This document shows, one piece after another, positions 1-64,000 of a DNA stretch of 64,000 bases. The notes below the pieces were generated by a model that saw only the letters and a program-made list of their open reading frames with translations, was not told the origin of the DNA and made no database searches. Both the position numbers and the translations under genes were made by a program. Where the stretch lies: positions 123,652 to 187,651 of the forward strand of contig NW_024468266.1 of the NCBI RefSeq assembly GCF_002104995.1, read 5' to 3'. The stretch's first letter is position 1. Each line of letters opens with the position of its first letter. The stretch comes from Linderina pennispora. Its lineage: Eukaryota > Kickxellomycota > Kickxellomycetes > Kickxellales > Kickxellaceae.

Positions 1-910
1 TTTGCCCCATGCGGTACCTTGATCACTGCAGTTGACTGCCTGCACCCCATACATCGATGAACAATGCAAATTGTGTTGCTCTTTGAACTGTCGCCTCATC
101 AGACCCCACGCTGCATTTCCAGCTAAATAGCCATATAGTGCCAGCAATAGCACTGCTTCTAAGGGTGCATGCAGTGTACTCGGGGACAGCGTGTGGTTCC
201 AAATTTGCAGGGTTTCGGAAACCCATGGATCAAGACCTTTGGGCCACAAAAGCCATTCATACTATTCCAGGCGATTAACGCCACTACTTTGACGGGCACC
301 CGCCCCTTCACCTGACAACCCCTCATTCGTTCTTTCATAGCGCATATTTCATAAGCTCCATATGCGTTGTGGGAAGGTGCTTGGAGAGTAAATGTGTTAC
401 AGACAGCAGCACGAGGCTGTCTATCCAAGTGTATCGTACTTGAGACATAGCAATTCGTCTCAAAATGGATGCGGATGACTGTAGCTTCCTAAGCCATCAA
501 GGAATCACCTAGTATAGGTGTGTATGCTGCAGACAGTGTTTCTAATAAAAATATGAGTCCCATTGGAGTGGCAAGAAAGTTACCCTAACGGATCCTTCGT
601 TTTTGAGCGCCAGATAATTTCCTAATGATATGTGCGAGCTCTTATCTGAATGGCTGGTAATCAGGTGCACCACCCAAGATTCTGAATCTCCTAATTGTGC
701 TACTGGTCATTATGACCATAGACAACGACCTGGGATTCTACGCGCCTTTATGCCCAGGCACAGTAATGACCAACCCTTTACCACCATGTTGGAAGCAGCT
801 ACTATTCAGCCCTACACTACCGTTTTCACAGGTCTCCACATGTGGTCTGCCCTACAATCTTTCGTAAATTAGTGGTCCATATATACAGTTATTTGCATGA
901 TTAATGAGGG
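1..910. other. Gene-poor stretch, nothing recognised
   Basis: I see no convincing coding region, RNA gene or repeat here. Open frames on both strands are short, have no family-like motifs and overlap each other. The composition is mixed. Confidence 0.5.
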
Positions 911-1072
911 TGTTGACATTTGGGGTCTGGAGTCTCCCTGCCCCACCATAGACAAGGCCGAAACTCATACGTACAAAGGCCCAGACAGACGATCAGCCTT
1001 CCTTCTTCCCCTCAGTCGCTTTGAGAAGTTTTTTTTCATATATTCGATAACCACTCATTCCCCAGGTTGACA
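911..1072 (+). repeat. LTR-like element, copy 1
   Basis: A 162-base unit starts with TGTTGACATT and ends with GGTTGACA. It matches, in reverse complement, the 164-base unit at 29723-29886, which carries a 5-base target duplication. Shared landmarks include an ACGTACAAAGGCCCAGACAG block and an ATAACCACTCATTCCCC block near the end. The TG..CA ends and size fit a short solo LTR. No target duplication is visible here (GAGGG before, TTCCC after), so this copy may have been rearranged. Confidence 0.7.
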
Positions 1073-2489
1073 TTCCCAACCCACGGCCCTATCAGAGATC
1101 GAAGAACCCAACTGTGAAGTGCCATAGCCTTCTCCGCTGTACAAGCGAGTCATGTAAGCGGGCCATGGCACAATACAGGCAGGCCTATTCGTCTAGGCTC
1201 TTGAACCGCGATCTCGCAGCAGTTCTAAACTTCAGACTCATTTTCCAGTCACTCTGTGACTCAAGCAGTATTCCTGAACGGCTCTGTCGTTCTACGGCCA
1301 TTGCTGCCGATGCTTCCGGTACCACCCCTGCAACAAAGAGGCCGCGCAAGAGGCGTGCAGCAGCGGACTAGCACTGAAATGCCTGCGCTGAGCAGGCCAC
1401 CAAGATGGGAGATGTCCATGATCGTCATTGCACCAACAACCATCCGACACGTTCAAATGACCGGTTCGCCGTGATGCTTGTATCGACGTGCCAACCCATG
1501 CTGACTAGCAGCCGAGCTCGCATCGTGAGCAGAGCAATTCTAGTAATATAATCCTGGGACCTTTTTTGCGCCTTTCCACCCCTCTCGACAGGCCATCCAG
1601 CACATACGTTATACCTACCCTATCATAATTCTCTAACAATTGGGGAGCAGCCGAATACCTGGCCACCACTGGTAGTCGTTCGATGCCGAGCACAATTGTC
1701 TTACGTCTTTTTTGTTTTTTTCGATTGCATCTATGGCATTGCTTGTTGGCATGAGTAACCTGCAGCAGATAGAATCCTCCATCACACATGCATGCGTCCG
1801 ATCCTTGCCCCTTCCTTTGCGAGATTTTGACATAGGGAGGAAAGGGATAAAGAGTCCATGTATAATAGCTTGCGCACACACAGGTTGGCCTACCTCCTTG
1901 TATTTCCTTCGAGTTTTTCATTTTCGTGCAGTTTTTAACGGCTTGAACTATCCTCACAGAATACAGAATGGTGTGTACTATTTTGGAGTGTATGCCTGCA
2001 AACCATATTGCTGTTCGCACTGCCAGTGTTTCACCTACCCCTACGCATGCCATCCCCTGGACCATCATCAGAACCATCACCACCACTCGGCCAGCACTGC
2101 AGCCACCACTCCATGTATCCCTGCTGCTCCCTCAACTCGCATTCCCACCACCACCACTTGGGGCAGTAATGACACTGAACATAGCAGGACCGCGTATGGT
2201 ACATATACCCCTTATATCGGCTCCTAAGCCAACCACACATCCTTCCTTAGCCACTGCCCCCACTCCAGATTCTGTTGCAGATCCTTCTCGTATGCTAAGC
2301 ACTCTGAAAAACGCTACCCGCAGGCCTCCTATGAAGTTCATATTGGGGCTGAATGCTCGTAGTAGAGCTGCAGGAGAGAGCGGCGATATGGATCTTTTCA
2401 TGAGAAGAATAAAGGAAAGGATCGCTGTGTACAATGCATATGAGGATTGTTGGCATTCGGGGTTTAGAGCCCCTCTCCTAAAAATGTGA
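1073..2489. other. Inter-repeat stretch without recognisable gene
   Basis: The stretch lies between two LTR-like fragments. Open frames of about 170-190 codons exist (for example 1968-2489 on the plus strand and 1505-2086 on the minus strand), but they overlap one another and show proline/threonine-rich or arbitrary composition. I recognise no domain. It could be internal sequence of a decayed retroelement. Confidence 0.35.
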
Positions 2490-2610
2490 TTGAGAAGAAG
2501 AAGGAAAACTGACCGCTTGTCTGAGCATTTGTACGTACGCGTTTTGGCCCTGCCTATGGTGGCGAAGCTATTTCCATATACCCAATAACCGCTCATCCCT
2601 TAGGTTAACA
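2490..2610. repeat. Chimeric LTR fragment, copy 2
   Basis: The first part (about 2490-2561) matches the plus strand of the solo LTR at 29723-29886, around the GTACGTA..CTATGGTGGCG block. The last part (about 2565-2610, ending GGTTAACA) matches the opposite strand of the same LTR. The two halves are therefore in opposite orientation. This points to an inversion breakpoint or a head-to-head join of two LTR fragments. Confidence 0.6.
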
Positions 2611-3599
2611 GGATAGCGTGGCCGAACCCCTAGCGACACACAGCAGTAAGCAGGCCACTCGATTGGCACAAAATCGCTCCTGTCGTTGCCGGACCAGGGG
2701 TTGGAAAGTGAGATCAGCGAAGACTTTGCGGCAAACAGCGACTATGGTTATATGCCAAAAGGCCCCAATAGCTTGACATTCCACTTGATCCGTACCAACA
2801 GATGCGTAAGATCGGCTCAAGATGAGTTTAGGGCGTACTGATCGGGTGGGTGGTGTAGACAAGACTACATGATAATATCAGGGACGACAGCCCCGGACGA
2901 GCAAATGTATTAATTTGAAATACAGTATGTATTGTGAATCTGAAGAGCGATGCAGAGGATCTCAAATTGGGTGCCAGCAAGGGTTACTCCTCAGTGTCTC
3001 CGATGAGTACCAGCAGGGTGGTGTGATGTCCCAGACAGTAGCCTGTAACAGGGGTATCCAAGGATGCTTTTTTTGCCTTTGCCAGCTACAATACAGCAAC
3101 AGCAGAGCAACTGGTGATTTCCACATCCTTGTGTGGCAAAAATGGTCATTCCTCTTTCAGACCCTCTCACTTCTCTTTCTTAGTCTTCAAACCAAACATA
3201 TTATTTCAAATCCTCCTTACACTAAAAGTAGTGGGATCTCTGTTTGTTTCCATGGCCAAATGTATGTCGACGTCTATCACAATACTGGTGTGTGCTAAGC
3301 CGAGGGCACAGCAGGTGGAGCATATTTGGCTATAGTTTGCGCTGATGATGCTAACTTTTAGACTAATGTCAGGATACAATCATAGATCTATTCGGTATCT
3401 ATTAGCAGTACTAGCAAGCTCTGGTGGCAGTGTTTGGGTGAGTTTACAGGAACAAGCGCCGAGCAAGAGTGTTACCATATGCTCTGTTTTTTGTTTGGGC
3501 GAGCCGATGTCACAGGCAGCATACTGTACTTGTGTTTATACCATTGGCGTTGTCATAAACATGTCTGCTGATGTAATAAACATCACCAGGCTATGGCTT
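2611..3599. other. Intergenic, nothing recognised
   Basis: Short overlapping open frames are present without domain-like sequence. No RNA gene, tandem repeat or promoter-like element stands out. Confidence 0.45.
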
Positions 3600-3852
3600 T
3601 GTATTGTTGTGTTTGTTGAATGTGTGGGGATTTTAAAGGTTGTATTTAATACTGAAGAAAAGAGAGAAAAGGGAATAGACGAGTTGCGCAGGGGAGTTTT
3701 CAATACGGCCGTCTGTGCAACTTATCAGAGGCTAGAACCTACCTCCATATTGTAGGCTGTAGCGGGGCTCTCGTTAGCGCCTGGCTTGCTGTCGCCTGAT
3801 TCTGCTGGCATGCTGGCGTCAGGGACAGCCGCAGCGGGCGCGCAACAGTATT
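3600..3852 (+). repeat. Dispersed repeat, CpG-rich copy
   Basis: About 250 bases align along their length with 44793-45046, sharing blocks such as TTTAATACTGAAGAAAAGAG and CTGTGCAACTT. This copy keeps about a dozen CG dinucleotides. In the other copy nearly all of these are TG, CA or TA. The family is not recognised. The repeat could be part of a longer mobile element whose ends I cannot place. Confidence 0.7.
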
Positions 3853-5158
3853 CCCTTACGTTGGCCGTAGGCCTATATGGTGGGGGCTTGTGTGGTACAT
3901 GGAAGCCCTGAAAAGACGTCACGGAGGAATCACTGGTCAATAGGCAGAAATCTAATCAGTAGAAATCAGCCAATTGAATTTGATCAGCGCTAAATCCTGA
4001 TCAGCCTCAACCAAGAATGGGCGCAGTGGTTGCTTGCCTGAAAGCGTGGGCCAACGTGCCCCTGTTGATTGGTCACGGCCCAGGGGCAAACAATAGACGC
4101 CGGAGAGGCCAGGTACGTCAACGTGACATGCACTAGCTGCTGGCAAGGGGTGTGGACTGTGCATGGCGTGCGTCACCTATGCGTAAAGCAATAAGCCACG
4201 ACAATTACAAAATATAAGAAGCGTCGCTGCTTTTGTGTTGCTAGAGCCGGATCACGGGCTCCTGCAGCCAGCAGTAGTAGCCATGTCCCGCCAGATCACC
4301 GAGCCCAGTCTTGGGGATGCGCCTGCGCGCTGGATATTTGAGGAAAAAGTCTATGCACATTCACGGGCATCCGCACAGGCGTTTGCCCATTCTCCCCTGC
4401 CACCCCAACACTGACCAGAGTGGACCGCGTTTCCTTTAACGGCGTGAACTCCACTTTCAATCCGTTCGCACGGCCACAGCAGACAGATAGGATATTCTGC
4501 GTGGAACGGATATTACCCTTGCAGCCAGTTACCGGGAGTTGCCAGAATTTCGCTATATATCCCGCCGATTTCGAATAGCAGATGGGGACCGCGCTGTCCG
4601 GGGGTTGGGTGGAACCCGAACGCTGGTGCGCTGCCTGCACCGCCTGCAGTGTGCGTCGAGTGTTGGTGCTGGCAGAAAGTCACGAAATATGGCCTGAGCT
4701 TATCGCAGGCACACTCGGGCGGGAGATGCATTAGTAATGATAAAAAAAAGTGGTAGGGGATTGAAGGACGCACATCCCCGCCCAGCCGCAGAACAGTGCA
4801 GAAGGAACTGCGACATGCGAATGATGATAAGCCTGCGTGTGCGCGCGAAACAGGTTTTTAGGAGAATTACAGGCAGACATGGACGAAATTCTCCTATCGA
4901 CGGCTTCTTTCTGGCCAATGGCCGCAGCCAGCAGCGCAGTTGATGGCGACGATAAGGCGGAGAAAGCGAGGCGTTGTGGTCATGCTGGCAGATTTTCTGC
5001 AACCGCGGACACTGGGCTGGCCTAAGCAAGCGGGAGCGTGCGCATATCACTCGGTGTTAGGAATATTTACTCTGCCCTCTGACAAATGCCAAATATGTGG
5101 CCTGTGAATCCCTCGAAAAAAACTCTTGGCCACAGACAGGAATCCACTTTTTCGGAGA
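3853..5158. other. GC-rich upstream region without clear gene
   Basis: Composition rises to the level of the gene-rich core, but only open frames below about 120 codons are present, all overlapping and motif-free. Most probably this is the distal upstream region of the small gene at 5289. I see no tRNA or rRNA. Confidence 0.4.
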
Positions 5159-5165
5159 TATAAAA
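5159..5165 (+). promoter_or_regulatory. TATA box of the small gene at 5289
   Basis: TATAAAA lies 124 bases upstream of the ATG at 5289, followed by a pyrimidine-rich leader. The spacing suits a fungal TATA promoter. Confidence 0.5.
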
Positions 5166-5288
5166 GTCGCGGCTGGGCTGCTCTCGCCCTTCTCCTCTGC
5201 TAGACTCCAGAAAAACTGACAGCCTTTCCCTCCTCTCCATTCTTTTCACCCGCTCCACAGTTTCGTATTCCCAGCAAAATACCCGGCA

Positions 5289-5561
5289 ATGGATTTCTTC
5301 AAGCCCAGCTCTGTCTCCTACCAGCCGCACATGCGCCGCCGTTCGTCGGTGTCGTCGAGCGGGTCGTCGGCTGCTGCCGACTCCCTGCTGTCGTCGCCTG
5401 TGTCCCTGACTGCGCCCTCACTGCCAGCAGTTGAGCGCGTCCTGGGATACACGTATGTGTGCGAGGGGTGCGGGTTCGGCACCAATCTGCTGTCATCGTA
5501 CATGCCGCACATCTCGAACCCGTGCGACCAGCCTGTCAAGATTTCGTGGGGCAAGCTCTGA
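5289..5561 (+). CDS. Small Ser-rich protein with Cys/His cluster (hypothetical)
   Basis: This is a 90-residue protein of unknown function. The first half is basic and serine-rich (MRRRSSVSSSGSSAAAD, about residues 14-30), resembling a disordered phosphorylated segment. The second half carries CEGCGFG followed by a His and a Cys about 17 and 21 residues later, a possible CxxC..H..C zinc-binding arrangement. A TATA box and pyrimidine-rich leader precede the ATG. There is no signal peptide or membrane segment. The call rests on promoter context, codon use like neighbouring genes and the metal-ligand-like pattern. A further exon cannot be excluded because the protein ends soon after the putative zinc site. 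Confidence 0.5.
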   Translation: MDFFKPSSVSYQPHMRRRSSVSSSGSSAAADSLLSSPVSLTAPSLPAVERVLGYTYVCEGCGFGTNLLSSYMPHISNPCDQPVKISWGKL

Positions 5562-6371
5562 GATGCGCGACAAACGAGATAGCCGGACAAAAAGAGTCGC
5601 TGCACTTGTACTGTAATAACACGGGAGGAAATATCCTTCCCCTTGATGCGGGTAACTTCACACTCTCTTTCCAAGCGCCAGCAGCGACATGTCTGCCAGG
5701 CCCAAATATCCAGCATGCTTTTCTTTCGCGGATACACGCAGTATCCGCCCCATTCCCCTCTTGTAACTTTATTCTCACCAGACTGACTAATAATAAATGC
5801 TCGCACCATATGTCTTCTGGCGACATCTGTTACTGCCTCGCCCAGCGTAATCCCACAGCGGACACATGTTCTGAGACATTCGAGCGTTTTTGGGCACAGT
5901 GAAATGTGTTTGTGTGCAAACACAGACCGTGCATGTCTGACAATTGCCTATACGTTGTCAATGTCTCGTTGCCACGCCACGCTGCCTTGCAACTTATCAG
6001 TTGCTTTTAGCCACACAAGGAAAAGAAAAGCGGCAGCCAAAGGGCGATAAGGCGGCTGGGAAAGCTTTTTTTTTTCTCGTTATTCGCGCGTGCGCCGATT
6101 CTCTCCACCGGGTGCCTGGGAACTGCGGGATCCATGAGCCTGCTGGGAATCGGCCAGTCCCCAATCGCCAGAGCAGGTGATCCAATCCGCGGTAATACCC
6201 GCGGCGCGCCAATAGAATTAAATCACCGTTTTAAACGAAAATATGGCCAAAAATTTTCAAAAAAAAAAACGACAGCTTAAAAACCTCCCAGGCGCAAGGC
6301 AGTGCTGCCCTCTCTACTCTTCACAGACCGTCTTCACCTCCATTCTCTTTACACACATACATATCATAAAA
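5562..6371. promoter_or_regulatory. Intergenic and promoter region of the nucleolin-like gene
   Basis: I see no coding potential here. The last 130 bases before the ATG at 6372 contain an A-tract (about 6260-6270) and a pyrimidine-rich leader, typical of a highly expressed fungal gene. Confidence 0.4.
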
Positions 6372-7801
6372 ATGGCCGGCAAGTCTACCAGCAAGCACTC
6401 CAAGAAGGACAGATCAGCCAGCAAGGTAAGCACACATGGCACTACCGATCTGCTATGCCATCTTGATCCGAGTTCAATTGTACTGAATATGAATCCAAAC
6501 TGTAATGCGCGTAGGCTGAGAAGAAGTCCAAGAAGAAGGAGGTCGCCAAGAAGCAGGAGCAGGCTTCGAGTTCCTCGGATTCATCCGATTCGTCTGATTC
6601 GTCTGATTCGTCCGACTCTGACAGCTCTGACAGCTCTGACAGCTCCGACTCTGAGCCTGAGACTAAGGCCGAGTCCAGCAGCTCCAGCTCCAGCTCCAGC
6701 TCCAACTCTAGCTCCAGCTCCAGCTCCAGCTCTGATTCCGACAGCTCTGACAGCTCCGACTCTGACAGCGAGTCCGAGTCCGAGGAGGAGAAGAAGGAGG
6801 AGAAGAAGGAAGAGTCTAGCTCCAGCAGCTCTGACTCGTCTGACAGCGAGTCCGAGTCCGAGTCCGAGTCCGAGGAGTCCGACGAGAAGGAGGAGTCCAG
6901 CGACAACAAGCGCAAGGCTTCGTCTGAGGAGGACGAGGCAGAGGTTGAGGAGGATGCCTCGACCAAGCGCCCCAAGAGCGATGACGCCGAGTCGACGACG
7001 ACCGTCTTCACAGCCAACCTTCCGTTCGGCCTGGATGATGAGACCCTCAAGCAGTCGTTCGCCGACTTTGGCTCGGTCACCGACGCGTATGTTGCGCGCC
7101 TTCCCAACGGCCGTGCCCGCGGCTTCGGCTACGTCGACTTCACGACCACCGAGGAGCGCGATTCGGCTCTTAACGCCGGCGCCATCGAGATCGAGGGCCG
7201 CGAGGTGCGCATCGAGGAGAGCAACAAGACTGCCACTGCCCACCGTGCCCGCGCCGAGGCCGACGCCCAGCGCCAGGAGAGCGAGCCGTCGACCACGCTG
7301 TTCATTGGCAACCTCTCGTTCCAGACGTCCGAGGACTCGATCCGCGCTGCGTTTGCCGAGTGCGGTACCATCACTGACATCCGCCTCGCCACCGACCGCG
7401 ATACCGGCCGCCCCAAGGGATTCGGCCATATCCAGTTCTCGACTGTTGAGGAGGCCCAGGAGGCCATGAAGTGGAACCAGTCGGAGCTCGACGGCCGTAC
7501 CATCCGTCTTGACTACGCGCAGGGCCGTCAGGGCGGCGGTGGTCGCGGCGGCTTCGGCGGCGGCCGTGGCGGCTTCGGCGGCCGTGGTGGTCGTGGTGGA
7601 TTCGGTGGAGGTCGTGGCGGCTTTGGCGGTCGCGGCGGCGGCCGCGGTGGATTTGGTGGCCGTGGTGGAGGTCGTGGTGGATTCGGCGGCCGTGGTGGAG
7701 GCCGTGGTGGATTCGGCGGTGGTCGCGGCGGCTTCGGTGGAGGCCGTGGTGGCTACAGCCGCGACGCTGCGCCGTCGGGCAACAAGATCACCTTCGACTA
7801 G
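6372..7801 (+). CDS. Nucleolin-like protein (Nsr1/Gar2 type), two exons
   Basis: The protein is a nucleolar factor for rRNA processing and small-subunit assembly, by analogy with yeast Nsr1, fission yeast Gar2 and nucleolin. Exon 1 is 6372-6425 and exon 2 is 6515-7801, joined in phase 0 across a GTAAGC..GCGTAG intron of 89 bases, giving 446 residues. The order is a Lys-rich start, a long acidic Ser/Asp/Glu tract (about residues 35-170, CK2-type sites), RRM1 (about 181-255, RGFGYVDF as RNP1), RRM2 (about 277-350, LFIGNL as RNP2 and KGFGHIQF as RNP1), and an RGG/GGF-rich tail (about 358-440) that is a likely arginine-methylation target. This order is diagnostic of the family. The long minus-strand open frames opposite the Ser/Asp tract are composition artefacts. 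Confidence 0.93.
6426..6514 (+). other. Intron of the nucleolin-like gene
   Basis: The intron is 89 bases with GTAAGC at the 5' end and CGTAG at the 3' end, in phase 0. Removing it joins a Lys-rich exon 1 to the Lys/Glu-rich start of exon 2. Confidence 0.85.
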
Positions 7802-8148
7802 TTCACAAAATACTACGCTATCTGTCTTTATACAGCACCATTCTCCCTTTCCATATATCCTCTCGTTTCGTGTTTAAAATAACAAATGTTGATCTCAAAT
7901 GCGGCTGGCAACAAGCAGATCCAGGACTTGGTGGATGACTGGATGGTCCATATGGTACGGAGGCAAAGGGTACATTTGAAACTAGTGACTGGTATGCAGC
8001 AATGGCACTGGCTGCAAAAGCAAGTGCTGGTATCAGAACATGTCCTCATAGACTGCACAGTCTACGCACATTCTGGCATTTCCTTTATATGCACGGCCTG
8101 CCCTCTCGGCTCATGGGTATGGATTAGAGCTCATGCTGCCGACTGCAA
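7802..8148. other. Convergent 3' region
   Basis: This is the shared 3' region of the nucleolin-like gene (plus) and the phosphoesterase gene (minus). The first 80 bases are AT-rich and pyrimidine-rich. I see no further gene. Confidence 0.5.
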
Positions 8149-9450
8149 CTAAACAATATAGTAGACTGCTAGGCACGCAATGTACGTGGGCAGTGCAACA
8201 ACGGCAACGTCGCGCATTGTGATGCCCACCTTACGCACTAGCCCGTGCATGCCCCAGTGTCTTGGATGCCTGTCTAAAGAAGTAGGAGGCGGAAGCCTGA
8301 CAGGCATATACTCTGCATCGCTTCCTTGCTTGGAGTGCCACCACTGCCGCAGCCCGCGCGTTTCCCAGTAGCACACAGCAACGACCACCAGCAGCGACAG
8401 CACAAAGCTCGCAATATACACCTTGTAGATGCCGAGCTGGTAGGGCAAGTAGCAGTTGGTGACATAAAACTCTGGCGCCCTGCCTGTGGAGTTGTCGCCC
8501 GGATACAGGGTCATTAGGCCATAGCTCGCAATGGGCACGCCGCTGGCCCACCCAAACGCGCCAATGGTGTACTCTGTCGCTGCTTTGCCTCTATGTGTCG
8601 GGTGCTGGATAGTGCACGTGTCGTGGTCGTCGCCGCTAAACACCGCGGTGGGCGCTATCGACTCAAGCAGGTATTCGGTCGTGTTCTGGAACAGCTGGTC
8701 GCGGAACTGGTACCCACGGCGGTTTTTCAGGTATTTTGTGCTTGCCTGCCGCAGCGGCCCACAGTATGTCTCTGCCGGCCGCCACATAGGCACGTGTGTG
8801 AACAACAGGCGTGGGCTGCTGGCCGGGGCTGCTGCCAGGCGCTCGACCAGATCACGGCTGGAGCGGTTGACACGGCCCAGGTCGCTCTCGAGTGTCAGCG
8901 TGTCGAGCAAAATGACTTCGTGGTCTGCAATGTGCAGGACCTGGTTTGTCGGGCCCACGTATTTGTGGAAGCGCTCCAGCGCGCTGTCAACAACAGTGTT
9001 GCCAATGCCGATATCGTGATTCCCTGCCATGTCATACACCTTCATGCTACCAGGACTCCGATTGCGGAACAATGCTTTGTACCTGTCATACTCTTCATGC
9101 CAGTCACTGTCGTTCCACTCGCGTGCGCCGTCCATCAGGTCTCCCAGGAAAATGACTGTATCTGGCTCTCGTAGCATTTGCAAGAAGATGTACGACTTTT
9201 TGATGTATATGTCGGTGAAGAACTCGACGACGCGAAGAAGGACCCCTGTCTGGTTGTACGAGTAGTGGTCGACAATTTGCGGGTCAGCGACAATAGCAAC
9301 GCGGGCAGGCTCGACACCGCCCTTCTGAGCAGATGTCGGCCACCTGCACGACTGAACATGCCAGTAGTAGAGAAATATCTCGCCTATCAGCAGTGTGACC
9401 ACCCAGTACCAACGAAGGAGCCGTGTCGTCGAGCTCCGGATGCGTATCAT
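8149..9450 (-). CDS. Ted1/Cdc1/PGAP5-type metallophosphoesterase
   Basis: This 433-residue membrane phosphoesterase resembles the Cdc1/Ted1/PGAP5 (MPPE1) family. These ER or early Golgi enzymes remove ethanolamine phosphate from GPI-anchor glycans so that GPI proteins can exit the ER. The sequence shows an N-terminal membrane anchor (about residues 12-30), then the calcineurin-like metal motifs in order: ADPQ (about 55-58), GDLMDG (about 98), GNHD (about 141), THVP and GDDHD (about 262). Two C-terminal hydrophobic segments (about 335-355 and 415-433) follow. The gene is intronless and intact, and the length fits the family. Substrate is inferred from family; Cdc1 and Ted1 branches were not separated. 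It may act on the GPI protein encoded at 23333. Confidence 0.88.
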   Translation of the reverse strand: MIRIRSSTTRLLRWYWVVTLLIGEIFLYYWHVQSCRWPTSAQKGGVEPARVAIVADPQIVDHYSYNQTGVLLRVVEFFTDIYIKKSYIFLQMLREPDTVIFLGDLMDGAREWNDSDWHEEYDRYKALFRNRSPGSMKVYDMAGNHDIGIGNTVVDSALERFHKYVGPTNQVLHIADHEVILLDTLTLESDLGRVNRSSRDLVERLAAAPASSPRLLFTHVPMWRPAETYCGPLRQASTKYLKNRRGYQFRDQLFQNTTEYLLESIAPTAVFSGDDHDTCTIQHPTHRGKAATEYTIGAFGWASGVPIASYGLMTLYPGDNSTGRAPEFYVTNCYLPYQLGIYKVYIASFVLSLLVVVAVCYWETRGLRQWWHSKQGSDAEYMPVRLPPPTSLDRHPRHWGMHGLVRKVGITMRDVAVVALPTYIACLAVYYIV

Positions 9451-10182
9451 AAAGAGTTAGTTGCCCTGGACGGCTGTGCACAGGTAAAAATGGAGGATGC
9501 GAGGGGGTGCAGAGGCAGTATAGAAGTACAGTTTAGGGAAAAGGCAAGGCAAGAGGGGCCGGCAAAGTGATAATGGAGTAGAGCGGTGTGCTAGACTCGG
9601 CGCTAGAAATGTAATGAATTTTCAGCCAGAACCGCCGGCCGCTTTCTGTCCTACTGCTCCCACTCACATCTACTTCTCCATGCCACTCATGCATGCAGTA
9701 GCGAAGACGCTGGACTTTCGACAGCAAATGATTTGCGCATGGGACGAACGAGTGGGGCAAAATAATGCTGTTTGTGTGAACGCTGCATCTGCGTGTCACG
9801 CCGGCCCACATTGGCCAGACACTGCCTGGTTTTCTGTCGCGGGCCCAGCAGAGGCACCGCCGCCTTGCTGCCAGACTGCAAAGCAGGCTTCTGGACATCC
9901 AGATCCATGGGCTGGCAAATAGCCCCACTGGCTCCTGGCGCGCCAGTGGTTGCCTCCTCAGCTTGAGCACTAGGCACGCTGGTGCCAAGCGTTCCCCGTG
10001 CCACTGGCACCATGTTCTAGAAGGTGATGAGGATTTGCCGACCTCTTTGGCACACCCTTTGTTGGGGTGCACCGTCGCCAGCCAGAGCTTGGCGGTTTCA
10101 CCAATGCTGCAGTCCTAGAGCGGGGTGATCGTCGATGGAATATTATTTTAAAAACGGTCAGCTTTTGCTATGGTGGTGTGTT
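9451..10182. other. Intergenic between two minus-strand genes
   Basis: The stretch should contain the promoter of the phosphoesterase gene and the terminator of the ligase gene. GC-rich overlapping frames up to about 180 codons are present, but none has domain-like sequence. Confidence 0.45.
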
Positions 10183-11845
10183 TCACTTCAGCATGCGGCG
10201 CAGAATTTTGCCTGACGCGCTCTTGGGGATCGCATCCACAAGGCGGTACCCACCACGCAGCTTCTTGTAGTATGCAACCCTGCCATCGAGCCACTCGACG
10301 ACCTCACCAGCAACCTGGTCGGGTGTCTGCAGCTTGTCGTCGATGTTGAGCACCAGAAACGCCCTGGGCACCTCGGTATTGCGCTCCTCATCATAGACGC
10401 CCACCACTGCTACGTCGCGGACACTCGGGTGCTGGTGCAAAAGGCCCTCGAGCTCGGCCGGCGCAATCTGGAAGCCATTGAATTTTATCAGCTCCTTTTT
10501 GCGGTCGGTCACATACACGAACCTGTCCTCATCGATGTACCCAATGTCGCCAGTGTGCAGGAAGCCGTCGGTGTCAATAGTGTCGGCGGTAGCCTGCTCG
10601 TTGTTGAGGTATCCTATCATGATGTTGGGTCCGCGGAAGCACAGCTCGCCGGTCTCGCCTACTCCCAGCATGTTTCCATCGTCGTCGATGACCTTTGCCT
10701 GGACGCTGGCTAACAGGTTGCCTGTGGACCTGATGTTCATGCTGGTTGGCCACCCGAGTGACAGCGCTGGGCACGCCTCAGTTGCACCGTATCCTTGGAC
10801 CACGCAGGCATTGGGGATACACTTCTTGAGCTCCAGGGCCATGGCAGCGCTCAGCGGTGCAGCGCCACTAAGTAGCAGCTGAAGGCTGGACAGGTCATAG
10901 TCGCGCACAATCGGCAATTTGACCAGCCCATTGACAATCGGCGGCACCACTGGCGACTGCGTCACCTTGTGTCTGGCAATCAGGGTCAGATAGCGCGCCA
11001 TTTCAAACTTTGCTATTACAACCACGGCTATGCCAGCGGACTGGGCTGCCGAGGGCAAGTAGGGTCAGGCCATAAATGTGGAAGAAGGGCAGCACTGCCA
11101 GGGTAGTTTGGGGGCGCTCCTTGGTGAAGTCGTCGGTGAGCAGACCAAAGCACTGCAGGATGTTGGCAACAACATTGCGGTGGCTTAGCATGACACCCTT
11201 GGGCAGGCCGGTGGTGCCGCTAGAGTAGCACAGCAGGGCGGTGGTGCCCTTGGCCTCTTGCTCGGTGGTTAGCAGAACACGAGGGTACTCGCTGTCACTC
11301 AGTACGTCAAAGACCGACGGCACACTGGTGCTTCCAACAACCACCGGCGTTTTGCCGATGACCAGCACATTATTTGTCAGCGAAATGCGCGAGAGATTGC
11401 CCTGGACGTCGTCGTCAAGCGCTGCTTGTACAATAGGCAGAAAATCAGCTGCTGCAACAACAGCTGAGGCGCTTGAATCCACCAGCTGGTATGCCACCTC
11501 GCGTGCCGTATACGCCGGGTTGACCAGGGTGCATGTTGCTCCAACCATTAATGTGGCAAGTACAGCGGCCGGGTAGTAAATAGTGTTAGGCGAGATGATG
11601 GCCACGACATCGCCGGGCCGGACGCCCACCGTGTGGTAGAGCCCGGATGCCAGCCGTGTGGTCAGCGACTCGAGCTCGGCCAGTGTCAGCGAATCGCCAT
11701 CGTCAACATCACCATCGACGAGGAGAGGTCGTGGCTCGTTTTCGCGTGCAAAATCGGCATTGGCGCCCAGACGGCCAAAGAAAAACGTCGGCAGGTCTGT
11801 CGCCGGGATGTCAATATCGGGTAGTCTGGAATTGATGATGGTCAT
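10183..11845 (-). pseudogene. 4-coumarate-CoA ligase-like acyl-CoA synthetase, one frameshift
   Basis: This is an ANL-superfamily adenylating enzyme that would activate a carboxylic acid to acyl-AMP and then acyl-CoA. The N-terminal part (11845 to about 11056) holds the AMP-binding loop SSGTTGLPKGVMLSHRN and FFHIYGL. The rest (about 11054 to 10183) holds GYGATEACP, HTGDIG, the hinge YVTDRKKELIKFNG and the catalytic-lysine motif PKSASGK. Together about 550 residues, a normal family length. The two parts are in different frames, and one extra base in the G run at 11053-11055 explains the break: skipping it restores the usual 14-residue spacing between HIYGL and the VVVIAKFE strand. No peroxisomal SKL is visible (ends RRMLK). 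All catalytic motifs survive, so this may be a working gene with a sequencing error. The acid substrate cannot be told. Confidence 0.82.
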
Positions 11846-12168
11846 GGTTCAGCAAGTGCCAAAAGAATTGCAAGTAGATAAAGAAGGGCCAGAACGAGAA
11901 GGCACAGCGGACCGTTCCCTCTGTTTTAACATAGCCGAAGGGCTACATAGTAGTGAAACGTAACAAGCAAATGGGTGGCGCACATACACGCATTTTGAGC
12001 AATAGACATTGCTCCAAACCGAGCAAGCCACGGCGCCTGGTGTGTGGAACAGTTCGGCTCGGCTCGGCTCTGGCTGTAGGTGATAGGGCACACATGGCCT
12101 CCACAGTTCTCAGCCAACGTCACTCCTCTCGCTCCAGCTCAACTTCAAAACATCAGCCTCTCTATTAA
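11846..12168. promoter_or_regulatory. Divergent promoter region, ligase and WD40 genes
   Basis: The 323 bases between two divergent starts contain a short GGCTC repeat near 12055-12070. No clear TATA box is present on either side. Confidence 0.45.
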
Positions 12169-15100
12169 ATGACAAACAGCATTTACGACGCAACAACAGC
12201 CTCGTCACGGCTTAGTATCGGCAGCACAGCGAGTGGGTCGCGGCGGCACAGCTTGCTCTCGACAGATGAGCCCACATACGACAATTACGATTATGCGAAT
12301 GCGTGGAGCACGCATGGCGACAAGTTGAGCCGGTGGCGAACAGCATACATTGCGAGTGAGACGGGTGACGTAGACGGGGTGCAGTCGACATCGCTGGCGC
12401 TGCCGGACGAGTCACGGTTCACGACTTGCTTGGCAATGAGCGAGGACCAGCCCCTGCTCGCGGTCGGGTCGGGGTCGTACGAGACCAACATGTTCTTCGT
12501 GCAGAGTCTCGACGACCAGCTGGATGTCAAGGCGTCGTTTGCGTCAAAGTTTCCGATATATTCATTGGCGTTCCAGGCGAACCTGCTGATGGCTGGTACA
12601 GAGCGCAACACCAGCGTGCTGTACTCTGTCGACCGATCGAGGCTGCTTGGGTATCCCAGCGAGGATGGGTCTGACAACAGTGAAAAGCCGCTTGTCAAGT
12701 GCGTGGGCACGTACAAGAACAAGGCAGCAAAGAGCATCGACATTGCAGCGCCTGGAAACCACATCCCGACACGGCGTGTCAACTGTGTCGAATTCTCGCC
12801 GGCCTTCTCGCAGGGTGGGTCGGGGCAGAGCTGGCCGCCAGCGTCGGTCAACTCGACCTCAGCCATGTTCTTCTCGTGTCTCGGCGGCGTAGTCAACGTG
12901 TGGGATGCCACGCGCAACCAGCACGCACTTCGTGTCGAGAAGGTCTCGAATCAGCCTCTGAGCTGCGCCCAGTGGAACATGCATTCGCCAGCCAATATTG
13001 TTGCTGCTGCAGGCGTCGACGGTGTGGTCAACGTACTGGACTTTAGGCGGCGTGGCAAATCCGTTGTCTGGCGCACATCTACCAATGACATGGCGCCCCT
13101 GGGCGCCGCCGGGTGGGCAGTCAATGATGTCAAGTGGTCGCCGTTCGTGCCGTACTGGCTGGCCAGCGCCGACGAGTCAGGGCAGGTCAGCATCTGGGAT
13201 CTGCGGTTTGCAGCGTCTGGCGGCTCGCCAATCGCGACGGTACGGCACCCGACCAGCTATGGATCCATCAAGAGCGTGGGGTGGAGCCCGACCCATGTGG
13301 ATCTGCTGTCCAGCGGGACCGGCGACCGCACATGGTGGCTGCATTCTCTGCGCGTCGAGGATAGTGGGGACGTTGGCGGCAAGGAACAAAGCGTCCATGG
13401 CACAGTGGTTGCTGACAAGCGCGCCGCAGACGACATTGGGGCAGTCATCTCGGTGCAGGCCAAGGGCAGCACGTACTACACACTGAGCTCGTGCGGCGAC
13501 CTGTACTCGCACCGCATAACACCGGCGGCTCTTCACGGCGGCGCGGTCCACCGCATTGATGGCGACCAGTTCCGCCGCACAGAGGGTGCTGTATATGCTC
13601 GCGATCTAAAGGAGGCGGCCGGGTCAGTCCTTGGGCTGATTGAGAAGCTCAAGGAGGAAACAGACAGGGCTGCTGCTAGCACAGCAGGTGACGGCCAGCC
13701 CGTTGCAGAGGCCGATGGGTCGGTGGGTGCCGGTGAGCACCCGATTATGAAGTACTCTGACAGCATTCGCTCGCTGTGCGATTTGTTCAAGGCGAAGCCC
13801 AAATTGACCAATGAGTCGTGGAAGATTGCGCCGCTGTCAAGCAATGCAGAGCAGTCGTCGGTCGAGCAGGATAACCCCAAGGCTGTTGCCAGCTTCATCG
13901 ACGACCTATCGCTGCTCGGCTATGGGCTGCCGCCTGGGTACCCGCTGGAAGCGACGGTCTTGCGCGACCAGGTGGTGTGGCAGGCACTGGAGCGACTGAA
14001 TATGTCGAATCTGCGGATCAAGCTGTCAGACATGTTGGCTACTGCCGACGAGGAGCAGGCACAGGATCCGAATGCAGTGCCCAAGAATGCCGACGGCCAG
14101 CCGATCTGGAAGGCCATCATGGAGCGCGAAAAGCAGCTGATCCAGTACCTGAAGAGCGAGCCCAGTCTGTTTGACCCGCGGCTTCTTCGCCGGGTGGTCA
14201 AGCTGATTCTGCCGCACGACTGTATTGCTGGGTTGAATCTGGGCCTCGGTATCTGCCAGGCGTACCTGGACATGCAGAGGCCGTGTGCGCCGCTGGATGG
14301 GCTGGTGCATGTGCTGCTGTTCCCGACTGTGTTTGATGCTGATTCAGGCGGCAGTGCTAGCGATGCCGACGGCAGCATGGTGACACGCTCAGTTGTGGCC
14401 CCCGACGTACAGATTGTGCGTGACCGCATCAGCGAATGTCTGTTTGCGTGTCCACAAGTGGTGTTTGAGATGATCCGGCTTGAGATCAAGATCCAAGAGA
14501 CTGTGCTCAAGGGCGGTGAGCAGACCGCAGTGGCCGAGGCCATCGTCAGCATCGTCAAGGAACATGCAAAGACCGCTTGCCGGCTGCTGAACGAGTCGGC
14601 CAACCAGAGGCAGATTCAAATCCACCCTAGCTACCCGGCCACCACCACGCTGTCGGCCAGTGCGGTGCGAATGTACCTGAACTCGTTGGTGCCAATGCGT
14701 GCTTACGACGAGTACCTAATCAATACGCAGTGGTGGCGCGTAATGCCCGCGCGTGTGTCGAGCGAGGAGGGCCATACAATAGGCAGCGACTCTGGCTGGC
14801 TGTCGTCCTACCCGCTGGCGCGCACACTGAACAAGCAGACTGCGACGCTGGTGGTGCCGCGGTTCCGGCGCCAGATTGATGTTGTCCTGTCCACGGTCCA
14901 GAAGGAGCCGCTGAGCCTCGAGCCGCGGCTGTACCGCGACACACTGGTCAAGGTTGCGAGGATGAATCTGCTGATGCGGCACGAGCATGCGCTTGACTTT
15001 GAGGTCAACGGCCAGGTCGTGACAACCGGTATCCCGACGGAGCTGTTGGCGACGGCATTCCGCGATATCGGGTCGGCGTTCCTGATGCTACTCGAAGCGC

Positions 15101-15297
15101 TGACGCGCCACACGAGCCACCGCGACTCGTTTAGGCGGGCGGCCAACGAGGCAATGCCGCTGCGCGATTCCTTGGCCGGGCTTGTCAAGAGCGAGTCTGA
15201 GTCGGGTGACGCGACGAAGCGTGTGGAGCTGGTGGCCATTGCCAAGTTCCTGCGGCAGCTCGAGCAGTATGCGGTATCGAACGGCGTGCCACAATGA
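12169..15297 (+). CDS. Large WD40-repeat protein with helical C-terminus (unassigned)
   Basis: This is a 1042-residue intronless protein. The first ~400 residues form a WD40 beta-propeller, with blades marked by VVNVWDATRN, GVVNVLDFRRRG, QVSIWDLRF and SGTGDRTWWLHSLR. Linkers before it are Ser-rich and Tyr-rich. From about residue 460 on, the protein is helical with acidic and Ser-rich linkers and no transmembrane segment. A propeller followed by a long helical region is common in membrane-trafficking coat and tether proteins and in nutrient-signalling scaffolds, so a scaffold role is plausible, but I do not recognise the family. The gene is intact with codon use like its neighbours. Confidence 0.85.
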   Translation: MTNSIYDATTASSRLSIGSTASGSRRHSLLSTDEPTYDNYDYANAWSTHGDKLSRWRTAYIASETGDVDGVQSTSLALPDESRFTTCLAMSEDQPLLAVGSGSYETNMFFVQSLDDQLDVKASFASKFPIYSLAFQANLLMAGTERNTSVLYSVDRSRLLGYPSEDGSDNSEKPLVKCVGTYKNKAAKSIDIAAPGNHIPTRRVNCVEFSPAFSQGGSGQSWPPASVNSTSAMFFSCLGGVVNVWDATRNQHALRVEKVSNQPLSCAQWNMHSPANIVAAAGVDGVVNVLDFRRRGKSVVWRTSTNDMAPLGAAGWAVNDVKWSPFVPYWLASADESGQVSIWDLRFAASGGSPIATVRHPTSYGSIKSVGWSPTHVDLLSSGTGDRTWWLHSLRVEDSGDVGGKEQSVHGTVVADKRAADDIGAVISVQAKGSTYYTLSSCGDLYSHRITPAALHGGAVHRIDGDQFRRTEGAVYARDLKEAAGSVLGLIEKLKEETDRAAASTAGDGQPVAEADGSVGAGEHPIMKYSDSIRSLCDLFKAKPKLTNESWKIAPLSSNAEQSSVEQDNPKAVASFIDDLSLLGYGLPPGYPLEATVLRDQVVWQALERLNMSNLRIKLSDMLATADEEQAQDPNAVPKNADGQPIWKAIMEREKQLIQYLKSEPSLFDPRLLRRVVKLILPHDCIAGLNLGLGICQAYLDMQRPCAPLDGLVHVLLFPTVFDADSGGSASDADGSMVTRSVVAPDVQIVRDRISECLFACPQVVFEMIRLEIKIQETVLKGGEQTAVAEAIVSIVKEHAKTACRLLNESANQRQIQIHPSYPATTTLSASAVRMYLNSLVPMRAYDEYLINTQWWRVMPARVSSEEGHTIGSDSGWLSSYPLARTLNKQTATLVVPRFRRQIDVVLSTVQKEPLSLEPRLYRDTLVKVARMNLLMRHEHALDFEVNGQVVTTGIPTELLATAFRDIGSAFLMLLEALTRHTSHRDSFRRAANEAMPLRDSLAGLVKSESESGDATKRVELVAIAKFLRQLEQYAVSNGVPQ

Positions 15298-15854
15298 CAG
15301 GCAAGGAGTATAAAGAGTCCCTTGTCTTTTGTTCTTGTGCCATAGCCCGTTTTCCAAGCCGCCTTTGGCTATGACGACCTTGCATTATTCGAGCTTTCTG
15401 TATGTGAATTTGGCGATTATGTGGCTGTTCGAGTTTGACAGATATCCATATTGTGTGCTGGCCATATGAGCGATTGTCGGGCTGTTTATGATGTATTCAA
15501 ATGTTACTGGTTGTGTATTCACGCTGCCAAAACGGGACCCCGAAAGCAGCAACAACAAGGGCGGCTATAACTGAGGGCGGCGTATGTTCCTCGTTTGTGT
15601 CTGTTTTGCCTATCGTTGCTGCGCTACAACCAGCGCACGTTTCCAAACGACCTGGGAAAGCCAAGGAGCAGGAGTCAATGGAGCAGCCAGCAATGTGGCT
15701 ATAAAGAAGCTCCGGCTCAGCGCCGGTGTACACGATGCACTTGTTCCCATCCCCCATCAGAGATCCTCCCGTATCCCTTCCACCAGCTCCCTCATACTTT
15801 TCTTTAAACCTCTCGGATTCGCCTGCAGTACATCCCACAAGAGCTCCTTCAACA
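15298..15854. other. Intergenic with promoter of the secreted protein gene
   Basis: No coding evidence. A TATA box sits at 15700 and a pyrimidine-rich leader runs from about 15745 to the ATG at 15855. Confidence 0.5.
15700..15706 (+). promoter_or_regulatory. TATA box of the secreted repeat protein gene
   Basis: TATAAAG lies 155 bases upstream of the ATG at 15855 and is followed by a CT-rich leader. This fits a strong TATA-type fungal promoter. Confidence 0.5.
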
Positions 15855-16556
15855 ATGCGTACCGTTGCCCTGATCTCCCTGCTTGCGGCCAGTGCCATCG
15901 CCGCCCCTACATTTGGCTTCCAGCGCCGCCAGCTGGGGGGCGCCAGCCTTGCAAATGGCCCTAATGCAATCGACGATACCACAGTCAACTCTGGTGCTAT
16001 TGACGAGGGCGTTGTCAAGGATACAACCTCGTTTGAAGGTGCCCAGATCATCAACCCCGAGGGCAATACGCTTGTCAAGTCGACCGAGAACTTTGACTTC
16101 CACGACAACAACGTCATCAACCCGGATATCAACATTGCCACGGGTGGGCATGGCCCGACAATTGTTGGCAATGACAACTACGTGCTGCCGATCGGCAGTG
16201 GCGTGTGGGGCGGTATCGTGTTCAAGCGCCAGCAGCTGGCAAACGCTCCAGTGGGAGTCAGCAACCCGACTGTTAACCAGGGTGCCTTGACCGAGGGCTC
16301 GACGTCGTCCAATCTCTCTGCAGACGGCGCTCTGGTCTCGAACCCAATTGGCAACTCGGTGACGGATGTCAACAACAACTCGGAGGTTGCTGGCAACGAC
16401 TTTGTCGACTCGACCTTCAACACGGTGTCCAACGTCAATGGCCCGGCGTTTGCCGGCGACAACGGCATTTTCATCCCGGTGGTGAACGAGGCCGACGCCA
16501 TTCACTTCGACAATGGGGCTCTGCTCGACTTCTTCCTGGGCGGCGGTTTGCATTAG
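15855..16556 (+). CDS. Secreted two-repeat protein with dibasic processing sites
   Basis: This is a 233-residue secreted protein. The start at 15855 gives a clean signal peptide (residues 1-17, cleavage after AIAA); the frame is open further upstream but that stretch is leader sequence. QRRQL follows at 23-27. Two imperfect repeats of about 90 residues come next (about 26-115 and 126-215), each with the order T-V-N-x-G-A, then NP-x-GN, then N-x-x-GP, then GN/GD-N and LPI/IPV. The second repeat begins directly after a KR pair (124-125). The layout of signal peptide, dibasic site, repeat, dibasic site, repeat is that of Kex2-processed repeat proteins, which release surface-active or signalling peptides in fungi. 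Function is inferred from layout only. Asn-rich composition could also suit a wall or hydrophobin-like protein. Confidence 0.82.
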   Translation: MRTVALISLLAASAIAAPTFGFQRRQLGGASLANGPNAIDDTTVNSGAIDEGVVKDTTSFEGAQIINPEGNTLVKSTENFDFHDNNVINPDINIATGGHGPTIVGNDNYVLPIGSGVWGGIVFKRQQLANAPVGVSNPTVNQGALTEGSTSSNLSADGALVSNPIGNSVTDVNNNSEVAGNDFVDSTFNTVSNVNGPAFAGDNGIFIPVVNEADAIHFDNGALLDFFLGGGLH

Positions 16557-16987
16557 ATAGTAGGTGCTGGGTAGTCAGAGTCAAATATTTACAAACATCG
16601 ACAGCAGCGTGTCCAAATGTCATGTGCGTCTTGGCAGATGTGTGGTGGTGGTGGTGGTATTCCTCGTTTGAAATAGCTAAAAACTAGGTTGTCAATGGTG
16701 AAGGAAGGGCCGGAAAGTGAACTATAGAATCCTAACTAATTTACAGGTATGAGGTGGAGAAATCAGAAGAGAACATTTACACATAGTAGCAAGCCGTTGT
16801 GTTGAGACAAAATGCGAGGGGATGCGGTGCGGTGCTTTGCTAGAGAAGAAGCCAGTACAGCAGGAAAGGGAGCCTGGTGAGAAGCCTTGGGCGACGAGTG
16901 CGAGAATCTTGTCATAGAAAAGTGTGCCTTTTTGTTGCTCAGAATCGAAAGAAATACCCGGAATATGGAGACGAAGTGGAGGCGAGC
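16557..16987. other. Convergent 3' region
   Basis: The region lies between the secreted protein gene (plus) and the RRM gene (minus). A short GGT run occurs near 16640-16660. Nothing else is seen. Confidence 0.5.
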
Positions 16988-17476
16988 TTAGTACTCGGGG
17001 TTGGACTCGCCCTGCTGGCCGTAGCCGTCGTCGCCGTAGTTGCGACGGGGCTGCTGCTGGTACCCGCCCTGCTGGTATCCGCCCTGCTGGTATCCGCCCT
17101 GCTGGCCGCCGTAGTTGTTGCGACGCTGGTAGCCACCCTCATTGCCACCATAGTTGTTGCGGCGCTGGAAGCCACCGCCGTTGTTGTTGTAGCTGCCGAA
17201 GGGGCGGCGCTGGGGAGCGCTGCTCGGGTCACGCTCAGTGGCAGTCGACACGCGGATGCTGCGACCGTCCAGCTCCGATCCGTCAGCCTCCTCGATGGCG
17301 CGCTGGGCATCCTCGCCGTTGACAAAGGTCACAAAGCCAAAGCCGCGCGAGCGACCGGTCTCGCGGTCAGTCAGCACGATGGCATTCTCGATGGGGCCGA
17401 ACTCCTCGAAGCGGGTCTGCAGAGCAGCGGAGTCAACAGCCCAGGGGAGCGAGCCGACGAAGATCTTGACAGCCAT
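16988..17476 (-). CDS. Glycine-rich RNA-binding protein, single RRM
   Basis: The 162-residue protein has one N-terminal RRM (about residues 3-80; KIFVGSLPW as RNP2, RGFGFVTF as RNP1) and a low-complexity tail rich in Gly, Asn, Gln, Tyr and Arg. The tail contains RRNNYGG units and tandem GGYQQ units (about 105-150). The domain order matches small cold-inducible glycine-rich RNA-binding proteins (GRP/CIRBP-like) that act as RNA chaperones and can form condensates. The gene is intronless and intact. The RNA target is unknown. Trinucleotide-level repeats in the tail could vary in length between strains. Confidence 0.9.
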   Translation of the reverse strand: MAVKIFVGSLPWAVDSAALQTRFEEFGPIENAIVLTDRETGRSRGFGFVTFVNGEDAQRAIEEADGSELDGRSIRVSTATERDPSSAPQRRPFGSYNNNGGGFQRRNNYGGNEGGYQRRNNYGGQQGGYQQGGYQQGGYQQQPRRNYGDDGYGQQGESNPEY

Positions 17477-18034
17477 GATAACTGGAGGAGGGGAGGGAGT
17501 GGTTGGTTAAGAAAGAAACTGGAGACTTGAGGGAAGCCTGGAGAAAGAGAGAAAAGAGAACAGAAAAATACTGTAAGTATTGGAAATTGGGAGTTGGAGA
17601 CGGAGCAGAAGAGGTGCCGCGCAGGTGGAAAATTTTTTGTCGACAGCAGCGCGGCTGCAGATTGCGTTGCTCTGCGCGCGTTGCTGCCGGACACGTTGGC
17701 AGTAATCGCCTGGGCTTGATCGCTGTGATTGTGGATTGGGCCGTCACGTGGAGGACGTCCGTCGGACGCTCGGCTAATGGTTTAGGCATCGGCGGAAGTG
17801 CGGCGCCGGAGCTGGCGCCTGACCGTGCTAGTATCAGCAGCCAGACGGCCTCGCGTGGCCAGGGTCGGGTTCGCATATGCGGCTGCGGGCGTGTGTATGT
17901 GTATCTGTGCACACCACCCATATGCAAGCATTTGGATGCGATCACATCCGGCACAGCTAACTCGTGCAGCAGCCCGTTGTCGTGTGAGCTGCAATCTCTG
18001 CCTCTTAATCAGTCGTTTTTCGAATACAAGCACC
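17477..18034. promoter_or_regulatory. Divergent upstream region of the RRM gene
   Basis: The region lies between the RRM gene start (minus) and the GST-like remnant (plus). A CACGTG E-box-like site occurs near 17744. The first 120 bases upstream of the RRM start are purine-rich on the plus strand, i.e. a pyrimidine-rich leader for the minus-strand gene. Confidence 0.45.
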
Positions 18035-18735
18035 ATGTCTGTCGGAAAGTTTATCGGACGCAACACTCACTACCGCTCGTTCAAGGTTCGCATCACCGGC
18101 CGAGCTGCTTGGGCTTGACCTCGAGCTGACGCCCGACTTCAAGAAGGGCACGACCAACAAGACCGACGACTACCTCGCAAAGTTCCCGGTGGGCAAGTTC
18201 CCGGCCTTTGTTGGCAGCGACGGCTTTACAGTCAGCGACAGCAACGCCATCGCCTACTACCTGGCCGGTCTCAAGGACGACTCGCCCTTGCTCGGCAGCA
18301 CGCACAAGGAGAGCACCAAGATCATGCAGTACGTGCTGTTCGCCGAGTCCGAGATTCTGCAGGCCACGCACGCGTGGCAGAAGCCAACGCAGGGCAGCCT
18401 GCCGTACTTCAAGCCGGCGGTGGACCAGGCTGAGAAGAACATTGGGCGGTTCCTGGCTGCACTGAACCAGACGCTCGAGGGCAAGGGGTACCTAGTCGGC
18501 GACCGACTGACGGTTGCCGACGTCATCATGGCATGCGACCTGCACCCGCTGTTCACCGAGTACCTGGATGCGCACAGGCGCCAGCAGTACCCCGAAGTGA
18601 CGCGCTACTTTGTGGCTATGTTTGCGCAGCCGGCATTCCGCGCCTATTGCCGGCGACGTTGCTCTGTGCGAGACGCCCAAGGACGTACACGCCAAAGTAG
18701 GCTTTTCCAGTGTGATACGAATGCAAAGCAGTTAG
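18035..18735 (+). pseudogene. eEF1B-gamma-class GST domain, truncated and frameshifted
   Basis: The sequence encodes a glutathione S-transferase fold of the kind at the N-terminus of translation factor eEF1B gamma: MSVGKF start, KFPVGKFPAFVG with the cis-Pro, SNAIAYYLA, then a helical C-terminal half with LTVADVIMACDL. It is about 230 residues long when read across two breaks, each consistent with one extra base (about 18098 and 18645). After the second break a short frame (IAGDVALCETPK) continues to a stop at 18733. The conserved eEF1B-gamma C-terminal domain, expected after a Lys-rich linker, is absent downstream. I read it as a partial copy of the eEF1B-gamma gene or a stand-alone GST of that class, damaged by decay or by sequence errors. 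Translation function is unlikely. Confidence 0.72.
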
Positions 18736-20624
<1,889 letters not shown>

Positions 20625-20967
20625 GGCGGCCTGCACACGTCCGGGCCATGTTGCAAAGAAAAAACTCCCCATCTCCCAACCCTACTTTTTTTTTTTAGCT
20701 CTATAACTTTTTCAAATAACTTTTTTTAACAGCACCTAGTATTTAGCAGCACTCCGGCTTCATAACGAGCGTGAATCCCAGAAGATGGCTCTTTTGCAGA
20801 TACCACTGCGACCGTCACCATCATCGTCGACGTTGCCCATACTGCGAGCATCAGAGCCTGCATCATCATCACCGTTCCCCGTTAATCAGGGCTGTCGCCA
20901 TTTCAGCCACAGCGATCTCCGCCCTTCTGCTCATCAGCCGCTCCATCTTCAAAATTCATAATTCGAA
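20625..20967. promoter_or_regulatory. Ras 3' end and COG6 promoter
   Basis: T-runs near 20680-20730 fit the Ras 3' region. A CATCAT/ACCATC-rich stretch (about 20815-20880) precedes COG6. No extra gene is seen. Confidence 0.45.
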
Positions 20968-22920
20968 ATGAACACTGCACGGGCTGCTGGGTCGCTTGGA
21001 CGCCGCGTACACCAGATAGTCGGAACACCGCTCGACAGCTCCGAGGTACGGTCGGCTCTCGAGTCGCTTGCGTCATGCTACCAGCAAACCGGCAGCGTCA
21101 GCAGCAACATGGAGTCCACAGGGCCGCATGGCCTAGGCGGCCTGGCCCGCCATCGTGACCTGCGCACCGACATGCAGGAGCAGGTGTCGCAGCTTGACTC
21201 AGACTTTATTGCGTCTCTGCGGGCTGTCGATGCTGTGTTTTCGGAGCTCGAAAAGTCGGTGCTTGACATTGACCAGCAATGCAGCGAGCTGCGGGGCCAA
21301 GTCAACCTTGCCCTGCGGTGCACAGCGGGTGCTGCCGAGCAGGCTAGCTTGCTTGTCGACGAGCGCAAGGACTTGCGCACACGGCTGACCCTGGCCTCCG
21401 AGTTTGTTGCCCGCTTTGCGCTGACGGCTGACGAGGCTCAGGCGCTGGGCTGCGGTGCCACGGGCGACTCACGCACTATTGTTGCTGATGACCGGTACTT
21501 TGCCGCTCTGGACAAGCTGGCCAACACCCGTCTCGAGTGCCAAAAGCTGATGGCCGTAAAGTCGCAGACTGCAGTCGAGGACCTGACGCGGGAGCTGGCG
21601 CGCCAGGAGGAGGTCGCCTACCAGGGCTTGCTGCGCTGGGTGCTTGGCGAGGTGCGCGAGCTCAACCGCGACTCGCCCGAGTTCAGTTCTCGCTTGAAGC
21701 AGGCGCTGCAGAAGCTGCAGTCACACCAGACCCTGTTTGATGTCGCGCTGAAGGAGATTGCAAAGATCCGCTGCGAGTCGCTGGCCAAGTCGTTCATCAC
21801 TGCGCTTGTTCGTGGTGGTCCCAACGGCACCCCGCGGCCAATCGAGGTCCACGCAGCCGATCCCCAGCGGTATGTGGGCGACATGCTTGCATGGGTGCAC
21901 CAGGCGTATGCGTCAGAGAACGAGTTGCTTGATACGCTATTCTCGCTCACCGACGCTGCCCAGCGCGAACAGGTGCGCGAGTCCAAGTCGAAGCTGCTGG
22001 GCATGTCGCTGGAGAATCTTGCCCGTCCGCTTGAGATCCGGATCGAGCAGACCGTATCCGAAATTCGCTCGCCTACCTTCCTGTACCGGATCGACAGCCT
22101 GCTGAGCTTCTATGCCGAGATGTTTGCTATGGCCTGTCCAGCAGACTCAGCCTTTATGGCTACGATGTACTCGCTGTGCAACACGACACGCGGCCGCTTG
22201 CTTGATATTCTCAACGCCTTGGCCGACACCGCCTTTGCCGATTTAGATAATGTGCCTACGACGCTGGATGTGCCGGCCTCGCTCAGCTCGCTGTTGGGTG
22301 TTCTCGGCGAAATCATGTATTTGCACGAAGATTCGATTTCACATATGCTGCAGCCGGCGCAAGGCGAAAGCACCAATGAGCTCTTGGTCAAGCCGATCCT
22401 AGGCGACATCAGCAAGATGCTCGAGCGCATCGCTGACGAAGCCCACGAATCTGCGTCGCAAAACGCCCAGCTGAAACCATACGAGCAGACCATCTTCGAG
22501 TGCAACCTGCTGCTTGTCACACAAGAGGCCACCAGCCAGTTTATCAGCCTGCAGGCGTGGCAGGCCCACTGCACCGATGCCGAGGCGCGGCTGGGCGAGG
22601 TCCTGAGCGCGCAGTTGCTGGATATCCTGACTGAAAAGTCGCAGCTGCCGTTCGAAAGCGCAGAGTCGGTGGATGGCACTGATCTCGAGCGTAGCCTGGA
22701 AGGATTCAACGCCAGCCTGAGGACTGGAACCGAAATGGACGTTGCCCGACTGGTTAGTCGCCTCAGCAACCAGGCTGCTGCGCGCTCGATTGCCCAAGGC
22801 GTCTCCCAGTCCTTCATCGACAAGTACAGGGAATTTTACACTGCCATTTCTCAGAACCCGTGTCTGGACAATATGGCTGCTCTTTTGCACACACCGGAGA
22901 CGCTGTCTACCTTGCTGTAG
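20968..22920 (+). CDS. COG6: COG6, conserved oligomeric Golgi complex subunit
   Basis: The 650-residue protein is a subunit of lobe B of the COG tethering complex, which docks retrograde vesicles at the Golgi and so keeps glycosyltransferases in place. The N-terminal 200 residues are coiled-coil-like (Leu/Gln/Glu-rich heptads). The middle holds the family hallmark PIEVHAADPQRYVGDMLAWVHQA in the region around residues 290-315. The remainder is helical to the end, without membrane segments. Length is close to the family's usual 650-850 residues. The gene is intronless and intact. The identification is based on recognition of the central signature and the overall helical layout. Confidence 0.88.
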   Translation: MNTARAAGSLGRRVHQIVGTPLDSSEVRSALESLASCYQQTGSVSSNMESTGPHGLGGLARHRDLRTDMQEQVSQLDSDFIASLRAVDAVFSELEKSVLDIDQQCSELRGQVNLALRCTAGAAEQASLLVDERKDLRTRLTLASEFVARFALTADEAQALGCGATGDSRTIVADDRYFAALDKLANTRLECQKLMAVKSQTAVEDLTRELARQEEVAYQGLLRWVLGEVRELNRDSPEFSSRLKQALQKLQSHQTLFDVALKEIAKIRCESLAKSFITALVRGGPNGTPRPIEVHAADPQRYVGDMLAWVHQAYASENELLDTLFSLTDAAQREQVRESKSKLLGMSLENLARPLEIRIEQTVSEIRSPTFLYRIDSLLSFYAEMFAMACPADSAFMATMYSLCNTTRGRLLDILNALADTAFADLDNVPTTLDVPASLSSLLGVLGEIMYLHEDSISHMLQPAQGESTNELLVKPILGDISKMLERIADEAHESASQNAQLKPYEQTIFECNLLLVTQEATSQFISLQAWQAHCTDAEARLGEVLSAQLLDILTEKSQLPFESAESVDGTDLERSLEGFNASLRTGTEMDVARLVSRLSNQAAARSIAQGVSQSFIDKYREFYTAISQNPCLDNMAALLHTPETLSTLL

Positions 22921-23332
22921 CTTCCATCTCCATCGCTACTTCCAATATATCATTTGCGTATTGCATGTATGATGCGGGCAGTACATGTGGTAGCTGTCGC
23001 TTGCACCCCTCCTTCCGCTTATGCCACCCTCCAGGAGCAGCTGTGCACAGCGCGCAATTTTTTGTTGGCGTCATTCCTTTATCACGCCACCGGCATGTGT
23101 GCAACCAACATCTATTTTCATGTCACTGGTCGTCATCTCGTAACCTGGTGCTAAAATTAAAGTGAAAAGTGGTCTCTGTGCTACCTTAACCAGCTAAAAA
23201 TTTTTCGAGTCCTTCTTTACGCAAGATAGGCCAAGGTATAAAATAGCTGTCGCGGAACTTGCACGGTAGTTTCATCCCGCGTAGCTCTACCCCCTTTCTT
23301 TTACTTCCTATCCCTTCTGTTGTTTTCGTAAA
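22921..23332. other. Intergenic with promoter of the mucin-like gene
   Basis: No coding evidence. A TATA box lies at 23237 and a CT-rich leader precedes the ATG at 23333. Confidence 0.5.
23237..23243 (+). promoter_or_regulatory. TATA box of the GPI-protein gene
   Basis: TATAAAA lies 96 bases upstream of the ATG at 23333, followed by a CT-rich leader. Confidence 0.55.
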
Positions 23333-24359
23333 ATGAGGATTTCAACCACGGTCGTCCTGCTCACAGCCGCACTTGCGGCAGTTGCAGCTGCTGATGATTC
23401 GTCTTCACAGAAGAGTGATGGTACGAGCATGTCCCGGGACGTTGTCGAGGCTGCAGCAACCACACGCCAAGAGACTACTACCACTAGCGACTCTAGTACG
23501 TCGTCGGCAGTTCAGACATCGGCCTCGACTCCTTCATCGACTCCATCTTCATCCTCGCCTGAAGATCAGACATCATCATCATCATCGTCGTCGTCGTCGT
23601 CAACATCATCAGCTGTTGAGGATAAGGATGATAGTGATACAGCGACTAGTACCACTAGCAACAGCAGCACCACTGGTGACAGCACTACTAGCGACAGCAC
23701 TACTAGCAACAGCAGCACCACTGGTGACAGTACTACTAGCGACAGTACTACTAACGACAGCAGCACTAGTGACAGCAGCACTAGCGATATCAGCAGCAGC
23801 AGCAGCAGCAGCACCACGGAGACATCTAGTGATGATGCCAGCGAGAAAACTAGCGCTACTGAAAGCACTGACGAGTCGACTACGGCTACCACTGAGGATA
23901 CTACCTCTGAGTCTACTAGCGACGACAACACCATCGAGAATACCGAAAGTACTGATACTGAAACTACTGGAGATTCTACTACAGATGACAACACTGCCAC
24001 TGAAAAGGATACGGACAGCAATACTGATGCTGGAGACATCTGATGATGACAACGTCACCACCGACAGCGATTCTACCTCCTCAACCACGTCCAAGAAGGC
24101 GCAGCATACAGTTGTCGTTGTGGAAACCACGGTGGTCGATGGCAAAACGCAACTGCACCCAGTGACAAAGATTGTCGACGACGAAACACATACCATTGGC
24201 GAAGAGTACACTTCGACAATTGTCCAGAATGGCGAGACAAAGACAATCACCGGCACATATAGCGAGCATTCGACTATTGACTCGTCAGGGAGCGCCAGGC
24301 TGTTGGTCGGCCAGCTGCTCATGTGTGTGCCTGTTGCCGTAGCCGCAGCCATGCTCTAA
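23333..24359 (+). CDS. Ser/Thr-rich GPI-anchored mucin-like protein, one frameshift
   Basis: This is a cell-surface protein. The signal peptide covers residues 1-20 (cleavage in AAVAAAD). A Ser/Thr/Asp-rich, repeat-like stalk follows (about 21-235) with tandem TTSDSTTSNSSTTGDS-type units (DNA about 23640-23790) and poly-Ser tracts, expected to be heavily O-mannosylated. The first frame stops at 24041. Shifting by one base in the G pair at 24032-24033 continues into ETSDDDN, a more ordered segment (VVVVETTVVDGKTQ, TIVQNGETKTITGTYSEHS) and a C-terminal GPI signal: small residues SGSA, then a hydrophobic end to 24359. The GPI signal is strong evidence that both parts are one gene and that the shift is an error or a recent mutation. 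A truncated secreted form is the alternative. Confidence 0.8.
23573..23790 (+). repeat. Microsatellite and minisatellite in the mucin stalk
   Basis: ATC/GTC trinucleotide runs (about 23573-23605) are followed by degenerate 30-45-base units encoding S/T/D-rich repeats (about 23650-23790). Repeat number may vary between isolates and change stalk length without shifting the frame. Confidence 0.65.
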
Positions 24360-24445
24360 GCCCGTCTCTAATCGACAGCATGGTTGGTAAACATAAATAT
24401 TTAGTTATATACAAACAGAAAATGTATGGCAGATGACTTGAGGTA

Positions 24446-26189
24446 CTATCTGCAGCAGCAGAACACAGCCTTTAGCCGGGACGGCCAGGACGACCGCGAG
24501 CTGCCGCTCTCCATGTTGCGGTACATCGTGGGCCTTCCGCCGAGTGCTGGCGGTGCCGGTGGCCGGTACGATGTGGAGTAATAGTCGGTCGACGCATAGT
24601 GATTGCCTTGGACAGCAGCCATCTCCTCGGTGCGCATGGGCGGGACATGGTCGCTCACGCGGACATCATAGATGTCATCTCTGAACTGCGACTGCGACTG
24701 CAACTGCGACTGCGACTGCGACTGCGGCTGCTGGTACTGGCTGTGCGGGTGCGGTGGAGGCAGCGGCAGAGGTGCTGGGTTGTAGGCACCCCCGCCACTG
24801 CCGCGGTATCCGCTTGCAGTGGGCCGTGTGGAGTTGGCGAGATGGACTGGAGTCTCACGCGGGGACACGGGGACTGAGACCATGGGCGGCAGACGGTAGT
24901 TGTTCAGCGCCTCTGGCGTAGCCGGGAACGAGTCTGGCGTGCTGATCGTGTCGAGGCCGTCGCTGCTGGCATAGTCGATATCAGTCGAGAGCTCACCTGT
25001 CGACTGACGCAGGACCGCTGGCTTCGGTGGGATGGCAGGCGGCGCAACCAACGGCAGCTCGGTGCCGGTCCCAGCAGCAGCACCGGAGGCAGGCGCCATT
25101 TTAGGCGGGGTCCGTGTGGCCAATGCTTGCCAGCTAAAGCCGTCAAAGAACGGGTGCTCCTTGAGCTCCTTCAGCCCGCCGCGCTGAACCGATCCCAGCC
25201 GCTTCTCGGGCTCAACCACCAGTATGCGCTCGACCATGTCGCGGGCAGCCGGCGAGATGTTTGCTGGGAATGCATAGTCAAGCTTCAGGACCTTCTGGAA
25301 GGTCTGGTACTCGTTCACTCCCTTGAACGGCGGGCGGCCAGTGAGCAGCTGGAATGCAATGCAGCCGATAGCCCATAGATCGCTGTTGCGGTCGGCAGCC
25401 TTGTCGGTGAGCAGCTCCGGCGACACGTACTCTGCAGTGCCGACGAACGAGTACGCGCGCATGTCGGTCTCGTCCTTGCCAAACATCTTGGCTGTGCCAA
25501 AGTCGGTCACCAGGATGTGCATATCGTCGCCGAGTAGAATGTTCTCGGGCTTTATGTCGCGGTGCAGCGTGTGCTCCATATGCATGTACTCGACGGCGAC
25601 AACAAGCTCCGCCAGATAGAACCGCACACACTCGTCGGACAGGGCGCCCAGTCTGCGAATCCACGACAGCAGCTCGCCGTTACTGGCTATGTCGATGATA
25701 AAGTACAGGCTGTGGGCATCCTGGAACGCATAGTGCAGGCGCACGATGAACGGGTGGTGGAGGTTGTGCAGCACGTCGCGCTCAATGTTGACGTACTTTA
25801 TCTTCTTCTCCTTGATGATATGCCGCTTGTCCAGGATCTTGGCTGCAAACACTTTGCCTGTCGCCTTCTCCCTCGCCTCGACTACTGTTGAATACGAGCC
25901 CTCGCCAAGCGTGCGCCCGAACTCAAAGTCTGCCACGACCCGCTTCCGTCCTGCCGCAGTAGCTACTGCTGCTGCAGCCGCTGCCGCCGAGACCGGGCTC
26001 TTCCTCTGCTGCGATGGAGGCGACTCTGCTGCCGGTGTTGCTCTCTGTGGTGTAATCTCTGGCGTTGCAGCTGCTGCGTTCAGCGCTCGCGTGGTCGACT
26101 GCATCGAGTATGCCGGCGAGTCGCCTGCCGAATTGAGTGCTCTGACTGCGTCGGCTGCCAAAGTCGATGCACCCGATGACGGTTGCTGC

Positions 26190-26224
<35 letters not shown>

Positions 26225-26407
26225 TTGCTGCTGCGTGGGCTGTGTCGCACCTGCAACTGCAAGCCGGAGGTTAGCAGGCTTTGGCGGAATGCGCGGCTTT
26301 TCGCGCATTTCGAGCGAATCGTTCAGCGGGGCGGCTGTCATTTCCAGTGTTTGCAAATGGACGCTGTTTCTGTGCCGCTGCTGCTGGCCGGCGGTTATTT
26401 GCGTCAT
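24446..26407 (-). CDS. PDK1-type AGC kinase (Pkh1/Ksg1-like)
   Basis: This Ser/Thr kinase is expected to phosphorylate the activation loop of other AGC kinases (PKC, S6K/Sch9, Ypk types) downstream of sphingolipid or phosphoinositide signals. With the ATG at 26407 it has 653 residues; the frame is open to 26605, but that extension is hydrophobic and leader-like, and 26341 is another possible start. Residues about 59-75 are poly-Gln. The kinase domain (about 158-425) shows GEGSYS, AAKILDK, HRDIKPENILL, DFGTAK and SFVGTAEYVSPELL, the PDK1 activation-loop form. The tail is Pro/Gln/Ser-rich with no PH domain visible, as in yeast Pkh proteins. It ends RLKAVFCCCR, a basic plus triple-Cys end suited to S-acylation. 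IPPKP motifs occur on both sides of the kinase domain (possible SH3 ligands). Confidence 0.9.
26183..26233 (-). repeat. CAG/CAA tract encoding poly-Gln in the kinase gene
   Basis: Seventeen uninterrupted Gln codons mix CAG and CAA, which lowers slippage compared with a pure CAG run. Confidence 0.9.
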
Positions 26408-27219
26408 GTAGGTAACAGGTGTAGAAAATACGAATAAACTGGGGTGAGCAGGTGTGAGAAAAGAGACAGAAACGGTTTCGCCTGGCGCACACTCGGCGAG
26501 AGAACAGGCGCAATATAAAAGTACAGAGGAGGAATACAGAGCTGGCCAGTTGGGGAGGAGAGCAGCAAAAAACGAATGCCAAAAAAACTCCTCTGCCGCG
26601 CCCAATCAAGCCAAGCCCTTGTGCCTTGGCACACTAAGCCCGCCTATCTTTGGCCACTGTGGCGCCGCGCTCTACGGGTCCGCGAAGCAGCACTCGCGCA
26701 GTACCGCGCAGCTTACCTTGTCGGGGGATTAGTAGCTGGGCAGCTGGCGGATATGCGTGCAGGGTATGCGTGCAAGGTATGTGTGCAGGATATGTGTATG
26801 TGGGAGACTGGTGAACGATGATAGCAGGTGCTTTGTGGTAGTGGCAGCGGGCTGTCGCCCAGCACATGTCCGCTCTGTCGGGTTTTATACCGGGTGAGGG
26901 GCGACAAGGCCGTGCTCTGGGCACCATCAGCGCACATCGCGAAGGTCACAGCTTAGGCCGTGAGTAATAAACATGAAACCACTGGCGATTTCACATTGCC
27001 ACACGGCGTCCAGCAGCCCAGGAAATTATCTGGGGAACTTGCACAGCCGTACGAGGCTGGCTTTGGGACCAGCACCATCAAGTAGCAGAATCGCAAAACA
27101 TGCCGTACTGGCAGAACAAGACTATACATCGCCAATAGCCTGCCCAGCGTCGCTTGCAAAGTACATCCGTATAATATAATTTTCAGCATGCTGACAACCA
27201 CAAAACGCGTGCAGCCCGC
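26408..27219. promoter_or_regulatory. Kinase gene promoter region and VPS4 3' region
   Basis: The stretch holds the upstream region of the kinase gene (minus strand, from 26408) and the 3' flank of VPS4 (ends 27220). It contains the 13-base tandem repeat at 26752-26803. No gene-like sequence is seen. Confidence 0.45.
26752..26803 (+). repeat. 13-base tandem repeat, four units
   Basis: Four consecutive 13-base units begin TATGCGTGCAGGG and become more diverged to the right (TATGTGTATGTGG). They lie in the upstream region of the kinase gene. Confidence 0.8.
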
Positions 27220-28619
27220 TTATCCCTCCTGGCCAAAGTCATTGGTAAACTCTATCTGCTTGCTCAGATCGGCCTCGTTGACTGTCGGGCGACTGTTCTT
27301 GACAGCCTTCAAGAAATCAGACAGCGTCAGATCGGGCTCCCACAGTTCGTCGCCGCCCACATCTGACCATGTTTTCTCGATGGCTTCCGGATCACCAGGC
27401 GAGCATGGGGTCCAGTATTCGCGCTGGGGTCCATTGGGCTCCGAGCGGTCGGCCGAACGAACCACACGCTTGAAATGAGTGGCCAACTGGACCTTCCTAA
27501 TCGGCTGCATCAGCGCGTCGCGCACAATCACAGCGATATCGGAGCCCGAGTACCCGTCAGTCTGCTCGGCCAGCATGCGGTAGTCGCGCTGTGTGAGCGT
27601 GCACGGCGTATTGCCAATGTGCAGCTGGAACATGCGAGCCCGGGCTGCTGGGTCAGGCAGTGGAATGAAAATGCGCTTCTCAAAGCGCCGGCGGATTGCC
27701 GAGTCCAGCGCCCACGGGATGTTGGTCGCGCCCAACACTAGCACTCCCGTGTCGTCGTTGCCAACGCCATTCATCTGTACCAGGAGCTCTGTCTTGATTC
27801 GCCGCGACGCTTCGGACTCGCCCTCCCCGCGCGTGCCGCACAGCGAGTCTACCTCGTCAATAAAGATGATCGCCGGCTTGTTCTCGCGAGCCATGGCAAA
27901 CAGGTTCTTGACGAGCCGCTCGCTCTCACCCATCCACTTGGACACAAGGTCGGATGATGACACCGCATAGAACGTCGAGTTGGCCTCGGTCGCAACAGCC
28001 TTGGCAAGGTACGACTTGCCTGTCCCTGGAGGTCCATACAGCAGAATGCCGCGCCAAGGTGTGCGCTTACCCGTGAACAGCTGGGGAAACTTTATCGGCA
28101 AAATCACTGCCTCCTTCAGCGACTCCTTGGCGCCGTCCAGTCCGGCCACGTCATCCCAGTGTACATTTGGCTTCTCGCTAAGAATCGCGCCTTCCAGGCC
28201 CTGGCGCAGCTTCTTCGTCTCGCTGTCTATACCGTCGTCGTCCTTACTGTCAGCCTTCTTCTTGCCGCCGCCATTTCCTGCAACCGCAACAGCTTTCTGC
28301 TTGCCTTGCTGTTTTGCTATCAGCTCTTTGAGCTGTTCAGCCCGGTCCATGTACTCCGCTAGCTTCTTGCGAATGTGCTCCTTCCGCTTCTCGTATTTTT
28401 CGTACTTCATCGCGGTCATGAACCACTCCAGTGCATTCATGTACAGCTTGTACGCCTCCTCATAATTGCCAGCAGTGTCTTCGGCAATTGCCTTGTTGAT
28501 AATTTCAATAGCCTTCTACAAAAACAGAGTGCGGATTGTGAGACGGCATGTTCCACTAATGCGTCAGTAGGAGCGTGTCTACTCTCAAAGCTTACGTCTA
28601 AAAAGTTTGTCCCCGACAT
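27220..28619 (-). CDS. VPS4: VPS4, ESCRT-III-disassembling AAA ATPase, two exons
   Basis: This AAA ATPase pulls ESCRT-III subunits apart at endosomes, which drives multivesicular body sorting and membrane scission. Exon 1 (28619-28596) encodes MSGTNFLD. An 80-base GTAAGC..TTGTAG intron follows. Exon 2 (28515-27220) starts [10 protein letters not shown], giving 439 residues, the usual length. The order is an N-terminal MIT domain (about 1-75), a Lys/Gly-rich linker, Walker A GPPGTGKS (169-176), Walker B IIFIDEVD (224-231), arginine-finger region RRRFEKRI, a beta-domain-like insertion, and the C-terminal helix after PTVNEADL. Without the first exon the protein would lack the start of MIT helix 1, so the splice is well supported. 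Intact. Confidence 0.96.
28516..28595 (-). other. VPS4 intron
   Basis: The intron is 80 bases, GTAAGC..TTTGTAG on the minus strand, in phase 0. It separates the first eight codons from the rest of the MIT domain. Confidence 0.9.
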
Positions 28620-29722
28620 GTCTTCCACGAGTAGAGGAATTTAAAGGTGCCGTCCAGGGAGATGTGTAACGTAGAAAACAAAATGAGAGCAGAGACAAGC
28701 AGGCCGATACAATTATCAAGAGAAAGCAAATGCTTGGGAATGTCGTCTCCCGCAACTGAGTGTTACACTGGCATACACAAGCCGACTCAGCTCGACTTGT
28801 CAGCAACGTCACGCCACTCACAATTCCGGTAGTCTTGGCAGTGGTCACGTGTGAGCGCGAAGGATTGGCTGCCAACACGTTTTTGTGTCGCATATGTCGA
28901 TACCATTGAGCAACGGGCCAACACCACAGGGGGAATAGCAGCTATGGGCTCACTGACACTACAAGTCTTTTGTAATGACTGGTGCATTGGCTGCCATCGC
29001 CTTGTGCTTTGCAATGGTAATTACCTAGCAACGAATTTCTATCAAATTAGTAGAAAATGTGTCATAGATAATGATCTTGCTAGTGGTATGGCTGCCACAC
29101 TGGCCAGTAAAAGTCCCTAAGTGTACGACTATTAAATATCCACATACCTATTCCTTTCTCTATAGTATAGTGTAATACTATCACCTTTCTTATAGCCAAC
29201 TCAAGACCTATCATATATTTTTGCACCAACCTATAGAGCAAATAAAGTAGTAGAAGCACAATCCTAACATTAATACATAGCTTAAATCTATAAATATGTT
29301 CTTATTAGACACATATACTGCCAGTGTCCTAGTGTTGCCCAGCCAGCGATGACCACCATGCTGATGCCATGGAAGTTATCAAGTCGACTGACAATGAGAG
29401 CAGCTCTCGTGCTGAACCAATAGAGATATCTAGTGGAGACCTGTGACCACTACAATCACAGCTTTCCACCCCAGTTTCACTGATAGGGCTAGATGTCATA
29501 CAGCAGCAAAATTTTCAAAAGGCTATTGCGTGGCATCAGCAGTTTTCCTTTCTCTTTAGTTTTTGAAACCCAAACTTATTTCCCCCTTCATTAGTAGAAC
29601 ACTACATATCACAAGTACTCACTTGGAGCATTAAATTAACTACATATTATCAAAGAAAATTAAATGCATCAGTTGTAGCTCAACGATATTCTTAGTCACT
29701 CTGAAATAGACTGCAATGTGAT
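28620..29722. other. Transition from GC-rich core to AT-rich block
   Basis: This is the VPS4 promoter side followed by increasingly AT-rich sequence from about 29100. A short open stretch at about 29355-29580 reads like degraded retroelement Gag-type sequence (Gln/Ser-rich, with stops), but it is too weak to call. Confidence 0.4.
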
Positions 29723-29891
29723 TGTTAACTTGGGGAATGAGTGGTTATAGAATATATGGAAAAAATAACTTTTCAAATTGACTAAGGGGAAGAAGGGAGG
29801 CTGGTCGTCTGTCTGGGCCTTTGTACGTATGCGTTTCGGCCATGTCTATGGTGGCGCAGGGGAACTCCAGACCCCGAATGTCAACAGTGAT
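29718..29891 (-). mobile_element. Solo LTR with 5-bp target duplication
   Basis: A 164-base unit (29723-29886) is bounded by TGTTAAC and GTCAACA. It is flanked on both sides by the direct repeat GTGAT (29718-29722 and 29887-29891). TG..CA ends, short inverted termini and a 5-base duplication are the standard marks of an LTR retrotransposon insertion. The absence of internal coding sequence means a solo LTR formed by recombination. Copies of it lie at 911-1072 and, rearranged, at 2490-2610. It sits only 29 bases beyond the PTR2 stop codon and may supply that gene's 3' end. Confidence 0.88.
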
Positions 29892-29915
29892 AAATAGATT
29901 CCACCAAAAATCTGT

Positions 29916-31640
29916 TCAATTCTTCTTATACTCGAGCTGGCTAAGGTATGCATCCTGGTCCTGCTGGTCATACTCGCGGAAACAAATATAGAAAAGGACT
30001 GTAAATGCAGCCATGAGGCCACTGACAATGGCAAAGTTCTTGACAAGGTGCGGGTTGGTGGAAATCGAGTTGAAGCAGAACGCCAGGATTGAACCACCGG
30101 CATTGGTCAGCAGGAACAGCGACATGATAATCGACTTCATGCTCTCAGGCGCCTTCTTGTATGCGTACTCGAGACCAGTGACTGAAGCAAAGATTTCAGC
30201 TATTGCCACAAGAATGTAGCATGGCACCTGAATAGCAGCAGAGATGTCGTTGTTGCCATGGTGCACACCGCTGACTTTTTCCGACGGGTGCTCGTAGTAT
30301 GGGCCAGTCTTGTAGATGAAGTGCTGCACCACGGCGGCATATGCCATTGCGACAGCAGCAAACGTGAAGCCCAGGGTGATACGGGTGACAGGGCGAAGTT
30401 CGAGGCCGCAGCGACGGAAGCCAGGGTAGATGAGGCGGTCAAAAAAGGGGATCAGGATGATGATGACCAGCGGGTCGATATTTTGCATAATGTCATTCGG
30501 TACCTTGCCAGTGATCATCTGGCCGGACTGCGACACCAGGTTGTTCGACATTTGCCCGTAGCAGAGCCAGAACACTGGGTAGCACAGGAAGATCTTGGAC
30601 GCGCGCACCGCCACGCTCAGCTCCTCGACGAACTTGTCGTCCCAGTCCATGTTCAGGCCCGCCACATTGTACGACGGCTTGGCGTAGTGCAGCCAGTTGA
30701 TCGGCTTGTTGGTCGTCTCGTTCACGATCAACCGGTTCTCAACCTTCGCCGCCTTGTGGTTCTTGATACCGGCGCGGATCACACGGTATGCTTTCAAGAT
30801 GATTGACCCGGTGGGTTTGGTGACCACATACTGGTTGCGACCTAAGTAAAACACTGTCACGCACACAACGAACATGCACGTAGGTAGCAAATACGCCGGC
30901 CAGAAGTCAATGTTTGACTCTATCTCCGTTGTTGCAATCGCCGACAATCCACCCACGTTGATGGACCAGTAGAACCAGTTGAAGATCGACTGCACCGTGA
31001 CCTCCCGATCAACCACCACCTCAGTGCCGTCCTTCCTCTTGCGCACAAACGGACGATACCGTCCGTACTGCTCAGCAACCATTGGCGACACGTTTGCCTT
31101 GATACCACCAGTGCCTAGACCAATCGTAATCATGGCGATAATGAGGCCAGGCAGTGCACCGCCATGCCGAATCGATGCGGGAATTGACGTCAGGGTCAGA
31201 ATCAGGTCGCCCAGCGTGTAGATGCATCCGAACAGCAGAATGGTCTTGTACTTGCCCAGCCACTGGTCGGCAATAACCGCACCAAGAATCGGGGTCAGGT
31301 AGCACCAGAACTGGAAGAAGTTGCCCAGTCCAGTCGCCATCGACTGGCCGCCGTTGATGGCTCCTGGGTCGGAATCAGGGACCTTGTAGCCGTTCTGGAT
31401 GTAGTTCTGGAACGGACCAGTGATGCCAAAGTATGTGAAGCGCTCGCAGAACTCGGTCAGCACTACAAATATTGCAGCAATTGGCAGACGGTCACTGACG
31501 CGCCGAAGCGTGCTCATGTCCTCCTCGGTGGCCCAGCGCTCACCCTCCCTCAGGTAGTCCTCGGGATGGTCTGGGTGCAGGTCCTCCTTGTGGATAGAGT
31601 CGTGCTCCGACGACAGCTTGTTGACAGAAGCAGACGACAT
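29916..31640 (-). CDS. PTR2-type proton-coupled di/tripeptide transporter
   Basis: This 574-residue POT/PTR-family transporter imports di- and tripeptides with protons at the plasma membrane. The sequence shows the E..ERFTYFG motif at the end of helix 1 (proton-coupling ExxER region), GAVIADQWLGKYKTI, GLGTGGIKANVSP, the conserved FNWFYWSINVG segment, an extended central loop (about residues 270-330), and about 12 hydrophobic segments. Length and order match fungal Ptr2. The gene is intronless and intact although it lies at the edge of the AT-rich block. The N-terminal 40 residues are hydrophilic, as in yeast Ptr2, a possible site of ubiquitin-type control. Confidence 0.94.
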   Translation of the reverse strand: MSSASVNKLSSEHDSIHKEDLHPDHPEDYLREGERWATEEDMSTLRRVSDRLPIAAIFVVLTEFCERFTYFGITGPFQNYIQNGYKVPDSDPGAINGGQSMATGLGNFFQFWCYLTPILGAVIADQWLGKYKTILLFGCIYTLGDLILTLTSIPASIRHGGALPGLIIAMITIGLGTGGIKANVSPMVAEQYGRYRPFVRKRKDGTEVVVDREVTVQSIFNWFYWSINVGGLSAIATTEIESNIDFWPAYLLPTCMFVVCVTVFYLGRNQYVVTKPTGSIILKAYRVIRAGIKNHKAAKVENRLIVNETTNKPINWLHYAKPSYNVAGLNMDWDDKFVEELSVAVRASKIFLCYPVFWLCYGQMSNNLVSQSGQMITGKVPNDIMQNIDPLVIIILIPFFDRLIYPGFRRCGLELRPVTRITLGFTFAAVAMAYAAVVQHFIYKTGPYYEHPSEKVSGVHHGNNDISAAIQVPCYILVAIAEIFASVTGLEYAYKKAPESMKSIIMSLFLLTNAGGSILAFCFNSISTNPHLVKNFAIVSGLMAAFTVLFYICFREYDQQDQDAYLSQLEYKKN

Positions 31641-32707
31641 TGGTGTGTGCCAGGAAAAATATCAGCAAATTATATAGGAATGAAGCAACAGCGAAAGTAG
31701 TAAACGCCTGGCACAAATAGATGTCCAATATGGAATAGGCACGATAGAAGGAGAAATTAACAGGAACGTTCCTTGCTGGATAAGAAAGCCTAGATAATTG
31801 GAGCCTTCTAAGGGGAGAGGAGGAGGAGGAAACGAAATAGGGAGAATTTAGCCTGTCCATGATGTCTATCTGTTAGCGTCTTAATATGGCTTTGTGGTAG
31901 GCTTCATTTTACGTCATATGCACAGCTGAGAAAGCTAGCGTGAGAGGAAAGAAATACGCTAAAGAGTAATAAGTAATAGCCGGGGAAGGAACAGTTGGCA
32001 TGATCTCCTTCCCTAGACGGAAAAGATATGGATGCTCATGTCAACATGCAAAGCACTTGTCAAAAAGCCCTCCTATGGCCATGCGAATTTTTCACGAGCT
32101 TGTCAATCACCCTGAGAAAACTGCGGAAAAGACAGTCGAGGGGCATCCCCGATGAACTGAATACCGCAGTGAGGATGAGATACATGGTGTGCGGTGGCTA
32201 AGCCCCAAAAGAAAAATAAATTGCGTTTCTATGGGATCATTATAGGCATCCCAGGGCAGTGAATATCCGCCCTGTCAATGGAAATTGTCGGTGTTCAGTG
32301 GAAGAAAGATGCAGTAGGTTCTTCCAATTACATCCCGCCACAGTTGTAGTCCTACAATCTGCACTTACGCTCGTTCATCACACACATTGCATACTGCATA
32401 GAAGGGCGATCATTACGTAGATGACATACACTCTGTCCCACGGTTAGATGGTGGTTTATTTAGGAAAAAGGGAGAATGAGACAGTCGGTGTTCATAAATG
32501 GCCTATAGAGGCTCAATTTCCGCACATTGCACCCTGCTTTTTAGCGGAATTGCACTTTTCCTACACATGCTCCTTTCCTGCTGCCCCTCATATTCCCCAA
32601 AACATAATTCCATTGCTTCTCAATATGCAAGCAGTAATTATGGCCACATCATCAATCTTGAAGAGCACTGATAAGTACAGATAAGGTAATATGCAAAATA
32701 ATACAAG
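31641..32707. other. PTR2 upstream region, AT-rich, no gene
   Basis: The first ~250 bases are the PTR2 leader and promoter side. The rest shows only short frames with no recognised sequence. No repeat copy was identified here. Confidence 0.45.
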
Positions 32708-34284
32708 TATACTGAGCAGCAAAATTGAGTCACAAAAATTTTTTCAGCTTTTCGATGCTATATCTTCATCATCAGATAACGTAGATACTTCCATTCGATA
32801 TATGTTCGATGGGGCTTGACATAGTATAAACGTATGACATTAGATGTTCTTTAAACATCGTACTTCGTATGATATCGATACAAGAGTAAAAAACTAGAAA
32901 AATTTAAGTGGCAAAAATTTGACTCACTTTGACTTCATAGTGCTATTTCTATACCCTATCATTTTTTGAATGGTGTGAAATCACTACCTATAACTCTTCT
33001 GCACTCGCTCTTCAATATTAACATCTCATTCATAACGTTGCTCAACTATACGTAGTACTATCATGTATTCAATATGAGATGAAAAATTATGAAGGAAATG
33101 ATCAACACTTCAGCGCTGCCATCACTCTTATGGATTTTGATTGCATAGCTGATATTCGCGTGATTAGTACTCAACGATGACAAGAAATGAGTTTGATAGC
33201 TAGTTCACTGAGGGAGTAATCAACTATAAATGATGCGCAACTACACTTATGCTCTCCTTTGAAGCAATGTATTTCTATGGCATGATTTTTTATAGTATCA
33301 GTATATAGATAGGTAGAGAGGATACTACTATGGCTATCTGCTCTATACTATGAGATATCCATATGTAACCTCTGTGCCTAATGATAAGCCATTTAATCTG
33401 AATCTCAAATTTTGCAACTTTCTTAATCCTTCTTTAAGCAGCTCCTTCTGATCAAATACACAATAGATCAAATCAAATATACTTGCTATACAAAGCACAT
33501 GCCCCACAGGTGACACTGAGAATGAAATATCTGAATGAATATACTCTATTCTGCCAAAAATAAAAAGAAAACCAGAATCTATGAACAATAGAAAAAGTAG
33601 ATTCTGAGTTTAGAGCAGTGTATCTCTATACAGCTAAGGCTATTGCTTCCTTAGTAGAAGGGGATGTGACATACTGACCAGTGTGTATATGATGATATAA
33701 AACATACCTTGATTACATACTTAAGATATGCAGTAGGAGTGCAAGGATTATGTCCAAAGTATTCATCATTATATAAATGGCAAATTAGGCTACCAGTTGG
33801 CTAGATATGAATACTGTTTCTACTGTATGATGATCAGTTTAGTTCCCTAGATATGATGCGCTACTCACATATAGGGCTTCAATATGAGTATGATCTGATA
33901 AAGGCCAAAATTCATCGTTTTTGGCACCTACATTGCGTTGGCCTAGGAAATTATATATACGTAAGTAAATAAAACCATTTATTCATAGGTAGTGAACTCG
34001 ATGCCTGTGCGTATCGCTGCAGTCAAAAAACTTATGGTGTCTATGCTAGTTAGTGAGAAAAAAATCGACGAATTGTGTGAGCAAAATTGAGTCAAAAATT
34101 TATATTTTTAAAAAGTCAATTTCTCGCTTATTTCAAGAGTGATAAACACATAACTACATGAAATAGATTAGTGCATGACATACACCATGATTTAATTTGA
34201 TCATATTCAATGAACGTCGTTCTGAGAAATTATTTAAGATTTTCGATGATTTTGATTTTTGTGACTCAATTTTGCCGCTCAGTG
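32708..34284 (+). mobile_element. Tc1-like transposon copy A, decayed
   Basis: A 1577-base unit begins TATACTGAGCAGCAAAATTG and ends AATTTTGCCGCTCAGTGTA, inverted termini with TA at both ends as in Tc1/mariner elements. The last 300 bases carry the sequence that in copy D encodes the transposase C-terminus (for example GAACTCGATGCCTG near 33995), so the element points to the plus strand. No transposase frame survives. C-to-T and G-to-A changes relative to copy D are frequent. It is nearly the same length as copy B and lies in the opposite orientation. Confidence 0.85.
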
Positions 34285-34618
34285 TAATTATTGTGTCCAG
34301 AATGTTTTTGCGTGTATAATTGACTTTAAAAATACAAATATCTTTTTTGCCATTTCACCCAAAACGCCATCGGCATCTTGGAAAAGTTTCAGTGAACATA
34401 ATTTCCTTGTGGTTGCTTAACCACATCTATTCAGATATTGACTTTAGCTGCCCAATGATAATTAACCACAAATATGCAAATATTTTTCTTTCGGGTTGAA
34501 ATTGTGTTCACTGAAACTTTTCTAAGATGCCGATGGCGGTTTAGGTGAAATGGCAAAAAAGATATTTGTATTTTTAAAATTAATTATACGCACAAAAACA
34601 TTCTGGACACAATAATTA
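34283..34618. repeat. MITE-like element with long inverted repeats
   Basis: A 336-base unit has arms of about 120-125 bases that are near-perfect reverse complements. The arms start TAATTATTGTGTCCAGAATG and end with the mirror image. Shared inner blocks include GCCATTTCACC and AAAAGTTTCAGTGAACA. The spacer between the arms is about 85 bases. No coding capacity. A partial copy follows Tc1 copy B at 39560-39869. The long arms could form a hairpin, so this is either a fold-back MITE or the terminal module of the adjacent island. Confidence 0.82.
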
Positions 34619-34722
34619 TAAATATCCACTCAAAAATATCTAGTAACAAAAAATCGTTAAGAAAACGAGTATTCAAATATCTATCTAGCAAAATTGTAAT
34701 TTACTAAAATATGCAAGTCCAA

Positions 34723-34735
34723 GAATGACCCCCTT
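34723..34735 (+). repeat. Candidate terminal repeat of the island, left
   Basis: GAATGACCCCCTT matches the reverse complement of 37944-37956 at 12 of 13 positions. The pair brackets the three ORFs. No flanking target duplication is visible, and the repeat contains the ORF1 start codon, so the terminal-repeat reading is tentative. Confidence 0.3.
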
Positions 34736-36359
34736 CCAAAATGAACTAAGAGCGTTGCTAACAAGAGTGTTATCAGAAAGAAGAAATATGGCTGATGTTG
34801 CTGATGCTAGGTATACTGATAGAGGTATAGAGCAACTTGGATTTAAGCATTCTTCTGACATATTTGTTGACTCATTCATTGTTGAGGTTGTTGTTGAGAA
34901 ATGCAGTGAATCAGATATAAAGGTGAAGCAGAAGTCAGCTAGTGTTAGATTGCATAAAGTATTTGGAGAAGGTTTTGGCTATAAGTATATTAGAAGAAAG
35001 ATTAGTGAGCAATATGGACCAGTTGCTTTTTACAAAGTATCTACACCAAACATTGCAATAGCTAGTTCTTTGTTAACAGTGAAGTTTGCTACTATGGCTG
35101 ATCACAAAATATATCTACAAAATTATGACATCACAATGGATTGTATGAATATCTCATCTAGAAATATTATCTATAAATACCTTTTAGAAAGAGGAGTTGA
35201 AAAGAAAGATGTTGTAGATGATTTACGCAAGTCTGGCTCTAACTGTATTAGCTGGTTTACAAAGAAAGGAGATGTTAAAGTTAAGAACAAAATTTACAAC
35301 AAGTATATTCAGCTTCTTGAGAGTGGTGAAGTTCGTAATCCTCTTAGTTCAAAACTTTCTGAGTTTATAATGCCAACTTTGCACAACTTTGGAGAAACAT
35401 TGTATGCTTGCAGAAACTCTGGCTTGACTAGGATAGAACTAACTGTACATTCTTCTCAGATGCAAACAGCTGAATGGAATAGCAACTTGCTTCTTAACAC
35501 AGTTCAGTTCATGAATGAATGCAGAACATTTGCAACTTCTTATGAAAAGCAGTGGATGGCACTTGTTGATAAAGTTAGTAGTTGTTATACAGTTTGTATT
35601 TATGTGAGACAACAGCATACTCTAGCATATTGTCATTGGTTTAACTCTATCACATCAAAGAAGCAAGGAATTATTAAGAAGCTAAACAAGAATGATGATC
35701 CAATGGTAGTTGTTGCTGATCTCTCATTCAACAACAGACCTACACTTTATCAAATATATGATTCACTTGAGAGTGGTCTTGAAACAGAAAAAGTTCTTAG
35801 AAGAGTTGATGAGAACATAACTATTGTTCTATGTCAGAGAAACTCCTTCTGGTCAACTTATCCTACAACTAAGCATTATCACACTTTTGAAGAGATGGGA
35901 TTAGTTAACTACAAAGGAATGCATATTGGTTGGATAGATAGTAAGCAAGCAAAGAGTAAGATATGTTTATCAGAAATGTCAGAGGTTGAATATTCTGCTG
36001 ATGAGGAAAACACCAATGCACTAACAACAGCAATAGACAATATCACACTTGATGAAACTAGCCATATATTTATCAAAGAGAATACAGATCTGAAACCTTC
36101 ATTGTATAGAGTTGCTTACAATGTTCTTCAGTTAGATGATGAATTTATAGTTACACATTATGCACTCCATACTTTCAGAGGACATTCATACTTCTATGTT
36201 GATATTCATATTAAAGGGAGAGATAAACAGCCAACTCTTATTAGGACACCAGCTGATAGTTCTATTGGAAAAGCAATTTCTCAACAGTTAGGAGGAACAA
36301 AGCAAGAAACATATCTAAGAGTTGTAAGTGTGGGATATAGAACAATCACAGTTGAGTAG
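34725..36359 (+). CDS. 544-residue Rep-like protein of unknown family (mobile island ORF1)
   Basis: This is an intact 544-residue frame in AT-rich sequence. I do not recognise a named domain. Visible marks are Y-D-I-T-M-D-C near residue 135, SNCISWF, then KIYNKYIQLLES (about 190-200), and LTRIELTVHS (about 235-244). An Ile/Leu-Tyr-x-K segment followed by a (T/W)-R-x-E-(L/I) strand is the order seen in rolling-circle replication initiators of the Rep_trans type. The match is by eye and no HUH pair was found, so this is a hypothesis. An alternative is a transposon accessory or DNA-binding protein. No signal or membrane segments. Its stop is 8 bases from the end of the convergent small gene and 341 bases before a DDE transposase-like gene. 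The ATG overlaps a 13-base repeat that recurs inverted beyond the DDE gene. Confidence 0.72.
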   Translation: MTPFQNELRALLTRVLSERRNMADVADARYTDRGIEQLGFKHSSDIFVDSFIVEVVVEKCSESDIKVKQKSASVRLHKVFGEGFGYKYIRRKISEQYGPVAFYKVSTPNIAIASSLLTVKFATMADHKIYLQNYDITMDCMNISSRNIIYKYLLERGVEKKDVVDDLRKSGSNCISWFTKKGDVKVKNKIYNKYIQLLESGEVRNPLSSKLSEFIMPTLHNFGETLYACRNSGLTRIELTVHSSQMQTAEWNSNLLLNTVQFMNECRTFATSYEKQWMALVDKVSSCYTVCIYVRQQHTLAYCHWFNSITSKKQGIIKKLNKNDDPMVVVADLSFNNRPTLYQIYDSLESGLETEKVLRRVDENITIVLCQRNSFWSTYPTTKHYHTFEEMGLVNYKGMHIGWIDSKQAKSKICLSEMSEVEYSADEENTNALTTAIDNITLDETSHIFIKENTDLKPSLYRVAYNVLQLDDEFIVTHYALHTFRGHSYFYVDIHIKGRDKQPTLIRTPADSSIGKAISQQLGGTKQETYLRVVSVGYRTITVE

Positions 36360-36367
36360 CAGCCATT

Positions 36368-36607
36368 TTAAAACATAGTATAAGCAACCATTCTCTCCAT
36401 ATCTCTATGGAAAGTATGACAAACATCATACACATGTTCAACCCTTACCTCACAATCAGTAGCAATATGTTGGATCCAATTACGCACTTGTATTGCTAGG
36501 TCATCACTCATATCAAAGTCATGAATAAGTAGCAGAGTAAGCATATCTCTTTCTTCCTCACACATCTCAGCTAAGTGTTGCTTGAAGAAGTTCTGGAATG
36601 ATCCCAT
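36368..36607 (-). CDS. Small acidic helical protein (mobile island ORF2)
   Basis: The 79-residue frame is rich in Glu, Asp, His and Met and predicted by eye to be mostly helical (FKQHLAEMCEEERDMLTLLL, then QVRNWIQHIA). It has no membrane or signal segment. It converges on the Rep-like gene (8-base gap between stops) and diverges from the DDE gene (93 bases between starts). Tight packing between two intact genes is the main support. Function unknown; a regulator or partner of one of its neighbours is possible. Confidence 0.45.
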   Translation of the reverse strand: MGSFQNFFKQHLAEMCEEERDMLTLLLIHDFDMSDDLAIQVRNWIQHIATDCEVRVEHVYDVCHTFHRDMERMVAYTMF

Positions 36608-36700
36608 TTTCTAAAATTGATAAAAGTTGAAATTTTTATTTATGACTACCTCACACAGATGGACAATTAATTACAAGAATTAAGAGAGAAGGAGTGGAAT

Positions 36701-37900
36701 GTGCTCTACACAACAAAGTGGAGATTTCTTGATGAAGACTGGTTAGTACATAAACAACAAAAGTACTACAGGAGTGAAGCTCATGAAGTGAAAGAAATTA
36801 AGCTCATCAAAGATACACTTGTGAAGCAACTTGGAATGATCCCTGTGTTCTTCTTCCTAAATGTTCTATTTGGTGGAAAGCAGTATCCATGTCCATACAG
36901 AAATGTTGAGAAAGGACTCTTGATTTTGTACCAGTTAGTTGCTGGGCTATCAATCAATGAGATGGAGAGGTTTATTCCTAAGAGCAGCTATCAGGTAATT
37001 CATAATATGTTCTATCTCTCAGAGTTAAGTGAGTTGAACAAGAAGCTTTCACACTACTTGCACACAATGTTCTCTACTCCAGAACTAAGAGTGATCTCAG
37101 CAAAGATTCAGAATCCACAAGGGTTTAAGCATATTACTCTTATGTTAGATGGACATGACTCACGAGCACTACATAATGGTGCATACAAACCAAATCTTTA
37201 TTCCTTCAAGTTGAAGAAGTCAGGATATAGAACACAAGTTTGCATTGATTTGAATGGAATGGTTGTCCTTGTTTCACCAACTGAGGAGTGTAAAGACTAC
37301 CCAGATTCTAAGATGATTAAGAACATGTCACTATTGAAATACATCTCTCCAGTAGATTGTGTTGTACTAGATGGTGGTTATCCTCAAAGTATTCTGGAGG
37401 AGTTAACAGAAGCAGAAGAGAATGAGAATTTTGGAATGCATAACTTTTGCTTACCAGTTAGAAAGCTAAGAGGAACCAACTTAAGTGAGGCAGAGTTAGA
37501 ATATAATAGCAAACTTGGGTCATTTAGATCAATGGTCGAGAGCACATTTGGAGAACTAGGTAACATATTTAAGAGACTTTCAAATAGAGAAGTTGTGAGA
37601 ATTAGAAATACAACTGTGTGCAATGTGCAGTTTAAACTCTTTTGCTTACTCTACAACATGAAGAAGATTCTAGCAGCTAGTAAAGTTCCTATTGAACATC
37701 ACCACACACTTTGGGTTCTATCTAACTTTGACTACCCAAGCAACAACCAGGAGAGATCAACACATGTTGAAGTTGGAAGTAGCTTACCACAGAAAGTAGA
37801 GTTAGAGGCTTCAATGAGAGAACTACATGATAGGCTTATTCAAGCTAAAATTGATGAGTCAATGAACTTCTATGTAGATATGATATCAGTATTAAAATAG
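36701..37900 (+). CDS. DDE-superfamily transposase/endonuclease-like protein (mobile island ORF3)
   Basis: This 399-residue intact frame resembles the DDE_Tnp_4 group (harbinger/IS5-like nucleases). Candidate catalytic residues are D150 in ITLMLDGHDSR, D224 in VVLDGGYP and E280 in GSFRSMVESTFGELG, in the family's order and with family-like context (D-G-G-Y after the second Asp; R-x-x-x-E-x-x-F-G-x-L around the Glu). The region before D150 contains helices that could bind DNA (CPYRNVEKGLLILYQLVAGL, about 64-83). The frame has few CG dinucleotides, yet no stops, unlike the decayed Tc1 copies around it. That suggests recent activity or selection. Unlike harbinger elements, the partner gene is the Rep-like ORF rather than a Myb-like protein. 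Confidence 0.8.
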   Translation: MLYTTKWRFLDEDWLVHKQQKYYRSEAHEVKEIKLIKDTLVKQLGMIPVFFFLNVLFGGKQYPCPYRNVEKGLLILYQLVAGLSINEMERFIPKSSYQVIHNMFYLSELSELNKKLSHYLHTMFSTPELRVISAKIQNPQGFKHITLMLDGHDSRALHNGAYKPNLYSFKLKKSGYRTQVCIDLNGMVVLVSPTEECKDYPDSKMIKNMSLLKYISPVDCVVLDGGYPQSILEELTEAEENENFGMHNFCLPVRKLRGTNLSEAELEYNSKLGSFRSMVESTFGELGNIFKRLSNREVVRIRNTTVCNVQFKLFCLLYNMKKILAASKVPIEHHHTLWVLSNFDYPSNNQERSTHVEVGSSLPQKVELEASMRELHDRLIQAKIDESMNFYVDMISVLK

Positions 37901-37943
37901 GATTTTTCAGTGAGAATTTTGCATTGATAGAAAATGCTTCAAT

Positions 37944-37956
37944 AAGGAGGTCATTC
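37944..37956 (-). repeat. Candidate terminal repeat of the island, right
   Basis: AAGGAGGTCATTC is the inverted partner of 34723-34735 (12 of 13 positions). It lies 44 bases after the DDE gene stop. Confidence 0.3.
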
Positions 37957-37980
37957 AGAGTTAGTTCTCTGCACAACAAC

Positions 37981-39559
37981 TACACTGAGCAGCAAAACTG
38001 AGTCATAATAATAATATCACCAGAAATCTTTAATAATTTCTCATTACGATATGCATTGCACTTGACAAAATTAATTCATGGTGCATACCATGCACTAATC
38101 TATTTTATGTAGTTGCATGCCTATAGCTCTCGAAATAATCGAGATATTGACTTTTTGAAAAATAGATTTTTGACTCAGTTTTACTTATAAAAATTTGTCG
38201 ATTTATTTCTCAACAACTAGCATAGCCACCACAGGATTTTTTTGACCGCAGCGATACGCCCAGGCATCGTGTTCACTACCCATGAATAAACGGTTTCATT
38301 TACTTTCTCATGTATAATTTCCTAAACCAATGCATTGTAGGTGCCAAAAACGATTAATTTTGGCCGTTATCAGAGCATACTCATAGTGAAGCCCTATATG
38401 CGAATAGCGCATTGTATCTAGGAGACTACACTAATCATCATACAATAGAAACAGTATACGCATTTAGCTAACTAATAGCCCAAATTGCCTTTTATATGGT
38501 GATGATTTCTTTAGACATAATCTTTGCATTATCCTACTGCATATCCTAAGTATGTAATCAAGGTACGTTTCATACCATCATATGCACACTGGTCAGTGTG
38601 TCATATCCCCCTCTACTAAGGAAGCAATAACCACAGCTGTATGGAGATATACTACTCTAAACTCAGTGTCTGCTATTTCTAATTTTCTTAGAATCTAGAT
38701 TTCTTCCTAGTGTTCATAGAATAGAGAATTTTTATTAGGATATTCCATTTCCATAGACACCTGTGGGGCATGCACTTTGTATAGCAAGTATATTTGATTT
38801 GATCTATTGTGTATATGATCAGTAATCGCTGCTTAAAGAAGGATTAAGAAAGTTGCAAAATTTGAGATTCAGATTAAATAGCTTATCATTAGGCACAGAG
38901 GTTACATATGGATATCTCATAGTATAGAGTGGATAACTACAGTAGTAACCTCTCTACCTATCTATATATTGTTACTATAAAAAATCATGTCATAGAATTA
39001 CATTGCTTCAATAGAGAGCATAAGTGTAGTTGTGCATCATTTATAGTTGATTACTTCTTCTGTGAACTAGCTATCAGTCTCATATCTCTTCAGCGTTGAA
39101 TACTAGTCACGTGAATATCAATCACGCAATCAACATCTATAAGAGTGATGGCAGCGCTGAAGCGTTGGTCATTTCCTTCATATTTTTTCATCTCATATTG
39201 AATACATGATAGTACCATGCGTAGTTGAGCAACATTGTGAATGAGATATTTATATAGAAGTGGGAGTGCAGCAGAGTTATGGGCAGAGATTTCACATCAT
39301 TCAAAAAATGATATGGTATAGAAATAGCACTATGAAGTCAGAGTCAAATTTTTGCTTCTCAAAATTTTCTAATTTTTTATTCTTGAATCGATATCATACG
39401 AAGTACGATGTTTAGAGAACGTCTGACTTCATACGTTTATACTATGTCAAACCCCATCGAACATATGTCGAATGGAAGTATCTACGTTATCTGATGACGA
39501 AGATATAGCATCAAAAAGTTGAAAAAAATTTTTGTGACTCAATTTTGCCGCTCAGTGTA
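37981..39559 (-). mobile_element. Tc1-like transposon copy B, decayed, inverted to copy A
   Basis: A 1579-base unit is bounded by TACACTGAGCAGCAAAACTG and AATTTTGCCGCTCAGTGTA. Its reverse complement tracks copy A along the whole length (for example the ATCAGATAACGTAGATACTT block near 39480 against 32775). The transposase frame is destroyed. Orientation is minus, judged from the C-terminal coding remnant near 38205-38290. Confidence 0.85.
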
Positions 39560-39984
39560 TTTATGCATGGTGAAACTATTGGCAATTTCAGTGAAATAAT
39601 AATTTCATCCAAACCACTATTGGCATCTTAGAAAAGTTTCAGTGAACATAATTTCCTTGTGGTTGCTTAGCAACACCCATTGAGATTATGACTTTTGTTG
39701 TCTTATGATAATTAATCCCAAATATGCAATGGTTTTTCTTTCTGGTTGAAATTATGTTCATTGAAACTTTTTCAAGATACCAATGGCGGTTTGGGTGGAA
39801 TGGCAAAAAAGATATTTGTATTTTTAAAATAAATTATACACACAAAAGCATTCTGGATACAATAATTATAAATACCCACTCCAAAAATATCCAGCAGCAA
39901 AAAATAGTTCTGAAAACGATTATTCAAATATCTATCTAACTAAATTGCAAATATCTAAAATTTACAAATCCAATACTGACCCCG
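39560..39984 (+). repeat. Direct copy of the island's upstream module
   Basis: The sequence is a diverged direct repeat of 34285-34735. It covers a MITE copy with a shortened left arm, the ATAATTATAAATA.CCACTC segment and the ATTCAAATATCTATCTA segment, and stops at the island's candidate terminus (ACTGACCCC). It immediately abuts Tc1 copy B on the left and Tc1 fragment C on the right. Confidence 0.75.
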
Positions 39985-40369
39985 AAAGGCCAAAATTAAT
40001 CATTTTTGACATATATGTTGTAGTGGTCTAGGAAATTGTTCATGAGTAAGTAAATGAAATTGCTTTTCATGGTTAGTGAACTAAATGCCTGAGCGTATCG
40101 CTGCAGCCAAAAAAGTCTATGGCAACTATGTTAGTTATTGAGAAATAAATCGTCGAATTTTGTGGGCAAAATTGAGCCAAAAATTTTTATTCAAAAAGCC
40201 AATTTCTCTATTATTTCAAGGCTGATAAGCATAAAACTACATGAAATAGATTAATGCATGGCATATACCACGAATTGATTTTGTCAAGAGTTATTCATAT
40301 CACTATGAGATATTATTAATGATTTCTGATGATTTATATTTTTGTGACTCAATTTTGCCGCTCAGTGTA
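39985..40369 (+). mobile_element. Tc1-like fragment C (3' 385 bases)
   Basis: It matches the last 385 bases of copy A (from the AAGGCCAAAATT.ATC block to GCCGCTCAGTGTA). The left part is missing. Its right terminus interrupts the ABCC transporter pseudogene, within the nucleotide-binding-domain remnant. Confidence 0.82.
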
Positions 40370-42106
40370 TAAGCGTTACAGCCTGACCTAACTAAATAGT
40401 TCATATCCCCAACCATACTCACCAATACAACATACTGGTTCAGGCCTCGTAATAGTGTCATGCTATGCTTGCCAATCTTGATCTGGTCACTGGCAGTCAG
40501 AGTCTGCAGATTAGGCTTCAGCACACAGCCATGCAGTGACTCCTGATAGGGCTGCTAATTATATTGCTTACCAAACAGGATACTCTCATAGATGGTGGTA
40601 ATGCATAGTTATGCCTCCTATTATATAGCTGTTCCTGATCCCTAGATCTATGCCACAGTGCATACGCAACAGTATATTGGCTCTACTATATAGTTCAGTT
40701 CATGCCAGTGCCTCAGCTGTTCTCCTCAGTTTCTTTACAATCACTAGTTGTATGCTGCATTAAGTTATCATTTGAACATATGTAATGCAAGCAATATTGC
40801 AAATTGATTTCTATTAATGCAACATGTTGTTATTTTCTTAATATCCCTGTATCGAAGTGATGCTCTGGTCAGCATTGATAATTGGCAGCTAAATAGATCT
40901 GCCGAACAATCACACCTTGCCTATATGCACTGAGAGCAACGATGAGCTGCTACTGCCCAGCAGGCTAGCAATGATCAATATCTTATTAGCATAGAAGTGA
41001 ATAACAGTGTTTTTGAGCCTGAATGCAACCTTTTCTGGCTGCTCCTTCTGGTTTTTCCTACTGGCTGCTCAATGAAGCATCTGAATGGGTCGAAGTATCA
41101 GCTAATAGTGTAATCTTGTTGTCTTTCACAATATACCCCAAATTAATCGAGTTGTCCTTCCCCTTTGTGACCCAAACCAGTCTGGTCTTGGCAAATCCCA
41201 GAATATCACCACTACCATCTACTTGACAGATCCACACTTCGAGGACCTGAGCCAGAGGTACCGCAAAGTATGAATTGATATGTTTCAGTGACACGTAGCC
41301 CGAATTGACCCAGCTCAAAAAGTCGGGGGAAATGCTCCAGTGATATTTGCAGGAGCTAAAACACCAAGATCATTGTGAATGCAATCTCAGCATTGATCTG
41401 ATGTCCAAATATGTTGGTATACGATGCAAATATCAGTACCATGATGATCATCGGTGACAGGGATGTGACAATGGATGCATTGGCCCAGCTGAGTAACCAT
41501 CTCCACATCGAACCCAGCTGCTTTTTGAGGAACTGAAATTCCCAACCACAATGTTCCGCAGCCTTAACTCCTTGCAGAAGCTCTGTAATCGCTTCCACAT
41601 TTGTCATTCGGCTCTGAAGTTTTCTCCTCAAGGTCCATCAGATAGCTGAATATTTTCCTTGTCAGCGAGTAGTAGGGAATAACAATCAAGAATCCGATGA
41701 GCAATGACCATTCCAGCAGCTAGAACATGTAAATGGCATCAATGATTGCTGATAGAGGCAGCTTGCATAGTTCATCCAGGTAGGCGACAACTTTGGTGAC
41801 ACAGTTGAGAGTTGTAGTGAGCTGGTTCATTATTGTGCCATTTGTCGCTTCTTGCGCTGGCTTCAACCCATTGTCGCTGCTATCCTCATCGCCATCGCCA
41901 ATGATGCCTTCAAGTGATCCCTTTGAACGATGATTCAAGGTCATGGTAAACTGCTCACCAACCAAGAGACCTTTCATGCGGAAATCTATATGACGGCTGG
42001 TCCACTCCAGCTGGTCAATACGGTGCATACTTGGGATTGAGAAGACAAACAACCTGAATGCATCCAGATATACGCTATGGATTGATTTTGCTGGAGTGCC
42101 ACCCAC
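40370..42106 (-). pseudogene. ABCC (MRP-type) multidrug transporter remnant
   Basis: This is a decayed ABC exporter of the ABCC group. Reading the minus strand from 42106 down, fragments fall in the expected order in shifting frames: a transmembrane-domain stretch (ATNGTIMNQLTTTLNCVTKV, then LPLSAIIDAIYMF), the hallmark MTNVEAITELLQGVKAAEHC-GWEFQFLKKQL with the following helix to about 41360, a linker segment, and an NBD1 remnant TIYESILFGKQYN..CVLKPNLQTL..DQIKIG near 40560-40440, equivalent to TIRENILFGKPYD..CALKPDL..GDQTEIG. The signature LSGGQ is degraded to LLRGLNQ. The remainder (rest of NBD1, second half) is lost where Tc1 fragment C begins. Several stops and frame changes. It was probably a detoxification partner of the adjacent same-strand P450. 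Confidence 0.85.
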
Positions 42107-42443
42107 GGTAGTGTTTGGTTGATTTTATCTGTCCACGGACTTTCCACTATCTTTCGTTTGTGAAGTCGATTGCCTTGCTGCAGGTCGATTCCTCTCTCTG
42201 CTTAGCGCCATTCTTTTCAGCCACATATCTTCAATATATCTTCTAAACCTCTCTTTTTCATCACATAAACTCGAGCTCCACTCTCACTTTTCATTTATGT
42301 GCGAAGTTGGCCTCTTCAGTTTCTTTACTTTCTCTAGTCATATAACACGTTAAGTTTACCAGTATCCCAACAATTCCACGCCTCATATTTAATAATTTCA
42401 CGTTTATCGCCTCAATTGGTTTTACTATTGCACCTTACTCCTA
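42107..42443. other. Spacer between P450 and ABCC remnant
   Basis: The AT-rich spacer holds the P450 3' flank and the ABCC upstream flank. Nothing else is recognised. Confidence 0.45.
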
Positions 42444-44018
42444 TTATGAGCGTTTGGTAAGAATCACACGACAGTCGCGCTTTGGGTTTGCAGGCTCGAG
42501 GATTGACATCCGTGCAAGCTCCATATTCTTCGGAAATCCATTCCTATCCAGGACATTTGACCCAAGATGGGTATAGTCCTCAGGCAGCGCCATATCGAAA
42601 TCTTTCAGCATATTCGACAGCATGGTCAACATTTCGATTTTGGCAAGGTGCCGTCCAGGACATACGCGGACACCAGGGGCAAAGGTGAGCAGGTTCCGGT
42701 AAGCTTCGTCGTTATTGAGGAACCTGGTCGGATCGTACTTTAGCGGGTCCGCCCATGTGCCGACATGGTGATTGACACCAGGGAAATTGACATGAATCTC
42801 AACTCCAGGAGGTATGAAATGGCCCTGAAGTGTGATGCCACTTGGAGGTGAAACACGAGGAAGATAACCACCGAATACAGGGCAGAGGCGAAGGGATTCG
42901 TATAGACACGCTTCGACGAACGGCAGCTTGCTTCTGGCTTCAGCATAGGTGATGACATGGGCGACAGGGAAGTTGCTGCGGACCTGATCTCTTGCCTTCA
43001 CATAGATCTCGGGGTGGACCATCAGGTGAAATAGAGTCCATGTGAGCGAGACTGTCGTCGTATTGATGCCTGCAATCATGGCAATGATTGATTCAACCTT
43101 GACTTGGAGGCTGTCCATTCTGGTCTTCGACTCCGGGTCCTCCGCATCAATAAAAGTCTGAAGGAGGTCGACAGGCTTTTCTGCGCCGGTACGAAGCAGT
43201 TCCTTGCGGCTGGCAATTGCTTTGCCGCAGAATTCTGATAGGCATCTGAATCTCACCTCCAGGGGTCGGAGAAGCAGTGAGAACGGGAAGTACTTTGTGA
43301 GCGGGAAAGCTGCACGAGCGACATTCAAAATGATTGTTGCAGTGCCCCATTTGGCCACCTTGTCGTCGTTGTGCTTGAGACTGTTGAATTCTTGGCCAAA
43401 CGCTAAAGCGCCGATAATATCGAAGGTCGCGAGGCTGAAGTCGTTCATGTAATTGATGTTGACCTTGCCGTTGGCACTTTGAGCAATCCGCTCTTCCCAC
43501 AAATCCTTCAACGCAAGGTATCCATGTTTCAAAACTGCATGCTCCATCTTCCCTAGGTATACTGGATTGAAATATGGCCCTAGCTGACGTCTTCTCATGA
43601 CAGCAAAGCCCGGGTCTGTGGTACTGAACGTGTTTGGAATTCCAAAAATGTCCACTGCTTCATAAAAGCTGGCTTTGCGGAAATCATGTGAACCAAGAGC
43701 AATGCGAACATCCGATGGGTTCGAAATAGCCACAGCATAGGGTTCCAGCAAGTAGAGCTCGCTGTATGTGTCGTATTCGTGTTGCGCATATTGTCCACTT
43801 TTGCCAATCACACTGATTATCTGGTTGCGCTTGCATGTAATGCGTGCAAGAAAGGGGCCAGGAATATGGCGAAGCGGCGAAAAGAATATTGCGTAGATGG
43901 ATTTGTAGCCTATCAGAAGAGCTCCAATAGAAAATAAAAGCTTGGCGAGGCAAGCACTGCTGAGGTGATCTAGTAAGATACCCACACCATGAAAAAGGAT
44001 GCTGAAAAGCACCGCCAT
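42444..44018 (-). CDS. Cytochrome P450 monooxygenase, microsomal type
   Basis: This 524-residue ER-anchored haem monooxygenase is intact and intronless. It shows an N-terminal membrane anchor (about residues 20-45) followed by a Pro-rich hinge (RHIPGPF), the I-helix oxygen-binding region AGINTTT, the K-helix ESLRLCP (ExxR), a meander, and the haem-ligand motif FAPGVRVCPG near residue 450. The overall look (GITLQGHFIPPGVEI, LLTFAPGVRVCPGRHLAKIEM) is that of fungal CYP families acting on hydrophobic secondary metabolites or xenobiotics, but the substrate cannot be inferred. A TATATATA stretch lies about 35 bases upstream of the start (44053-44060). It survives intact among decayed transposons and beside a dead ABC transporter. 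Confidence 0.93.
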   Translation of the reverse strand: MAVLFSILFHGVGILLDHLSSACLAKLLFSIGALLIGYKSIYAIFFSPLRHIPGPFLARITCKRNQIISVIGKSGQYAQHEYDTYSELYLLEPYAVAISNPSDVRIALGSHDFRKASFYEAVDIFGIPNTFSTTDPGFAVMRRRQLGPYFNPVYLGKMEHAVLKHGYLALKDLWEERIAQSANGKVNINYMNDFSLATFDIIGALAFGQEFNSLKHNDDKVAKWGTATIILNVARAAFPLTKYFPFSLLLRPLEVRFRCLSEFCGKAIASRKELLRTGAEKPVDLLQTFIDAEDPESKTRMDSLQVKVESIIAMIAGINTTTVSLTWTLFHLMVHPEIYVKARDQVRSNFPVAHVITYAEARSKLPFVEACLYESLRLCPVFGGYLPRVSPPSGITLQGHFIPPGVEIHVNFPGVNHHVGTWADPLKYDPTRFLNNDEAYRNLLTFAPGVRVCPGRHLAKIEMLTMLSNMLKDFDMALPEDYTHLGSNVLDRNGFPKNMELARMSILEPANPKRDCRVILTKRS

Positions 44019-44792
44019 TATTGTCTACGATAGAAAGGAGTGATATATATAGTGCGTTCTATGTTTTACGTTTTAAAAATGGATGAAGCTAGAGGGAAGA
44101 GAGACAAAAGATGGGTTTAATCGCTCGTGAAACAGCTTCATTTGCATTGAATTATAACAGCAAGTTCTCGGTGCTGGCTGACATTTGATAGCTGGTGGAG
44201 GTTCCTCTAATAGCGTTTGCTAATTTTTATTGGCTGGACACCAGCCTCCATATTGCCATTTGGTATTGTCTGATTAGCCACCTCATAATTCATGCTCGGT
44301 CATCCGAGTAAACAAGAATTGGCATATATCTAGTTTTTGGTGCTATAATAGCAAGAGGCATAACAGGGGTCATTTTTGTGTTGTAGGTTTAGAACAAATA
44401 GTGAGTGACGTAGGGCAAAAAGAGGAAACAAATACCGAGTGGCGAAAATGCGTAATGTGTGATTGTATGTATTTTTCATATAACACAGGTTCTGAATAAG
44501 CTGTTAGGCAATGATATCCTAATCGCGATATGTGCAAGTGATGTGAATGTAACAATAGAAAGTGATTGAGTCAAGGAACATATACTGATGAGAAAAACTA
44601 AATAGAAAAAGGAAGGAAGATATGAGCATGAAGGCTATATAACATCGCTCATATTGCACAATCAGAAATAAGAAAAAAACGGGATAGAAAAAGTGTGGTG
44701 ATCCTGTTAATCAGATCTTGGGATTCTAACAAAATCTACAATATAAAGCATTTATCATCATATCTGTCACCGATGATCGTCATGGTGATGAT
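44019..44792. other. P450 upstream region with an ABCC-derived patch
   Basis: AT-rich, without genes. At about 44764-44793 some 27 of 30 bases match the ABCC remnant near 41435-41465 (the stretch encoding LSPMI.MV). This suggests a small transposed piece of that gene. Confidence 0.5.
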
Positions 44793-45046
44793 ACATATTG
44801 TTGTGTCAGTCAACTATGTAGGGGCTTTTCTAAAAGGTATATTTAATACTGAAGAAAAGAGAGAAAGGGGAATAGACAAGTTGCACAGGGGGGTTTATAA
44901 TACTGTCATCTGTGCAACTTCTTAGAGGCTAGACTCTACCTCCATATCATAGGCTATAGTAGTGCTCTTATTGGTGCCTAGATTTCTATCACCTGATTCA
45001 GCTGATATGTCGATGTCAGGGACAGCCACATCAGGTACACAACAAT
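44793..45046 (+). repeat. Dispersed repeat, CpG-depleted copy
   Basis: This is the second copy of the repeat at 3600-3852. Almost every CG of the other copy appears here as TG, CA or TA. It lies immediately left of Tc1 copy D. Confidence 0.7.
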
Positions 45047-45054
45047 GTCTCATA

Positions 45055-46545
45055 TATACTGAGCAGCAAAATTGAGTCACAAATATTTTTTCTTTAGAAA
45101 ATACCTGATTTTTGAAAAAGTAGTAATATGATACCCTTGATAGTAGGGTATATATATCACTTGCTGGTGATGATGAGTATTGGTTAAGACTTATGTTCCT
45201 AGAATATCACACTCCCTAGAAATTACTATCTTTTGGTAAGCAGCAAATTTTAGTAGTGCTCATTTTTGACTTTTCCTTCTTTTGACAACTAGTTTTATGC
45301 CTAAAAAACTATAGTCATTACATAAAAAACATATTGAATATCTTCTAACAAAACCCCTATTAACTCAGCAAATTGCATTGGACACAGGAGTCTCCTAATC
45401 CACAGTATTGTGCATTGCTTGAGCATAACACAGCATAGAGAGGAAATCCCATACTGGTTATAGTCAACTGCTATCACCATATGATGAGAAATATATATGT
45501 TGACTTGCTACTACTGGTGCATGTTCCACTGCAATGCAGATCTAACAACAGCTGGCATAGTATTCTGGCATGCACATCTCAGTGTACACTATCAGATATG
45601 TACTACATCACTAAGGGATTCAATCTATGCATAGAATAAAAGTCCTTCAACTGAAAGATTACTATCATAAGGATTGATGCCAATTTGCTGAGACCTTTGG
45701 GAGCTAGATAGACATTGATTGGAGCCAGGTAATTTGGTCGGATAAGACAAGAATACACCTTAATGGAGCAGATGGATATGAGAGATACTTACATAAACCA
45801 GGTGGAGTCATCCAGGATCACCACATTACCCCAACCCAAAAATATGGTAGAGGTGGGATCATAGTTTGGGGATGCATAACTTCATGTGGCCCAGGTCAAC
45901 TCTGCTGGCTTGAGGGGGGAATTGACACAGTGGTCTATGTGGGTATCCTGCAGGAGGAATTACTGCAAACAATCGAGATATATGGGCTGGACAAGAGTGA
46001 CATCATCTTCCAACAGGACAATGCATCATGCCATATGGCTTCTAGGACAAGGAGGTGGTTTGCTGAGAACTCCATTTCAGTGCTACCTTGGCCAGCGCAG
46101 TCCCCAGACCTCAACCCCATTGAGCATTTGTGGGACTTCATTAAGCATAAGATCTGCAATGGGCCAGAAATCGAAGATCTCAAAACCCTCTGGGAGCAGG
46201 TCCAGGACATCTGGTGTGAGCAAGTAAATGAAACCATTTGCTCACAGCTGGTGAACTCGATGCCTGCGCGTATCGCAGCTGTCAAAAAAGCCCATGGTGG
46301 CCATGCCAGATATTGAGCAATAAATCGTCGAATTTTTGTGAGCAAAATTGAGTCATAATTTTTTTTAAAAATAGTCAATTTCTCAATGAATAGATGAACA
46401 ATAAGCATGAAACTACATCAGCTAGAGTTGGGCTTTGCATAGATTATGAATTAATTTTAACAGGAGTGTCGCATGTTGTTCAGAGAAATTACTCCAGTTT
46501 TTCGACTATTTTTATTTTTGTGACTCAATTTTGCCGCTCAGTGTA
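45055..46545 (+). mobile_element. Tc1-like transposon copy D, least decayed
   Basis: A 1491-base unit begins TATACTGAGCAGCAAAATTG and ends AATTTTGCCGCTCAGTGTA with TA at each end. It retains the catalytic half of a transposase (45708-46316) and serves as the coding reference for copies A, B and C. Confidence 0.9.
45708..46316 (+). pseudogene. Tc1-type transposase, catalytic half (DD34E)
   Basis: An open stretch of about 202 codons encodes the catalytic core. It includes WSDKTRIHLNG (first Asp), IIVWGCI, FQQDNASCHMA (second Asp) and SPDLNPIEHLWD (Glu), with 34 residues between the second Asp and the Glu as in the Tc1 group. The protein ends with the HGGHARY tail at 46316. The N-terminal helix-turn-helix part, expected at about 45290-45700, is full of stops. 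The gene is therefore dead as it stands, although the catalytic triad is complete. Confidence 0.9.
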
Positions 46546-46786
46546 TTCTATTCAGTGCATCTCTAGAACCATCTTCAATATATAACCTTAAAATATGTTG
46601 TTGGCTTGTGAGTTGTTAAGTGTTTAGTATTTTGATATTTGGAATGCTCCTAATGAACAACAGAACAGAATTAAAGAGAGAAAGTGCAGGGAGATATATC
46701 TTATAGCCTATAGCTGTGCCCTAACCAAGAAGTGCTACACCGTCGGTTTGATGCTGAACGAGCCTCCTGATTAGGTACAGTCAATG
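46546..46786. other. Right boundary of the AT-rich block
   Basis: This short AT-rich spacer leads into the RAD52 3' end. Nothing is recognised. Confidence 0.45.
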
Positions 46787-48514
46787 TCATACCCAAAAGT
46801 CGGAGTTTGACCGCCCATTGCCTTCAGTGGAATCATTACTCCGTTGGTCGTGTGTCTGAGCTGATACAGTTCTTTCGCTTGACGTAGATGATCGATGATG
46901 AGCATTGCTTGATAATGTACGATCCGAGCCCCGACGCCTTGCAGCATGTGCTACATTGCGTACCGCATTTGGCGGTGGCACAGATGGCCTTTGGGGCCTA
47001 CTAATGCCACTAGTAGTAAGGTTGCCGCTACGCGTCATACTGCCTGCGGCTAGTGATGACTGTGCACCGCCACTATACCCGGCACATGGCCCTTGTGTGG
47101 AGCTTTCTGGCATCTGCTGCGGGTCGGCAGAATCATAGAGCGGCGACTCATCGGTATAAGGGAATACTGGGCTTTCAGGAACGACAGGGCGGTTGGATTC
47201 CAAGTCGGCAAACAAATCGGCCTGTCCGATATCCGACCAGTCAATGTCAGACAGAATTCCATTCACGGTGTCAAGGTCAACAGCTTCACCACAACCACCC
47301 TTGGGTAACTGCGCGCGTGTCTGTGGAGTTTCTAGCTGGCTCTGTTCAAGCGATGTTTCAGTAGAAGATGATGCTGCGCTAGCTGTGCTCGCTCGGCGGT
47401 TAGCTCCTGGCTCGCCTACGTCAAGCAGATCGTCGTCCGTCAGACCATCAATCCCAGAAAGAATGTCGTCCAAGTCGGCTTCAATGTTGTTGTTTTCTGC
47501 GCTGGCAGCGGCTACAAAGAGACGAAAAATTTTCAGTGGAAAGGAAAAATCAAGGCAATCAGCGGTGGCTGCGATCCAAGAATTCACTGCAAAACAACGG
47601 TACTTACCTGGCAATGCGTTGTTGCTTGGGATGCTTTGTGGTGGCTTTGCACATGTGCTAGCATGCCGTTGTTCGCTCTTGGGCGGAGCTGTGTGTCTCG
47701 TGCCTATAGATGCACCCGCCACACTGTTGGCTGCTTGAGCAGATATGCCAGGCATAGGTACTACCTCAGGCGCTGGATTCATACGACGGACCTCGTGGGC
47801 AGGTGTGGCTTGTGTGTGGCCTGCAAGTGGAGACTGTGCAGGCGCTGTGGTGAGGACGGGTACAAGAGATACCTGCTGGTTGCTTGTAGGTGTTGCTACG
47901 GCTCCAGGGCCTGCTGCGACCAACCTGCCATCCAGATCGCAATTCCGGAACAGTGTACTACCAGACATGCTCGTCCGCGGCTGCTTGGGCTCGCTGGAAA
48001 CATGCCGCAAGAACTCTTTATCGTATATACAGTTGCCCAGAACGTTTCCAAACTGGCGCATTGCACGCTTCAGCGCGTCCGTGACAGCCTCCTTTCTGAC
48101 CTTTTCGAAAGCCTGTGCCTTCGACCTGCAGTTTTCGATGATTCCATATCCACAGTCCTCCCGGTAGGTGCCGTCGCGCAGAGTAACACGCACCATGCAG
48201 CTGAGGCCGATAGAGACGTTGTTTGTCTTTGGATCCACATCGACAAAGTCCACGACCATGTTGAACAGGTTTGACCTCCAGCCGTTGAACCCGAAAACCT
48301 CGTTGGCGATGCTGATGATCCGCCAACCTTCGATGTATGCCAGACGCGTGCTTCCCATTCCACGACGTGAGCTGATGTGCTCAGGGCCCAGCTTTTTGCT
48401 GAGTGCTATTTGGATCCGAGCTGTGTCGTCGGGCGAGAAAGGCTCGTTGGGAATATTGTCGACTGGCTGATAGGGCGCAGACGGCCTGAATATGGCGTCA
48501 TTCATTTGTAGCAT
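46787..48514 (-). CDS. RAD52: RAD52-type recombination mediator
   Basis: This homologous-recombination protein anneals single strands and loads Rad51 onto RPA-coated DNA. The frame is open to 48580; I prefer ATG 48514 or 48505 (MNDAIF), just before the conserved domain. The N-terminal Rad52/22 domain (about residues 20-185) contains LGPEHISSRRG, VAYIEGW-like LAYIEGWRII, ANEVFGFNGW, GYGIIENCRSKAQAFEKVRKEAVTDALKRAMRQFGN and FGNVLGNCIYDKEF. The rest is Pro/Ser/Asp-rich and poorly conserved, as usual for the Rad51/RPA-binding half. A 96-base segment (47607-47512) has GTAAGTA..TTTGTAG ends, is divisible by three and lacks stops, so it is probably an intron that can be retained (540 versus 572 residues from 48505). 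Confidence 0.92.
   Translation of the reverse strand: MLQMNDAIFRPSAPYQPVDNIPNEPFSPDDTARIQIALSKKLGPEHISSRRGMGSTRLAYIEGWRIISIANEVFGFNGWRSNLFNMVVDFVDVDPKTNNVSIGLSCMVRVTLRDGTYREDCGYGIIENCRSKAQAFEKVRKEAVTDALKRAMRQFGNVLGNCIYDKEFLRHVSSEPKQPRTSMSGSTLFRNCDLDGRLVAAGPGAVATPTSNQQVSLVPVLTTAPAQSPLAGHTQATPAHEVRRMNPAPEVVPMPGISAQAANSVAGASIGTRHTAPPKSEQRHASTCAKPPQSIPSNNALPGKYRCFAVNSWIAATADCLDFSFPLKIFRLFVAAASAENNNIEADLDDILSGIDGLTDDDLLDVGEPGANRRASTASAASSSTETSLEQSQLETPQTRAQLPKGGCGEAVDLDTVNGILSDIDWSDIGQADLFADLESNRPVVPESPVFPYTDESPLYDSADPQQMPESSTQGPCAGYSGGAQSSLAAGSMTRSGNLTTSGISRPQRPSVPPPNAVRNVAHAARRRGSDRTLSSNAHHRSSTSSERTVSAQTHDQRSNDSTEGNGRSNSDFWV
47512..47607 (-). other. Probable in-frame intron of RAD52
   Basis: The 96 bases run from GTAAGTA to CTTTGTAG on the minus strand. 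The encoded peptide is hydrophobic and aromatic, unlike the polar linker on both sides, which supports splicing. Retention would keep the frame. Confidence 0.7.
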
Positions 48515-48764
48515 TATGTGGAATTGGTTCGTGTGTAATTGCAAATGTTGGGAGAGCAGCAAGGGGTGAGCGAAGCACACGCTAGCCTAACGACATGGAA
48601 ATTGGCGATGCTGATCCGATCCGGTGATTATCTGATTTCAACGCTGCCCTGCCGTACCGTGCTTGATCTGCTTGACAAGCGCCGAACCGTGCGTGCATAC
48701 CGACACTGCCTCTCTCTTTCCTGCTTTCCTTTTCACCTCGGAACCTTCGTCCTCCAAATTTTAA
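48515..48764. promoter_or_regulatory. Shared divergent promoter, RAD52 and guanylyltransferase
   Basis: About 250 bases separate two divergent starts. A CT-rich leader precedes the plus-strand ATG. No strong TATA box on either side. Confidence 0.5.
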
Positions 48765-49871
48765 ATGAGTGCCCATGTCCCTATTCCTGACATTCCCGGC
48801 GTCCGCGTCCCATTTGAGGAAACAAAGTCATTGCGGAGACGCGTTGGCGACATCACGAACACAGGCAAATTCACGTTCCCGGGGTCACAGCCGGTGAGCT
48901 TCACAAAGACACAGGCCATGGCAGAGCTCATGACATCGGACTACCTAGTATGCGAAAAGTCGGACGGCGTGCGGGTCTTGGTGCTGATGCTGTTTGACAA
49001 AGACATGCCACAGACGTTCTTTGCGACACGCAAGAACGAGTACTTTTATGTTCGCAATGTGGCCTTCCCAGCGCCATACCAGAAGGCCCCATATGAGAAA
49101 TACCATCATAACACACTTATTGACGCGGAGCTGGTGGTTGATGTTGAGGCAGATGGGCGGCGGGTCATGAAGCTGCTCGGGTTTGACGCGCTGGTGATCA
49201 ACGGAAAGAATATCATGAACCACCCGCTTGACAGACGCCTTGACTACCTAAACAGACATGTTATAGCCCCGTACCAGGAAATGTGCCGTACCTGCCCGGC
49301 ATACTGCAGAGGGCAGCCGTTCATGGCCGAGTTCAAACGATTCGAAAACAGCTTTGCGGTGCAAACGATACAGAGGGAGGTCATACCAAAACTCAAGCAC
49401 GAGTCGGATGGATTGGTATTCACATCGCGCGTAGCGCCATACACGCCCGGGACGTGCGACAAAATCATGAAGTGGAAGCCGGCGGGCGAAAACTCGATAG
49501 ACTTCAGGGTGCGGGTAATTGCGTCGTCAACGACAAGTCCGCCAGAGATTGAGCTGCTCGCGTGGCATGGGGGCAACGACTACCGTCCATTCGCAAAGAT
49601 GGCGATGCGGCCAGAAGATTGGGATCGGACATTCAGCCGCATCTCCTCTTTCAGTGGATCGATCGTTGAAGTCAGCTACACGCCCGACTACTGCCCGCCT
49701 CACGTGTGGAAGTTTATGCGGTTCCGCAACGACAAGCCACACGGCAACCATATATCTGTAGTCGACAAGATCATCGCCAGTATCAACGACAGTATGGAGC
49801 TCGATGAGCTGCTGGCAGAAATGCCGCGCATTCGCACAGAATGGATGAAGCGAAACAACGCTCCACTGTAA
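48765..49871 (+). CDS. CEG1: mRNA guanylyltransferase (capping enzyme)
   Basis: This nuclear enzyme transfers GMP from GTP to the 5' end of nascent RNA polymerase II transcripts. It is 368 residues, the size of the stand-alone fungal guanylyltransferases. Nucleotidyltransferase motifs are in order: I, EKSDGVR with the acceptor Lys at residue 65; III, LIDAELVVD; IIIa, around LLGFDALVING; IV, SDGLVFTS; V, IMKWKP; then a C-terminal OB-fold with a VEVSYTP segment. No RNA triphosphatase domain is fused, so a separate triphosphatase is expected, as in other fungi. The gene is intronless, intact and divergent from RAD52. Confidence 0.94.
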   Translation: MSAHVPIPDIPGVRVPFEETKSLRRRVGDITNTGKFTFPGSQPVSFTKTQAMAELMTSDYLVCEKSDGVRVLVLMLFDKDMPQTFFATRKNEYFYVRNVAFPAPYQKAPYEKYHHNTLIDAELVVDVEADGRRVMKLLGFDALVINGKNIMNHPLDRRLDYLNRHVIAPYQEMCRTCPAYCRGQPFMAEFKRFENSFAVQTIQREVIPKLKHESDGLVFTSRVAPYTPGTCDKIMKWKPAGENSIDFRVRVIASSTTSPPEIELLAWHGGNDYRPFAKMAMRPEDWDRTFSRISSFSGSIVEVSYTPDYCPPHVWKFMRFRNDKPHGNHISVVDKIIASINDSMELDELLAEMPRIRTEWMKRNNAPL

Positions 49872-49991
49872 AGCAACTTGGCATAACCCAATCCAATTTT
49901 TATCGGCGATGTGTGGATTATGAGCAATGAAGAGTGTCTAATGTATGGAGGGAAAATGTGTGCAAGTGAAAAACGCGCGCCCACCCAGCAT

Positions 49992-52900
49992 CTACACCCG
50001 GCTCTGGATCATGGACTGGATTGTCGACTGGATGAATTCGCGGCGTGACGACAGGTCAACGCCAAAGATCCGCGACAGCTCGTCGCGCACCTGCTTCATA
50101 GTGATGGTAGACAGGTCCGAGCTGTCGAGGATGTTGGAGATGGTGGCAGCAATGGCTTCGTCAGACGGCATCTGCGAGCCCGACATCTGCAGCAGATTGT
50201 GGTTGGATGTTGCGGCCTGCTGTGGCGAGGGCATACTGCTACTGTAGTACGAGTACTGCACGGGCGTGCCAAGTCGAGGCATCTGCATCTGAATGGCCTG
50301 GTTCTCAAAGCTCTGGCCCATCACCGACTGCGCCTTGTCCATCGCCGTCTGTCCGCCCAGCCCAGTGACTTGGGTGAAGCGGCTGACGGGCCTCACTCCG
50401 CCCATTCCGAACTCGTCGATAGCCTGTGCAACCGCCTCGAGATCCTGCATCTGGCGCTGGCGCTCAAATATCTCACTCTCATATTCGGCCCAGGTTTTCA
50501 TCGGTATCTCGCTTGGGTCAAATGGCTCTTCGTCCTTGACAAAGATCTGGCGCTTTCCGTCCTCGCCAACGACAATGCGTGTGTTGCCCCAGGAAAAGTC
50601 GTCCATGTGCCAGAAGGCGTAGACTGGGATGAAGAACGACCACAGCGGGTAGGCAAACAGATAGATGATCATCCAGCCAATGTGCTGCCACTGACGCTTC
50701 AAGATGAAGATGACGGCCTGCAGGCCGTAGATGGCGCCAATGAGGACAAGCGAGATGTAGCCGATGTCGCTGATCTTTGACACGCCGACGTAGATCAGAT
50801 ACGCAAGGTAGAACAGCGTGCAGGGCATGGTCAGGGTACCAAACAGATCGATGAACACGACAAACCGCATCGAGAAGCAGCAGAAGCCGCACATTTCAGG
50901 CAGGAACACGAGCTCAACCAGGTTGTGCACTGTCGAGTTAATCCAGCGACGGCGCTGCGAAAGAAGCACCGACCACGTGTCTGGGGCTGTGGTCTTGCAT
51001 TTTGCATCGGCGGTGAACGTCATCTTGTACTGCGGGAAGTACTTCATCATCAGGGTGGTCAGGTACCGATCCTCGCCAAGCGACAGCAGGTTCTTTTTGT
51101 GCAGCGTGTCGACGTGGTTTTCGGCGTAGTCGTCGATGACGTTCTTGGAGATGATAAGCGGGGACCCCCGCTGCGTGCGCAGACGGTACATGCAGAAGCA
51201 GCCAGGAAGGCAGGTGACCGAGCCAAATAGCGACTCGAACGCCTTGGCCATGTGGTGCGAAATGAAGTACTCGTAGACCTGGATCATGGTTGTCCACGAA
51301 AAGTCCTCGTTTGTCAGCTGTGTCTCACCACAGATGCCGATGACCTTGGCGTCGTGCACCATGCAGGCAACCAGCCGAGTCAGCGAGTCTGGGTACACCT
51401 CGGTATCGGCGTCGACCATGAGCACATACTCGTACAGGGACGGGTGGACGCCAATGACATTTTTCATCTGGTGGTAGATCTCGAGGTCAAGTGGCGACAT
51501 GGGGGCCTCAAAGTGCAGGCGGTTCAGGAAATGCAGCAGCAGCATCTGCGAGTCACGCTTGCCTCGGTTGCCAGGGCGGGACTTTTCTGTCGGCTTTCCG
51601 ATCTTGGCAACAACCAGGTACGGCACAACGTGGCCCTCGTACTCGTACAGCCCCGAATACACCTTGGCCATGTTGTGCTGCTGGCCGCCCTCGCCAATGG
51701 AGCGGAACGAGCGCGAAGGCGGGTCGAGCTTGGGATCGACGCCCAGGATATCGAGCACAATACGCGGCGTGGGGCGGTCGTTACCAGAGCCCACAATGTT
51801 GCCGTCGCAGATGATGAAGAGGAGCCGGTGCTTGTCGTCGTAGCCAAGGGTTGCCAGCGAGTCGATGGTGCGGCGTAGGGATGTCTCGCCCTCAGTGTAG
51901 CAGGGGACCTGGCAAATGACAAATTTGTCGTGCTTTTGCGGCCTGCGACGCGACGACAGCTGCAGCGATGCCAGGAACTTGATGCCGATCACCACCATGA
52001 GCAGACAGGCGGCGGCCAACAGCAAAAAGTTGGGGAACAGGCAGCGGAAGCTGTGGCGCGAGTCGACCTTGCCGACGTAGAACAGGTTCTTCAGGCAATG
52101 GTAGTTTGCAGCACGCACCTGCTTGGTCAGCGGCAGCATCCTCCAGTACTTTGTGATGTCGGTGTCGCGGGCACCCGCGTCCTCAAAGATCGACTCGACC
52201 AGGCGGTGCAGGAACCGCCATTTCTTGATGTCCACGTTCTCGGGCGAGTCGCGTGTCATGAAGTACGAGTTGAGGTTGAAGACCTCGCCGTTGATCACCC
52301 GCCAGTACGCGCCGCCCTTGTGGTGCATGCTCTTGATGTACTTTAGCTCCCACACGACATCGCCCATCTGGAACAGCTTCATCTTGGGCAGCACGTGGCG
52401 GAAGTAGAAGTCCTGCCGCATCATCATTTTGGAGTTGGCCAGCGACCCGGCCTTGTGCACAAACGGATACTGCGTCTCGGTCTCGGGGTCGGACTTTAGG
52501 TACATGAGCCAGTTCGGGTCCTCCCGCTGGGTGATCAGCCCGGGGCAGGCAATGCGCAGCGCCAGCGGGAACGACGCGTTGACATCCTGGCCAGCATACA
52601 TGAGCATGTCTTCGGGGCTAGCACCACCACGACTCTTGCCATGCTCCTGGTTGAGGAAGTTGGTAATGTCATACACCTTGCCGCGCAGGGCAACGTAGGC
52701 GTCATCGCGCTCGGTGTGGTCGCCGACCTCATCGAGGTTGTACACGAACTGCTTCGGACACATCAGCCAGCCAAGCCCGATGATGAAGAACAGCACAAAG
52801 CACCACATGAAGAAGATGATCAAGCAGATGGCCACTTTCTCTCGCCACGCCATGCGGATGTCCTCGCGCTTCATGCCACAGCAGTTCATCAGCCAGTTAG

Positions 52901-55900
52901 GGATCATGAATGTCAGGCAGTTGGTCGTCCGCGACCAGCAGCGACGCGAGTTGGACGTGTCGATCTCCTCGACCAGGCCCTCGCGCTCGCCCTTGACGCC
53001 GCGATTCTCACTGTCTCCGTTGCCGTTGCCATCGCGGTCGCTGTGCTCGCCAAACTCGGTGTTGGTATCCCAGTCCCCCTTCTCATCGCCGCCATACCCA
53101 GCACTCATCATGTCGTCGCTCTCATTGCCATCGTCGTCGGCATAGAGGTCGCGCTCAGGTACGAAGCCGCGGCTCTCGGCCCCACCCTCACTGCCAAAGA
53201 TCGAGCTGGCAGCATCATCGAAGGGGATGTGCGGCGGTGGCAGCTGGCCGTCGAGCGATTCAAACATCTCCGAGTCGGCAATGATCCCACCGCGGCGCCT
53301 AGCCTCATGGCGCTGCTTCTCGTACGCGCGCAGCTCCATGTCGATGCTGCGCCAGACACGCTCGGTCATAAAGATCTTCTGGTGGCCCGTCACATAGTGC
53401 ACGCCGCTGACCCACTCGCGGGCACTGGCCACCTGCGGGACCAGCGTCGCCGCAGTTACCACTGCCGCCGGGTCAGACACAGCAATATTGATGATCGGGC
53501 TGTACTTGTCGATGAAGCGCTCAAACGTGAACGAGACGCTGAACTCGCTAGGGCCGCGGCGCTGCGCCATCTCGACGATTGCCATGGCCTTGACCTGTCG
53601 CTGGATAAAGCTATGGTCAATTACGCCCGGCTGGCTGGTAATGTTGGCTGGGTCCTCGGCGCGCACGTGCAGAACATGCCAAGCCTTGCAGTAGTCGGCA
53701 GCAGCAAAAGATGTCCTCGAGCGCACTGCTGATCTCGCCAATAAAGGTGTTGGCAGGATCGGCGTTGTCTAGGGGCTCCAGCTCGACCGGGTCGCTGAGC
53801 GACGAGCCTAGTTGCGACGGCTTGCGCACTGACGGGTACGAGGCAGGACGCGTCGACAGGAAGGTGCCGACGATGGTCGACTCCTCCTCGGGGTGGAAGT
53901 CGAGCGCAATCTGCGTGATGCCAAACAGCTTGTGGGCGAACTTGCTGTGGCTCGCCTCCTTGAACAGCGTGTAAAAGTCGGGGCTGACTTCCAGATCCAT
54001 GTTGTGCTTGCAGAACCCGTCGACGCTGTACGACATTGTGCCCATGAAGTGGCGGATGCCAAACAGCGGGGGGCTCTTCTCCCTCTTGTTGGGCGGCGGG
54101 CCCGGGACGTAGCAGGCGCTGCGGCCGTGGTTGCGGTTGAGGTTGTTGATCAGCTGGATGTCGTCGTGGGAGAACTCGTCGTCAGCAGCATGCTCTTCAA
54201 TCGCGCCGACTATGCCCCCGCGGCGCCCAGTGTACTCGCCGCACAGCATACGCATGCAGTCCAGACGGTGCACCCAAGGCACCGACAGCTGCCCCACCGA
54301 GTCATCGTGCAACTCCTGCGAAATGCCGCAGTCGTCACCAAGCACCTCACGCAGCACGTAGCCCTGCAGGCGCTCGTTGGCCATGTTAAATGCAAACTGC
54401 TCAAACGAGCCTGCATTGGCTGCTTTGGTGCCGCTGGCTGCGCCTGGCTTGGTCAGCGCTAGACCCGAGAACCCATACATCTGCAGCACGGCAATGTGGT
54501 TGACGGCATCGGGGTCGCTCAGGTGCTGATTCACCGCATCGATGAGCCAGTAGTACACCAGGTGGTACAGCGTGCGGGCCAGCGCATCGCGCTGGTTGCG
54601 CGCTCCCAGGCTGTTCAGGAACACAGTACAGAGGTCGTTGTTGACCAGGGTAGTCTTGTACGTTAGTGCTGCGCTCAGAGCACCAGTGGAGATGCCCAGG
54701 AACTGCGCAGCAAAGTCAATCTCTTCCATGTTCTTGACAGTGGCTGCCTCCTCCGACTTGTCGCCTGCGTCGGCAAACTCGGCATTGCCCAGGTGCATGA
54801 TAGCAGCAAGCACCTGGAAGATGCAGTTCTGCATGCGTGGCGTGATGCCGCAGGCACGCAGCGACATGCGCAGCTGGTCCATCATTGTCGCATAGTGCGT
54901 GGGCGGCGGCGGCGCAGCCTTGATCACGTGCTGGGCAACTAGCTTCTTCGATGCACGCTCGCAGCTCAGATACGTAAACCACGACTCATCGCCGCTGTGG
55001 CGAAACTGCCACTTCTGGCGCTCAGCCGACGTTGCTCCGTGCAGGCAGGTAGTAGAAGATGTTGAAGTTGCGCTCGCCTGCCAGACGCGTGCTGACTCGC
55101 CATCTGTCCAGTCCAAACGCAACCACCTTGTTGCCCGAAATCCGGCCGCGCTCGTTGAACTGGATCTCCTGCCACAGCCCGACTCGGGTCGAGTTGCGCG
55201 ATTCAAGTGTCAAAGCGTTCGAGAATGCCTCGACGACAGCTGTCACATGGCTGAGCTGGTGCTGCGCGCGCGTGTTGTGCCGACCCGCATGCGACGCCAG
55301 GATGCAGAGTTGGTCGTTGATGAACTTGGCCGACTCGGACTTGCCGCTGCCGCTGGCACCACTGAGGATGAACAGCTGGTCCTGCGTCAGCCGGCGCATG
55401 TGCGCGTAGGCATCGGAGACCAGCTCAAACACGTGCGGCTCAAGCGAATCCCGCGCTGCAAAGTTCAGTCCCTGGTAGCAGGCCTCGTTGTAGACTAGGC
55501 TTGCTTCTTCAGAGAACAGCTCGCCAGACATGGCCTGCTCCGATGGGCATGCGACCAGGATCGACGACGACAGGCGGTAGTATGGCACGGCATTGGCAAA
55601 ACACGCTGCCACTGACATTGCCACCTTTTCGGGTGTCATTGCATCGCCCATTGCATGCTCGCTGCCAGCTGCAATGGACATTTGTGCAATGCTGGGCGAG
55701 CCAGTGTGTGCACGCGAAGCATTGGCTTGCCTCATGCGGTGAGCACCCAGGACGATGTCGTCGTCAGTGTCGTTGTCGCCAAGCGCGCGGCTAACTGTCA
55801 CCCGCGATGGGCTGGCCTGGCTTGTCGATGGATTGCTCCGGTAACGCGGATCGCCTTTGCTCTGCCTGCATGCCACGGCTGCCATCGTTTTCATCATAGT

Positions 55901-56000
55901 GGCTGCCCCAGCCTGCTGCGTCGTAGGCTCCACTACCAACCATGCCGCCTACGCCAGCCGGGTCGCCTGCTGCGTCCTTCTTTTTATCAAACAATCCCAT
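49992..56000 (-). CDS. Class V-type chitin synthase with N-terminal myosin motor, three frameshifts
   Basis: This membrane-bound wall-building enzyme polymerises GlcNAc from UDP-GlcNAc; the fused motor helps deliver or retain it at growing tips. Reading from ATG 56000 (MGLFDKKK) gives about 2000 residues. The order is a disordered start, myosin motor (P-loop GASGSGKSES near 55360, LPA..GATSAERQKW, then to about 53560), an acidic Ser/Asp/Gly linker, two membrane segments, a cytochrome b5-like domain (KVYDITNFLNQEHGK), a further membrane segment, the glycosyltransferase core (CYTEGE, DADTEVYP, SLGEDRYLTTL, QRRRWINST), C-terminal membrane helices, and a DEK_C-type end (about 50150-49995). Three breaks each fit one extra base: T/A run 55856-55858, near 55039, and A run 53706-53709. 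All core motifs survive, so sequencing error is likely. Confidence 0.9.
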
Positions 56001-56035
56001 GAGGTCTGGAACTGCACTTGATCCAATGAAGTTCA

Positions 56036-56062
56036 ATAATAGTAGTAGTAGTAGTAGTAGTA
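56036..56062 (+). repeat. TAG/AGT trinucleotide microsatellite
   Basis: An uninterrupted run of about nine TAG-type units lies just upstream of the chitin synthase start. Confidence 0.85.
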
Positions 56063-57073
56063 AAGTTTATGCAACGATGAAGCACTATAAAACTAGCCTT
56101 CCCTTGTAGCTGCAAGTATTGGGCTCAGATAGATGGCTATGAGTATTTAATGTGAAGATGTTGTAGCTGATTATCCAGGGATGATGAGTATCAATGCCGA
56201 TGATGATCGTGAAAAGCAGATGCCGAACAAACAAGAGGTTTCTTTTTGTCCAAAAAGAAGGACGTGCTAAATGGTTTAAGTGTCGCGCCTGCCAAGGCTG
56301 TGAGGTAGACACTAACGAGTGCCAGATGTGCGCCGCACTTCCCCATGTTCTACCCAGGATACCCTGCACTACTCTATGTAGGTGTGGGGAGACATGTGGA
56401 GGGTGACGCTGACGATCTGGCGTCATCCCGCTATTTTGCGGGGTGGTATCGGTAGTGAGATGAGTAGGGCACCTGGTACTGCCATTTTATGGCTCTATGA
56501 TGCAAAGACATGCTGCATGTATGATCCATCCCCATCTCTGTCTCCCCACAAAAACATACATTTCGTGAAATGAGAGTGAAACTACCGGGCACATTTTGTG
56601 GTCCGGATGTGCTGTTGCGCGAAAACCACCACGCGGAAATAGCAGCAAGCTGGTTTCTCAAAAACCCTGGCTTGAATCTGGCCCAATAGCCACTGCGTAC
56701 TTGTCAGGCGCAGCCACAGACAATGGATATGGCGTCTGCCACCGCAATTGCTGCTGGCGCTGCTGACCATCTGGGAATGAAGACAGGTGAGCACAATCGG
56801 GCATTATTCGCATGCCTTGGTGCGGCAGTAGGCTCGGCTGGCCCGCTATCTGACACCTGCACCCTCTGTCTCTATATCATCCGGACAATGACGCAGCTAC
56901 TGCCGAAGACGCGGCGGATGGTCCACACTCGCCCCCTGGTTTTAGGCAATGCCGAAAGTTTCGCAACCGAGCTCATATTTGACGCGCTGCTCCCGTCTCT
57001 TTCACCTTCCTGTTGCAACACATCCTGACTTTTCTCCTTCATCTCAGCTCATTTTATTTCCTCTTTACACAGC
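56063..57073. other. Intergenic between chitin synthase and sugar transporter
   Basis: This is the upstream region of both divergent genes. A 70-codon cysteine-rich frame (56194-56406) is present but has no signal peptide or context to support it. The last ~80 bases before 57074 are CT-rich, typical of a leader. Confidence 0.4.
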
Positions 57074-58598
57074 ATGATGACGACCGACTCGCGTACACTC
57101 GGGGTCACAAGGTACCAGTGTTTCTGCGCAATGATGGCCGCGCTGGGCAGCGTGAACTTTGGCTGGAACATTGGGGTTATCAACATTCCTGGTGATGTCA
57201 TTGCCAACTGCGTCACTGGCGAAAAACACTATGACGGGCCCTTCCCCTCGTGCATCCCAACCGGCGGTACCGTGTGGGGCGTGGCCGTGGGCTGTTTCGC
57301 GCTAGGCGCGCTTGTCGGCACGGTTGCTGGCAATCCCATTTCTGACAAGTACGGCCGAAAGTTTTGTTCTGACCTGGGGGCCTTTGCTGGCGTTGGGCGG
57401 AGCGCTGCTGCTGTCGCTGACGACGACACTGGCCCAATTCATCATTGGCCGCATTTTCGTCGGATTCGCCGCTGGTTTCTGCAACGGCGCTCTGTCGGTA
57501 TATGTCGGCGAAATCACCACGCCTAGAGCGCGCAACATTCTTGGCGGAACTCTCCAGCTGGCCACCAACGTTGGAATTCTGTTGTCGCAGACAATCTCGC
57601 TCGGGCTTTCCAGACCCCCACTGTGGCGCATTCTGTTTGCGATTACCGGTGTTATTGGGGCGGTGACCACGCTACTGTTCCCGGTCTGTGTTGAGTCGCC
57701 CAAATGGCTGGTGGCCCAGGGCCGTGTCGAGGAGGCCCGGCATGCCCTGGCCCGGCTGCGCAGGGGCGCCGACATCGAGCTGGAGCTCCAGGAGATGGTC
57801 GACTTTGACGCCCAGACCAAAGCCCAGGCGGAAGAGGTGCCCAAGGCCAATGTGCTTGACCTTGTGCTTGGCCGCACGCCAGACAACCTGCGCCACCAAT
57901 TCATTGTTGTCTGCATGATCATGATGTTCCAGCAAATGTCCGGCATTAACGCAGTCATCTTCTACTCGACGCAAATCTTCAACCGCACTACCAAGGATAA
58001 TCCTGCAGACATTCCGACTACAGCACAGATCCTGACCTGCGTCATCTCGATCGTCGCTACCGTCTTCACCTTTGTCGGCATGCTTCTTGGCGCTCGCTTC
58101 GGCCGCCGCAGTTTGATGCTGGTGTCGCATGGCTCAATGGCCTTGTTCTGCCTGCTGATCTCCATCGGCTCTATCAAGGGCGTCGACGCTCTTGTCATCA
58201 CCATGGTGTTCTTGTTCAACATCTTCTTCAACTTTGGTGTCGGCCCGCTGCCGTGGGCGGCGGCATCTGAGATGACTCCGGCCTACGCGATGACAGCCAT
58301 GGCGGCTATTGGCGGCGCAGTCAACTATGCCTTTACCTTCGCCATTGGAGTGTTTTTCCCGCCAATGCAGGATGGCTTGGGCGACTACACATTCGTGTTC
58401 TTCATGGGCTTCAACATTGCCGCGTTTTTCTTCTGCTTGCTTTTCCTGCCCGAGACCAAGGGCCGCAGGGTAGAGGATGTTGTTGCCGAGCACTCGACTG
58501 GTTTCCACATTGTGCTGGGCAAACGCACTCGTGCATACGATGTGCTGTCTGAAGACAAGGTTACCCAAGTTGTTGCCAAGTCTAGCGAATTCGCGTAA
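57074..58598 (+). CDS. MFS sugar transporter (glucose/hexose type), one frameshift
   Basis: This is a plasma-membrane sugar porter of about 508 residues once read across one break. The first part (57074 to about 57361) has helix 1 (FGWNIGVINIPG), GALVGTVAGNPISDKYGRK (the D-x-x-G-R-K loop). The second part contains GRIFVGFAAGFCNG, VYVGEITTPRARN, QQMSGINAVIFYSTQIF (the glucose-transporter helix 7 signature), GARFGRRSLML, GPLPWAAASEM and PETKGR. The break fits one extra T in the run 57362-57365, after which KFVLTWGPLLALGGAL follows naturally. The overall look is closer to animal GLUT-type and related fungal porters than to proton-lactose permeases. Probably a working gene with a sequence error. 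Confidence 0.88.
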
Positions 58599-58777
58599 TA
58601 TCATAGCCGTTATATAGCATAAAAGGAGAATTTCTACATATCCCAGCGGACTTATGCTCCCTAAGCGGCCGCATTTTGCCCCGTCTGCAAACGCACATGC
58701 GGGTGTTGTAGCAGATATTTTGGATAGAAAATACTGAAATGGCAGACGCCGCAGACCAGCGTATTGATGACAAGCCT

Positions 58778-61700
58778 TTACCACACGTCCTCCACGTACC
58801 GACCAGCTGCGACCAGGTCAGCAAGATACTTGCTCGCATCGTCGGACGAGAGGTGGCCATGGGTCTGGAATATGTCAAGCATGGTGTTGACAACATCCTT
58901 GGCTAGCTTGCTTGCAGAGCCGCACACATAAACATGCGCCTTCTGACTGTCCAGCAGATCCCAGATCTTAGCACCATCGGCAGAAATGTGGTGCTGCACA
59001 TACTTGCGCTCACTACCAACACGCGAAAACGCAGGCTGCAGCTTGGCCAGTGTGCCGCTCTGCATGTATTGCTCGAGCTCGTCCTTGTAGAGGTAGTCGT
59101 ACTCTGGGCTGCGGCAGCCAAAGTATAGCGTGGCATCGCCAGTACCTGCCTGCTTCATCTCTTGCAGGAAGCCGCGGAACGGCGCGACTCCAGTGCCGGC
59201 ACCGACGAACAGGACTGGGACACCCGGTGGGGACGGCAGGTGGAAATCTGCTTGGGCAGGACGATGAGAAACCGAAACACGGGAACCAGGCTCCAGCAAT
59301 GCAAGGTACTCCGTTGCCAGGCCGCTATACGAGCGACCATTGACGATGTCATCGACGATTGCAACCGAAAGATGTACTTCGTTTCCAACTACGGGCTGGC
59401 AGCTGGCGATCGAGTAGCGACGAGGAGTCATGGCCGACACAAAGTGCAGAATCGACCCGAACGGAACCTGTCGCACAAGGGGGGGCATAGCGGCGAAGCA
59501 CATCCAGCAACTGTGCGAGTCTGCGAAATGAACCCGCTCCAGCCAGGCGACTGCTTGCCCAGCGTGTTGACGTCGTCAGCGGCCTTGCGCAGGACATCGT
59601 ATGCAGGATCGTCGCCAGCAACCTCACCCAGAGCAACAACCAGCTCGCGCGAGGGCGCCTCCTTCCAGTCACACACGTACTGGAGTGCGTCAGACACCGA
59701 GCACGGTGCCCTTTGCATGGCAGCGGCAGCTGAGCGACTGAACCGCGAGGAATCCGATGTCTGCTCCAGCTCAACAACTGATGCCAGGTCCACATCCAGG
59801 ACTGCTGAGACCTCACGCACCACACCGGGCTTGTTGACTGGGTACACGTTGAGATGGTCGCCGGTCTGGTACTGAATGCCCGAGGACTGGTCCAGCACCA
59901 ATCTCGATGTGGCGAGTGCTACGGCCGCTCTTGCCGACATCCTGCAGCTCCTGGTTGGCTTTGATGGTGGCATTTTCTGAAGCGATTCTGAATGGAGCCG
60001 CGGCAGTGCTGTCAACCAAGGTAATATTGAACGGCAGCGACTTGGGCACAGCAACTGCTTCCGCATAGCCCTCGCTACTGGACCTGTACTTGGCAGCAAG
60101 CATAGCACATGTACGCAATGACCACTGCATGTAGTCCTCCTCAAGATCCTCGTTGGAGTCGCCAAAACTGGAACTCGCCCAGAGATGTGGCACCCAGCTC
60201 GCCGAGACGCGCAAAGACATAGCGGGGGAACTTTTGGAACGTGCGCCACATCGAGTTTCCCGTGCCAAACACCAGGTAGTCGACGCCATCCAGAACGTCA
60301 GTGCGGAGTCTCTGTCTCAAGGAACTTGGCAAACTGGCTGGCATTGTCTGGTGGCACACCGTTGTATGTGCTGGTAATGACGATAACAAGCGGGGCGCTT
60401 GGCATCATCCGACGGTGCAGCGGCGGCAACATCCCAATCGTCCAGAGTCGTCAATGTCACCTGAGGGAAGCCCATCTTTTGCAGCTGCTCAGTCATCTGC
60501 ACTGCGTAATCCTCGCTGGCGCCCATGTTGGATCCGAACGCGACAGTGACATTGGGCAAATCACCACCCGCGATTGCAGCAGCTGAAAGCTTGCCAACGT
60601 CCAGCGACGAAGCATCAAGACCGACTGCTAGCTCAGCCGACGTGTCGGTGCGGGGTTCGGGGTACTCGGTGCGCTGGGCGACAGTCATGAACAGGTCCAG
60701 CGGACGAGTAGTGATAGCACTGGGGTCGTAATCGATTGTCTTGTTGCCAACGGTGCTGAATTTGTACTTGCACAGCACTATGGCCAGCACAGCACGAAGC
60801 TCCATCAGCGCAAGCGACTGGCCAATGCAGGCCCGCTGGCCCGACGAGAACGGGATCCAAGCACCAGACGGGATGTCCTTGATATTCTGTTCGTTGAAAC
60901 GGTCCGGATCGAACTTGTCTGCATCGCGATATATCCGGTGGTTTCTGTGGATACTCCACGCGTGCAGCCGAATGATGGTCCCAGCCTCGATTAGGTGCCC
61001 ACCCGGAAGGACACAGTCCTGCTCGCAGTACTTGTCGATGTTGTTGACAGGAGGGAAAAGACGCAGAGTCTCCTTGATTACCTGCGTCAGGTACTTTAGC
61101 CTGTTCAGCTGCTTTGCCTCGGGACGAACACCGGGCTTGATCCCAAGGTCAACAATCTCCTGCAGCACCGCGTCCTGGACTTTCGGGTGCTTGTCGAGCA
61201 AATACAGGCACCAGCCAAGCGTGTTGGCCGATGTTTCGCTTCCAGCGATGCCGAGTGTGATGACTTGATCGTAGATGTTGTCGTCGCTGAGACCAACCAG
61301 GTTGCCATTCTCATCTGGGGCGCGGCATTGAGCATAAAGCCGAGCAGGTCCTTTTTCATGTTGGTCGCATCCAGCGACTTTCGGCGCTCCTCAATCACCT
61401 GGCGCACTGTGTCCTTCATGCCCTGCATCTCAGCGTCGAAGCGGTAGTTGGAGGCAAGTGGCAGGTGCTTCCAGTATGCCGTGCGAGTTATACGCGTCTT
61501 GACCTGGCCCAGACAGTAGTTCATGCCGATCAGGAATGGGCTCATAGGTGCATCCTTGCTCTCCAGCAACTTGAAATCGTAGCCGAAACCGACCTTTCCG
61601 ATGGTCTGGAAGGTAATGTTGGTTGCAAGCGTCATGAACGTCAATAGGCTCGTTGGCTGCATACTGCGACACCGAGATTGTTGGTGGTCGAGCGCAACCT

Positions 61701-62370
61701 GCACCATCTCCTCGTTGTAAATCTTCATTGCGCTGACCGAGAACGCGGCATAAGCAGTCGGTGTGCCAGCTGCCACTGGGGATCAGTCGACGAACTGGTA
61801 AACAAGCCGGTGCCGCCCACCTGGCGAACCTCGGAGAACGGGAACTGGACCTTCTTGTAGAAATACTCCGCTGTCGTTGATCGCAAAAGCTGACCACCGC
61901 CGGATCGCGGGTGGCCACCACGTGTGTAGAGAAGACATAGAACTGGATCGTGTCATGGTCGCCGAACAGGCGCAGATAGGCACTCGCGCGTGTCACGGAT
62001 AATCATGGGCACGATCCCAACCACCGGGTAGCCCTTTATGTAGGGGATTGCGCGACGCACAGATGCGGTCTGCACATAGGCGGCCTTCAGATCAAGGAGC
62101 TGGCGGCACATCAGTGACCTCGCTGCCCTCCTGGCTGCTGAGAAGCGTGATTCCATCGGCGTCGGCAATCTTGAGCTTTGCAGCAACAGACTGGCGCAGC
62201 TGCTTCATTGACGAATTGCTGCCGAACGATACGATGACGCCTTCCTCAACCGACTTGCCCTGCTCGACGACAACCACAAATGCCGTTACTTCTTCGGCCC
62301 TGCCATGCATGGCCGGGCACACCATTGCGCCACTGTCCACAGCTGCATCTGGATATTCGGCTGTTGTCAT
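58778..62370 (-). pseudogene. P450-reductase fusion (P450foxy/CYP505 type), at least a dozen frameshifts
   Basis: The gene encodes a self-sufficient fatty-acid hydroxylase: P450 haem domain fused to an FMN/FAD/NADPH reductase. Fragments on the minus strand from 62370 to 58778 fall in the right order over about 1150 codons. P450 part: YIKGYPVVGIVPM, VRQVGGTGLF, GKVGFGYDF, GIAGSETSANTL (I helix), IKETLRLFPP (ExxR) and PFSSGQRACIGQ (haem Cys). Reductase part: VAFGSNMGASEDYA, VFGTGNSMW, FGDSNEDLEEDY, QTGDHLNVYP, MTPRRYSIAS, VGAGTGVAPFRGFL, YVCGSA, ending RYVEDVW. It starts with an unusual ~85-residue leader after ATG 62370. Breaks are both extra and missing bases (for example 61886-61889, the C run near 59480). 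Too many for one bad read. Decay is more likely here than in neighbouring genes, though all active-site motifs remain. Confidence 0.85.
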
Positions 62371-62933
62371 ATGCGATTCCGGGATTGTTGGAATTACACC
62401 GATAGGAAGTGTATGTGAAAGAAAGCAAGGCTAGGTGGCAGACCCACTGCTGGCTAAGCGGCCGCGATGGGCGCCTTATAGAGAGATTCAACCGCGCTAG
62501 GACGCTGGCCGCGCTAGGACGCTGGCCGTGCTCTCACATGTGCGCACAGCGAGGCTGAACTCCGTGGAATAGGATCACCGTGTGAGGTCAACAGGAAACC
62601 TGCCCGTTCCGTCAAAGCTTGGCTAATACTCTTCATTGACCAACCATCTGTCTGTGATCGACCCTGTGACTGGAAATGGGCAGTTTTTAAAAAAGGAAAA
62701 TATCTCCAACTCCAGCTTGCTGCTAGCGTTGAGTCTCAGTGCGGAGCCGTCGCAGTAAATCTCTCTTGTGTGCGCTAACACATATGTCTGTGCTATCCAC
62801 AGTTCGGAGTAATGCGCGGCAAACGAAATTGAAATGGCCCGATACTGCCATGGCTTTAAGGCCGGTTAGCTCTTCTCAAAGTATGCAAATTGCATCGCTC
62901 TCCGGAGTTTTTGTAGACGGAATTCGCCTGGAA
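62371..62933. promoter_or_regulatory. Divergent upstream region, P450foxy-like and hydrolase genes
   Basis: The stretch holds the promoters of both genes. It contains a 17-base direct duplication at 62494-62527 and nothing gene-like. Confidence 0.45.
62494..62527 (+). repeat. 17-base tandem duplication
   Basis: GCGCTAGGACGCTGGCC occurs twice without a gap (62494-62510 and 62511-62527), about 125 bases upstream of the P450foxy-like start. Confidence 0.9.
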
Positions 62934-64000
62934 ATGCGCTGCCATTTTTGTCTCTCCCAGCACCTCGTCTCCGAAGTTGACGCGCACCTCCCATGGCTGC
63001 ACTTTCTAATTCTAGTTGCCGTTGCCGTGGTTGCAGTCTACTTTGCCAAACCGATTCGCCAAAGGTGGGTCAATTAGGCTGATTATGGCTGAAAATAGCG
63101 CAGTCGAATATGGATGTGCCAAATCCGTTGGCAGCAGGGCAGGCTCGATGCGGCAGCTGCTCAACACATATTGCCCATCACTAGTGGACAAGCGTCTAGC
63201 GCGCATGGTTCCAACGCCGTTTCTCTACACGTGCATGATGCAGTCCTTGTACACATTCTCTGTGCGCGTCGGCGCGTGACAGGTTCAGCAACATCAAGTA
63301 CAATCGCGAGCTCTTTGTGTTGAGCGATGGCGGCACCGTGTCACTGGACTGGTACCCGGGGCCAGATTCATTCGGTGGCAGATCAACACCGATTGTTGTC
63401 GCCATGACGGGCATTGCAGGTGGCTCCAAAGAATACCATGTTCGCTGTGTTGCAAAGCGCGTCGCCTGTGACAGAGCCACGCCTTGTCGGTTTGTGTGCA
63501 TGAACTTCCGTGGGTGCGCGCGCACCCTGCTCACTAACCGGCGACAGAACGACGCAGTGAATACCAGCGACTATCGTGAGGTTGTGAATTCGATCTGCGA
63601 GCGGTTCCCAGAAGCGCCGGTCTTTGGAGTTGGCTTCTCACTGGGTGCCAGCCTGCTCACAAAGTATCTTGGCGAGGAGGGCGACACATGCAAGCTCACT
63701 GCCGCCATCGCCATCAGCTGCCCGTTCGATCTGACGGTGGTCAGACGCATGTTCAACGCAAAAACCATTCTCAATACCTACCTGTTCAAGCCACTCATCC
63801 GCCGGGCGCTGCTTCGCCAGTTTGAGAGAAACAAGGACGTCATTCTGTCAGGCGATCAAGGATTCGATGCAGACACCATCAGGAACTGCCAGTCCATGGC
63901 CGACGTCGAGCGCATATTCATCCTCAAGGACGCTGGGTTCAAAACCAGCGACGAGTACTATAATGCAGCCTGCAGTGCCAACTACATAGACCGCATCGGC
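62934..64000 (+). CDS. ABHD1/ABHD3/Eht1-type alpha/beta hydrolase, partial, two frameshifts
   Basis: This membrane-anchored serine hydrolase is of the YheT/Eht1/ABHD3 group, which acts as ester synthases, lipases or phospholipases. The start is placed at 62934, ahead of one membrane anchor (FLILVAVAVVAVYFA). Family blocks follow: TPFLYTCMMQSLYT, LSDGGTVSLDW, MTGIAGGSKEYHVR (oxyanion-hole region), MNFRGCARTLLT, and the nucleophile elbow GVGFSLGASLLTKYLGEEG, with Ser as the nucleophile. The Asp and His of the triad lie beyond the window end. Two single-base breaks (A run 63061-63063 and T at 63277) each fit one extra base, and the frame from 63278 is open to the end of the window. Probably a working gene with sequence errors. 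Length so far is about 355 residues. Confidence 0.8.

Follow-up and report, generated by a model that had tools for sequence, protein, structure and literature searches.

A multicopy DNA transposon of Linderina pennispora that pairs a DDE_Tnp_4 transposase with a predicted Rep_trans-like protein

Results

A worn transposon copy flanked and split by Tc1-like sequences

The window analysed here is a 64,000-nucleotide stretch of contig NW_024468266.1 from the Linderina pennispora assembly (26.17 Mb in 222 contigs). Sequence comparison across this assembly identifies the locus as one worn copy of a multicopy DNA transposon of about 4.1 kb (about 4,140 bp), with the plan X–ORF1–ORF2 (reverse)–ORF3–X, where X is a terminal repeat. 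A Tc1-like copy on the forward strand (32708..34286) adjoins the left X (34287..34733, forward strand, ending ...GAATGACCCCC), which has a mirror form, the left half repeating the right half in inverted orientation. Within it, a left palindrome arm of 121 nt (34285..34405), 93% complementary to the right arm with which it pairs (34498..34618), encloses a 92-nt loop (34406..34497) that occurs in either orientation among copies. The preliminary description had seen a MITE-like module upstream of the genes; the long palindrome is there, but it is part of the element's own left X. The outer part of the left X is lacking where X meets the Tc1-like copy, and a search on the far side of that Tc1 did not recover it, so the window copy yields no target duplication.

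ORF1 (34725..36359, forward strand, 544 aa), predicted to be a Rep_trans-like replication initiator with a TATA-binding protein (TBP) fold, has its ATG in the last bases of the left X. It is followed by ORF2 (36368..36607, reverse strand, 79 aa) and by ORF3 (36659..37900, forward strand), a DDE_Tnp_4 transposase gene by its sequence, which is open from 36701 (399 codons, GTG start). The right X begins at 37946 (GGAGGTCATTCAGAG..., 37946..37982), is split by a Tc1-like insertion on the reverse strand (37983..39557), inverted relative to the left Tc1-like copy, and resumes at 39558..39983, where ...CTGACCCC marks the right end of the element; the block therefore does not stop at 37980, as had been supposed. 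A further Tc1-like fragment (39985..40369, forward strand) lies directly after this end. The bracketing of the block by Tc1 copies in opposite orientation (about 32708-34286 and 37983-39557) was correctly described, as were the positions and lengths of three ORFs of 544, 79 and 399 codons, but not all three are intact. In sister copies ORF3 has 409 codons, and its ATG start corresponds to position 36659; the window ORF3 has an early in-frame stop after this start, which suggests that the window copy is probably not fully functional.

A family with direct terminal repeats and 3-bp target duplications

The genome contains at least 80 matches to ORF1 and at least 107 to ORF3, fragments included, which fall into two subfamilies, A (about 94% identity for ORF1 and 96% for ORF3) and B (about 50% and 75%). 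The 52 longest of the ORF1 matches were compared with 92 of the ORF3 matches, and 48 of these ORF1 matches are followed on their own strand by an ORF3 match no more than 1 kb away. Far from never co-occurring, homologues of the two genes adjoin at nearly every locus compared, which bears out the earlier proposal of a small element in which a Rep-like protein and a DDE transposase go together. Two further ORF1 relatives lie on contigs whose lengths (3698 and 3700) equal those of contigs bearing DDE relatives, which suggests that the contigs may be the same.

We read ten regions in addition to the window, chosen around ORF1 matches and not at random. Copies with all three frames open exist in the genome, and of the 12 full-length A-type ORF3 frames other than the reference in the regions read, seven show no difference from it, indicating that amplification was recent. 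Of the 12 complete A elements, ten are free of nested insertions and measure 4,138-4,144 bp. The X of subfamily A measures 455-466 bp (mostly 461-462 bp) and has the same orientation at both ends of the element. Because it starts with GGRGGTYAT and ends with ATGACCCCC, X has inverted ends of its own, like an LTR or a transposon. Common termini and target duplications, which the preliminary description had proposed to look for, are both present: the ends of X are shared, and the outer flanks are matching 3-bp duplications in 11 of the 12 complete pairs (TTA, ATA, ACT, ATT, AAT, ACG, ATA, ATG, TAT, TGA and GAT; the exception is CCT/TAT). One additional copy, C157b, has a worn left end, two X of different lineages and flanks that do not match; it was left out of the 12 pairs and would be a 13th, without a matching duplication. 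For five of the 12 elements an uninterrupted copy of the target was found among the sequences read, four of them exact and one with 1 mismatch in 30. Target duplications together with inverted ends show that integration is of the DDE type.

Contig C1, at its end, and contig C133 contain head-to-tail units with a period of 3,678 bp. Solo copies of X also exist; there are 120 GGAATGACCCCC sites, compared with 39 that have an ORF1 start behind them, and the arms of two measured solo X are worn (50/54 and 51/54). Subfamily B follows the same plan with its own repeat, X_B, of 397 bp (GGAGATCAGTCAG...GAATGGCCTCC), whose copies at the two element ends point the same way; one element is flanked by a TAT/TAT duplication and another by AAT/AGT. 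X_A and X_B are alignable at the left end and at the palindrome core. As many element copies sit at contig ends, a link with telomeres was considered, but four tandem TTAGGG units are absent from the whole assembly, which may lack telomeres or have another repeat.

The palindrome within X carries a loop that flips

The palindrome is internal to X, with 79 bp before it and about 183 bp after it. Among 34 A-type X, a set that omits the 4 of 38 instances without a recognised left end (one at a contig end, C157b and the two window X), 28 have 54-bp arms that pair without a mismatch. The 92-nt loop is inverted in 14 of these 34 copies, and its orientation differs between the two X of the same element in four of 12 elements. 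The two X of the C112 element agree at 462/462 positions after inversion of the segment. The close likeness between the two X copies was also considered as proof of a single template, but a control comparison weakened this argument and we do not use it as main evidence. In subfamily B, perfect 60-bp arms surround a 46-nt loop in all six X_B examined, and this loop is likewise seen in both orientations.

Mirror-form X, in which one half has apparently been copied inverted, were read from match coordinates at C24, C101, C135, C168 and C190, where the query matched both ways over nearly its whole length. This search scored 40 of 172 candidates; for the C101 and C135 copies exact ends were obtained separately. 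The left X of the window matches the query in both orientations over positions 3-336 of 453.

ORF3 is a DDE transposase and ORF2 is a real gene

ORF3 matches Pfam DDE_Tnp_4 with an E-value of 1e-11 (45 bits against a cut-off of 24.8), and D150, D224 and E280 (numbered from the start at 36701) are invariant in 12/12 aligned relatives. We recovered 73 homologues of ORF3, many with an added chromodomain; judging by genus, we take the named relatives to be Kickxellales (Linderina, Coemansia), many Mortierellomycotina and some Mucorales.

Substitution rates were estimated by the Nei-Gojobori method. For ORF1, dN/dS is 0.17-0.20 between B copies and 0.28-0.42 between the window and other A copies. 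For ORF3 it is 0.03-0.11 between A copies where these differ and about 0.10 between A and B, the latter from two of five comparisons (the other three, which began one codon out of step, were discarded). For ORF2 it is 0.09-0.22 between B copies and about 0.22-0.36 between A and B, where dS is near saturation. These ratios indicate purifying selection on all three genes. ORF2 keeps its exact length of 79 aa between A and B at 43-46% identity, and this conserved length, together with dN below dS, marks it as a real gene on sequence grounds.

A predicted TBP-like fold and most Rep_trans catalytic residues in ORF1

Neither ORF1 nor ORF2 has a match in Pfam at E-values up to 10, Myb domains included. 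The closest relatives of ORF1 are three sequences, all from Linderina pennispora, at 50-91% identity, and seven of the 11 aligned ORF1 sequences are only 25-28% identical to that of the window. Across this alignment D49, D135, D139, K189, Y191, K193, Q196, R236 and E238 are invariant in 11/11 sequences. In RepDE the metal ligands are D46, D142 and E214, the nucleophile is Y191, and R189, K193, E196 and R212 complete the set, with RepSTK1 having Q at the position of RepDE E196 (Carr et al., PMC4797284). The invariant residues of ORF1 occur in the same order as this catalytic set, and the predicted secondary structure places D49, D135, Y191 and E238 in strands and Q196 in the helix that follows Y191. 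Three Rep_trans motifs are present in 11/11 sequences, namely the D of motif N' (D49), motif III (Y191-x-K193-x-x-Q196) and the RxE of motif IV (R236-x-E238), following the residues given in PMC4797284 and PMC5714925. Motif I (RxD) is incomplete in the 11 sequences, D135 being invariant and R replaced by N, S or D, and motif II (T/SxY/ExG) is also incomplete, with G in 6/11. Y191 is the likely nucleophile of ORF1.

The residue pattern, loosely spaced and written after both the ORF1 and the Rep_trans sets were known, was recovered in 0/200,000 shuffles of the invariant string and in 1649/100,000 shuffles of the whole sequence. It does not occur in the string of invariant residues taken from the DDE alignment. 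The N-terminal model of ORF1 resembles TBP/Rep_trans folds, and most of its structural matches are TBPs; the Foldseek result is not significant. The VIA alignment with 4cij begins by pairing model residue 12 (ORF1 residue 41) with chain residue 1 and, if ungapped there, sets D49 on D9, a metal ligand of RepSTK1.

Sequence-based comparisons were not significant when ORF1 was aligned using hhalign with pT181 RepC and with nine Rep_trans proteins, or when it was searched against PDB sequences. The best match in PHROGs had an E-value of 0.08, not significant, and no replication family was among the 11 matches listed. PF02486 matched 0/11 ORF1 members and nothing in the genome. Pattern searches yielded no ORF1 relatives in IMG/VR (from 54 pattern matches) or in prokaryote genomes (from 90), and a second, profile search for ORF1 added no further homologue. 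The yardsticks for Rep_trans were pT181 RepC and proteins at PF02486 matches. Two other candidates were rejected as yardsticks, RstA of Stenotrophomonas phage SMA9, whose stretch chosen for comparison lacked any Pfam match and which found nothing in plasmids, and the protein of Propionibacterium phage B5, which belongs to Rep_1.

The preliminary description had placed Rep-type initiators in single-strand replicons or Helitron-like elements. ORF1 does not belong to the HUH/Helitron kind, as there is no HxH among the invariant columns and the sole invariant histidine is H304; the likeness is instead to TBP-fold Rep_trans. A TBP-like fold carrying most of the Rep_trans rolling-circle catalytic set is supported for ORF1 by modelling and residue conservation, though not proven. 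We regard ORF1 as a protein that would work like Rep_trans but is not assignable to PF02486, and consider it quite probable that it is a Rep_trans-fold initiator.

Discussion

The integration half of the element resembles PIF/Harbinger transposons, with which it shares a DDE_Tnp_4 transposase with an intact DDE triad, short terminal inverted repeats, a second protein encoded beside the transposase and a 3-bp target duplication (the last as given for PIF/Harbinger in PMC2213677). It differs from them in having no Myb match and a Rep_trans-like second protein instead, in its direct terminal repeats of about 460 bp with a flipping palindrome, and in its third, reverse-strand ORF and head-to-tail units. 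To our knowledge, direct terminal repeats are foreign to the PIF/Harbinger group. LTR retrotransposons do have near-identical direct repeats bounded by short inverted repeats, and solo repeats occur among them. The element shares the direct repeats with short inverted ends and the solo repeats, but Pfam reveals no reverse transcriptase in its three ORFs, its repeat contains a palindrome and its enzyme is of the DDE_Tnp_4 kind. Helitrons and Replitrons are eukaryotic transposons thought to copy via a tyrosine nickase, and their enzymes are HUH proteins. ORF1 differs from these and from CRESS proteins in lacking an invariant HxH, and the Linderina family makes 3-bp duplications.

Among Rep_trans proteins (pT181 RepC/RepD, RepSTK1 and the ICEBs1/Tn916 relaxases), ORF1 shares the predicted TBP-like fold and, arranged in the same order and on strands, the D/D/E metal set, YxKxx[EQ] and RxE; a further likeness is that the origin is probably a palindrome (PMC4797284 and PMC5714925). 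It differs in having no significant sequence match, a long extra C-terminal half and a location in a fungal nuclear transposon, whereas Rep_trans is described as apparently restricted to bacteria in a 2026 paper (PMC13107129), which yet links it to an archaeal family. That family, Rep-Arvir (RepSNJ2; archaeal viruses and plasmids), has a TBP-fold initiator tied to Rep_trans by structure, the relationship not being recognisable at the sequence level, and a hairpin-forming likely origin; unlike our element it is archaeal and has a MarR-like winged helix, its tyrosine in KHYYM and a virus integrase rather than a DDE transposase (PMC13107129). The nearest working analogue in the accessible literature is TnGBS of streptococci, which combines a DDE transposase with a circular form and plasmid-like replication; it differs in being bacterial and conjugative, with a Mutator-like DDE enzyme and duplications of 8-9 bp stated for its group (PMC3942029).

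We propose a model in which ORF1 would nick at the X palindrome (34285-34618 in the window), the putative replication origin. Strand displacement from one X to the next would then produce circles carrying one X, or else head-to-tail multimers. The loop would be flipped by processing of a hairpin or cruciform, and the DDE enzyme would insert the X-to-X segment with a 3-bp duplication. Copying and pasting would thus be performed by separate enzymes. X-to-X copying with hairpin or cruciform processing is what we infer from the direct X, the head-to-tail units and the flip-flop palindrome beside a Rep-like gene. On balance we lean towards the locus being a worn copy of a DNA transposon family of about 4.1 kb that uses two enzymes in this manner.

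A different role for ORF1 would be that of a TBP-fold DNA-binding partner of the DDE enzyme, a substitute for the Myb-like protein of Harbinger elements, which binds the palindrome without nicking it, with movement by cut-and-paste and host recombination keeping the X alike. Most structural matches being TBPs, which are non-enzymes, and the failure of the sequence-profile tests against Rep_trans would both fit such a role, yet a mere binder need not hold Y191, K193, Q196, D49, D135, R236 and E238 invariant across 11 sequences, and the direct repeats, head-to-tail units and loop flipping would be left unexplained; we consider it rather unlikely. We find it more doubtful still that ORF1 is incidental and the element a composite transposon, with X a MITE in its own right, the genes caught by chance between two copies of it, and a DDE enzyme that mobilises either a single X or the entire unit. 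X does have its own inverted ends, and solo X exist, GGAATGACCCCC sites outnumbering those with an ORF1 start, but these can come from recombination between direct repeats and the two measured have worn arms. Moreover, A and B keep the plan and homologous X ends and core although their ORF1 proteins are only about 50% identical, ORF1 is under purifying selection, and its start codon lies inside X.

Copying from the palindrome by ORF1 could also follow a rolling-hairpin route as in parvoviruses, where the X palindromes would fold into hairpin ends resolved by ORF1 and the mirror-form X would be fold-back products. That the loop is inverted exactly, between arms without a mismatch, suits this route, as do the six mirror-form X found by coordinates among the 40 of 172 candidates scored, the window's (in part) included. 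The palindrome, however, lies inside X and not at the end of the element, head-to-tail multimers fit circles better than hairpin ends, and the mirror forms other than the window's were identified by their coordinates. We therefore prefer rolling-circle to rolling-hairpin copying and regard the latter as improbable.

We did not find the pairing of a Rep-like protein with a DDE transposase in the open-licence literature, judging from the titles and abstract openings among the matches listed. Taken alone, the integration half would be a variant of the PIF/Harbinger kind. Whether the element represents a class of eukaryotic transposons that divide copying and pasting between two unrelated enzymes, in which a plasmid-type Rep_trans-fold nickase copies from a flip-flopping palindrome in LTR-like repeats to give circles or head-to-tail multimers and a Harbinger-like DDE enzyme inserts the X-to-X units, is, in our estimate, evenly balanced.

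If this is true, eukaryotes would gain their first Rep_trans-fold replicator, which would extend these initiators to the nucleus and link plasmid-like replicons with DNA transposons. Harbinger-type transposons are regarded as cut-and-paste elements whose gain in copies falls to the host. With an initiator and an origin of its own, the element would illustrate how a DDE transposon can copy itself and how direct terminal repeats can originate without reverse transcription, the flip-flop palindrome being a direct readout of the DNA intermediate. Linderina pennispora is culturable and carries many near-identical, apparently young copies, and the model would be testable in this species.

ORF1 and ORF3 proteins

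The C-terminal half of ORF1, the predicted Rep_trans-like initiator, spans residues 290-544 and contains an invariant YCHWxNxxT motif (Y302-T310); no family was found for this half with its motif. The ORF1 protein P0001, whose gene lies on a contig of 79,268 bases, shares 91% identity with the ORF1 of the window. A chromodomain (PF00385) is present in many relatives of the ORF3 transposase (P0013-P0055); the Linderina ORF3 has none.

Nested elements and mirrored ends

Elements of the A and B subfamilies are densely nested on five contigs of the Linderina pennispora assembly (C35, C133, C144, C157 and C212). As examples from these nests, one A copy occupies a site that is found uninterrupted in copies of the B ORF1, and another occupies a site inside an A ORF3. 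Tc1-like copies lie at or within both X repeats (the directly repeated ends) of the window element, at positions 32708-34286, 37983-39557 and 39985-40369, and Tc1 pieces (75-95% identity) are also found next to other copies of the element.

Mirrored forms of X, in which one half is copied in inverted orientation, were recognised from match coordinates. Exact ends were located for two fully mirrored copies in the same genome, C135:4350-4911 and C101:70182-70745, which span 562-564 bp and end in GGGGGTCATTCC on one side and the complement of GGGGGTCATTCC on the other. The genome holds further mirrored forms besides these two. The C135 copy adjoins a cut ORF3 match, and therefore the mirrored X may insert by itself, in a MITE-like manner.
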